Source: Acholeplasmataceae bacterium (lineage in GTDB: Bacteria; Bacillota_I; Bacilli_A; Acholeplasmatales; UBA5453). Taken from it: a stretch of DNA of 46,361 nt. Location: NCBI GenBank assembly GCA_012522345.1, contig JAAYKO010000045.1:1-46361 (forward strand). The letters are read 5' to 3'. A program made the position numbers and the translations under genes. Below the pieces are notes generated by a model that was given only the letters and a program-made list of their open reading frames with translations, was not told where the DNA came from and ran no database searches. How positions within the stretch are numbered: position 1 is the stretch's first letter; every line of letters starts with the position of its first letter. Positions 1-46,361 of this stretch are shown one piece after another.

Positions 1-19
1 ATTAAAGGCTTTGTCTTAT

Positions 20-1726
20 TTATTTTTCATTTAACTTTTCAAGAATATATTCACTTGTAAAATAATCTTCAAGCTCTCTCGGTTGAAGTTCTTCTGTCGT
101 AATATTATCTTCATATGTAATGACAGATTCATCATCAACTTCAGTTACAACTCTTGTTTTTTCTAAAATAACTTTTTTATTTTCGTATTCGATTTGATCC
201 AGTTTTAAAACTGAATCAAAATAAGCATACTCACTTGTGCGAGCCCTTTCTTCATTGCCAATTAAAGGACTTGCTTTAATAGTCATCACACCATCATTTG
301 TTAAAATATTAAGCTCCGGGTTTAAAGCGAAAAGTGTATCGTGATAACTATAATATGATTGTCCAATTAAACCGCCTAAATAAATAAAGTCAAACCGGTC
401 AATATTAGTCTCTTCGCTGCCACCAAGAGTAATCTTAGTTTCAGCCAAAATATTTTCTAACGCTGAATTTGAAGCGATTGTTCCAGCAAGCCCACCACTC
501 GCATAGGTGTCTCTTTTTGATTGAGTACTTACAGAATGAGTTAGTTTCTCGACATTAATGTTTGCAACAACTGCTGCTTCATCAATTTTAGTATCGCTAG
601 CTTTTCCGATTAAACCTCCTAATGAAACTTCGATTACTTCATTGTAAGTTATTGCGGTAACTTCTGTTTTTACAGTTAAATCTAAGTTAGCACTGACCTG
701 CTTTAAATAGCTTCTTTTAGCTGAAAGCGAAGATGAACGTCCTACCGCACCACCGATGTCAGCTGTATCGGCATTATTTAAAATAATTTCAACATCAGCA
801 TGACTGTTTTCGATTATTGCAGAAGCCATTGTCCCAGCTAGACCACCTAAAGAAAACTCAGTTCTTGAAATTGCGTTAATCTCAAAATCAATTTGGGCGC
901 TTGAGTTTTTAATTACAGCATCGGAATCGTTATACCCACTAAGTCCCCCAATATGGCTAACTCCTGTATAAGAAAAGGCAGTTATAATTTTACTATTTGT
1001 AAGATGAACATTATCTATTGTCCCTTCATTACGACCACTAACTAAACTAATATATTGGCTGTAAAGAGCTGTACTAGTCAGTCTAATCTCAGCATTATCA
1101 ATATTTAAATTAGCGATTGTTCCTCTGTTTCTGGCAAAAAGACCGAGATAAGTTTTTCTTGTTTTAATTGTAAAGTTCTTAATTGTTTTATCATTACCAT
1201 CAAAATGACCTTGAAATGCTGTAGTTTGAAATAATGAAACATATTCTGAGCCTGCAAAATCTAAATCTTCTTCTAAACGATAATAAGCTGAAGCATCTTT
1301 TTCAATTTCTTTAAAATCTTCAATTGTATTAATTGGTTTAGGGTTATCCTTTGAAGAACCGATAATGCTTGTTTTAAATGTTTTAGTATCAAACTTATGT
1401 GATTTCTTATTGATGGTAGCATGAATAGAAATAGTATATTCATAATCGATTGATAAATTTTTCAGCTCTACTGTAGTAATCTCTTTATCTTTATCAAATG
1501 TTGCATTAAACGTTGAGTAAAGTGAATCCTTATAAAAGACTCTTGCAACAATTGAGTTTTCGACTATTTCCTCGTTGGGGTCATTTACCTCTAAAACTAC
1601 AAAAGCTGAAGTTCTTGCTGGGGTAATTGACTCGATTGTGATTTCTGCTGAAATCGTTTCTTTGTTACAACTTGTCAGTAAAACTAAAAATAAGCTAAAA
1701 ATAAGTAAGATGTATTTTTTCATCAT
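20..1726 (-). CDS. Lipoprotein with GLUG-type beta-helix repeats; N-terminal part possibly fibronectin-III-like
   Basis: Signal peptide with lipobox (MMKKYILLIFSLFLVLLTSC); repeated GGLxG-type motifs (GGLSGYN, GGLAGTM, GGAVGRS, GGLIGKAS, GGLAGTI, GGLIGQS). Start overlaps the gltX stop; GGAGG Shine-Dalgarno lies inside the gltX 3' end. Confidence 0.75.
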   Translation of the reverse strand: MMKKYILLIFSLFLVLLTSCNKETISAEITIESITPARTSAFVVLEVNDPNEEIVENSIVARVFYKDSLYSTFNATFDKDKEITTVELKNLSIDYEYTISIHATINKKSHKFDTKTFKTSIIGSSKDNPKPINTIEDFKEIEKDASAYYRLEEDLDFAGSEYVSLFQTTAFQGHFDGNDKTIKNFTIKTRKTYLGLFARNRGTIANLNIDNAEIRLTSTALYSQYISLVSGRNEGTIDNVHLTNSKIITAFSYTGVSHIGGLSGYNDSDAVIKNSSAQIDFEINAISRTEFSLGGLAGTMASAIIENSHADVEIILNNADTADIGGAVGRSSSLSAKRSYLKQVSANLDLTVKTEVTAITYNEVIEVSLGGLIGKASDTKIDEAAVVANINVEKLTHSVSTQSKRDTYASGGLAGTIASNSALENILAETKITLGGSEETNIDRFDFIYLGGLIGQSYYSYHDTLFALNPELNILTNDGVMTIKASPLIGNEERARTSEYAYFDSVLKLDQIEYENKKVILEKTRVVTEVDDESVITYEDNITTEELQPRELEDYFTSEYILEKLNEK

Positions 1727-3066
1727 AAATCCTCCAGTAATTTAATCGTTTTCGCAATTCTTTCTAAGACTTCATCTCTTCCGATTAAAGCGAGCATTTT
1801 AGGCAGCTCGGGGCCATGCATTAAGCCAGTAGTTGCTATTCTTGCTGGCATATATAAATTTTTACCGCGAACATTGAGTTGCTTTCCTGTTTGTTTAATT
1901 GCCTCAAAAATCATTTTTGGGCTAAAGTCTGTTTCAGCGAGCAACTTTGAGAAGTGTTTAATTGTTTTTAAAACATTTTCTTGTTCCTTTAAAAAGTCTA
2001 ACGCCTTTTTCTCAATCATAAAGTCTTCAGTGAAAAACTCATTATATAGTTCAACAATTTGGGCTCCAAATTCACATCTATCTTGCAGAAGACTTGCAAA
2101 ATCAGTTAACCATTTCTCATCTTCAATTGAAATTTTTTCTGCAACTAAAAATGGTTTTATCAATTTAATAAATTCTTCTAAAGTTAAGTTTTTAAGATAA
2201 GTGTGATTAATGAATTTAAGTTTATCTTGATCGAACATGCTCGGTGATTTTGATAATCTACTCGCTTCAAAAAGTTCGATAACTTCTGCTTTAGATAAGA
2301 TTTCTTGGTTAATCGCAGGCGACCAACCTAAAAGGGTAATAAAATTAAACAATGCTTCTGGTAAATAACCTAGATCTCGATATTGACTGATAAATTGAAC
2401 AATTGAATGATCCCGCTTTGAAAGTTTTTGGCGTTGTTCATTGACGATTAATGTCATATGGCCAAAAAGAGGTACCTCCCAGCCAAAGGAATTATAAACC
2501 ATAATCTGTTTAGGGGTGTTGGTGATGTGTTCTTCGCCTCTTAAAACATGAGTTATTTTCATTAAGTGATCATCAACAACAACCGCAAAATTATACGTCG
2601 GGATTCCATTTTCTTTAAGAATAATCCAATCTTCGATATCTTCACTAGCAAAGGAAAGTTTTCCTCTGACCAAATCAGTAAATTCATAGACTTGATTTTC
2701 AGGGACTTTAAACCGCAAGGCATAGTTTGTTGAACCCTCTTTATAATCTTTATAAGCGAAACCTTTTTCAAGAAGTTCTTGACCATACTTTTGATAATAT
2801 TCAAGTCTATCTAGTTGTCTATAGGGACCATAAGGACCACCTTTGTCTGGCGATTCATCCCAGTCAACCCCAAGCCATGATAGATTTTCAAGTTGTGATT
2901 TTTCTCCGGTTTCAACATTTCTTGCAATATCAGTATCTTCAATCCTAATAATAAAATCGCCTTGATAGTGGCGGGCAAATAAATAGTTGAAAATTGCTGT
3001 TCGAGCATTACCGATATGAAGCAGTCCTGTTGGACTTGGCGCATAACGAACTCTAACTTTTTTCAT
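1723..3066 (-). CDS. gltX: Glutamyl-tRNA synthetase
   Basis: HIGH-type motif (PSPTGLLHIGNARTAIFNYLFARH), KLSKRDHS motif, typical GluRS length (447 aa); ends in TGA. Confidence 0.95.
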   Translation of the reverse strand: MKKVRVRYAPSPTGLLHIGNARTAIFNYLFARHYQGDFIIRIEDTDIARNVETGEKSQLENLSWLGVDWDESPDKGGPYGPYRQLDRLEYYQKYGQELLEKGFAYKDYKEGSTNYALRFKVPENQVYEFTDLVRGKLSFASEDIEDWIILKENGIPTYNFAVVVDDHLMKITHVLRGEEHITNTPKQIMVYNSFGWEVPLFGHMTLIVNEQRQKLSKRDHSIVQFISQYRDLGYLPEALFNFITLLGWSPAINQEILSKAEVIELFEASRLSKSPSMFDQDKLKFINHTYLKNLTLEEFIKLIKPFLVAEKISIEDEKWLTDFASLLQDRCEFGAQIVELYNEFFTEDFMIEKKALDFLKEQENVLKTIKHFSKLLAETDFSPKMIFEAIKQTGKQLNVRGKNLYMPARIATTGLMHGPELPKMLALIGRDEVLERIAKTIKLLEDL

Positions 3067-3094
3067 TACGACACATCCTTTTCATGCAAATAAT

Positions 3095-3123
3095 ATTATA
3101 CGCTATAAAAAAGATTTTAACAA
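3095..3123 (-). promoter_or_regulatory. Sigma-70-type promoter for gltX-lipoprotein operon
   Basis: Minus strand TTGTTA-N17-TATAAT just upstream of gltX. Confidence 0.6.
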
Positions 3124-3134
3124 ACTATTTTAAA

Positions 3135-3162
3135 AGAAAAAAACCCAACACTCTGGGTTTTA
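3135..3162 (-). terminator. Intrinsic terminator after rpsI
   Basis: Minus strand AAAACCCAGAGTGTTGGGTTTTTTTCTTTT. Confidence 0.75.
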
Positions 3163-3172
3163 TTGAAAAAAA

Positions 3173-3562
3173 TTAACGTTTTGAAAATTGACTTGCCTTA
3201 CGGGCTTTTTTAAGACCATACTTTTTACGTTCTTTAACCCGAGCATCACGAGTAATTAAACCTGCTGGTTTTAAGACTTTTCTCAGCTCTGGATCAACTT
3301 CTAAAAGTGCTCTTGAGATGCCAAGTCTAATCGCACCAGCTTGTCCAGTAAGACCACCACCGAAAACATTTACTTCAATGTCAAACTTACCATCATTTTC
3401 AGTGATTTCTAGCGGTTGTAGAACATCTAAACGTGTCGCTGGAGAAGGAATATATTCTTCAAACTCACGACCGTTGACGAGAAACTTACCTGTTCCACTA
3501 GTTAAAATAACTCTAGCTACACTCTTTTTTCTCCGACCAGTACCAAAGTATTGTACTTGCAT
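3173..3562 (-). CDS. rpsI: 30S ribosomal protein S9
   Basis: Typical S9 sequence ([15 protein letters not shown] ... [25 protein letters not shown]). Confidence 0.97.
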
Positions 3563-3563
3563 C

Positions 3564-3998
3564 TTATTCTACCTCCAAAACTTCAGGTTGTTGCGCTTGA
3601 TGCGGATGAGTTTCCTCGGCATAGACGTATAACTTACGATACATCTGTCGTCCTAAAGTCGTTTTGGGCAGCATTCCTTTTACTGCTTTTTCGACCATTC
3701 TTGTCGGAAATTTTTCCATTACTTCTTTAGCTGTGCGTTGCTTCAAGCCACCTGGATATCCACTATGACGATAATAAAGTTTATCGTCCCACTTATTACC
3801 AGTTAATTTAATTTTATCCGCATTAACTACAATTACATAATCACCACAATCTACATGAGGGGTATAGAAAGGGTTGTGCTTGCCTCTTAAAACGGATGCC
3901 ACTTGTGTTGCTAGGCGCCCAAGTGTTTTATCTTTGGCATCAACTAGATACCATTTTCTTTCAATATTATGTGCGCTAAGCATTTTTGTTTGTCTCAT
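3564..3998 (-). CDS. rplM: 50S ribosomal protein L13
   Basis: L13 signature ([47 protein letters not shown]), followed by rpsI. Confidence 0.97.
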
Positions 3999-4004
3999 AA
4001 TAAA

Positions 4005-4030
4005 CCTCTCCTTATTTTAGTCTAATAAGG
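4005..4030 (-). promoter_or_regulatory. rplM 5'-UTR hairpin overlapping the Shine-Dalgarno; candidate L13 leader
   Basis: Minus strand CCTTATT-AGACTAA-AATAAGG (7-bp stem, 4010-4030); the 3' arm runs into the SD AAGGAGAGG (4005-4013). Confidence 0.5.
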
Positions 4031-4065
4031 GCTAAATGGCGTTTCTTTAAAAATGTACCGTATAA

Positions 4066-4094
4066 ATATTACTATATGTAAAGTGCTTTGTCAA
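4066..4094 (-). promoter_or_regulatory. Sigma-70-type promoter for rplM-rpsI
   Basis: Minus strand TTGACA (4089-4094)-N17-TAATAT (4066-4071). Confidence 0.75.
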
Positions 4095-4170
4095 ACAATA
4101 TTTTTTAATTTTAATTCAAATTATTTTAACACTTTGATTTTTCTCTAAGATTTGTTTAATTATCGCGTAA

Positions 4171-5064
4171 CTAAACGATCGTCTTTTTTTGAAAATTGCC
4201 AAAGATGTAGCGCACAGGCTGAGCTAACATAAAGGCGTTAGGATCTCTTTGGTAGACGATTTGTTTTAAAGCACCGAGTTCATAAGTTGAGATTGCTACA
4301 ACAACCATTGTTCGCTCAGTTTTCTTATAACCACCCTTAACATCTAACAACGTAACTCCACGATGCAAATTGACTAAAATCTCTTCGATGAGTTGCTCCG
4401 AATAATTTGTAATTATCTCAACTTTCATAAAGTTATAAGCCGTATGAATCTTATCGGTTACCAAAGTCGTTATAATTATTCTAATTGTTGTATAGGCTGC
4501 AATCGCACCACTCTTTAAAACGAGCCCACCGCCAATCGCGATAATCGCATTTAATATTAAGGAGATATAACCAACACTAATTCCTTTTTTTAGACTAAAG
4601 TATTGAGCAATAATATCAATTCCACCAGTCGATGAACCAAATCTCAAAGCGCCACCAATTCCAATTCCGGTAACTATTCCTCCAATAACTGCAAGTGAAA
4701 AAACATCTAATCCTTGAGTAATCCCAAAGTTATCTCTCGAAATAAAACCCATTACAGTTGACTGAATAACTACGCTGACAAGTGAGTAAAGAGTGAATTT
4801 CTTCGAGACTCCAAACCAACCTAAAATAATAATTGGAACATTGACTAGAAAAACAAAAATCCCTAAAAAGATATCACCAGGGTCAAGATCAAAATAAGTC
4901 ATTAAAATACTTCTAAATAGTTGTGCGAGTCCAGGGATTCCACCAGTAAATAGTGGCGGGGAGGTTTGTTCTAAAAACCAAATAACTCCAAAGCCATAAA
5001 CAAAGGTAAAAAACACAACTGCAGAAAAGGTTTTTAATTCCTGCAAAAATTGTTTTTTAGTCAT
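4171..5064 (-). CDS. YitT/DUF2179-family multi-pass membrane protein
   Basis: Hydrophobic N-terminal domain with GGALRFGSSTGGIDIIAQYFSLKKGISVG and C-terminal DUF2179-like segment (EIITNYSEQLIEEILVNLHRGVTLLDVKGGYKKTERTMVVVAIS). Confidence 0.85.
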   Translation of the reverse strand: MTKKQFLQELKTFSAVVFFTFVYGFGVIWFLEQTSPPLFTGGIPGLAQLFRSILMTYFDLDPGDIFLGIFVFLVNVPIIILGWFGVSKKFTLYSLVSVVIQSTVMGFISRDNFGITQGLDVFSLAVIGGIVTGIGIGGALRFGSSTGGIDIIAQYFSLKKGISVGYISLILNAIIAIGGGLVLKSGAIAAYTTIRIIITTLVTDKIHTAYNFMKVEIITNYSEQLIEEILVNLHRGVTLLDVKGGYKKTERTMVVVAISTYELGALKQIVYQRDPNAFMLAQPVRYIFGNFQKKTIV

Positions 5065-6622
5065 TTTTCTCTTCCAATATTTCAGTCATCTTCTTCTTTA
5101 AATCAAAACGTTCAAAGAGGACTTCAGGTTTATTCAAAACTGTATTATCTGGATATCCTCCAAACTCCTCTAATGACTTAAAAGTCTGAAGATCACAGTT
5201 TAATTGAGCAAAGATTTTTAAAGCTGTCGCTGGGATAAAAGCTTGCAATAAGACAGCAGCAAACCTAATTGTTTCTATTAACTCATAGAGCACTCCATCT
5301 AATTCTTTTTGAGTTTTCTCATTTCTATATAAGTTCCATGGTTCAGTTAAATCAATAAATTTATTTGCAGATCGCAATAGTTTCATTACTTCTTCTAAAG
5401 CGTCACCAACGCGATATTCCGCCATTTTTTCTCTTATCTTTGGCAATAAATTGACGCTTTCTTGACGTAAATTAATTTGATAATCTTTGTTAGTAAAAGC
5501 TTTTTTAACAATCCCAGTTCGATATTTATTTACCATCCCAATTGTTCGGTTAACTAAATTACCAAGCGTATTGGCAAGATCTGCATTGTTGCGTTCAATT
5601 AAAAGTTCATAAGTTAAATTTCCATCAGTTTGATAAGGTATTTCATGGAGCACATAATATCTTATTGTATCTTTATCAAAATGCTTTAACATCTCATCAG
5701 TATAAATCGTATTACCAATACTTTTACTCATTTTATTTTTATCAATTAAAATCCATGGGTGGGCAAAAATAGTTTTTGGCAATTCCAGATTTAGAGCCAT
5801 CAACATAATCGGCCAATAGATTGTATGAAATCTTAAGATATCTTTACCGATTAAATGGATGTTACAAGGCCAATATTTCTTAAACATTGGACTTGTTAAG
5901 TTCTCATCTAAATCAAAGCCAGAAATATAGTTTGTTAGGGCATCAATCCAAACATAGATCGTATGTTTTCCACCTAAAACAGGAATTCCCCAATCAAGAG
6001 TGGTTCGAGTAATACTTAAATCATGGAGGGGTTGTTGTAAGAAAGTGTTGACCATTTCATTTTTTCTTGTTTCTGGCAAAATAAAATTATCATTTTCTTC
6101 AATGTGCTTTAATAACCTCTCTTGGTATTTGTGTAAATTAAAAAAATAAGTTTCTTCTTCCATTAAAATCAGTTTATCGCCACTTGGACCGATACCTTTT
6201 TCAATATATTCTTTATCAAAAATATAAGCTTCATCACTAACACTGTACCAACCGCGATAATTTCCTAAGTAAATTTCATTTTGAGCTAAAAGACGATTAA
6301 ATATCTTTTCAACAACAATTTTGTGTCTTTGGTCGGTTGTTCTCACAAACTGATCATAAGCGATATCTAAAGAAGCATAAATGCGTTTTATTTCAGCCGT
6401 AATATAATCAACATGGTCAACTACCGAACGACCAAGTTTTTTGGCTGTTGTTTCAATCTTCAGCCCATGTTCATCTGTTCCTGTTTGGAAAAACACATCA
6501 TAGCCATCAAGTCTTTTAAATCTTGCAATACTATCAGCTAAAATGATTTCATAAACATTTCCAACATGAGGAATATTTGAGGCATAAACGATTGATGTGG
6601 TAATATAAAATGGTTTTTTCAT
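5057..6622 (-). CDS. metG: Methionyl-tRNA synthetase, short form
   Basis: FYITTSIVYASNIPHVGNVYE, GTDEHGLKIE and KMSKSIGN motifs; 521 aa, no C-terminal tRNA-binding domain. Confidence 0.95.
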   Translation of the reverse strand: MKKPFYITTSIVYASNIPHVGNVYEIILADSIARFKRLDGYDVFFQTGTDEHGLKIETTAKKLGRSVVDHVDYITAEIKRIYASLDIAYDQFVRTTDQRHKIVVEKIFNRLLAQNEIYLGNYRGWYSVSDEAYIFDKEYIEKGIGPSGDKLILMEEETYFFNLHKYQERLLKHIEENDNFILPETRKNEMVNTFLQQPLHDLSITRTTLDWGIPVLGGKHTIYVWIDALTNYISGFDLDENLTSPMFKKYWPCNIHLIGKDILRFHTIYWPIMLMALNLELPKTIFAHPWILIDKNKMSKSIGNTIYTDEMLKHFDKDTIRYYVLHEIPYQTDGNLTYELLIERNNADLANTLGNLVNRTIGMVNKYRTGIVKKAFTNKDYQINLRQESVNLLPKIREKMAEYRVGDALEEVMKLLRSANKFIDLTEPWNLYRNEKTQKELDGVLYELIETIRFAAVLLQAFIPATALKIFAQLNCDLQTFKSLEEFGGYPDNTVLNKPEVLFERFDLKKKMTEILEEKND

Positions 6623-6662
6623 AATTTGCTGCTCCCTTTTTTGTTATCCTTATTATTATATT

Positions 6663-6690
6663 AATAAAATGCCTTTATTTCAAGGCATTC
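6663..6690 (-). terminator. Intrinsic terminator overlapping the stop codon of the thioredoxin-like lipoprotein gene
   Basis: Minus strand AATGCCTTGAAATAAAGGCATTTTATT. Confidence 0.5.
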
Positions 6691-7511
6691 AAATATTTTT
6701 TAAAGAGTTTTTCAAGTTCGGATTTAAATTCCTTTTCTTGTTGTTTATTTAACGTTGCTTCAGTTGCGATATGATCTTTAAAACCGCCATTTAACGACCC
6801 GATTACTTCGCCATTACTGATTAAAAGTAAACTTGGCGCAAACAACCAATCGTAGACTTTATCATCGCGTTCAATTTGGCTTAAATGTTCGGCCGAAATT
6901 AAGTCGATTAAAGCTTGAAACTCTAAATTAAGTCTCATCTCACCAGCGATAAGTTCAATTTGTCTAATCGAACGCATATCGTAATAGTTGATAACTTCAA
7001 CACCTAAATTTTTCGCCACAAGATTATAATAGTAAACATATTCGATACACCAAGGACATGGCGGAAAACCTAAATATAAAAGATGTGTTCCACTACTAAA
7101 TAGTTCTAAGGTATCTTCATAGGTTAATATTTTAAAAACGTGATTTAAATCTTTTACTGCAGGATAAAAATTATAAAATTCATCGTCGGTTAAAGCTTTT
7201 ACAGTCAGTTTATAAGTATAAGTTTTATTATCAATTATTGCCTGAAGGGTCACTTTTTGATCGCTTTCGCCTTGAGTTACTACACCATAAATTCTGCCAC
7301 TTCCATAATCAACAATTTCAATGATGCTCGGATTACTACTTTTCCATAAAATGGTTTGTTCTTGATAGGATTGATTTAAGGTTAAATTACCACGAACACT
7401 TTTAGCGTTATCTTGAAAATAAAATTTAAAGAGTTGAGGTTCCTTTTTACAGCCTCCGATAAATAAAGAAAAAATCAAACATATAGTGATAAGATTAACT
7501 TTCTTTTTCAC
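6675..7511 (-). CDS. Lipoprotein with bacterial Ig-like N-terminal region and thioredoxin-fold C-terminal domain (CPWC motif)
   Basis: Lipobox (MKKKVNLITICLIFSLFIGGC); WKSSNPSIIEIVDYGSGRIYGV resembles Big_2-like Ig domains; LLYLGFPPCPWCIEYVYYYN resembles a thioredoxin-like active site. Confidence 0.65.
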   Translation of the reverse strand: MKKKVNLITICLIFSLFIGGCKKEPQLFKFYFQDNAKSVRGNLTLNQSYQEQTILWKSSNPSIIEIVDYGSGRIYGVVTQGESDQKVTLQAIIDNKTYTYKLTVKALTDDEFYNFYPAVKDLNHVFKILTYEDTLELFSSGTHLLYLGFPPCPWCIEYVYYYNLVAKNLGVEVINYYDMRSIRQIELIAGEMRLNLEFQALIDLISAEHLSQIERDDKVYDWLFAPSLLLISNGEVIGSLNGGFKDHIATEATLNKQQEKEFKSELEKLFKKYLNALK

Positions 7512-8352
7512 GTTTAATAACCTCCTGATAAACTAAATTTTTAGCTACTTCTAGTTTTTCACTTACTTTTTTTATCGCATCTTTTTTACTCATTCCTTGA
7601 GTTAAAAGTTCATCAACCAACTTTAAAATATCATCACGACTAATCTGATCCTTTTGATAACCTTCAACAAGAACTACAAACTCACCCTTTAGTTCTATCT
7701 TCGAATAATCATCACCTAAATAAAACTCATAAAAAGTCTCAAAAAGCTTAGTTAATTCTCTTGCGACAACAGATTTTCTCTTGCCAAAAACTTCAAATAA
7801 ACTATCCAATAAACCACTTAAGCGATTAGCACTTTCAAAGAAAATTAAAGTATGAGGATAATCTTTATAAACACTTAACATTTTTTTTCTTTGAGTTTGC
7901 TTACGGCCAACAAATCCAACAAAAGTGAAAGGTTGAGGAACTAATGAAGAACTAACTAAAGCAGTAAGAATTGAACTTGCACCAGGAATTGAAACAACTG
8001 GAAAATAGTCTTTGATCTCAGCAACTAAATAATAGCCAGGATCACTGATTCCTGGCGTTCCTGCGTCTGTGCAATATCCTATACTCAAGCCGTTTTCCAA
8101 ATGTTTAAAAATCTCTTTAATTGCTTGTTCTTCATTGAAAGAATGATAGCTATAAAGAGGTTTTTTTATTTCATAGAGCTCAAGCAATTTAGTAGTTACT
8201 CGTGTATCTTCTGCATAAATAATATCAACCTTTTTTAATGTCTCTAACGCTCTAATTGTTAAATCTTTTAAGTTGCCAATTGGTGTTGAAATTAAATAAA
8301 GGGTTGGTTTTTTTGTTTGAAAAGATTTTCTTATTTTCATTATGTTAAACAA
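7495..8352 (-). CDS. rsmI: 16S rRNA (cytidine1402-2'-O)-methyltransferase
   Basis: LYLISTPIGNLKDLTIRALETLKKVDIIYAEDTR ... YCTDAGTPGISDPG; typical RsmI. The N-terminal start may be a few codons downstream. Confidence 0.93.
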   Translation of the reverse strand: MFNIMKIRKSFQTKKPTLYLISTPIGNLKDLTIRALETLKKVDIIYAEDTRVTTKLLELYEIKKPLYSYHSFNEEQAIKEIFKHLENGLSIGYCTDAGTPGISDPGYYLVAEIKDYFPVVSIPGASSILTALVSSSLVPQPFTFVGFVGRKQTQRKKMLSVYKDYPHTLIFFESANRLSGLLDSLFEVFGKRKSVVARELTKLFETFYEFYLGDDYSKIELKGEFVVLVEGYQKDQISRDDILKLVDELLTQGMSKKDAIKKVSEKLEVAKNLVYQEVIKREKES

Positions 8353-8750
8353 ATTCTACGTGCTTTTTCTTTTAAGTCTCGCTCTTCAAACACTAAGGCA
8401 ACAAGATCACTTCTTTTAGCGTTGCTAATATTGAACTTTTTCATAATGTTTTCTAAAAAGAAATGCTCACTAGTGTTGTAAAAATCATCTATCATCGAAA
8501 GTTTTATCAAATTTAAAAAAACAATATTACGTGTTGAAATAGATTGACTTTTAAAAAATTCAACAGTTTCATCTAGATCGCTGGAGTGAAAAAAACTGTA
8601 CTCTTTGACAATATCATCCCCTACTTCAGCTAACATCATATTTAGTAGTCGTTGTTCATGGCTTGTGGTAGAGCCATCGACTTCAACCATATGAAGTGCT
8701 AAATCTAAATATTTCAATTTTTCTTTCCGACTTAATTTACTCAGAAGCAT
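8340..8750 (-). CDS. TerB-like helical protein
   Basis: LALHMVEVDGSTTSHEQRLLNMM matches the TerB-like pattern (a hydrophobic-DG-x-E-x-x-L core); about 136 aa, all-helical appearance. Confidence 0.55.
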   Translation of the reverse strand: MLLSKLSRKEKLKYLDLALHMVEVDGSTTSHEQRLLNMMLAEVGDDIVKEYSFFHSSDLDETVEFFKSQSISTRNIVFLNLIKLSMIDDFYNTSEHFFLENIMKKFNISNAKRSDLVALVFEERDLKEKARRICLT

Positions 8751-9483
8751 CTTCTTTCCTCCCGTAATTATAGATTTTTAAAACCTCAGCTGTCCATTTA
8801 TTATCTTGATAAACAAAAAGTGGTTTCAAGACATTCAAAAATGATGGTCTGCCACCTTTTGTAGCGTGTATTAAAACATGATTAGCTTTCTTGTTGTGTT
8901 TTGGATAGACAAAACGGATTTGTTTAGGTTCAAATTTATGTTCTTTTAAAATGGCAAAAACATCTGCTAATCGTTCAGGGCGATGAATCAAAAACAGAGA
9001 ACCACCATTTTTCAGCAGTTTATAACTTATCTCAACAATTTCTTCCAATGTTATTTTCACTTCATGGCGTGCAATTGTTAAATGTTCGCTTTGATTAAGA
9101 TTTGATGATTCATAGTATTTAAAATAAGGGGGATTACAGATAACTGTTTCAAAATTGATTGAAGAAAATATTTCTGGAGTATTTTTAATATCATCATGAT
9201 ACAACTTAATTTGTTCAGTCAGTCTGTTTTCTTTTATGCTTTTCAAACCTAACTCAAACGGCTCTTTTTGAATCTCGACACCATAAATCTGAGCATCAGT
9301 CTTAAGTGTTAAAAACATTGGTATAACGGCATTTCCTGTCCCTAAATCAATTATGTTTTTAACTCCTTTTTTTACTTTAACAAAATCAGCCAACAACATT
9401 GAATCTAAAGAAAAATGAAACGTTTTAGTCTTTTGATAAATTACATATTTTGGATAACCAAACAATTGATGCTTAATTCTCAT
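8737..9483 (-). CDS. trmN6: tRNA1(Val) (adenine37-N6)-methyltransferase-like protein (YabB/TrmN6)
   Basis: SAM-binding IDLGTGNAVIPMFL and VICNPPYFKYYES motifs; position between ricT and rsmI as in Bacillus. Confidence 0.85.
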   Translation of the reverse strand: MRIKHQLFGYPKYVIYQKTKTFHFSLDSMLLADFVKVKKGVKNIIDLGTGNAVIPMFLTLKTDAQIYGVEIQKEPFELGLKSIKENRLTEQIKLYHDDIKNTPEIFSSINFETVICNPPYFKYYESSNLNQSEHLTIARHEVKITLEEIVEISYKLLKNGGSLFLIHRPERLADVFAILKEHKFEPKQIRFVYPKHNKKANHVLIHATKGGRPSFLNVLKPLFVYQDNKWTAEVLKIYNYGRKEDASE

Positions 9484-10270
9484 CGCGTTTTAAATCATCT
9501 ACACTATATGTTGCTGCATTTCCATCTTCAAAAAGAACTCTAACTTTTCGCTTTAAAATTTGAATACTGATGACTTTTCCTTTGCCATCGGCAGTCATTA
9601 CGAAATCATTGACATCGGGCATCTTCTCTCTTGGTTCATCGTAAACATCATTTTCATATTTAATGCAACACAAAAGTTTACCGCAACTACCACTAATCTT
9701 TTGAGGGTTTAAACTCAGATTTTGATTTTTAGCCATTTTAATTGAAACATTATCAAAAGAACCCATATATGTGGTACAACAAGTAATTAAACCACAAGGA
9801 CCAATTCCACCAATGAATTTAGCTGCATCACGCGAACCAACTTGGCGGAGTTCAATTCTTGTGCGATAAACTTCGTTTAAATCTCTGACCAATTGTCTAA
9901 AATCAATTCTTCCTTCAGCTTCAAAATAAATCACTAAACGATCGCGGTCTAAAGTATATTCGCTAGCCAATACTTTCATTTCGAGTTTGTTTTGTTTAGC
10001 TAGTTTTTTAGTTGTTTTGATTATTTCATCTTCCAACTCTTCGTTCTCTTTGGCAGCGACAACATCTTCTTCTGTAGCTATTCTAAGCAGTGGTTTTAGT
10101 TCGCTATCTAAAGTGTTACTTGCAATTTTTGTTTTTTTAACTATTGTTCCGAGTTCTAGTCCTCGAATAGTTTCAACAACAACTTCAGTTCCCACTTCAA
10201 GCTCAAAGTCAAGTGGATCAAAATAATATCTTTTCCCAGCTTTTTTAAACTGGACTTCACAAACACGCAT
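9473..10270 (-). CDS. ricT: PSP1-domain protein RicT/YaaT
   Basis: GPCGLITCCTTYMGSFDNVSIKMAKNQNLSLNPQKISGSCGKLLCCIKYEND; cysteine-rich YaaT signature, next to holB. Confidence 0.9.
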   Translation of the reverse strand: MRVCEVQFKKAGKRYYFDPLDFELEVGTEVVVETIRGLELGTIVKKTKIASNTLDSELKPLLRIATEEDVVAAKENEELEDEIIKTTKKLAKQNKLEMKVLASEYTLDRDRLVIYFEAEGRIDFRQLVRDLNEVYRTRIELRQVGSRDAAKFIGGIGPCGLITCCTTYMGSFDNVSIKMAKNQNLSLNPQKISGSCGKLLCCIKYENDVYDEPREKMPDVNDFVMTADGKGKVISIQILKRKVRVLFEDGNAATYSVDDLKRDEN

Positions 10271-10280
10271 TTAAACGCTC

Positions 10281-11201
10281 CTAACTTAAATCTAAAATTA
10301 ATTGGCTAAACGCCATATCTATATTAATATTATAATTTATTTTTTGTAAAATTTCCTGTGTTTTTGTTAATTTCTCCTGCAAAAGTTCATTTTTCAACGT
10401 TTTTAAGACTAAATAATGTTCAATAAAAGATTCAATTGTCACTTCTTCATTATTTTTAGTCTTGAAAATATCTAAATAAAAAACAAGTAGAAATTGTAAA
10501 AAGATTGAGACCAAATCTTTATTGTATCTAATATCTTTTAAATGCTTATCAGTATACAACCAAATATTATCAGCACTGACTAAAGCATTTGTAAAATCTG
10601 TAAATTCTTTAACTACTAATTGAATATTTGGATCTTCACTCATTGAAAATAAAATCTCAATATCTTTATTTAAAACCGGCAACAACTCAGCAGTAAGTTT
10701 ATCGATTCCTCCTGCGATAAGTTGAGCCGTTAATTCTTTTTCGCTTTGAGCAGGTAAATAAATTTCTTGCGCGCGAGATAAAATTGTTGAAATTACTTGG
10801 TCTTTATTTTCAGTCAATAAAAAGCCAACAATATTTTTGTTAACTGGCTCTTCTAAAAACTTTAAAAGTTTATTAGCTGAAGTAGGATTTAACCTTTCAA
10901 CTCGATTGAGAATAAACACCCGGTAACCTCTTACTAAAGACGTTTTAGAAAACTCAACTTGTAATCTTTGAATTTGTTCAACGCGAATGTTTTGTCCTTC
11001 CGGTTCTAAGAAATAAAGATTTATATGTCCTTTTTCCAACTCCTCTACACTTGCTTCAAGGAGGAGTGAAGCTATCTCAAAAGCTAAGATTTTTTTTCCT
11101 GACCCTTTTAAACCATTGATTAAATAAAGATGACTTAAACGTTTATTTTGAATTGCTAAATTAAACTTGTTGACTAATAAAGCGATGTTTTTCTTCTTCA
11201 T
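10281..11201 (-). CDS. holB: DNA polymerase III delta' subunit
   Basis: HLYLINGLKGSGKKILAFEIA ... YRVFILNRVERLNPTSANKLLKFLEEP; located between tmk and ricT. Confidence 0.85.
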   Translation of the reverse strand: MKKKNIALLVNKFNLAIQNKRLSHLYLINGLKGSGKKILAFEIASLLLEASVEELEKGHINLYFLEPEGQNIRVEQIQRLQVEFSKTSLVRGYRVFILNRVERLNPTSANKLLKFLEEPVNKNIVGFLLTENKDQVISTILSRAQEIYLPAQSEKELTAQLIAGGIDKLTAELLPVLNKDIEILFSMSEDPNIQLVVKEFTDFTNALVSADNIWLYTDKHLKDIRYNKDLVSIFLQFLLVFYLDIFKTKNNEEVTIESFIEHYLVLKTLKNELLQEKLTKTQEILQKINYNINIDMAFSQLILDLS

Positions 11202-11806
11202 AAAATCACCTTCGCAAGTTCATTAATTGTCTTTTCAATTAAATTATTTAGACTACAATTACCATCAATAATAAGATAACGATCTTGATAGATTTTACTC
11301 AACTCTAAATAACCTTCCCTCACCTTTTGATGAAAACTTAATTCTTCTAAATCAAGCCGATTTAATTTACCTCTACTTCCGGCACGCTTAAGGCCCACTT
11401 TAGGATCTATATCGATATAAACAGTAAAATTGGGGAGATGTTTTAAAGCGAAATAGTTAATTTTTAAAACAGCTTCAAAGCCAAGCTTTCTCGCATAACC
11501 TTGATAAGCTAAACTCGAGTCTAAGTAACGATCACACAAAACAACTTGATTTTCCGCTAATGCTGGTAAAACAACTTCTTTTAAATGTTGAGTTCTAGCT
11601 GCTGCAAAAAGTAATGCCTCAGTTTCAAACGCGATATTTTCATTATCAACATCAAGTAGAATATCGCGAATCTTTTCAGCAATTTCAGATCCACCTGGTT
11701 CTCTTGTAGTGATGTTAGGTAAATTATTATCAAAAAGCCATTTTGAAACAGCTTTAATCAGGGAAGTTTTTCCCGAGCCTTCTCCGCCTTCAAATGTTAT
11801 AAACAT
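11198..11806 (-). CDS. tmk: Thymidylate kinase
   Basis: MFITFEGGEGSGKTSL, TTREPGGS, DRYLDSSLAYQG. Start placed at the ATG at 11804-11806 (SD GAGGAGG) rather than the upstream TTG in the ORF track. Confidence 0.95.
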   Translation of the reverse strand: MFITFEGGEGSGKTSLIKAVSKWLFDNNLPNITTREPGGSEIAEKIRDILLDVDNENIAFETEALLFAAARTQHLKEVVLPALAENQVVLCDRYLDSSLAYQGYARKLGFEAVLKINYFALKHLPNFTVYIDIDPKVGLKRAGSRGKLNRLDLEELSFHQKVREGYLELSKIYQDRYLIIDGNCSLNNLIEKTINELAKVIL

Positions 11807-11817
11807 TTTGTTCCTCC

Positions 11818-12540
11818 TCAATAAAATACTGCTTGTAAATAAAGTCCATTCGGACTTGCGGTTTTACCGCATAAACTGCTATCCCTAGTTGCAAATATTT
11901 CTTCAATTACAGTGAGCGGCTTTTTTTTAGTCGCGATTGAAATAATTGTTCCGACCATTCTTCTAACCATATATTTTAAAAAACCATCACCGGTAAAAGT
12001 TATAATAATTTTATCATCTTTTTGAATTAAATCTGCATTATAAATAGTTTTTGTTGTCTGTTTAGATTTAGTGTAACTCGAAAAACCAGCAAAATCATGA
12101 GTACCAATAAATTTTTTGGTTGCTTGCGTCATCAATTCTAAATCTAATGGATATTTAAAATAAGTTTGGTAGTTTCTTAAAAAGACATCATAAGTCGGAC
12201 TGATGATATAAAGATATGTCTTTTTTCTTGCATCGTAACGAGCATGAAAATCAGCTGGAACTCTTTTAATTTCCAAAGCCCTTATATCAAGTGGCAATAA
12301 ATTGTTAATTGCCTTTAAAAAGCGATTTTCCGGAATATCGATAAAACTATCAAAGTGGACTACTTGCCCCAATGCGTGAACTTTACTATCTGTTCTTCCT
12401 GAAGCCGTGACCTTGATTTCTTTTTTATGGATTTTTGTCAAAGCTTTATTAATTTCTCCAGCAATAGTTTTACCTTTTGGTTGACTTTGAAAACCATTAT
12501 AGTTAGTTCCATCATAACTGATTGTAAGTTTATAACGCAA
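11818..12540 (-). CDS. truA: tRNA pseudouridine(38-40) synthase
   Basis: YDGTNYNGFQSQP, ASGRTDSKVHALGQVVHF, FLKYMVRRMVGT; ends in TGA. Confidence 0.95.
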   Translation of the reverse strand: MRYKLTISYDGTNYNGFQSQPKGKTIAGEINKALTKIHKKEIKVTASGRTDSKVHALGQVVHFDSFIDIPENRFLKAINNLLPLDIRALEIKRVPADFHARYDARKKTYLYIISPTYDVFLRNYQTYFKYPLDLELMTQATKKFIGTHDFAGFSSYTKSKQTTKTIYNADLIQKDDKIIITFTGDGFLKYMVRRMVGTIISIATKKKPLTVIEEIFATRDSSLCGKTASPNGLYLQAVFY

Positions 12541-13516
12541 GAGCTATTACACCTACTCTCAATAAAATTGCTAAAGTTAAAACTGATGTAACAACACCAA
12601 TAGCGATATAATCAGAGATCCGCATCTTCATTACATCGATCTTTGTTCTTTTGCCGCCAACAATGTAACCTCTGACATCCATGGCATTTGCCAAATCTTC
12701 TGCTCTTTTAAATGAGACAACAAATAAGGGGATTAAAAGTGAGACAATTTGGACAATTTTTTCGCGAAATTTTGATTCACTAAATTCCACTCCTCGTGAG
12801 GCTTGCGCTTTCATTATTTTATTGGCTTCATCAAGAAGGGTTGGAATAAATCTTAAAGTTAAACTCAACATCATCGCTAATTCACCAACAGGAAAACGAA
12901 TTATTTTAAGTGGTTTTAAAAGCGATTCAATTCCATTTGTAATATCTGTAGGTATAGTTGTAAAGGTTAGTAAACTCGATAAGATTATAATAATTATTAT
13001 TCTTAAAATTAGAAATCCTGTTGTCAGCAATGCCAAATCATAAATTCTAATTGTATACTCGTAAAAAGGAACGTAGGGAAGGAGCCACTGTACAAAAAAC
13101 ACTAAAAAGGCGGTCAGCAAAAAGAAGATTGTTTTTAGTCTAACATAACGCTTAAGCCAAAAGTAGAGAACAATTACTAAAATAATCGCTCCGATACTAG
13201 TTAAGCTTAAATACATTTGACTTTCAAAAAGTAGTTTCGAACCTTCGGTTGGTGTCGCTCCAAGAATTTGAATAAAAAATGTAAAGGTGAGTAAAAACAC
13301 CAGTGGTTTTAAGCCTTTAATCATCTTTATAAAAGGCACTCTTGTTGTTAAAAACATTATTAACATTAGGATGAACATAATGCTCATCAGCAAAAATGAA
13401 TTCAGTAAAAATGTCGCAACCATTAAAATAATAAGAGCACTAATTTTTATTCTTGGATCAATTTTATAAATCCAACTATTCCCTGGAATATACTGACCTA
13501 TTACAATATTATTCAT
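12530..13516 (-). CDS. ecfT: ECF transporter transmembrane component EcfT
   Basis: IPGNSWIYKIDPRIKI start, multi-TM, QASRGVEF motif; downstream of two ECF ATPase genes. Confidence 0.92.
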   Translation of the reverse strand: MNNIVIGQYIPGNSWIYKIDPRIKISALIILMVATFLLNSFLLMSIMFILMLIMFLTTRVPFIKMIKGLKPLVFLLTFTFFIQILGATPTEGSKLLFESQMYLSLTSIGAIILVIVLYFWLKRYVRLKTIFFLLTAFLVFFVQWLLPYVPFYEYTIRIYDLALLTTGFLILRIIIIIILSSLLTFTTIPTDITNGIESLLKPLKIIRFPVGELAMMLSLTLRFIPTLLDEANKIMKAQASRGVEFSESKFREKIVQIVSLLIPLFVVSFKRAEDLANAMDVRGYIVGGKRTKIDVMKMRISDYIAIGVVTSVLTLAILLRVGVIALAL

Positions 13517-14357
13517 TGCGAATCTCCTTTAAATATTCAAGGATTTCTTCTTGATTAAATATTGCCTTAAATGGAATCTTAATTTTTTGAGCTAAGTACT
13601 CCATCAGTTCATATGTTTTAGGTTTAGCGAGAGAAAATTTGGGGAAATCTTTGTGGGTAAAAAGTTCTTTTTTCGGCCCATCAAAAATTATTCGGCCTTC
13701 ATCTAAAACAATTACTCTTTCTGCATAAGAGCTAATTAAATCCATATCATGACTAACTAAAACAATAGTTTTATTGTATTCTTTATGCATATTATTAAAA
13801 ATTGTCATCACTTCTTGAGCTCCTTTTGGATCAAGTCCACGAGTAGGTTCATCTAAAACTAAAACATCGGGCTCCATCGCAAGTATCCCAGCGATTGCTA
13901 CTCGTCTCATCTGACCACCGCTAATTCTAAAAGGGCTGCTCTCTAAAATCTCATCTGGTAAACCGACCAATTTAGCTGCTAAGAGAGCTTTTTCTTTAGC
14001 CTCTTCTTCTTTTAAGCCAAAGTTTTTAGGACCAAACATAATATCTTTTAAAACTGTATATTCAAAAAGTTGATATTCTGGAAATTGGAAAACCAAACCA
14101 ACACGCTTTCTAATCGGACCTATTTTTTGTCTTTTATGACCAGGAAGGACATAATCAAAAACATTTACAGTTCCTTTTGTCGGCTGTAAAAGAGCGTTCA
14201 TATGTTGGGCTAAAGTAGTTTTGCCACTACCAGTTTTACCAACGATTGCCACAAATTCACCTTGTTCAATTTTTAAGTTAATATCAATAATAGCGTCATA
14301 ACGCTCATCTTTTACGCCCTTATAGGCAAAACTTACTTCTTTAAACTGTATGCCCAT
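13509..14357 (-). CDS. ecfA2: ECF transporter ATPase EcfA2
   Basis: Walker A GKTGSGKTTL, signature ISGGQMRRVAIAG, Walker B VLVLDEPTRGLDP. Confidence 0.93.
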   Translation of the reverse strand: MGIQFKEVSFAYKGVKDERYDAIIDINLKIEQGEFVAIVGKTGSGKTTLAQHMNALLQPTKGTVNVFDYVLPGHKRQKIGPIRKRVGLVFQFPEYQLFEYTVLKDIMFGPKNFGLKEEEAKEKALLAAKLVGLPDEILESSPFRISGGQMRRVAIAGILAMEPDVLVLDEPTRGLDPKGAQEVMTIFNNMHKEYNKTIVLVSHDMDLISSYAERVIVLDEGRIIFDGPKKELFTHKDFPKFSLAKPKTYELMEYLAQKIKIPFKAIFNQEEILEYLKEIRNE

Positions 14358-15157
14358 AGCGCCTCTACCAACTCTTTATCATTTTTTAAAGTTTCATCTT
14401 GAAGGATTTTCTCATATATTTTTAGCCCAAAAGGAATGTCCAAATCAATATTTTTAAGCATTTCCGAATGAGCAAATATTTCATCTGGAGTCCCCTCCAT
14501 TACAATCCCACCTTCATTCATTACGATAACTCGATCAGCTCTTCTAGCCAGTTCTAAATCATGAGTGATTGTAATTAAGGTCTTATGATATTCTTCATTT
14601 AATTTAACAATAAAATTAGTGATTTCTCTGGTTCCTTCAGGATCTAACATCGATGTTGCTTCATCAAAAATCATAATCTCTTGATTCATCGCCAAAGCTC
14701 CTGCAATCGCGACTCGTTGCTTCTGACCTCCTGAAAGTTGATAAGGTTCTTTATCGAGGTTTTCTTTCATCCCTACGACTTCAGCATATTTATCAACTAA
14801 TTCAACAATTTCAGGTTGAGGAACTAACTGATTTTCTAAGCCAAAAGCGATATCATGTTTAACAGTAACTCCAACAAATTGGTTATCAGGATTTTGAAAA
14901 ACGATTCCAATTTTTTTTCTAATTTTAGTTAAATTTTCATCATTTAAAAATATCTCATCAACATGGATAGTGCCGCTATCTGCCTTTAATAATCCAACCA
15001 AAAGCTTAGCTAGAGTACTTTTTCCAGAGCCATTAGGTCCAACAACCGCAACCCAACTCCCTTTGTTTATTGTAAGACTTACATCTTTGATCGCTTCATT
15101 TTTCTGGTCATAAGAAAAATGCAAATTTTTAATTTTAATTTTGGTCACATTTTTCAC
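14333..15157 (-). CDS. ecfA1: ECF transporter ATPase EcfA1
   Basis: Walker A GPNGSGKSTL, signature LSGGQKQRVAIAG, Walker B IMIFDEATSMLDP. Confidence 0.93.
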   Translation of the reverse strand: MKNVTKIKIKNLHFSYDQKNEAIKDVSLTINKGSWVAVVGPNGSGKSTLAKLLVGLLKADSGTIHVDEIFLNDENLTKIRKKIGIVFQNPDNQFVGVTVKHDIAFGLENQLVPQPEIVELVDKYAEVVGMKENLDKEPYQLSGGQKQRVAIAGALAMNQEIMIFDEATSMLDPEGTREITNFIVKLNEEYHKTLITITHDLELARRADRVIVMNEGGIVMEGTPDEIFAHSEMLKNIDLDIPFGLKIYEKILQDETLKNDKELVEALWAYSLKK

Positions 15158-15174
15158 CTACAATACCTCAATTA

Positions 15175-15183
15175 ATTATACCA
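15175..15183 (-). promoter_or_regulatory. Extended -10 promoter element for ecfA1
   Basis: Minus strand TGGTATAAT immediately upstream of ecfA1; the same TATGGTATAAT string precedes glcK at 34261-34270. Confidence 0.5.
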
Positions 15184-15200
15184 TAAAATCGCGAATTTTT

Positions 15201-15240
15201 AAGCATTTTAATGGATAAAATAAAGATAAATGCTTATAAT
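15201..15240 (+). promoter_or_regulatory. Thioredoxin gene promoter with flanking inverted repeat
   Basis: TATAAT at 15235-15240; AAGCATTT (15201-15208) and AAATGCTT (15228-15235) form an 8-bp inverted repeat. Confidence 0.45.
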
Positions 15241-15276
15241 CTTTTTTAGTGGTTATTAATTTTGGAGGATTTTATA

Positions 15277-15588
15277 ATGGCTCTAACTATTACAAAAGAA
15301 AATTTTAAAAAACTGGTCTTAGAAAGTGACAAACCAGTCTTAATCGATTTCTATGCTTCTTGGTGTATTCCCTGTCAAATGTTTAGTCCAATCATTGACT
15401 CACTAGCTGCTGAAACAAATGGTTTAGCAGTTGTCGGTAAAGTAAATATTGAACAACAAGCAGAACTTGCCAATCAATTTAAAATAATGTCTGTGCCGAC
15501 TGTTGTCATTTTTGAAAAAGGGAAAATTGTTAATCACTTTACTGGATTAAAAACCAAAAACGAATTGAAAAAACTTTTAAACCTATAA
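15277..15588 (+). CDS. trxA: Thioredoxin
   Basis: PVLIDFYASWCIPCQMFSPIID ... VPTVVIFEKGK; active site WCIPC. Start placed at ATG 15277 (SD GGAGG) rather than the upstream TTG. Confidence 0.88.
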   Translation: MALTITKENFKKLVLESDKPVLIDFYASWCIPCQMFSPIIDSLAAETNGLAVVGKVNIEQQAELANQFKIMSVPTVVIFEKGKIVNHFTGLKTKNELKKLLNL

Positions 15589-15613
15589 AAAACGCAGAAT
15601 TTTCTGCGTTTAT
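15588..15613. terminator. Bidirectional intrinsic terminator between trxA and pepF
   Basis: AAAACGCAGAATTTTCTGCGTTT palindrome with flanking A/T runs, in the convergent gap. Confidence 0.75.
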
Positions 15614-17298
15614 AAATTCAAATCATCAATTGTGTCCAAGTACTCTAAAAGTGGCTTAAGTACTTTTTTTATTGTGCCTGGTTCAAAAGGACTATCAAGA
15701 CCAGCTTCTTTTAAAAGACCAACGAAACCTTGAGTACCGCCTAATGTTGAAAGATGATAATAAGATTTCCAAGCTTTCTCGTGATCCAAGCGGTCTTTTA
15801 CCCAATATTGAAAAGCACAAACTTGAGCTAATGTATAATCAATATAATAAAATGGGGCGCCAAAAATATGGCTTTGACGATACCAATAAGTTCCTTTCTT
15901 TAAAAAATCGTCATCATCATAATCTATTTCAGGTGAATAGATTTTCTCAAGCGAACGCCAAATTTCTTTTCTCGCTTCTGGGGTCAGTTCTGGGTTTTCA
16001 TAAACACGATGTTGAAACTCATCTACAGTTGCCCCATAAGGGAGAAATGAGATTGCTCCGACTAAATGAGTAAAATAATATTTCCTGCTATCTTCTTTAA
16101 AGAAAGCTTCCATCCAAGGCCAAGCAAAAAATTCCATACTCATGGAATGAATTTCTGCTGCATCCATTCCTGGCCATCGCTGTGATGGATAATTGTTTCT
16201 CGAAGAATAAACTTGAAAAGCGTGTCCTGCTTCATGAGTCAAGACATCGACGTCGCCTAAAGTTCCATTGAAGTTAGCGAAAATAAAAGGCGCTTCATAT
16301 TTAGGAATGTAGGTACAAAACCCACCACCCCTTTTACCAGCTTTACTTTCTAAATCAAACAGTTCATGCTTGAGCATATATTCGAAAAATTCTTTTGTTT
16401 CAGCGCTCATTTCACTATACATCAGTTTTGCAGCATTAACTAAATCAGCTTTGGTTCCTTTTGGCTTAGGATTACCTGATAAAAAAGAAATTCGATCATA
16501 ACTTTTTAGTTTTTCAATTTTTAATCTTTTCGCTTTTCGTTGATTAAATTTCGTCACTGCTGGAACAACTTCTTTTTTAATTTGTTCTCGGTAATTTGCC
16601 ACATCGTTTGCATCATACTCAGTTCTACCCATCCGGTAGTAACCCAGTTCAATATAGTTTTTAAAACCTAAGGTCTGAGCCATTTGATGCCGCGTTTTAA
16701 CTAATGAATCATAAATTTGATCAAGTTTCTCTTCGTTTGCTTGAAAATATTCGCTCATTTTAAGTTGAGCTTGATGGCGAGTTTTTCGGTCAATACTTTC
16801 TAAAAAAGGACCCATTTGACTTAAATTATAAATTTTACCTTCAAATTCAATTTGAGCTGCTGCAATTAAATTATCATATTCTCTTGCGAGCTTATTTTCT
16901 TCTATCAATAAAGGAATAATTTTTTCATCAAATGTTTTTAAGCTTACTTCAATTAAATTAAAATAATGCTTACCAAATTTAGCGATTAAATCCGCTTTAA
17001 AAGGACTTTCAACTATCACTTTTTGAAATTTATGAATAAAACTACTTAATATTGGATTGTTTTCATCATAAAATTTCATTTCTGTTTCATAAAACTGATC
17101 TTTTGTGTTTATTGCGTTACGAATTGAAGCGATTGTAACGTTAGAACTAAATTCATCGGAAATTTCAAAATATTTTTCAATAATTTCAATCTGTTCTTGG
17201 CCATTTTTAGCTTCTTCAAACTGTTTTACTAAGGTTTTTAACTCAGTAGTGGCTTGTTCAAAGTCTGGTCGTTGATAAGGAAAATCTAGAAATTTCAT
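15610..17298 (-). CDS. pepF: M3-family oligoendopeptidase (PepF-like)
   Basis: HExxH metal site (DVLTHEAGHAFQVY), 562 aa, typical M3 C-terminal region. Confidence 0.88.
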   Translation of the reverse strand: MKFLDFPYQRPDFEQATTELKTLVKQFEEAKNGQEQIEIIEKYFEISDEFSSNVTIASIRNAINTKDQFYETEMKFYDENNPILSSFIHKFQKVIVESPFKADLIAKFGKHYFNLIEVSLKTFDEKIIPLLIEENKLAREYDNLIAAAQIEFEGKIYNLSQMGPFLESIDRKTRHQAQLKMSEYFQANEEKLDQIYDSLVKTRHQMAQTLGFKNYIELGYYRMGRTEYDANDVANYREQIKKEVVPAVTKFNQRKAKRLKIEKLKSYDRISFLSGNPKPKGTKADLVNAAKLMYSEMSAETKEFFEYMLKHELFDLESKAGKRGGGFCTYIPKYEAPFIFANFNGTLGDVDVLTHEAGHAFQVYSSRNNYPSQRWPGMDAAEIHSMSMEFFAWPWMEAFFKEDSRKYYFTHLVGAISFLPYGATVDEFQHRVYENPELTPEARKEIWRSLEKIYSPEIDYDDDDFLKKGTYWYRQSHIFGAPFYYIDYTLAQVCAFQYWVKDRLDHEKAWKSYYHLSTLGGTQGFVGLLKEAGLDSPFEPGTIKKVLKPLLEYLDTIDDLNL

Positions 17299-17354
17299 CT
17301 TCTGCCTCCGTTTAATATTTACTATTTCCTATTATAACTCAATTTTCACTAAAA

Positions 17355-17390
17355 AGTAAAAAAAAGTAGAAAGCCGAAACTTTCTACTAT
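17355..17390 (-). terminator. Intrinsic terminator after rplQ
   Basis: Minus strand AGTAGAAAG-TTTCGG-CTTTCTACT followed by TTTTTTT. Confidence 0.8.
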
Positions 17391-17393
17391 TTA

Positions 17394-17753
17394 TTATTCT
17401 ACAAATTCAATAATTGCCATCGGTGCATTATCACCTTTTCGCGGCATAATTTTATAAACTCTTGTATATCCGCCCGGGCGGTCAACAAAGCGTGGTGCAA
17501 TCTCATCAAACAATTTTTGCAAAACTGTTTGAGTTTCGCTGACTTTTCTTGGTCTAACAGTTTTAGCCGCTTGACGACGGGCAGCAAGTGTTCCTTTTTT
17601 GCCCAATGTGACCATTTTATCGGCAACTTTTTTTAACTCTTTAGCTTTCGCTTCTGTAGTTTGAATATGTTCATGAATAATTAATTCTGTCACAAGATCT
17701 CTTAAAAGTGCTTTTTTTTGCGCAGTTGTTCGTCTTAATCTTGAAAATGCCAT
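17394..17753 (-). CDS. rplQ: 50S ribosomal protein L17
   Basis: L17 signature ([27 protein letters not shown]), end of alpha operon. Confidence 0.97.
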
Positions 17754-17776
17754 AAATATTCTCCTTATTTCTAACC

Positions 17777-18757
17777 TTATTCTTCAGCCTTTTTAGCGAC
17801 ATAATTTGGAGCCAATGATAAATTGAGTTCTTCTAATTTGTCTTTGACTTCCTTAAGTGACTTACGACCTAGATTTCTAACTCGCATCATCTCTTCTTCT
17901 GTCTTTTGAGTCAACTCAGCTAGAGTATTAATTCCAGCTCGCTTCAAACAGTTGAAAGAGCGCACACTTAAATCAAGTTCTTCAATTGGTTTTTCTAAGA
18001 TGTGATCCTCTTTTTCACTAGGTCTATCAACCATAAAATCAAGATTGTGAGTTTCTTCATCTAAATCAACAATTACATTTAAATAATCAATCATAATTTT
18101 TGAAGCTAATGAAATTGCCTCAAAAGGCTCAATCGCGCCATTTGTTTCAACTTCCATTTGCAATTTATCATAGTCCACATCTTTATCAACACGTGTTTTT
18201 TCAACATTATAAGATACTCTAGTAACTGGTGTAAAAAGCGCGTCAATCGGAATTGTTCCAATGACATTAGAATAAATTTTGTTTTTTTCTGAGCTGACAT
18301 AGCCAATCCCTCTTCTAACAGTCATCCGCATTGAAAGTTTTCCGCCTTCAATAACGTTAGCGATAACTTGATCAGGATTAACAATTTGAATTTCCGTATC
18401 AGTTTGAATGTCAGCCGCGGTAACAACGCCAGCTCCAACTTGATGAATTTCTACTTCTTTTTCAAAATCTTTTTCAAAAATATCTGTTGTCAAAATAACT
18501 TTTTTTAAGTTTAAAACAATACTCATCACATCTTCAACAACACCTTCAATTGTTTGAAACTCGTGCTCAACACCATCGATATAAACATTAACAATTGCGG
18601 TTCCTGGTAAAGATGACAATAAAACTCTCCGCAAAGCATTACCGATTGTAATACCGTAACCTCTTTTAAGCGGAGTAATCGTAAAAATAGCTTTATTAGG
18701 CTGATTTTTTACTGGTTCAACAGTAACATTTGGTTTCGTGAATTTAAGTTCGTGCAA
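17777..18757 (-). CDS. rpoA: RNA polymerase alpha subunit
   Basis: [21 protein letters not shown]-terminal alpha-[27 protein letters not shown]. Confidence 0.97.
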
Positions 18758-18783
18758 AAAGATTACCTCCCATCAATTTGTTG

Positions 18784-19170
18784 TTAACCACGAGGTCGTT
18801 TCGGAGGGCGACAGCCATTATGAGGAATTGGTGTTGCATCACGGATCGATGCAATTTCTAATCCTGCTGCTTGTAGTGAGCGGATAGCTGCTTCTCTGCC
18901 TGGGCCTGGACCTTTTACTGAAACATCTACTTTAACAACACCATTATCCATCGCAGCTTTAGCTGCTGCTTCAGCGCTCATTTGAGCCGCAAAAGGTGTC
19001 GATTTACGACTGCCTTTAAAGCCTAATGCTCCGGCACTACTCCAAGTAATTACATTACCTGAGGGATCGGTTATTGTTACAATAGTATTATTAAACGTTG
19101 TATGAATATGGGCCATTCCATGTGGAATGTTTTTTCTCACTCGCCGTCTTGTTTGTCTTTTCCTTGCCAT
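18784..19170 (-). CDS. rpsK: 30S ribosomal protein S11
   Basis: [27 protein letters not shown] ... [15 protein letters not shown]. Confidence 0.97.
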
Positions 19171-19182
19171 TTTTTAGTCCTC

Positions 19183-19548
19183 CTACTTCTTCTTTTTCGC
19201 GACTGTTCGGGCTCTGCCTTTTTTCGTCCGGGCATTATTTCTAGTGTTTTGTCCCCGAACTGGCATTCCGCGACGATGTCTAATTCCGCGATAAGAACCG
19301 ATATCCATTAAACGCCTAATGTTTAATTGAACATCTCTTCTGAGGTCTCCTTCAACTTGATAGTTTGTAACCTCTTGTCTAATTTTATTTAGTTCATCTT
19401 CTGTTAAATCTTTAACCCGGATATCTTCAGAAACTCCAGCCTCACTTAAAATCTTTTTGGAAGTGGATTCACCGATTCCATAAATATATGTTAAAGATAC
19501 TACTACACGCTTATTGCGTGGAACATCTATCCCTGCAATTCTTGCCAT
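19183..19548 (-). CDS. rpsM: 30S ribosomal protein S13
   Basis: [25 protein letters not shown] ... [25 protein letters not shown]. Confidence 0.97.
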
Positions 19549-19563
19549 ATTTTTACTCTCCTA

Positions 19564-19677
19564 TTATCCTTGTCGTTGTTTATGTCTTGGATTTTCACAA
19601 ATAACCATGACTCTACCTTTGCGTTTAATTATTTTACATTTATCGCATATTTTTTTTACTGATGCTCTTACTTTCAT
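19564..19677 (-). CDS. rpmJ: 50S ribosomal protein L36 (zinc-binding form)
   Basis: Not in the ORF track (37 aa). Minus strand translates [37 protein letters not shown], between infA and rpsM. Confidence 0.95.
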
Positions 19678-19683
19678 AAATAT

Positions 19684-19902
19684 CTACCTCCTACGGTATG
19701 TAATTCTTCCTTTTGTTAGATCATATGGTGATAACTCAAGTGTAACGCTATCACCAGGTAAAATGCGTATGTTGTACATACGGATTTTGCCAGATACATG
19801 CGCAATAACAACATGCCCACTTTCAAGTTGAACTTTAAACTTGGTATTGGGTAACACTTCTATTACTTTTCCTTGTACTTCAATTAAATCTTTTTTTGCC
19901 AT
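19684..19902 (-). CDS. infA: Translation initiation factor IF-1
   Basis: [52 protein letters not shown]. Confidence 0.97.
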
Positions 19903-19913
19903 ATATTCTCCTT

Positions 19914-20663
19914 TTAAAGTTCTGTTAAAATCTCATAGCCATCTTCTTTTATCGCAATCATATGCTCAAAGTGAGCGCTATTTGATTTATCTTTTGTAAC
20001 TGTGGTCCAGTTGTCAGCTAAGATTTCAATTTGTTTGTTGCCGCGGTTGATCATCGGTTCAATACAAATTGTCATTCCTGGCTTTAAGATTGCTCCTCTA
20101 CCAGGCTTCCCAAAATTGGGGACAAACGGTTGTTCGTGAAGGTTTTGACCAATTCCGTGGCCTGTAAACTCTTCAACAATTCCGTAACCATACTGTTTAA
20201 TAAAATTCTCAATCGCAGCCGAGATATCTGAGACTCGATTTCCATTAACTGCTTGTTTAATCCCTTCGTATAAACTTTCTTTTGTTATTTGTAAAAGCTT
20301 TTTATCTGCATCACTAATTTTCCCAACAGGATAGGTCCAGGCACCATCGCCATGATAACCTTTATAATAAACGCCGATATCGATTGCGATAATGTCGCCC
20401 TCTTTTAAAATAACATCTTTACTTGGGATTCCGTGAACAACTACTTCATTAACACTTGTGCAAATCGCTGCTGGATAATCATTGTATCCTTTAAATGAAG
20501 GAGTTGCTCCGTGTTTTAAAATAAACTTTTCTGCCATTTGATCTAGTCTTTTTGTACTGATGCCGGGTTTAATCTGTTTTTTTAGATATTCATGCGCAAG
20601 CGCCACAAGTTTCCCCGCTTCGCGCATGATATCAATTTCACGTTTAGATTTTATTGTGATCAT
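19914..20663 (-). CDS. map: Methionine aminopeptidase type I
   Basis: [47 protein letters not shown]. Confidence 0.96.
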
Positions 20664-21309
20664 CGGCTATCACCTGTTTTTTTATTAGATCAAATGTATC
20701 TTCTACCTTTTTGTGACCGCTATAACTAGAGATTAAAATACCTTTTTGTTTGTAGTATTCAATAAGTGGTGCTGTTTGTTTTTCATAGATTTTAATTCGC
20801 TGTCTTGCGATTTGTTCAGTATCATCACTTCTTTTAATTAAAGCTGTACCATCGAGATCACAAACTTCATCAAACTTTGGTTTTGTAAAATAAATATTGT
20901 ACAATTTACCACATTTTGGGCAGATTCTTCTCCCCACTATTCGCTTAATAATAATTTCTTCTTCAAGATAAAGCGAGATAACATAATCAAGTTTTTCATT
21001 TCTTTCAGCTAAAAATTTATCTAAAAACTCAGCTTGATTAATGCTTCTCGGATAACCATCTAGTAAAAAGCCATTTTTGACATCTTCTTTTTTAAGTCGA
21101 GCTTCAACCATTTGATTAGTCAAATTATCACTTACAAGTTCTCCTCGATCGAGAATAACTTTTAATTTTAAGCCTAAAGGTGTTTGTTTTTTGATTTCTT
21201 CTCTGAACATCTGACCAGTTGAAATCGGTAAAATTCCATATTCCTTCGCAAGAAAAGGAGCTATAGAGCCTTTGCCTGCTGCTGGTGGTCCAGTTATAAT
21301 CAGTCTCAT
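20644..21309 (-). CDS. adk: Adenylate kinase
   Basis: GPPAAGKGS, LLDGYPRS, GRRICPKCGKLYNIYF zinc LID domain. Confidence 0.96.
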   Translation of the reverse strand: MRLIITGPPAAGKGSIAPFLAKEYGILPISTGQMFREEIKKQTPLGLKLKVILDRGELVSDNLTNQMVEARLKKEDVKNGFLLDGYPRSINQAEFLDKFLAERNEKLDYVISLYLEEEIIIKRIVGRRICPKCGKLYNIYFTKPKFDEVCDLDGTALIKRSDDTEQIARQRIKIYEKQTAPLIEYYKQKGILISSYSGHKKVEDTFDLIKKQVIADDHNKI

Positions 21310-21320
21310 TGTTATTTTCC

Positions 21321-22622
21321 TTAAAACAAGCCTTTATATTCTTGTTCTGTCGATTGAGTAATTATTTGATTAACTGTTTCTAAAGCTACACCTACAACAA
21401 TCAGTAATGAAGTTCCTCCAAGAGTAATTACTTGGGCCTCTTCTGCATTAAAGTTAAAAATTACTGATGTTAAAATTGGCATCGCTGCTAAAATCATTAA
21501 ATAAACTGTTCCGAGCAAAGTAATTTTAAATAATAGTTTGGAAATAAAATTACTTGTATCTTCCCCAGGTCTAACGCCTGGAATATAAGCATTGCTTTGG
21601 GAAAGATTATCGGCAACTTTTTCTGGGTTTAACATTAAAAATGAATAGAAGAAGGAAAACACTAAAATTAACAACATGTAGAGGACAAAGCCAAGCGGCT
21701 CACGATAATTAAAGATTTGGTTGAGCCAATAACCTGCTCCGCTAGTCGAAGATCCGCTAAACATTCCGACGATTGAAAGTGGAATTGATAAAATTGTTGA
21801 AGCGAAAATGACTGGGATAACCCCTGATGTATTAAGTTTAATCGGTAAGTTAGAATCACTTCTTCCGTGACCTGGTCTAACGTTTGCATACTGAATTGGG
21901 ACTTTTCTTCTTGCTAGTTCAAGATAAGTAACTCCAACGAGGATTAACACATATAATAAAATAATTAAAATAAATAAAAAGATATCTAAGCCGCCGCCAC
22001 CAATAATTATATACTTATCCCAAAGTTTAACAATCATTGCGGGGAGTGAAGTAATAATACCGGCGACGATTAACATACTAGCACCGTTACCAATTCCATA
22101 GCGGGTAATTAAATCAGCAATCCACATCGCAAGACCTGTACCTGCTGTAACTATTAAAGCCATGTAGACATAATAAATCGGTCTTGGTTCTAAAATGTCA
22201 GGCAAAAATTCGCCACCACCAACAGCTAGTCCTAATAGTAAAACTAAAGCTTGGATAAAAGATAAAACTAAACCCAAAATTCTTGTTAAACGGTTTAACT
22301 TTCTTTCACCAGCTGCTCCTTGTTCACTCCACTCTTTTAAGGCTGGAATAAAATCCATTTGTAAGAGTTGAACAACAATGCTCGCTGTAATGTAGGGACT
22401 GATTCCCATCGCCATAATTGAAAATCTTCCTAAAGCATTACCAGAAAAGTTATTCAAAATAGCAAGAAATTCATTGCCTCTAATAAAAGCTTGTATTCCT
22501 GAGGTATCAAGAAGGGGAATTGGAACCCAAGTTAGGATTCTAAACATTAAAAGAATAAATATTGTTATTCCAATCCTTTTTAGTACATCTGTATTTGTAA
22601 ATACCGCCTTTAATTTATTCAC
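21321..22622 (-). CDS. secY: Preprotein translocase subunit SecY
   Basis: Typical SecY segments (MGISPYITASIVVQLLQMDFIPALKEWSEQG; YIPGVRPGEDT), 433 aa. Confidence 0.97.
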   Translation of the reverse strand: MNKLKAVFTNTDVLKRIGITIFILLMFRILTWVPIPLLDTSGIQAFIRGNEFLAILNNFSGNALGRFSIMAMGISPYITASIVVQLLQMDFIPALKEWSEQGAAGERKLNRLTRILGLVLSFIQALVLLLGLAVGGGEFLPDILEPRPIYYVYMALIVTAGTGLAMWIADLITRYGIGNGASMLIVAGIITSLPAMIVKLWDKYIIIGGGGLDIFLFILIILLYVLILVGVTYLELARRKVPIQYANVRPGHGRSDSNLPIKLNTSGVIPVIFASTILSIPLSIVGMFSGSSTSGAGYWLNQIFNYREPLGFVLYMLLILVFSFFYSFLMLNPEKVADNLSQSNAYIPGVRPGEDTSNFISKLLFKITLLGTVYLMILAAMPILTSVIFNFNAEEAQVITLGGTSLLIVVGVALETVNQIITQSTEQEYKGLF

Positions 22623-23060
22623 TTAGATCACCTCAGCTATCGCGCCTACTTGATTTATTTGGTCAAGAGCTTGTTGAGAAAAACTATGAGCTTTAATTGT
22701 TATTTTCTTTTCTAAAGTGCCATTAGCTAATACTTTAACACCTGATTTAAGCTTGCGAATAATTCTTTTTTCAAGTAACACATCTGGAGTGATGACATCG
22801 CCATCATTAAATGTGTTTAAATCTCCTAAATTTACGATTGCGAATTCTTTTTTATTAATATTTGTAAACCCGCGCTTGGGTAGTCTTTGGAACAAAGGAA
22901 TTTGACCACCTTCAAATACTGGGCTTGGTTTTCTTCCTGCACGAGCAAGTTGACCTTTATGGCCTCTGCCTGAGGTTTTTCCCATCCCAGAACCAGTTCC
23001 GCGACCGACACGTCTTCGAGGTTTTCTTGCGCCTTCATTAGGCTTTAAATCTTTTAACAT
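22623..23060 (-). CDS. rplO: 50S ribosomal protein L15
   Basis: [31 protein letters not shown]. Confidence 0.97.
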
Positions 23061-23062
23061 TT

Positions 23063-23251
23063 TTAAACCTCCTCCGCAATTTCTGTTACTTCGATTAAGT
23101 GAGAAATCGTCTTAATCATTCCTAATATCGCTTCGTTCTTTTCTTTAACAACAACACTATTAATTTTTGTTAAGCCTAATGCTTTAGCAGTTTTTACTTG
23201 ATTTGGTTTGCGTCCGATTAAGCTTCTTACTAATTTTATTTCTAGTTTCAT
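23063..23251 (-). CDS. rpmD: 50S ribosomal protein L30
   Basis: [29 protein letters not shown], in position between rpsE and rplO. Confidence 0.94.
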
Positions 23252-23254
23252 TCT

Positions 23255-23758
23255 TTACACCATCTTTTCAACAGAAACGTTGCGTAAAGCAGCAACTTCT
23301 TCTTTTGTTCTTAAAGATTCTAAACCGACAAAGGTTGCTCTAACGGTGTTGATTGGTGATTTTGAACCAAGCGATTTTGATAAAATATCTTCAATACCTG
23401 CTAGTTCACAAACAGTTCTTACTGCTCCTCCAGCAATAACTCCAGTACCTTCACTTGCAGGTCTTAAAAAGACTTTGCCAGCTCCGTATCTACCTGTTAC
23501 TTCATGAGGAATTGTTCCATTGACAATATTGATTTTAACAACATTTTTTCGGGCAATTTGAATTGCTTTTCGAATTGCATCAGGTACTTCTTGAGCTTTA
23601 CCTAAACCAAAGCCAACATTGCCGTTTTTATCACCAACTACGACTAGCGCTGAAAAGCGAATTCTTCTTCCGCCTTTAACAACTTTACTAACACGGTTAA
23701 TTGAGACCACGCGATCTTCAAATATATCTTGTTCTTTTTCTTGTCTATGTCTACGCAT
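23255..23758 (-). CDS. rpsE: 30S ribosomal protein S5
   Basis: [46 protein letters not shown]. Confidence 0.97.
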
Positions 23759-23767
23759 GAAATCCTC

Positions 23768-24118
23768 CTAAAATTTTAACCCTGCGGCTCTTGCTGCTTC
23801 CGCTAAAGCTTTTATTCTACCATGATAAATATAACCTGAGCGATCAAAAACAACATTTTCAATTCCTTTTTCTAAGGCTCTTTCAGCAATTAGTTTGCCA
23901 ACTGCTGCGGCTGTTTTAAGATTGGCTCCAGGTTCTATCTCGCTACTTCGTGCTGAGAGTAATGTATGATGGTTTTGATCATCAATAAGTTGAACAAAAA
24001 ACTGTTTGTTAGAGCGGTATACACTTAAGCGCGGTCTTTGGCTTGTACCAACTATCTTTTTTCTAATTCGAAGATGCCGACGCTTTCGTAAAGTATTTTT
24101 TGATTCTTTTTTTATCAT
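23768..24118 (-). CDS. rplR: 50S ribosomal protein L18
   Basis: [18 protein letters not shown] ... [28 protein letters not shown]. Confidence 0.96.
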
Positions 24119-24130
24119 TTCATCTACCCC

Positions 24131-24667
24131 CTAGCTAACTACTTTTCCTTCTTTGCGTCTAATAACTTCATCAGAATAGCGAATTCCTTTGCCTTTATAT
24201 GGTTCTGGTTTTCTTGTCGCTCTGATTTTAGCCGCAAACTCACCAACTACCTGTTTGTCAATTCCCTCAATAATAATCGAAGTATTTTTTGGTAGGGTGA
24301 CAGTAATATTATCTGGAATTTCAAATTCAACAGGATGGGAATAACCGAGGGCTAAAACAAGTTTTTTTCCTTCTAGTAATGCTCGGTAACCAACACCTGT
24401 AATCTCTAAACGGCGCGAAAACTTCTCAGTAACACCTGTAATCATATTTGCCAATAAAGCTCTAGTTGTTCCATGAATCTTTTTGGCAAATTCGCTTTCG
24501 TTAGCACGTTTAAGAGCTATTTGTTGTTCTTCTTGATTAATAGTTATTAAATCTGAAAATTGTTTTTCAAGTGTTCCATGTGGACCCTTTACTACAACAT
24601 AATTGTCTGTCGCAGTAACTTCGACTCCAGCTGGAATTTGAATTACTTTATAACCTATCCGTGACAT
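24131..24667 (-). CDS. rplF: 50S ribosomal protein L6
   Basis: MSRIGYKVIQIPAGVEV ... EPYKGKGIRYSDEVIRRKEGK. ORF-track start (24685) is upstream; ATG at 24665-24667 has a good SD. Confidence 0.96.
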   Translation of the reverse strand: MSRIGYKVIQIPAGVEVTATDNYVVVKGPHGTLEKQFSDLITINQEEQQIALKRANESEFAKKIHGTTRALLANMITGVTEKFSRRLEITGVGYRALLEGKKLVLALGYSHPVEFEIPDNITVTLPKNTSIIIEGIDKQVVGEFAAKIRATRKPEPYKGKGIRYSDEVIRRKEGKVVS

Positions 24668-24678
24668 CTTAACTCTCC

Positions 24679-25077
24679 TCACCAAACATAGGCGAGTACT
24701 TCGCCACCTACTTGCTGTATTCTGGCATCACGGTCAGTCATAATGCCTTTTGAAGTTGAAATAACAGCGATACCTAAGCCGTTTAAAACCCGTGGTAATT
24801 GCTCTACTTTTGCATAAACACGCAATCCTGGTTTCGATATCCTTTTTAAGCCCTTAATCACTCGTTCGTTACCATTATATTTAAGGGTAACAATTAAAGT
24901 CTGATGATTTTTTTCATTGAGCCGGGTTTCATAATCAGTAATAAACCCTTCTTGTTTTAAAACATTTAAAACTTCAGCTTTTAATTTTGATGCTGGAATT
25001 TCTAATGTCTTTTTATGCATTTGATTAGCATTTCTAATACGCGTAAGCATATCAGCAATTGGATCAGTCATAACCAT
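24679..25077 (-). CDS. rpsH: 30S ribosomal protein S8
   Basis: [29 protein letters not shown] ... GGEVLAYVW, ending in TGA right after the canonical S8 C-terminus. Confidence 0.96.
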
Positions 25078-25091
25078 CCCTAATATCCTCC

Positions 25092-25277
25092 TTACCAGCT
25101 GGCTTTTTTAACGCCAGGCAATTCGCCTTTATAGGCCATTTCGCGAAAACAAATACGACAAAGGCCAAACTTTCGATAAACAGAGCGTGCTCTGCCGCAA
25201 ACACTACAGCGAGTATACTCTCTAGTTGAAAATTTCGCTTTTCTTCTTAATCTTACAACTTGTGATTTTTTTGCCAT
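25092..25277 (-). CDS. rpsN: 30S ribosomal protein S14 type Z
   Basis: 61 aa, [38 protein letters not shown]. Confidence 0.96.
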
Positions 25278-25286
25278 AATTGTCTC

Positions 25287-25826
25287 CTACCTTCTAAACG
25301 GCATGCCAAGTGACTGCAGAAGTGCTCTGCCTTCATCATCAGTTTGAGCCGTTGTTACAATAACGATATCCATACCTCTTACCCTTTTTACTTTGTCAAT
25401 GCTGACTTCAGGGAAGATAATTTGTTCTCTTACACCTAACGTGTAATTACCACGTCCATCAAATGATTCTCTTGATACGCCACGGAAGTCTCTTACTCTT
25501 GGCAGACCAATTGAAACCAATTTATCTAAAAAATAATACATTCTTTCGCCACGAAGTGTCACCTTACAACCGATTGGCATTCCAGCTCTAAGTTTAAAGT
25601 TAGCAACTGATCTTTTGGCTTTGATTGTAATCGGTCTTTGACCGGATAACAACATCAACTCTTCAACTGCATCATCGATTGCCTTGGGATTAGCGACTGC
25701 ATCACCAACACCCATATTAACAACAATCTTCTCAATCTTAGGAACTTGCATAATAGATTTGTAGTTAAATTGTTTCATTAATTCTGGCATTGTGGTTTGT
25801 TCATAATACTGTTTTAATCTACTCAT
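25287..25826 (-). CDS. rplE: 50S ribosomal protein L5
   Basis: [57 protein letters not shown]. Confidence 0.97.
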
Positions 25827-25838
25827 AATATCCCTCTA

Positions 25839-26177
25839 TTAATCTAAGATTTCGCCAGAAACTTTGGCGTAGCGAACTTTCTTTCCATCAACAATTTTAT
25901 AACCAATTCTTGTTGGAACATTTTCTTTCGGATCTAACATCATCACATTTGAAACATCAATTGGGGCTTCGACTTCAAAAATCCCTCCAGAGCCTTCACC
26001 AGAAGTCGCTCTTTCATGTTTTTTAACGATGTTAACACCTTTTACAATAATTTTGTTTTCTTTGGGAAAAGCTTTAATTACTTGGCCAACAGTTCTTGTT
26101 TTATTACCTTTTTTATCGATTGTATATTTGTCTTTTCCGACCATCACCACAACCATATCTCCAACTTTTATCCGCAT
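25839..26177 (-). CDS. rplX: 50S ribosomal protein L24
   Basis: [17 protein letters not shown] ... [13 protein letters not shown]-type, in position between rplN and rplE. Confidence 0.96.
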
Positions 26178-26189
26178 AAAAAAGCCCTC

Positions 26190-26558
26190 CTATAAAACCT
26201 CTGGAGCAAGAGAAACAATTCGCATAAAGTTCTTTTCTCTTAACTCTCTTGCCACAGGACCAAAGATTCTTGTCCCGCGGGGGTTTAGATCTTCTCTTAA
26301 AATAACTGCTGCATTATCATCAAACTTAATATAAGAACCATCTCTTCTTCGAAGTCCTGTTTTAGTTCTCACGATTACAGCTTTAACTATTTCACCTTTT
26401 TTAACTGCTGAGTTTGGGGAAGCTTTTTTAACTGTTACTGTGACGATATCACCGATATTAGCATATCTTCTACCGGTTCCGCCTAACACTTTAATAACTA
26501 AAACTTCTCTCGCTCCACTATTATCAGCAATTTTTACTCTACTTTCTTGTTGAATCAT
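26190..26558 (-). CDS. rplN: 50S ribosomal protein L14
   Basis: [27 protein letters not shown] ... [25 protein letters not shown]. Confidence 0.97.
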
Positions 26559-26569
26559 AATAAAGCCTC

Positions 26570-26830
26570 CTAGATCTCAACTGCTTCCGAGATAACTTTA
26601 ACAAGCACGAATCTTTTTTTCTTCGAGATTGGTCGACATTCTCTAATTCTGACAATGTCGCCTTCGTTTGCTAGATTATTCTCATCATGCACTTGATATT
26701 TTTTGGAAACTCTGACTTGTTTTCCATATAGCCGATGTCTTCTGTATCTCTCTACTAACACACCGATTGTTTTATCAGACTTCGCAGATACCACGGTACC
26801 GGTTAGTTGTCTTCTTTTATTTCTTTCCAT
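26570..26830 (-). CDS. rpsQ: 30S ribosomal protein S17
   Basis: [45 protein letters not shown]. Confidence 0.96.
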
Positions 26831-26840
26831 AGTATCCTCC

Positions 26841-27029
26841 TTATTGAGCCCGCTCAGTGATAATCGTTTTCATCTGAGCAATCAGCTTTCTTACATGTTT
26901 AATTCTGGCAGTGTTTTCAAGCTGACCTACTGCGAGTTGAAATCTTAAATTAAATAATTCTTCTTTTAATTCTTCAACTCTAGTCTCTAAATCAGCTGTT
27001 GAAAGTTTTCTAATTTCATTTGCTTTCAT
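26841..27029 (-). CDS. rpmC: 50S ribosomal protein L29
   Basis: [47 protein letters not shown]. Confidence 0.95.
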
Positions 27030-27445
27030 TATTGTTCACGCTCCTTGCTGACGATTTTTGTTTTAATCGGCAATTTGTGTGATGCAAGACGAAGTGCTTC
27101 TTTGGCGATAGCTTCACTAACGCCACCAACTTCAAACATTATCTTGCCTTGTTTGACAACTGCAACCCAGCTATCCGGAGCACCTTTACCGCTACCCATT
27201 CGGACTTCGAGTGGTTTTTTTGTCTTCGCGAAATGAGGGAAGATATTAATCCACACTTTACCTGTCCGGCGCATGTGGCGCGTAATTGCAATTCTGCAAG
27301 CTTCAATTTGGCGGTTAGTAATCCAAGCACCTTCTAGGGCCATTAATCCCCATTGACCATTTTGCAGAGTTAAATTCCCTTTTGCTTTTCCTTCATAACT
27401 AACGCGATGTGGTCTGCGATATTTAGTTCTTTTCGGCATCAACAT
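27029..27445 (-). CDS. rplP: 50S ribosomal protein L16
   Basis: [22 protein letters not shown] ... [27 protein letters not shown]. Start may be the ATG at 27437-27439. Confidence 0.96.
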
Positions 27446-28154
27446 TGCGTCTACCTCCTCTTCTAGGTCTTCTAGCAGGACGTCTTCGAGGCTGTTCTTT
27501 TCTCCTTAATTTGTTATCTAAGATTTCGCCTTTATAAATCCAAACTTTCACACCTAGTTTTCCGTAAGTAGTTTGGGCTTCCGCAGTTGCATAATCAATA
27601 TCCGCTCTTAAGGTATGAAGCGAAACTCTTCCTTCTGAATAACCTTCACTTCTCGCTATTTCAGCACCACCTAAGCGACCTGAAACCAGTGTTTTAACAC
27701 CTTTTGCGCCACCTCTTAAAGCTCTTTGAATCGCGATCTTTTGAACTCTTCTAAAGCTCGCTCTTCGCTCAAGCTGACGCGCGATTGAATTGGCAACAAG
27801 CTGAGCATCAACTTCGGCCCGTCTTACTTCTACTACATTTAAAATAATATCCTTTTTTGTCATGTACTCAAGTGAGCTAACTGTTTTATTTTTAATTTCT
27901 GCATCGCGACCGATAACCATTCCCGGTCTTGCAGTGTGAAGCGTTATTTTAACGCGATCTTTTGATTTACTTTTTAAACGTTCGATTTCAACTAAAGAAA
28001 CCTCAGCATTTTCATAAGTTTTATACAAAAATTGGCGGATTTTATAGTCTTCTTTAATTAAGGCAGGAACATCTTTAGGATCGGCATACCAATTAGAATC
28101 CCATCCTCGGTTAATTCCTATTCTAAGCCCTTTAGGACTAACTTTCTGACCCAT
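27423..28154 (-). CDS. rpsC: 30S ribosomal protein S3
   Basis: [43 protein letters not shown]. Confidence 0.97.
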
Positions 28155-28509
28155 CTAAATCCTCCTCTTCACCTGTAGCTTTTTCTGCTACAACAATTGT
28201 AATGTGGCTAGTTCTCTTTTGAATAATATCGGCTTGTCCTTTAGCGCGAGGTAACATTCTTTTTAACCGAACTCCTTCATTGACATAAATTTCTTTAACA
28301 TATAATTGTGAAACATCCATTTCATGATTGTTCTCAGCATTAGAAATTGCACTATTTAATAATTTTAAAATAATTGGGGAAGCTGCCTTAGGGGTATAAA
28401 GCAATACCGCTTGCGCTTCTTTAACATCTAGTCCGCGAATTAAGTCAACGACAAGTCGTGCTTTTCTTGGCGCAACTCTAACTGTTTTTGCGACTGCTCG
28501 TGCTTCCAT
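28138..28509 (-). CDS. rplV: 50S ribosomal protein L22
   Basis: [17 protein letters not shown] ... [24 protein letters not shown]. Confidence 0.96.
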
Positions 28510-28511
28510 AA

Positions 28512-28811
28512 TTATTTCCCTTTCTTAACAGAAGCCCTGCGAGCAAGTTTTCTGTCTCCTGCGTGTCCTCTAAATGTTCTTGTCGGTGCAAACTCGCCGA
28601 GCTTGTGACCAACCATATCTTCTGTTATGTAGACAGGAACATGTTCACGACCGTTATGAACAGCAATTGTGTGGCCAATAAACTCAGGAAAGATCGTTGA
28701 TCTTCTTGACCATGTCTGGATTACTTTATTTTCTTTTGTTTTCTTTTGTTGTAAAACCTTTTTCATTAAATGGTCATCAACAAAAGGTCCTTTTTTAACT
28801 GAACGTGCCAT
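28512..28811 (-). CDS. rpsS: 30S ribosomal protein S19
   Basis: [18 protein letters not shown] ... [49 protein letters not shown]. Confidence 0.97.
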
Positions 28812-28820
28812 AGTATCCTC

Positions 28821-29657
28821 CTACTTTTTCTTTCTCCTTCTTCTCACAATAAGTGCATCGGAAGGTTTATTTTTCTTTCTAGTTTTAATTCCTCTGCCAG
28901 GTTTGCCCCAAGGTGTCATCGGTGAAGGTCTACCAATAGGTGCTTTACCTTCGCCCCCGCCGTGTGGGTGATCAACTGGGTTCATCGCTGAACCTCGAAC
29001 TGTCGGTCTAACTCCCATATGGCGTTTTCTACCAGCTTTACCGATTGTAATAAGTTCGTGAGTTTCATTACCCACTTCCCCAATTGTCGCTCGGCAAGTA
29101 CCTAAGATTTTTCTAACCTCACCAGAGGAAAGAGTTACTAAAACGTATTTTCCTTCGCGGCCAATAATTTGAACACTCGTACCAGCGCTTCTAGCAATTT
29201 GACCACCTTTGCCTGGTGATAATTCAACATTATGAACAATAGTTCCAACTGGAATATTCATAATTGGCATTGCATTTCCAACTTTAATATCAACTCGATC
29301 TCCTGAAATTATTTGATCGCCAACTTTAAGACCTTTACTCGCTAAAATATAACGTTTTTCACCATCGAGATAATGAACCAAAGCGATGTTTGCGCTTCTG
29401 TTTGGATCATACTCAATAGTCGCGATTTTACCAACAATATTATCTTTGTTACGCTTAAAATCAATAATTCGATATTTTCTTTTAGCGCCACCACCTTGAT
29501 GTCGGACAGTTATTTTACCGTGATGGTTACGCCCACCTTTTTTGTGTAATGGCTTTAGTAGTGACTTTTCAGGAGTGCTTGTAGTGATTTCTTCAAATGT
29601 CGAACCACTCATATGTCGACGAGCATTAGTCGTCGGTTTATAATTTTTAATAGCCAT
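28821..29657 (-). CDS. rplB: 50S ribosomal protein L2
   Basis: [19 protein letters not shown] ... [39 protein letters not shown]. Confidence 0.97.
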
Positions 29658-29685
29658 AATTTCTCTCCTTTAATTATCTTGATGA

Positions 29686-29973
29686 CTAGACGTTGAAGGC
29701 ATCTATTTTTTGTCCTTCTAAAATCGTAACCATCGCTTTTTTATAAGCTGACTTGTAACCTTCATGTCTTCCCATTCTTTTAAACTTTGGTTTAACATTA
29801 ATCGTATTTACTCGGACAACTGTAACATCAAATATTTTTTCGATTGCTTTTTTAATTTCAATCTTATTTGCTTTTCTGTCAACTTTAAAAGTATATGTAT
29901 TAGCTGATTCAATTAGTTTTGTTGATTTTTCGGTAATAATTGGTGCTTGAATAATTTCATAATATTTAATCAT
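29686..29973 (-). CDS. rplW: 50S ribosomal protein L23
   Basis: APIITEKSTKLIESANTYTFKVDRKANKIEIKKAIEKIFDVTVVRVNTINVKPK. Confidence 0.95.
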   Translation of the reverse strand: MIKYYEIIQAPIITEKSTKLIESANTYTFKVDRKANKIEIKKAIEKIFDVTVVRVNTINVKPKFKRMGRHEGYKSAYKKAMVTILEGQKIDAFNV

Positions 29974-30595
29974 TTAAAAGCGCCTCCTCAAAATACTTAA
30001 CCGCATCAACTGTCATTACAACTTGACGAGGTTGAGCTAAATCATACACGCTCGTGTGCGCGGCATCCTCAATAGATACATAGGGGATATTTCTCGCTGA
30101 TAAAACTACATTAGAATCAAAATTAAGATCGACAAATAAAGTTGCTCCATTGAGTTTTAAGGCCTCATAAATTGCTTGAAAATCTTTAGTCTTAATCTCA
30201 GACAATGCAACTTTATCAACAATAATCAATTGTTCATTCGCTAAGCGATAGGAAAGTGCACTGCGGAATGCTAAATTAGCAACTTTTTTATTTATTTTAA
30301 CGCGATAACTTCTCGGTTTTGGACCAAAAGTAACTCCACCGCCACGCCAAATTGGACTTCTTCTTGAGCCATGACGAGCTCTCCCTGTTCCTTTTTGACG
30401 CCAGGGTTTGCGGCCCCCACCACGTTTTTCACTGCGAGTTTTAGTTGAACTTGTTCCACTTCGCATCGCTGCTCGCTGAGCATTAACGACATCATATAAA
30501 ACTTGAATATTTGGTTCTATTCCAAAAACATTCTCTGCTAAGTTAAGATCGGATACTTTAGTCCCTGTTTGATTTAAAACTTCTACTTGTAACAT
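29966..30595 (-). CDS. rplD: 50S ribosomal protein L4
   Basis: RSGTSSTKTRSEKRGGGRKPWRQKGTGRARHGSRRSPIWRGGGVTFGPKPRSY. Confidence 0.96.
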   Translation of the reverse strand: MLQVEVLNQTGTKVSDLNLAENVFGIEPNIQVLYDVVNAQRAAMRSGTSSTKTRSEKRGGGRKPWRQKGTGRARHGSRRSPIWRGGGVTFGPKPRSYRVKINKKVANLAFRSALSYRLANEQLIIVDKVALSEIKTKDFQAIYEALKLNGATLFVDLNFDSNVVLSARNIPYVSIEDAAHTSVYDLAQPRQVVMTVDAVKYFEEALLND

Positions 30596-30606
30596 AATTA
30601 TCCCCC

Positions 30607-31245
30607 TTACTCAGTCTTCTTAACTGCTGATTTCACAATTACTAACCCTCTTCTTGGGCCTGGAATTGATCCTCTTATCAACAGTAATTCTCTTTCTTGG
30701 TCAACACCAACTATTTGTAGGTTTTGCACTGTTCTTCTAACATTACCCATTTGACCAGGTAATTTTTTCCCTTTAATATTTGATTTAACCGCTCCCATTG
30801 AGCCAACACCACGGTGATATCTTGAACCGTGTGAACCAAAACCTTTTTTGAAATTGTGGCGTTTGACTGCGCCTTGGAAACCTTTACCTTTCGAAGTTCC
30901 AGTTACATCAACTACTTCACCAATTTCAAATATTGCCCCAGATACTGGAGCCCCAACATCTAAGTTTGCTAACTCATTAAGCGTATTCTTAAAGCGAATT
31001 TCTCTAACGAAGCGCTTAGGTGCTGAATTAGCTTTAGCAACGTGCCCTAATTCTGGCTTGTTACTTAATGTTTCCCGTTTGTCTTCAAACCCCAATTGGG
31101 TTGCGACATAACCATCAGTTTCAACAGTCTTTTGTTGTAAAACAACATTGCCTGCGACATCAACGACAGTTACCGGGACTAGATGACCATCATCATTAAA
31201 GATTTGAGTCATTCCTAGTTTTCTACCTAAGATTCCTTTTGCCAT
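30607..31245 (-). CDS. rplC: 50S ribosomal protein L3
   Basis: [28 protein letters not shown] ... [30 protein letters not shown]. Confidence 0.97.
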
Positions 31246-31262
31246 AACCTTTCTCCTTTATT

Positions 31263-31571
31263 TTATTTTTTTAACACAATATCCACACCGCTAGGCAAGT
31301 CGATGTGCATCAAAGCTTCGATCGTTTGAGCGTTAGGTTCAACAATCTCAATCAATCTTTTGTGGGTTCTTCTTTCAAATTGTTCACGCGAGTCTTTATT
31401 GACATGCGGACTTCTTAAAAGAGTGAAAACCTCTTTTTTTGTTGGTAGCGGAATCGGACCTTTAGCTTTAGCTCCAGATCTAACAACACTATCAACGATT
31501 CTTTTAGCTGACTGATCAATTAAGCGATGATCATAAGCCTTTAAACGAATTTTAATTACTTCTTTTGCCAT
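31263..31571 (-). CDS. rpsJ: 30S ribosomal protein S10
   Basis: [69 protein letters not shown]. Confidence 0.97.
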
Positions 31572-31618
31572 TTTTCTTCTTCTCCTTTCGCCTACAATCT
31601 AATGTATAGACTTGCTCC

Positions 31619-31671
31619 ATGGAAATAACCCGGCATAGACAACGGCTATCAGTGTGCCGACAACCTTCCAT
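31619..31671 (-). promoter_or_regulatory. Structured 5' leader of the S10 operon (candidate autoregulatory hairpin)
   Basis: Minus strand ATGGAA-GGTTGT-CGGCA...TGCCG-GGTTAT-TTCCAT long imperfect hairpin between the promoter and rpsJ. Confidence 0.55.
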
Positions 31672-31710
31672 TTCAAAGCCTTTCTTATGCTATACGCACA
31701 AGCGATAGTT

Positions 31711-31739
31711 ATTATATAATAAAAAGTTTAAAAGTGCAA
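31711..31739 (-). promoter_or_regulatory. Sigma-70-type promoter of the S10 operon
   Basis: Minus strand TTGCAC (31734-31739)-N17-TATAAT (31711-31716). Confidence 0.75.
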
Positions 31740-31747
31740 CTATTTGT

Positions 31748-33280
31748 TTAGTTTTTTTTAGTTTTAGTGCTTTTGCGATTATAACTAGCGATTTCTTCTA
31801 ATGCTTCAATGAAAAACCCTGAAGCGATACTAAAGGTTTTAAACCCCTTTTCTAAAAGCTCTACAAAGCTCTTTTTATGCGATGCGATATCACCACAGAT
31901 TAAACATTCAATCTTATTTCTGGCGCAAAAATCAGCAATCCTTTGTAGTGGTTCTAACAAGAGTTGATAATTGGCAAAGAAATCACCTATGCTATCGCGC
32001 TCAATTCCAAGTAATTCTGCTCCTAAATCATTAGTTCCAACATTGATAAAATCAACCTCTTGAAATTGTTGTAATTCCTCATATGCTTTTTTAGTTTCAA
32101 GCATAATTCCCAATTTAGGTAAATCGCGAATTAAATAGTTTTCTTTTTTATAAGTCTTTAAATAATTTAAAACTCTATCATATTCCTGGCGATCATTGAT
32201 CATTGGAATAATAATCTCTAAGTTTCCATAAACTTCATTAGCAATCAATAAAGCTTGAAGTTGGTTGTGGTAAATCTGCTTTAAGGGGCCATTTAAAGAA
32301 AAATATTCAGCACTGTTTTCTTTTAAGAAATAAGGTCTTTTATCACCGTGAAAGTCAAAAAGTCTAATTTTAACTGGTTTGGGATAAAAAGTTGCTAAAA
32401 GTTTTTGATAAATTTCGATTTGCTTTTCTTTAAAGGGAAACTCATTATTATTTAAAACTAAATGTTCAGTCCTAAATAAGCCAACCCCAGCTATATAAGG
32501 AATTAATTTTGAATTCAGATTAATTAAACTTGATAAATTTAAATATAAATTAAACTCTGGAGGTTGATAATTGGCAAACTGTTTTAGAGATTTTACTGGT
32601 AAAGTCTTTTCATATAAACTGAGTTTTTCTGCGCAAGGATTAATAATTAAACTTTCCTTTTCAGTATTTAAAATTAAAAGTTGATCATTTTCAAGATCTA
32701 ATTCCGGCATTACAACATAAGGAATCCCTTTTTCTTTTGCTAAAATTGCTGCATGAGTTAAATGCCCCCCATCTTTCGCGATAATCGCTTTAACTTTTGG
32801 GGGGAGGTTTAAAACTAAAGAGGGATAAAGATAATCAACAATTAGGATTGTTGGTGCTAAAAATGTTTGTTTGTAGTTATTATCGTACATCACATTGAGC
32901 ATCTGTTCTCGAATATCTACTAAATCATACTGACGCTCTTTTAAGTAGCTATTGCCATTATTGGCAAGTAATTTTATATGATTGTTAACAACACTTTGAT
33001 AAGCATAACCAGCAGTTTCTTTTAAGTCATTAATTCTAGTTAAAACTTCATCGCTGACACTATTATCAGCAATAAAAAGTCGATGGACTCTAATAATATC
33101 TTGAATATCACCTGTAGTAATTTCTTCTAAAGAAAAGAGTTCATCGAGACATTTTTTTTGGGCTTTTAAAAAGATTTGTCGCTCTTTATTTGGATTGTCT
33201 GAGTATTGTTTTAATTTAATTGCGCCTTTAGTTAAGTGATAACTATAACCTATGGCTATTCCTTCATTTATTACTTTCAT
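31748..33280 (-). CDS. Divergent PTS enzyme-I-like / PEP-utilising protein
   Basis: DGGHLTHAAILAKEKGIPYVV (PEP-mobile-domain His motif), GVGLFRTEHLVL, DFHGDKRPYF, INVGTNDLGAELLGIERD, CLICGDIAS; 510 aa, shorter than typical EI. Confidence 0.75.
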   Translation of the reverse strand: MKVINEGIAIGYSYHLTKGAIKLKQYSDNPNKERQIFLKAQKKCLDELFSLEEITTGDIQDIIRVHRLFIADNSVSDEVLTRINDLKETAGYAYQSVVNNHIKLLANNGNSYLKERQYDLVDIREQMLNVMYDNNYKQTFLAPTILIVDYLYPSLVLNLPPKVKAIIAKDGGHLTHAAILAKEKGIPYVVMPELDLENDQLLILNTEKESLIINPCAEKLSLYEKTLPVKSLKQFANYQPPEFNLYLNLSSLINLNSKLIPYIAGVGLFRTEHLVLNNNEFPFKEKQIEIYQKLLATFYPKPVKIRLFDFHGDKRPYFLKENSAEYFSLNGPLKQIYHNQLQALLIANEVYGNLEIIIPMINDRQEYDRVLNYLKTYKKENYLIRDLPKLGIMLETKKAYEELQQFQEVDFINVGTNDLGAELLGIERDSIGDFFANYQLLLEPLQRIADFCARNKIECLICGDIASHKKSFVELLEKGFKTFSIASGFFIEALEEIASYNRKSTKTKKN

Positions 33281-34220
33281 CTTTTTCCTTATTTTTAAAA
33301 ACTAGTTCACTTGCGCCATACATTCCCGCATCATTGCCAAGTTTTGCTAGGGCAAACTCAACTTCTCTTGTTGCAAAATAACTATATTTTAAATAGTTTC
33401 TTTTAATTGCGTCGAGCAGAATTTGACCTGCTTGGGAAATTCCGCCACCAATAATAAATAGAGCTGGATCTACGACTAAAGCTATTTTCGCACAAGCTTT
33501 TGCTATATAAGTGGCTACTTCTTCTACTATTTCTAATGCTAGTTCATCATTTTTTAAAGCTGCGGCAAAAATTGTTTTAGGAGTCAGTTTAGACGCTGTT
33601 AAAATTGTTGGCTTTTGATAATTTAAGAGTAACTCTTCAGCAATCCACCTAATTCCTCTAATGCTTGCCGTTGTCTCTAGACAGCCATAAAGACCGCATG
33701 AGCACTGTTTAGGCTCGTCGTAACGAACTTGGATATGACCAATCTCTCCTCCAGAGCCATGCTTTCCTTCTACTATTTTTTGATCAATAATAACTGCTCC
33801 ACCAACACCTGTGCCAAGGGTCATAAAGACAATATCTTTCTCGCTTTTTAAATGATTATATTCACCGTAAGCAGCCACAGAAGCATCGTTAGAGACAAGA
33901 ACTAGGAGTTCTTTTTTAAATTCTGCTTGAAGTTCTTTTGCTAAGTCTTTATTTTCCCAACCTAAATTCGGGCAGCGGATAATAAAATTATCTTTGACTG
34001 GACCTGGAACACCAATGCCCAAACCTAAAACAGCTTCAAGTGTGATTTTATTAACGCTTAAAATTTGTTCAATTTTAGTTTTTAACTCGGAGACAACATA
34101 TTTGCCTTTTAAAGTGGTGTTTGTCTTTAGTAAAGTTTTGCTCACTAAAATTTTATTTTCATCAAAAAGGCCAATTTTAATATTTGTTCCTCCAACATCA
34201 ATCCCGAAAACGTATTTCAT
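33264..34220 (-). CDS. glcK: ROK-family glucokinase
   Basis: FGIDVGGTNIKIGLFDE, GTGVGGAVIIDQKIVEGKHGSGGEIGHIQV, CSCGLYGCLETTAS; ends in TGA. Confidence 0.88.
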   Translation of the reverse strand: MKYVFGIDVGGTNIKIGLFDENKILVSKTLLKTNTTLKGKYVVSELKTKIEQILSVNKITLEAVLGLGIGVPGPVKDNFIIRCPNLGWENKDLAKELQAEFKKELLVLVSNDASVAAYGEYNHLKSEKDIVFMTLGTGVGGAVIIDQKIVEGKHGSGGEIGHIQVRYDEPKQCSCGLYGCLETTASIRGIRWIAEELLLNYQKPTILTASKLTPKTIFAAALKNDELALEIVEEVATYIAKACAKIALVVDPALFIIGGGISQAGQILLDAIKRNYLKYSYFATREVEFALAKLGNDAGMYGASELVFKNKEKDESNK

Positions 34221-34260
34221 CTTATCACCAAAAATATAGTTGTTAGTTAACCCTTTTTCA

Positions 34261-34269
34261 TTATACCAT
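34261..34269 (-). promoter_or_regulatory. Extended -10 promoter element upstream of glcK
   Basis: Minus strand TATGGTATAATG directly after the degV terminator. Confidence 0.5.
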
Positions 34270-34297
34270 AAAAAAACCGTCTTGCGACGATTTTTAA
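34268..34297 (-). terminator. Intrinsic terminator after degV
   Basis: Minus strand AAAAATCGTCGCAAGACGGTTTTTTT (CGTC/GACG stem, T-run). Confidence 0.65.
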
Positions 34298-34315
34298 AGA
34301 AGCTCTTTTTGATTA

Positions 34316-35170
34316 TTACTTTTTCTTTCTAACGATTCCAAAACCACAAGTTCCTGGCCCCGCGTGAGCTCCCACCACAGGTGTTAGCGGATAAAGCTTA
34401 ATTGAGAGTTCAGGTGCATAAGCGAGGATTTCATCTCTAATTCCTTCCACTACTTCCTGATTGTTCGTATAGGCTAAATAAAAGCCTTCGATTCCGTCAT
34501 CTATTTCTTGTTTAGCGAGTTCAATCAATCTTCTTCTAGCTTTAGAAAATGTTCTTATTCTTTCATAAGGAACTAGATGACCTGTTGGCGTAAAATATAA
34601 TAATGGCTTAATTTTAAGAAGTGAACCGAGCATTCCGCTAGCTACCGATAATCTGCCATTTTTAACTAAAAACTTTAAAGTGTCTACCAAAACATAAACT
34701 TGAATCCGGGTTTTATATTCTTCTAAATATTCAAAAATTTCTTGCGCTGGAAAACCAGCTTTAATCATTTCTGCAGCTTTATAAACTTGGGCAAGTTGAC
34801 CAAAAGTAACCGAATGCGAATCTACTGGATATAAATTAATATCTGGTACTAATTCACCTGCTAAAACAACATTTTGATAGGTGCCTGAAAGTCCAGAAGA
34901 AATAATAACAGCAATTACATCTTTATATCCTTGCTCTTTAAAAAGCTCAAGTTTGGCGGCAATCTCTCCAGTTGAAGCTTGAGCGGTCGATAAATTTATA
35001 TTAGGATTTTTAGCGATAATATTATAAAATTCATCTGCCTTAATATCGACAAAATCTTCATATTCTTGACCATCTATTACAAGTTTAGAACGAACTATCT
35101 CATAAGGGAAGTCAACTTTTTCATAATCGATTCCTGAGTTTCCGCACACTAATAAACCTATTTTACTCAT
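34316..35170 (-). CDS. DegV-family (fatty-acid-binding fold) protein
   Basis: SGIDYEKVDFPYEIVRSKLVIDGQEYEDFVDIKADEFY, STAQASTGE, IISSGLSGTYQNV, HAGPGTCGFGIV. Confidence 0.9.
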   Translation of the reverse strand: MSKIGLLVCGNSGIDYEKVDFPYEIVRSKLVIDGQEYEDFVDIKADEFYNIIAKNPNINLSTAQASTGEIAAKLELFKEQGYKDVIAVIISSGLSGTYQNVVLAGELVPDINLYPVDSHSVTFGQLAQVYKAAEMIKAGFPAQEIFEYLEEYKTRIQVYVLVDTLKFLVKNGRLSVASGMLGSLLKIKPLLYFTPTGHLVPYERIRTFSKARRRLIELAKQEIDDGIEGFYLAYTNNQEVVEGIRDEILAYAPELSIKLYPLTPVVGAHAGPGTCGFGIVRKKK

Positions 35171-35299
35171 TTTTTATTCTCCTCATCTAGTTGATGTTTG
35201 GTCTTTATTTTATCATAACTTTTTTATTATTCAATTATTCGACCAACATCTAGAAATATTCCCACACTATCACAAAATTTTTTCATTATCTTGCCTTTT

Positions 35300-36067
35300 T
35301 TAATTCTTTATCTTCTTTTCTTTGTGAAGTTTCCCAACGAGATAATAAGCGCCAAAACCACTTAAAAGTAATAAAATTATTAGCAAAATAAAATGATAGG
35401 GAAAAACCCATGTATTAATAATTGGAAACATCGGATCAGGATACCTAGTCCAAAAATAATTGCTGTAGGCTGAAGGACTTACCCGGTGTTTATAAATATT
35501 AATAAAATGGATTATTATCGCAAAAATTGTTGTTGAAATTATTTGGAGATAAAAGCGTTTAATTTTAACTTTAAAGACATCAATTTTAATTGCGTAGATA
35601 ATCATAAATACCATTAGCATATGCGATAAATATGATTGGATTGGAACAAAAGAAAAGATGTTCCACCACTGTAAAATCCCAAAGGGGATTACAATCGCCA
35701 AAATCCCTCCAATAAAAGCTGGAACAAACATAATCTCAAAAATAAAGTTTTTTCTAAATAAACCGGCAATTATCCCAACATAAACTCCAATTGAACACAT
35801 ATGAAAAGTAAAAGAATTAAACAAAGTGTAGTTGTGAGCGAAATAGAAATTGCAAACTCTTAACGACTCTAAAACAAACAATAAAACTGCAACTACAATT
35901 AAAAGTCTTTCTTTATTTTTAATCTTTTTGCCGATTAACAATAAACCTAAAAAGACTAAAACCATTAAAGCCATCATCGAGAAATGATACCAATCAAAAA
36001 AATGGAGTTGATCTGGGTTATATTTAAAGCCAACATTTTTCCAAAAATAATCAATAAATTTCTGCAT
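35300..36067 (-). CDS. YwaF/TIGR02206-like integral membrane protein
   Basis: About six hydrophobic segments; FNSFTFHMCSIGVYVGIIAGLF and SHMLMVFMIIYAI regions resemble the YwaF family. Confidence 0.65.
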   Translation of the reverse strand: MQKFIDYFWKNVGFKYNPDQLHFFDWYHFSMMALMVLVFLGLLLIGKKIKNKERLLIVVAVLLFVLESLRVCNFYFAHNYTLFNSFTFHMCSIGVYVGIIAGLFRKNFIFEIMFVPAFIGGILAIVIPFGILQWWNIFSFVPIQSYLSHMLMVFMIIYAIKIDVFKVKIKRFYLQIISTTIFAIIIHFINIYKHRVSPSAYSNYFWTRYPDPMFPIINTWVFPYHFILLIILLLLSGFGAYYLVGKLHKEKKIKN

Positions 36068-36123
36068 CGCTTAATTTATCCTCTTTATTTTATTATATCA
36101 TTTGAAAAAATTTTTGTTAGTCA

Positions 36124-36154
36124 AAAAAGAAAGTGCACAAAATCGTGCACTTTC
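36124..36154 (-). terminator. Intrinsic terminator after the shorter CvpA-repeat gene
   Basis: Minus strand GAAAGTGCAC-GATTTT-GTGCACTTTC followed by TTTTTT (10-bp perfect stem). Confidence 0.85.
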
Positions 36155-36160
36155 TAAACA

Positions 36161-39100
36161 TTAATTATAACCTATTTTGCTCGCATCATAGAGAAGCGAA
36201 TTGCTAATTAAATTTTTAATTTGATTAACTGCCGCAATATCACCTAGAACCGGATTATCAAAATCGATATTAGGGTGATTATTTAAAATTACAATTACAT
36301 CAGTTAAGATATCTATCTCATCATCCCATTCTTCTTTAGTTAAGTCTTTTGGATCAACATCAGATCTTAGGCTATTAGCAATTGTTAGTGTTGATTCTGT
36401 AGGGATTCTTGCTAATAACTGGCGGTAAGTATCAGAACGGTTTAGCTGTTTTGCATCAGCTTTAAAATCAGCTGCACTATCGTCATCAAGCGCGGTATAA
36501 TCATAGGACTTAAAGCCTTCTGCAACGACTAAGCCGTCTAAGATGTAAAATAATTCGCCATCTTCTTCTGCTGTTCCCCAATAACTTAAGTCAGCATCAT
36601 TGTAAATCTCTAGATTGAAATTCGCCTCAACATTTAAAAGTTGATTTAGCATCGTACCTAAAGAGGCAGTTAAGATATTAGAAGAAATAATTGCATCATT
36701 GAGTTGTTGCGGTTTTTCAGGATCGCCAACTGCAACAATAAATTGATTATAATTCATTGTTTGATAATCAATGCCATTTTCATTTAAAACTTTAAAGGCA
36801 TCTAATAACGGCACGGTGTCGCCTGGTTTATTGTTGGGGTTTTCATCGATATACCAGTCAAATTCGGTATCATCTTGATATTTCTTTACTAGGTATTTTT
36901 CTAAGTTCCCTGACTCAAATAAGTTTTTAATATGGTTTTCGACTAAAGTTGCTTCTAAGATTTTTGAAGCAAAAACAACTTCCAAGTCAAGATTTAAAAG
37001 CTCATTCACTTCAGGAGCAAAACTATCAAGATTGGAACCAGCCAAGAGAAGATTTAAGCCTTTAAAGAGGTGTTCAACCTCACCTGTTTCTGTGGCGGTT
37101 GATTCATAGACTAATCCTTCATTAATTACCAATTTTCCTGCCAATGGTTCACCTGGGCTTGTTTTGTTTACAAGTAAGTTTTCAATCGCGTTTGAGATTG
37201 TTTTTGAAAGGGCTAAACTATGGATTTCAGCTTCTGATAAATCGTAAATATTACTATCATCTAAACCTTTATTGCTAATTATTCTAATTCCATTAAAAGT
37301 ATTATAAATCTCTGCTTGGGTCCAAAATTCTTTTTCTTCTTGACTATTAATAAAGTCATAAGGTGTTCCTTCTGTAAAGCTATTTATTAATGGTGAGAGG
37401 TTATGAGTGATAATTTTTGAATTTGAGAAATTGGTTGATAGAGCAGTTAACTCTGGTTCAGTTAAATTGCCAAAGCTTTCACTATCTGTTAACTCTAAAT
37501 TAGAAATATCACGAATTGATTTGAAAAAGGCAGTTAGTTCAACTTTTCCTGGGTTTTCTTTAAATGTTACATCATCAGGAACTTCAATTGTAAAGCCTAA
37601 ATCAAAGCCTGCTGCTAAATTATTGATAAAGGTTTCTGTCCCTTCGCTTAAAATATTAGATTTAGAAATATGAGTTGCCAGTTTTTCAATGTTGGGATCT
37701 GTCAGTAAAGCTTGAAAGTCGATATCTTCTTCACCAAACATTTCATTTTCGGCTAAGACTTTAACAAATAATACTAAATTACTTAACTCTGCAGCGTTAA
37801 AGTTTTCATTAACCTTTTCACGAGTTAAGAAATCTTTAAAGTCATCTGGTAAATCTGCAATGGCAGTGTCATAAATAAAGTTGCTAAAGAGTTCACTATT
37901 TTTATATAAAAATGAAAATGCAAAGACAACATCAAACAAATCTTCAACCTGTTCATCTCCGATTGTCACTAAAAACTCATTATCTAAAATTTGCCCAAAA
38001 TCTGCTGTATCGGTTAAGCCAATATCTTTTGCGAATTTATAAATCCCAACAATATTTTTAAAGTCGAGAATTAAATCATCGGGTGTCGGCCTTACTACAT
38101 TAGCGATATCGATATTGTTGTCGAGCATTAATTCTTTTGTTGAGTCCATATTTAAAAAGAGATTAAACAAGATCGGAAGTCCTGTTTTAATTAAACTCAT
38201 TTCGCTTAAGGCATCGATTAATTCCTCAGCTTCTGCTTCACTGAGCGCAAAAACATTATTAAAGACTTCTTCTTGGGCATCAGATTCATTAATTATTTTA
38301 ATTGCTTCAACTAAGATTGATAAGTCATCTTGCAAATTAATCGCTTTGAGTTGAGGCAGAGTTATCTCATCTTCATAACCAGCAATTAAATTATCTTCAG
38401 TAATCATACTGTGAAGAAATTCAGCGCCCACATTTTTGCCAACATTTATTAAGGATGTGCCTTTAAGCCGATTTTGAATTGAGGTCAACTGCTCAGAAGT
38501 TAATCTGAACAAGACTTTTTCATTGAGCTCTAAACTACCTTCATTGGCTTCAACGATGGTCACAAATATTTCGACTAAATTATTGTAGTCTTTTCGAATT
38601 TTAATTGTCTCTTTTGTCCCACTTGATTGAACATCTATTTTCACAAATGAATCGAATAAATACTCATCAAAAGGGGTATCACCAATTGTGAAACTAAAGG
38701 TTTTGCCCACAATTGAATTGCGATAGCCTGTAAAGGATTCTAAAATTGCACTTTCATCATCCATTGCCGCTTGACTGCTGTCTTGAATCATATTTTGAAG
38801 ACTAGATGTGGAAGTAGCAAACGAGGCTAGACCAGCTATTGGAATTGCGAAAAATAAAACTGCCACTACTCCTTTAACAGCCCCGACTAAAGCTCCAAAC
38901 AAACGAAGCTTTTTTGGTTTTTCTCCGGTTGCTTTGTCTTTTTTAGGTTTAACAAAAATCCAAATAATGCTGGGGACAATTTTAAATAATGTTGCGTTAA
39001 GTACTAACAAGACCACTAGCAAAATAATATTTAATAAAAACTTCACCACTCCAAAAGCTAAAGCCATCGTATCAGTTCCTGCTGCAAAAGCTGCTTGTTG

Positions 39101-39394
39101 CTTGGGAAAGATATTGGCTAAGATCTCTGGAAGTGAAGCCCTCAGTGAGGTTACAGTTACATCGATATTGCTAGGTAATATGTTGTTGATAAATCCAAGA
39201 TTAGCATCCAATATTTTTTCGCTTACTAAAGGTATTAAGAAAAAGCCAGCGACTAAAAATATTGCTGAAAAGATGGTAAAAAATAACGATTTATAAAAGC
39301 CTCTAAGTAGGCCAAATAAGATTGAAAGCCCCAATATAGTAAAAAATGTAATATTTAATGTTTGAGCGATTAACTCCGGGGTAAATTCTGGCAT
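36161..39394 (-). CDS. CvpA-like membrane domain fused to a large acidic repeat ectodomain (short paralog, about 1077 aa)
   Basis: Four hydrophobic segments at the N-terminus (MPEFTPELIAQTLNITFFTILGLSILFGLLRGFYKSLFF...), basic loop KPKKDKATGEKPKKLR, then about 850 aa of degenerate helical modules. Start chosen at MPEF (SD GGAGG) rather than the track start at 39424. Confidence 0.75.
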   Translation of the reverse strand: MPEFTPELIAQTLNITFFTILGLSILFGLLRGFYKSLFFTIFSAIFLVAGFFLIPLVSEKILDANLGFINNILPSNIDVTVTSLRASLPEILANIFPKQQAAFAAGTDTMALAFGVVKFLLNIILLVVLLVLNATLFKIVPSIIWIFVKPKKDKATGEKPKKLRLFGALVGAVKGVVAVLFFAIPIAGLASFATSTSSLQNMIQDSSQAAMDDESAILESFTGYRNSIVGKTFSFTIGDTPFDEYLFDSFVKIDVQSSGTKETIKIRKDYNNLVEIFVTIVEANEGSLELNEKVLFRLTSEQLTSIQNRLKGTSLINVGKNVGAEFLHSMITEDNLIAGYEDEITLPQLKAINLQDDLSILVEAIKIINESDAQEEVFNNVFALSEAEAEELIDALSEMSLIKTGLPILFNLFLNMDSTKELMLDNNIDIANVVRPTPDDLILDFKNIVGIYKFAKDIGLTDTADFGQILDNEFLVTIGDEQVEDLFDVVFAFSFLYKNSELFSNFIYDTAIADLPDDFKDFLTREKVNENFNAAELSNLVLFVKVLAENEMFGEEDIDFQALLTDPNIEKLATHISKSNILSEGTETFINNLAAGFDLGFTIEVPDDVTFKENPGKVELTAFFKSIRDISNLELTDSESFGNLTEPELTALSTNFSNSKIITHNLSPLINSFTEGTPYDFINSQEEKEFWTQAEIYNTFNGIRIISNKGLDDSNIYDLSEAEIHSLALSKTISNAIENLLVNKTSPGEPLAGKLVINEGLVYESTATETGEVEHLFKGLNLLLAGSNLDSFAPEVNELLNLDLEVVFASKILEATLVENHIKNLFESGNLEKYLVKKYQDDTEFDWYIDENPNNKPGDTVPLLDAFKVLNENGIDYQTMNYNQFIVAVGDPEKPQQLNDAIISSNILTASLGTMLNQLLNVEANFNLEIYNDADLSYWGTAEEDGELFYILDGLVVAEGFKSYDYTALDDDSAADFKADAKQLNRSDTYRQLLARIPTESTLTIANSLRSDVDPKDLTKEEWDDEIDILTDVIVILNNHPNIDFDNPVLGDIAAVNQIKNLISNSLLYDASKIGYN

Positions 39395-39422
39395 AATATT
39401 CCTCCATTTATTTGTTAAGTTC

Positions 39423-39435
39423 ATTATACTCTATT
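39423..39435 (-). promoter_or_regulatory. -10 region of the short CvpA-repeat gene
   Basis: Minus strand AATAGAGTATAAT, same 13-mer as upstream of the long paralog (46029-46041). Confidence 0.5.
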
Positions 39436-39574
39436 CTTTAAATAAAATAAAATAATTTAATTTACATTTTTTAATGCTCTTTTCAAAAGATTTGAAATTG
39501 ATTTAAAACTATTTTTTTGCCAAGGTTTTTAAAACAATTTTATTTCTCAAGCCGAGTTTAACACTACTTCCATC

Positions 39575-39610
39575 AAAGAAAAAACCCCACCTTAACTTTG
39601 TGGGGTTTCT
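39575..39610 (-). terminator. Intrinsic terminator after the long CvpA-repeat gene
   Basis: Minus strand AAACCCCACAAAGTTAAGGTGGGGTTTTTTC. Confidence 0.8.
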
Positions 39611-39632
39611 TATCTAACTACTTATTTGTTTG

Positions 39633-42600
39633 TTAGGGGAAAAGTAAGCCTAAGATGTAAGTTTCAACTTTTCCTGGGTCATAAAGTTTAGAAGTTTCCA
39701 TCTTTAACGCAAGGCTTTGCAACGCCGCTATATCGAATAATGGATTAACACTTTCATTCATAATCAAGATAATATCTGTTAGGATATCGATTTCAGGTTC
39801 CCAATCACCCTGATCAAACGTTTCAGGATCTTTATATTTGTTTTGGTCTGGTGTGTATCTAAATGGTGCTAACTGAATTAATGGTGGTTTATCCAACATC
39901 TTTCTAATTATTGGTCTGAGAGTATCGGACGCATTAATCTTATGAACTTCTCGATTGAAGGCTATTATTGTAACAGCATCCAATTGGTTGAAATGTTGAT
40001 TTTCGAAGCCATCACCAATTGTAAGTGCGTTTAAGATATAGAAGAGTTCGCCTCTATTTTCAACCACTTCACCTGAAGCTGTTCCCCAATAACTTAAGTC
40101 ATCTGGATTTTCTACTTTAACATCAAGATTGCCTTCATTGACAAGCAATTCATTAAGCATCTTATAAAGTGAGGCCTTTAAAATGTTAGATTTTAAAAGT
40201 GCATCATTGACATTTATAATGTTCTCTTCGCTACTGAGCGCTCCTTTAAATGACATATAATTCAGGTTCTCGATATCAATACTTTGCGCATCAAGGCCCT
40301 TAACTGAATCGACTAAGCCAATCGTGTCACCTTTTGGATTATTTTCATTTACATTCATATACCAGTCAAATTCAGTACCATCTTTATATTCATCGACTAA
40401 GTATTTATTCAAGCTCTCTTTAACAAGCGGTTTAATGTGGAGTTCAACTGCAGTAGCTTCTAAAATTTGAGATTTAAATACTTCTTCTAAATCAACTTTT
40501 TTAAGCTCGCTTAATTCTAAGTTCACTTCATCTAAATTTTTGCCATTAAGTGTGCTCTTTAAGCCCATAAATAAGTGTTCAATCTCACCTGTTTTGGTTT
40601 CAGTTGAATGATAAGTTAAGTCATCTGGAATCAAGAGTTTGTTCTCAAGCGGTCCACCAGCTTTTGTCTTATCTTCTAAGAGATTTGAAATTGAGTTTGC
40701 GAAAGTCATCGATAATGCAATTTGATGAATCTCATCATTTTCGAGATTATATAAATCATTGTCATTGACATCTTTATCGGCAAATATCTTAACCCCTTTG
40801 AAAGTATTTTCAATTTCTTTTTGACTCCAATAATCAGCTGGATCTTCAGCTTCACTAACACTAACGAAGTCATATGAAGTACCTTTTGTAAGTGAGTTAG
40901 TAATACCTGTTAAGTTATGAGTAATTACTTTTGAACTTGAGAAGTTTTCACTCATTGTTACAATGTTTTCATCTTCTAAAGCTTTAAATGATTCTTTCGA
41001 ACTTATATTATACAACGTAATATCTCTAAATGATTTGAACAGTCCATTAAGTTCAGTTTCTCCTGCTTCACCTTCATAGCTGATGCCAGCTGGTTGAGCA
41101 ATCTCAAAACCATATTTAGCTTCACTATCATCTGTAAATGAATCAATAATCGTTGGCAAGTTATGAGAGACAACTTTTGAACTCGACAAGTTTTTACTCA
41201 TTGGTTCAATATCAGTTTCATCATCTAAATTTTTAAATGAATCCATATCTTCAATATTGCTTAAATCTCGCAAGGATTTAAATAAACTATTGAGTTCAGA
41301 TTCACCAGGCTCACCGTAAAACTCAACTTCAGTTGGAACTTCAATTTGATAATCGTCACCTTCTTTAGTAACAGATTCAATCATTGTTGGGATATTATGG
41401 CTAATTACTTGTGAACTTGAGAAATGTTTACTCATCGGCTTAATATCAGTTTCATCATCTAAGGTCTTAAATGAATTTAAGCCACCACTTAATTTATCGA
41501 CATGTTTTAATGATTTAAATAAAGCATTGAGTTCTCGTTCTCCTTCTTCACCTTCATAACTGATGCCATCAGGTTGAACAATCTCAAAACCATATTTGGC
41601 TTCACTATCATCTGTAAATGAATCAAGAATCGTCGGTAAGTTATGGGAGACAACTTTTGAACTCGATAGGTTTTTACTCATTGGTTCAATATCAGCTTCA
41701 TCATCTAAAGCCTTAAATGAATCCATATCTTCAATATTACTTAAATCTCTTAATGATTTAAATAAAGCAGTAAGTTCAGTCTCACCAGGCTCACCGTAAA
41801 ACTCAACTTCAGCTGGAACTTCAATTTGATAATCGTCACCTTCTTTAGTAACGGATTCAATCATTGTTGGGATATTGCCACTAATTACTTGTGAACTTGA
41901 GAAATGTTTACTCATCGGCTTAATATCTTCTTCATCGTCTAAAGTCTTAAATGAATTTAAACCACCACTTAATTTATCGACGTGCTTTAAAGACTTAAAT
42001 AAAGCGTTGAGTTCAATCTCACCTGCTTCACCTTCATAGCTAATGCCAGCTGGCTGAGTAATCTCAAAACCATATTTGGCTTCACTATCATCTGTAAATG
42101 AATCAATAATTGAAGGTAGATTATGCGCAACAATTTTTGAACTCGATAAGTTTTTACTCATCGGCTCAATGTCTTCTTCATCGTCTAAAGCTTTAAACGA
42201 ATCCATATCTTCAATATTACTTAAATCTCTTAATGATTTAAATAAAGCAGTAAGTTCAGTCTCACCAGGCTCACCATAAAATTCAACTTCAGCTGGAACT
42301 TCAATTTGATAATCATCACCCTGTTTTGTAACTGATTCAATTATTGCAGGAAGATTATGACTTATTACTCGTGAAGTTGAGAAGTTTTTGCTCATTGGTT
42401 CAATGTCTTCTTCATCATTTAAAACCTTAAATGAATTTAAGCCGTCATCAAATTTATCAACATCTTTTAATGACTTAAATAAAGCAGAGAGTTCAATCTT
42501 TCCAGGTTCACCATAAAACTCAGTTGTTTCTGGTACTTCAATTGTAAAACTCAAATTTTCTTCTTCATTAATCGATTCAATTATTCCTGGAATATTATGA

Positions 42601-45600
42601 GATACAACTTTAGAATTGGCAAAGTTTTCACTCATTGTCTCAATTTCTGGATTAGTCATACTCTTAATTGAATCGAGACCACCCTCAAATCTATCAATAT
42701 CTTTTAAAGACTTAAATAAAGCGTTGAGTTCAGTCTCGCCAGGTTCACCATAAAACTCAGCATTTTCTGGAACTTCAATCGCAAATTTTAAATCTACTTC
42801 ATCATTAATTGAATCAATTATTCCTGGAATATTATGAGATACAACTTTCGAGCTGGCAAAGTTTTCACTCATTGTCTCAATTTCAGGGTTAGTCATTCCC
42901 TTAATTGAATCGAGGCCACCCTCAAATTTATCAATATCTTTTAAAGATTTAAATAAAGCATTGAGTTCAACTTCGCCTTCATTACCATAAAATGTTAAAT
43001 CTTCTGGAACTTCAATCGCAAATTTTAAATCTACTTCATCATTAATTGAATCAATTATTCCTGGAATATTATGAGATACAACTTTCGAGCTTGAAAAGTT
43101 TTCACTCATTGTCTCAATTTCTAGATTAGTCATACTCTTAATTGAATCGAGACCTCCCTCAAATTTATCAATATCTTTTAATGATTTAAACAAGGCGTTG
43201 AGTTCGACCTCACCAGGCTCACCATAAAATGTTAAATCTTCCGGAACTTCTATCGTAAATCCAAGTTCTTGTTCTTCGCTAAGTGAATCGATTATTCCCG
43301 AAATATTATGAGCTACAATTCGTGATTTTGAGAAATTTTCGCTAATCGCTTCGATTTCTGGATTACTCATCGCTTTTAAAGCATCCAAGCCATCTTTAAA
43401 CTTGTCAATATCTTTAAGTGCTTTAAATAAAGCATTGAGTTCAACTTCGCCTTCATTACCATAAAATATTAAATCTTCAGGAACTTCTATCGTAAATCCA
43501 ATCTCTTGATTGTCGCCTAAACTATTAATTAAAATTGGAATGTTATGACTAATCACCTTTGAACTTGAGAAGTTTAAAGCCATTTCAGCAATTTGTTCGT
43601 TAGTTAAATCGCCAAAGATATCCTCCGAATCTAAAAAGTTATAATCGACAATATTTTTAGCAGAATAGAGAATCGCTTTTAATTCATCTTCTCCGCCATC
43701 TTCGTATTTAAAACTAATATCTTCAGGTAATTCTATTGTGAGAGTATCGCTAAAGCTATTGAACATACTTTCTAAAATATTGCCGATATTAGAGCTTAAA
43801 GTGTTAGAGCTTGAAACTGAAAGAGCGAGTTTATCAATCTTGTCCTCAACTAAAAAGCTACTGAAATCATCCTCTTCAATTCCCGCTTCAATAATGACAT
43901 TAATTCCACTTAATGTGTGATAGATTTCTGTCTTAGTCCAAAACTCAGCAGTTTCATTACTTTCAAATTCAAATTCTTGTTCTTTTAACATTGTGTTAAT
44001 TAAATTAGATAAGTTATGGGTGATTAGTTTAGAAGCAGAGAAATTGCTTGAAATATCATCGATCTGTTCTTCTGTAAAAGCTGTGAAGCTTTCTACAGAT
44101 TCTAAAAGTCCTAAATCAACAATATTTTTAGCTGAATTTAAAACTGCGATTAATTCGGTTTTTCCTGCTTCACCTTTAAAGGTTAAATCTTCGGGAACAA
44201 CCAGTTCAAAGTCAACTTCATCAGCACCGATAAACATATCGATAAAGAAAATTGTGCCATCACTTAAAAGATCTGATTTTGAAATATAAGTTGAAAGTTT
44301 TTCAATTGAAGTTTCAGAAAACAATTTATCATAATTAATATTATCTTCAAACATCTCAGCTTCAGCTAAAACTTTCGCCAGTAAAACAACATTACCGAGT
44401 TCGGCAGCGTTAAAGTTATCACTAATTCTTTCTTTAGTTAAAAAGTCTTTTAATTCATCTGGTAAATCATCAATTACCATATCGTGAACAACGGTTGCGA
44501 AAAATTCATTGTTGTTGTATAAAAAGGAAAAGGCAAATACCGTTTCAAATAAATCTGTTATATTTTTATCTTCTAAAGAAACAAAAAAGTCAATAGAACC
44601 TGCATTTTCAAAGTCATCCACTGAGGTAAAGCCAACCTCTTTGGCTAAAGCATAAATATTGACAATATTTTTAAAGTCAGCGATTAATTCATCGGCATCA
44701 GGTCTAACAATATCATTGATATCAATATCATTTTCAAGCATTAAGTCTTTCATTTCTTCCATTTCAAAGAAGAAATTTACCGCGACGGGTAAGCCAATTT
44801 TTAAAGTTTCTAATTCTGCCAATTTATTAATTAAGTTTTCAGCTTCAATTTCTGTTAAAGCGAAAACATTTTCAAATAATTCTTCTTTTGCTTCTGATTG
44901 ATTAATAATTTTCACTGCTCCAATTAAGGTGCTAATATCTTTTTTCAAATCAATCGCTTTAATTAGTTCTAAAGTAATATATTCTTCATAACCTTCAAGA
45001 TAGTCATCTTTTAACATCTCAAAGGCTATTTCTGCACCGACATTTTTGGCGACATTAATAATATTACTTTTGTTGAGATTATTTTGGATTAAATCAATTT
45101 GTTCAGCGGTTAATTTAAATAAAATGTTTTGATCAAATTCAAGACTTCCTTCATTGGCATCTACGACTTCTGCAAAAATCTCAGCTATACCAGCAAATTC
45201 TTGGCGGAGTTTAAGCGAGTCAACTTTATCATCAGTCTTAACATCAATCTTTACAAATGCATCAAATAAATATTCATCAAAGTTAACATCGTCAACTGTA
45301 AAGCTATACAATCTTCCCAACAATGAGGTGCGGTAACCTTGAAACGCTTCTAAAATCGCTGCCTCATCATCAAGAGCGGCTTGACTATCAAATTCAATCG
45401 CATCTTGTAAAATAAAAGCTGAATTTGAAAAAGAAGCTAACCCAGCGATTGGAATTCCGATAATCATCGCGGCAACAAATCCTTTGACTAAACCAACAAC
45501 GCCACCTAAAATACGATGTTTTTTAGGTTTTTTATCTGTTTTCTTATTTTTCTTAGGGCGAATAAATAACCAAATAATGCCTGTGATAATTTTAAAGATA

Positions 45601-45998
45601 GTCGCATTTAACAATAAAAGTACGATTAACAAGACAATACTAAAAACAAATTTCACTACCCCAAACACTAAAGCCATCGTATCCGTTCCAGCAACAAAAA
45701 CAGCTGCTTGATTGGGGAGTAAATTGGCGAGTATCTCTGGTAGTGAAACCCTCAATGTTGAAATATGATATTCGCTTGGTAAAAACTGGTTGAGCATTGA
45801 AAAATTGAAATCTAACATCATCTCACTAATCATTGGAATAAGAAAAAAACCAACAACTAAAAAAATTGTCGATAAGATTGTCGAAAACAATGATTTATAT
45901 AATCCTCTAAGCAAACCTGTTAAAATCGATGTCCCGATAATAACGAAAAAAGTTATATTTAATGTTTGCTCAATTAATTGGGGTGTAAATTCTGGCAT
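39633..45998 (-). CDS. CvpA-like membrane domain fused to a giant tandem-repeat ectodomain (long paralog, 2121 aa)
   Basis: N-terminus MPEFTPQLIEQTLNITFFVIIGTSILTGLLRGLYKSLF..., basic loop RPKKNKKTDKKPKKHR, four TM segments, then a long region with about 11 near-identical units of about 80 aa. SD GGAGG upstream. Confidence 0.8.
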   Translation of the reverse strand: MPEFTPQLIEQTLNITFFVIIGTSILTGLLRGLYKSLFSTILSTIFLVVGFFLIPMISEMMLDFNFSMLNQFLPSEYHISTLRVSLPEILANLLPNQAAVFVAGTDTMALVFGVVKFVFSIVLLIVLLLLNATIFKIITGIIWLFIRPKKNKKTDKKPKKHRILGGVVGLVKGFVAAMIIGIPIAGLASFSNSAFILQDAIEFDSQAALDDEAAILEAFQGYRTSLLGRLYSFTVDDVNFDEYLFDAFVKIDVKTDDKVDSLKLRQEFAGIAEIFAEVVDANEGSLEFDQNILFKLTAEQIDLIQNNLNKSNIINVAKNVGAEIAFEMLKDDYLEGYEEYITLELIKAIDLKKDISTLIGAVKIINQSEAKEELFENVFALTEIEAENLINKLAELETLKIGLPVAVNFFFEMEEMKDLMLENDIDINDIVRPDADELIADFKNIVNIYALAKEVGFTSVDDFENAGSIDFFVSLEDKNITDLFETVFAFSFLYNNNEFFATVVHDMVIDDLPDELKDFLTKERISDNFNAAELGNVVLLAKVLAEAEMFEDNINYDKLFSETSIEKLSTYISKSDLLSDGTIFFIDMFIGADEVDFELVVPEDLTFKGEAGKTELIAVLNSAKNIVDLGLLESVESFTAFTEEQIDDISSNFSASKLITHNLSNLINTMLKEQEFEFESNETAEFWTKTEIYHTLSGINVIIEAGIEEDDFSSFLVEDKIDKLALSVSSSNTLSSNIGNILESMFNSFSDTLTIELPEDISFKYEDGGEDELKAILYSAKNIVDYNFLDSEDIFGDLTNEQIAEMALNFSSSKVISHNIPILINSLGDNQEIGFTIEVPEDLIFYGNEGEVELNALFKALKDIDKFKDGLDALKAMSNPEIEAISENFSKSRIVAHNISGIIDSLSEEQELGFTIEVPEDLTFYGEPGEVELNALFKSLKDIDKFEGGLDSIKSMTNLEIETMSENFSSSKVVSHNIPGIIDSINDEVDLKFAIEVPEDLTFYGNEGEVELNALFKSLKDIDKFEGGLDSIKGMTNPEIETMSENFASSKVVSHNIPGIIDSINDEVDLKFAIEVPENAEFYGEPGETELNALFKSLKDIDRFEGGLDSIKSMTNPEIETMSENFANSKVVSHNIPGIIESINEEENLSFTIEVPETTEFYGEPGKIELSALFKSLKDVDKFDDGLNSFKVLNDEEDIEPMSKNFSTSRVISHNLPAIIESVTKQGDDYQIEVPAEVEFYGEPGETELTALFKSLRDLSNIEDMDSFKALDDEEDIEPMSKNLSSSKIVAHNLPSIIDSFTDDSEAKYGFEITQPAGISYEGEAGEIELNALFKSLKHVDKLSGGLNSFKTLDDEEDIKPMSKHFSSSQVISGNIPTMIESVTKEGDDYQIEVPAEVEFYGEPGETELTALFKSLRDLSNIEDMDSFKALDDEADIEPMSKNLSSSKVVSHNLPTILDSFTDDSEAKYGFEIVQPDGISYEGEEGERELNALFKSLKHVDKLSGGLNSFKTLDDETDIKPMSKHFSSSQVISHNIPTMIESVTKEGDDYQIEVPTEVEFYGEPGESELNSLFKSLRDLSNIEDMDSFKNLDDETDIEPMSKNLSSSKVVSHNLPTIIDSFTDDSEAKYGFEIAQPAGISYEGEAGETELNGLFKSFRDITLYNISSKESFKALEDENIVTMSENFSSSKVITHNLTGITNSLTKGTSYDFVSVSEAEDPADYWSQKEIENTFKGVKIFADKDVNDNDLYNLENDEIHQIALSMTFANSISNLLEDKTKAGGPLENKLLIPDDLTYHSTETKTGEIEHLFMGLKSTLNGKNLDEVNLELSELKKVDLEEVFKSQILEATAVELHIKPLVKESLNKYLVDEYKDGTEFDWYMNVNENNPKGDTIGLVDSVKGLDAQSIDIENLNYMSFKGALSSEENIINVNDALLKSNILKASLYKMLNELLVNEGNLDVKVENPDDLSYWGTASGEVVENRGELFYILNALTIGDGFENQHFNQLDAVTIIAFNREVHKINASDTLRPIIRKMLDKPPLIQLAPFRYTPDQNKYKDPETFDQGDWEPEIDILTDIILIMNESVNPLFDIAALQSLALKMETSKLYDPGKVETYILGLLFP
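40868..43499 (-). repeat. About 11 tandem units (237-243 bp, 79-81 aa) inside the long CvpA-repeat gene
   Basis: Units of the form (F/Y)xIEVPxxxxFYGEPGExELNALFKSLKDxxxxxxxxxSxKxxxxxxIExMSxNFSSSKVVSHNxPxIIxSxxxx read by eye from the translation. Confidence 0.9.
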
Positions 45999-46028
45999 TA
46001 TTTTACCTCCATTGTATTGCTTATTATG

Positions 46029-46041
46029 ATTATACTCTATT
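46029..46041 (-). promoter_or_regulatory. -10 region of the long CvpA-repeat gene
   Basis: Minus strand AATAGAGTATAAT; followed about 30 nt later by ATG with SD GGAGG. Confidence 0.5.
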
Positions 46042-46291
46042 AATTGTCAATAATAAACTAGTTTTATTATTTTTCCAAATTAAACTTGTACTCTAAGTTT
46101 CATTTAGCCTTATTATTAGGCTCTATTTTTAAAATCTAAAAAAGACTGAGAAAATAACCCTCACATCAAGCACACAAAAGGACCAAGTAGATCTTTTATT
46201 TCGCATTTCCTATAACTAAAATATACTTAAACTTTGATGAATACAAAGAAATCCGGTTTTCACCGTTGGAACGGATTTCAACCCCTTATCG

Positions 46292-46331
46292 CAAAAAACT
46301 GCCTGTTTTCTCAAACTAGCAGTTCTTTTTT
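46292..46331. terminator. Bidirectional-looking intrinsic terminator
   Basis: AAAAAACTGC-CT-GTTT-TCTC-AAAC-TA-GCAGTTCTTTTTTT: AACTGC/GCAGTT plus inner GTTT/AAAC stem, A-run and T-run flanks. Confidence 0.65.
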
Positions 46332-46361
46332 TAGTGAATAGTGTTAATTTTTGACGTTTAC

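Follow-up and report, generated by a model that had tools for sequence, protein, structure and literature searches.

A CvpA-like membrane module joined to a giant acidic helical-repeat region in an Acholeplasmataceae bacterium

Two adjacent giant-protein genes

The window is a 46,361-nucleotide contig from a relative of the wall-less Acholeplasma, and it carries two adjacent genes for giant proteins, A and B (Table 1). Gene A is a single open frame of 2121 aa. The first-pass annotation had already delimited this frame, and its strand is corrected here to minus. The gene appears genuine, since GGAGG (46006-46010) precedes its ATG, promoter-like TTGACA/CATAAT elements lie upstream, and the differences among its repeat copies are mainly synonymous. 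The contig ends only 363 bases beyond gene A (45999-46361), so anything upstream of the gene pair lies outside view.

Gene B, which was absent from the first-pass annotation, encodes a 1077-aa tandem paralogue that aligns to gene A residues 1-734 (53%) and 1583-2111 (41%); direct comparison of the two genes places the recent array of gene A in A only. The start at 39394 is favoured over 39424 because it has its own GGAGG (39401-39405), and the mechanically called start at 39424 (36161-39424) is probably wrong. A hairpin recognised by eye between the two genes, which is missing from the list of the terminator scan, and a second hairpin after gene B suggest that A and B are probably separate transcription units.

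Table 1. Coordinates of the features of genes A and B in the window
Feature	Position	Strand	Basis
Gene A, 2121 aa: CvpA-like membrane module, then giant acidic helical-repeat region	39633..45998	-	
Gene A promoter-like TTGACA-16-CATAAT (46050-46023) and ribosome-binding GGAGG (46010-46006)	46006..46050	-	
CvpA-like four-helix membrane module, residues 1-205	45384..45998	-	hydropathy, sub-threshold PF02674, family profile
Basic loop RGLYKS after TM1, residues 31-36, predicted cytoplasmic	45891..45908	-	
Basic loop RPKKNKKTDKKPKKHR between TM3 and TM4, residues 147-162, predicted cytoplasmic	45513..45560	-	
Membrane-proximal ectodomain, residues 206-532	44403..45383	-	alignments A2, A3
Helical repeat region, residues 533-1714, 15 units, most 79-81 aa	40857..44402	-	unit HMM, AlphaFold
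Close-copy array, residues 772-1648, 11 units of 79-81 aa	41055..43685	-	TRF, units, A/B comparison, dN/dS
C-terminal region, residues 1715-2121, common to paralogue B, two further diverged units	39636..40856	-	
Terminator-like hairpin AACCCCAC...GTGGGGTT and T run, between A and B	39578..39608	-	by eye
Gene B, 1077 aa, tandem paralogue lacking the recent array	36161..39394	-	A/B comparison, AlphaFold
Terminator-like 12-bp hairpin with T tail, after gene B	36128..36155	-	

The membrane module and its orientation

Hydropathy confines the hydrophobic segments of gene A to residues 8-197, and the remainder is hydrophilic and acidic (D+E 20.4%, net charge -241). Hydrophobic segments, two basic loops, and an acidic remainder had all been described in the first-pass annotation, and all are seen. 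Five residues are invariant across 20 homologues (G28, G32, K35, G165, and G169), the last two of which come after the TM3-TM4 basic loop.

Sequence comparison supports the module of A and B as a remote homologue of CvpA. The Pfam model PF02674 (Colicin V production protein) has a curated cut-off of 29.3 bits, and an HMM search of the gene A N-terminus gave a match that was only sub-threshold (17.8 bits for residues 1-233; 10.8 bits for the whole protein), while gene B also fell under the cut-off at 14.0 bits. Weak PF02674 matches are present in 18 of 20 family N-termini (best 2.6e-6), and hhalign aligned the family profile with 13 small CvpA proteins of the class at a probability of 95.9% and an E-value of 5e-9. 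Two sibling giants exceed the cut-off (G189, 1619 aa, 30.5 bits; G272, 1176 aa, 30.3 bits in frame), and both are also matched by the family N-terminal profile. The CvpA-type anchor proposed in the first-pass annotation thus holds as remote homology, but gene A itself scores below the Pfam cut-off, and the module is called CvpA-like rather than filed under PF02674.

The likeness to the CvpA family includes the N-terminal four-helix module, with four transmembrane helices in hydropathy plots and in the low-confidence helices of the gene B model, a G-x3-G-x2-K motif after TM1, and G-x3-G before TM4. The difference is one of size: the best-scoring CvpA frames of the class span about 160-300 aa, compared with 1077 and 2121 aa here. 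The functions known for CvpA are deoxycholate resistance and colicin V export. Elsewhere in the genome, a PF02674 match (C87, 19.5 bits) falls in a 185-aa frame beside a PadR-like regulator, with a product that does not resemble CvpA. This match is unconvincing, which leaves A and B as the only credible CvpA-like proteins found in the genome.

The mycobacterial membrane serine protease MarP (Rv3671c) provides a precedent, as its four N-terminal transmembrane helices are followed by a C-terminal domain in the periplasm (PMC4992679). The NCBIfam MarP model matches weakly and only in the membrane part (residues 102-189), and Pfam and NCBIfam searches gave no chymotrypsin-type, MarP-like protease domain in A or B. 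MarP and A/B therefore share the four N-terminal helices and a C-terminal domain outside the membrane, predicted as such for A and B, whereas the protease domain of MarP is replaced in A and B by a giant helical-repeat ectodomain.

The module could itself be the working part, acting as a small transporter or in response to stress or tension, with the giant ectodomain serving as its regulator or sensor rather than as an adhesin. Its five invariant residues perhaps exceed the needs of a passive anchor, most genomes carry one family gene, and the CvpA of E. coli, which contributes to deoxycholate resistance, is reported to resemble in part both MFS transporters and small-conductance mechanosensitive channels (PMC6705877). 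We regard this explanation as somewhat unlikely, because typical CvpA proteins do not need an ectodomain of this kind, no residue with a transport role is known, and helix packing would equally account for the conserved glycines.

Both ends of the gene A protein were placed outside the membrane in the first-pass annotation, and the loop charges of 20 homologues agree. Counted by loop, K+R reaches 36.7 per 100 residues after TM1 and 36.1 between TM3 and TM4, whereas the N-terminus has 1.8, the long loop 5.5, and the stretch after TM4 6.0. Cysteine exclusion in Firmicutes extends somewhat to cytoplasmic proteins. It is a tendency of exported Firmicutes proteins (PMC9974433), and A and B together contain no cysteine in 3,208 aa where about 14 would be expected from the other proteins of the window (P about 6e-7). 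Giants of other genera are also cysteine-poor, and several of 1,175-4,446 aa have none. From the charge bias under the positive-inside rule, which the absence of cysteine also favours, we infer that both ends lie outside.

The opposite arrangement, in which the repeats form a membrane-attached intracellular scaffold, is quite improbable. TM3 belongs to a hydrophobic run of about 45 residues, which could be read as two spans; that reading would flip the C-terminus, but a strongly basic loop would then lie outside. HEAT/ARM-type helical solenoids are mostly intracellular scaffolds, and the generic, non-significant Foldseek matches are to such proteins; against this stand the charge distribution, the lack of cysteine, and the MarP precedent. 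A cytoplasmic placement of the repeats, which the first-pass annotation had named as a possible outcome, is thus at odds with both sequence signals.

Repeats, predicted structure, and the wider family

The remainder of gene A contains repeats, as the first-pass annotation stated, but not one uniform repeat, since the recent array is confined to residues 772-1648. TRF reports a 237-bp unit plus a double unit of 474-480 bp, and this two-unit period is present in part of the array. An HMM built from the array units detects diverged copies on either side, and when iterated it finds 17 units in gene A (within residues 533-1972); across the family it recognises 271 units, spread over 23 of the 25 proteins. 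It claims no units in residues 206-532, which are kept between genera. The model gave no matches in shuffled sequences, reversed sequences, or 56 unrelated proteins; its weakest members (2-6 units in 3,884-4,446 aa) need caution because iteration can drift. Matches of gene A to Pfam RXLR_WY, Big_8, and MGMT_N and to PADLOC DrmC were rejected as repeat artefacts, as their scores are summed over repeats and no single stretch is significant.

The repeat copies differ with dN/dS of 0.08-0.30 and dS of 0.33 or more, which indicates that the array is coding and under purifying selection. The unit copy number rests on a draft assembly. It is very improbable that the array is a recent amplification or an assembly inflation with no specific role: the middle copies are close (up to 92% identical in DNA) and missing from paralogue B, and the window is a draft contig, but dN/dS between units is low, the dS values make the copies old enough to separate in assembly, the open frame spans 6.4 kb, and the N-terminal module comes with long frames in most genera of the order.

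AlphaFold confidently models six gene A units as an all-helical solenoid (pLDDT 86.4, pTM 0.81), a prediction in favour of the solenoid suggested in the first-pass annotation. For gene B, the model places long helices at 6-33, 37-63, 108-145, and 164-203 in a membrane part of low confidence (pLDDT about 30-63), followed past residue 270 by an ectodomain that is largely helical, with pLDDT mostly 70-94. Foldseek searches of the PDB returned no significant match for the gene A repeats (best E 0.011, TM-score 0.15) or for gene B (best E 0.07), including among solved helical-repeat folds such as HEAT, ARM, and PUF, and a PDB sequence search found nothing credible.

In the order Acholeplasmatales, the N-terminal profile matches 103 of 150 genomes, with 26 of 28 genera represented; in the class, it matches 130 of 296 genomes, with 75 of 166 genera represented. 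Scoring divided the 130 class matches into 114 giants and 16 small or weak proteins. Where the nearest homologues lie on named contigs, the labels are Acholeplasmatales, Acholeplasmataceae, or Paracholeplasma vituli; the homologue of P. vituli, a cultured relative, has 1578 aa (L069). No match was found in genus g20, whose genomes (0.5-0.9 Mb) are Phytoplasma-like in size, and the probably Mycoplasma- or Spiroplasma-like families, those with in-frame TGA, have small frames only and no giants.

Open frames of the class matches reach 6,056 aa; the longest relative (G258:C7, L103) has the same N-terminal module as A and B. In L064, positions 3-752 hold a fragment from the C-terminus of a second giant, immediately upstream of another member of the family, which indicates that a related genus has tandem copies too.

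No Pfam or NCBIfam model names the A and B proteins, so the well-annotated existing family that the first-pass annotation had allowed for is not found in either resource, and a literature search, mostly outside subscription journals, found nothing on these giants. The family is widespread yet undescribed. The architecture was called unusual in the first-pass annotation, which holds insofar as no named model covers it; the design is repeated across most genera of the order and many of the class, so the family is not a one-off. It combines a known CvpA-like module with a new giant partner that recurs.

A candidate surface rod

The architecture of A and B is likely as described, and the outward orientation and rod shape that we infer lead to a candidate role. 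Residues 1-205 would insert as four membrane helices with both ends outside, serving as signal-anchor and foot, and the remainder would exit on the outer face of the membrane as a long acidic rod of stacked helices. Conserved membrane-proximal and distal parts would flank a variable middle, where tandem duplication of units would set the length of the rod.

Such a length-tunable acidic rod might space or attach the cell, working like staphylococcal Embp/Ebh, an elongated rod of repetitive helical units (PMC7587433). The likeness consists of a giant surface protein with repetitive helical units; neither the sequences nor the anchors are related. Embp carries FIVAR/GA repeats together with a YSIRK export signal and, at its C-terminus, a membrane region, whereas Pfam and NCBIfam searches found no FIVAR/GA repeats or YSIRK signal in A or B. 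The sequences of A and B name no ligand, partner, or adhesive site, and adhesion or spacing is the leading hypothesis for the job of the rod. We consider a surface-rod function about evenly balanced, and we lean slightly towards the whole explanation, a surface-exposed, length-variable helical rod on a CvpA-like foot with an adhesive or mechanical job.

Cells that lack a wall need other ways to organise their surface, and little is known of the surface proteins in the less studied mycoplasma relatives. The transpeptidase of cell-wall synthesis (PF00905) was used as a wall marker, and no candidate was found in the genome of the window. This genome is 88.8% complete, which makes the absence of wall genes provisional; with no such transpeptidase, the rod would face the environment directly. 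Across the class, PF00905 is absent more often from giant carriers (81 of 114) than from non-carriers (82 of 182; p 1.4e-5, kinship ignored). The giants are not a strict substitute for a wall, because 33 of the 114 carriers have PF00905, and probably a wall, and 82 genomes have neither; the relationship is an association and not a rule.

On a broader view, the giants would be a class-wide, undescribed envelope component in which a CvpA-derived anchor and a new helical-repeat fold form a length-tunable, load-bearing surface layer, favoured in wall-less lineages and discarded by host-restricted reducers (phytoplasma-like and mycoplasma-like). Taken as a whole, this proposal is unlikely. Giant membrane proteins recur on an anchor that is recognisable yet unexpected, although a minority of the matches are small or weak, and this suggests that CvpA modules, themselves of unsettled function, can be the foot of large extracytoplasmic structures.

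The neighbourhood yields no functional partner, since the DegV-ROK-PTS-ribosomal gene order is common only to near genera (L063, partly L064) and differs in Paracholeplasma. At 31748-33280, a short 510-aa PTS enzyme I-like protein lies beside a ROK-type sugar kinase and a DegV-like protein, with a neighbour order that matches L063 and in part L064.
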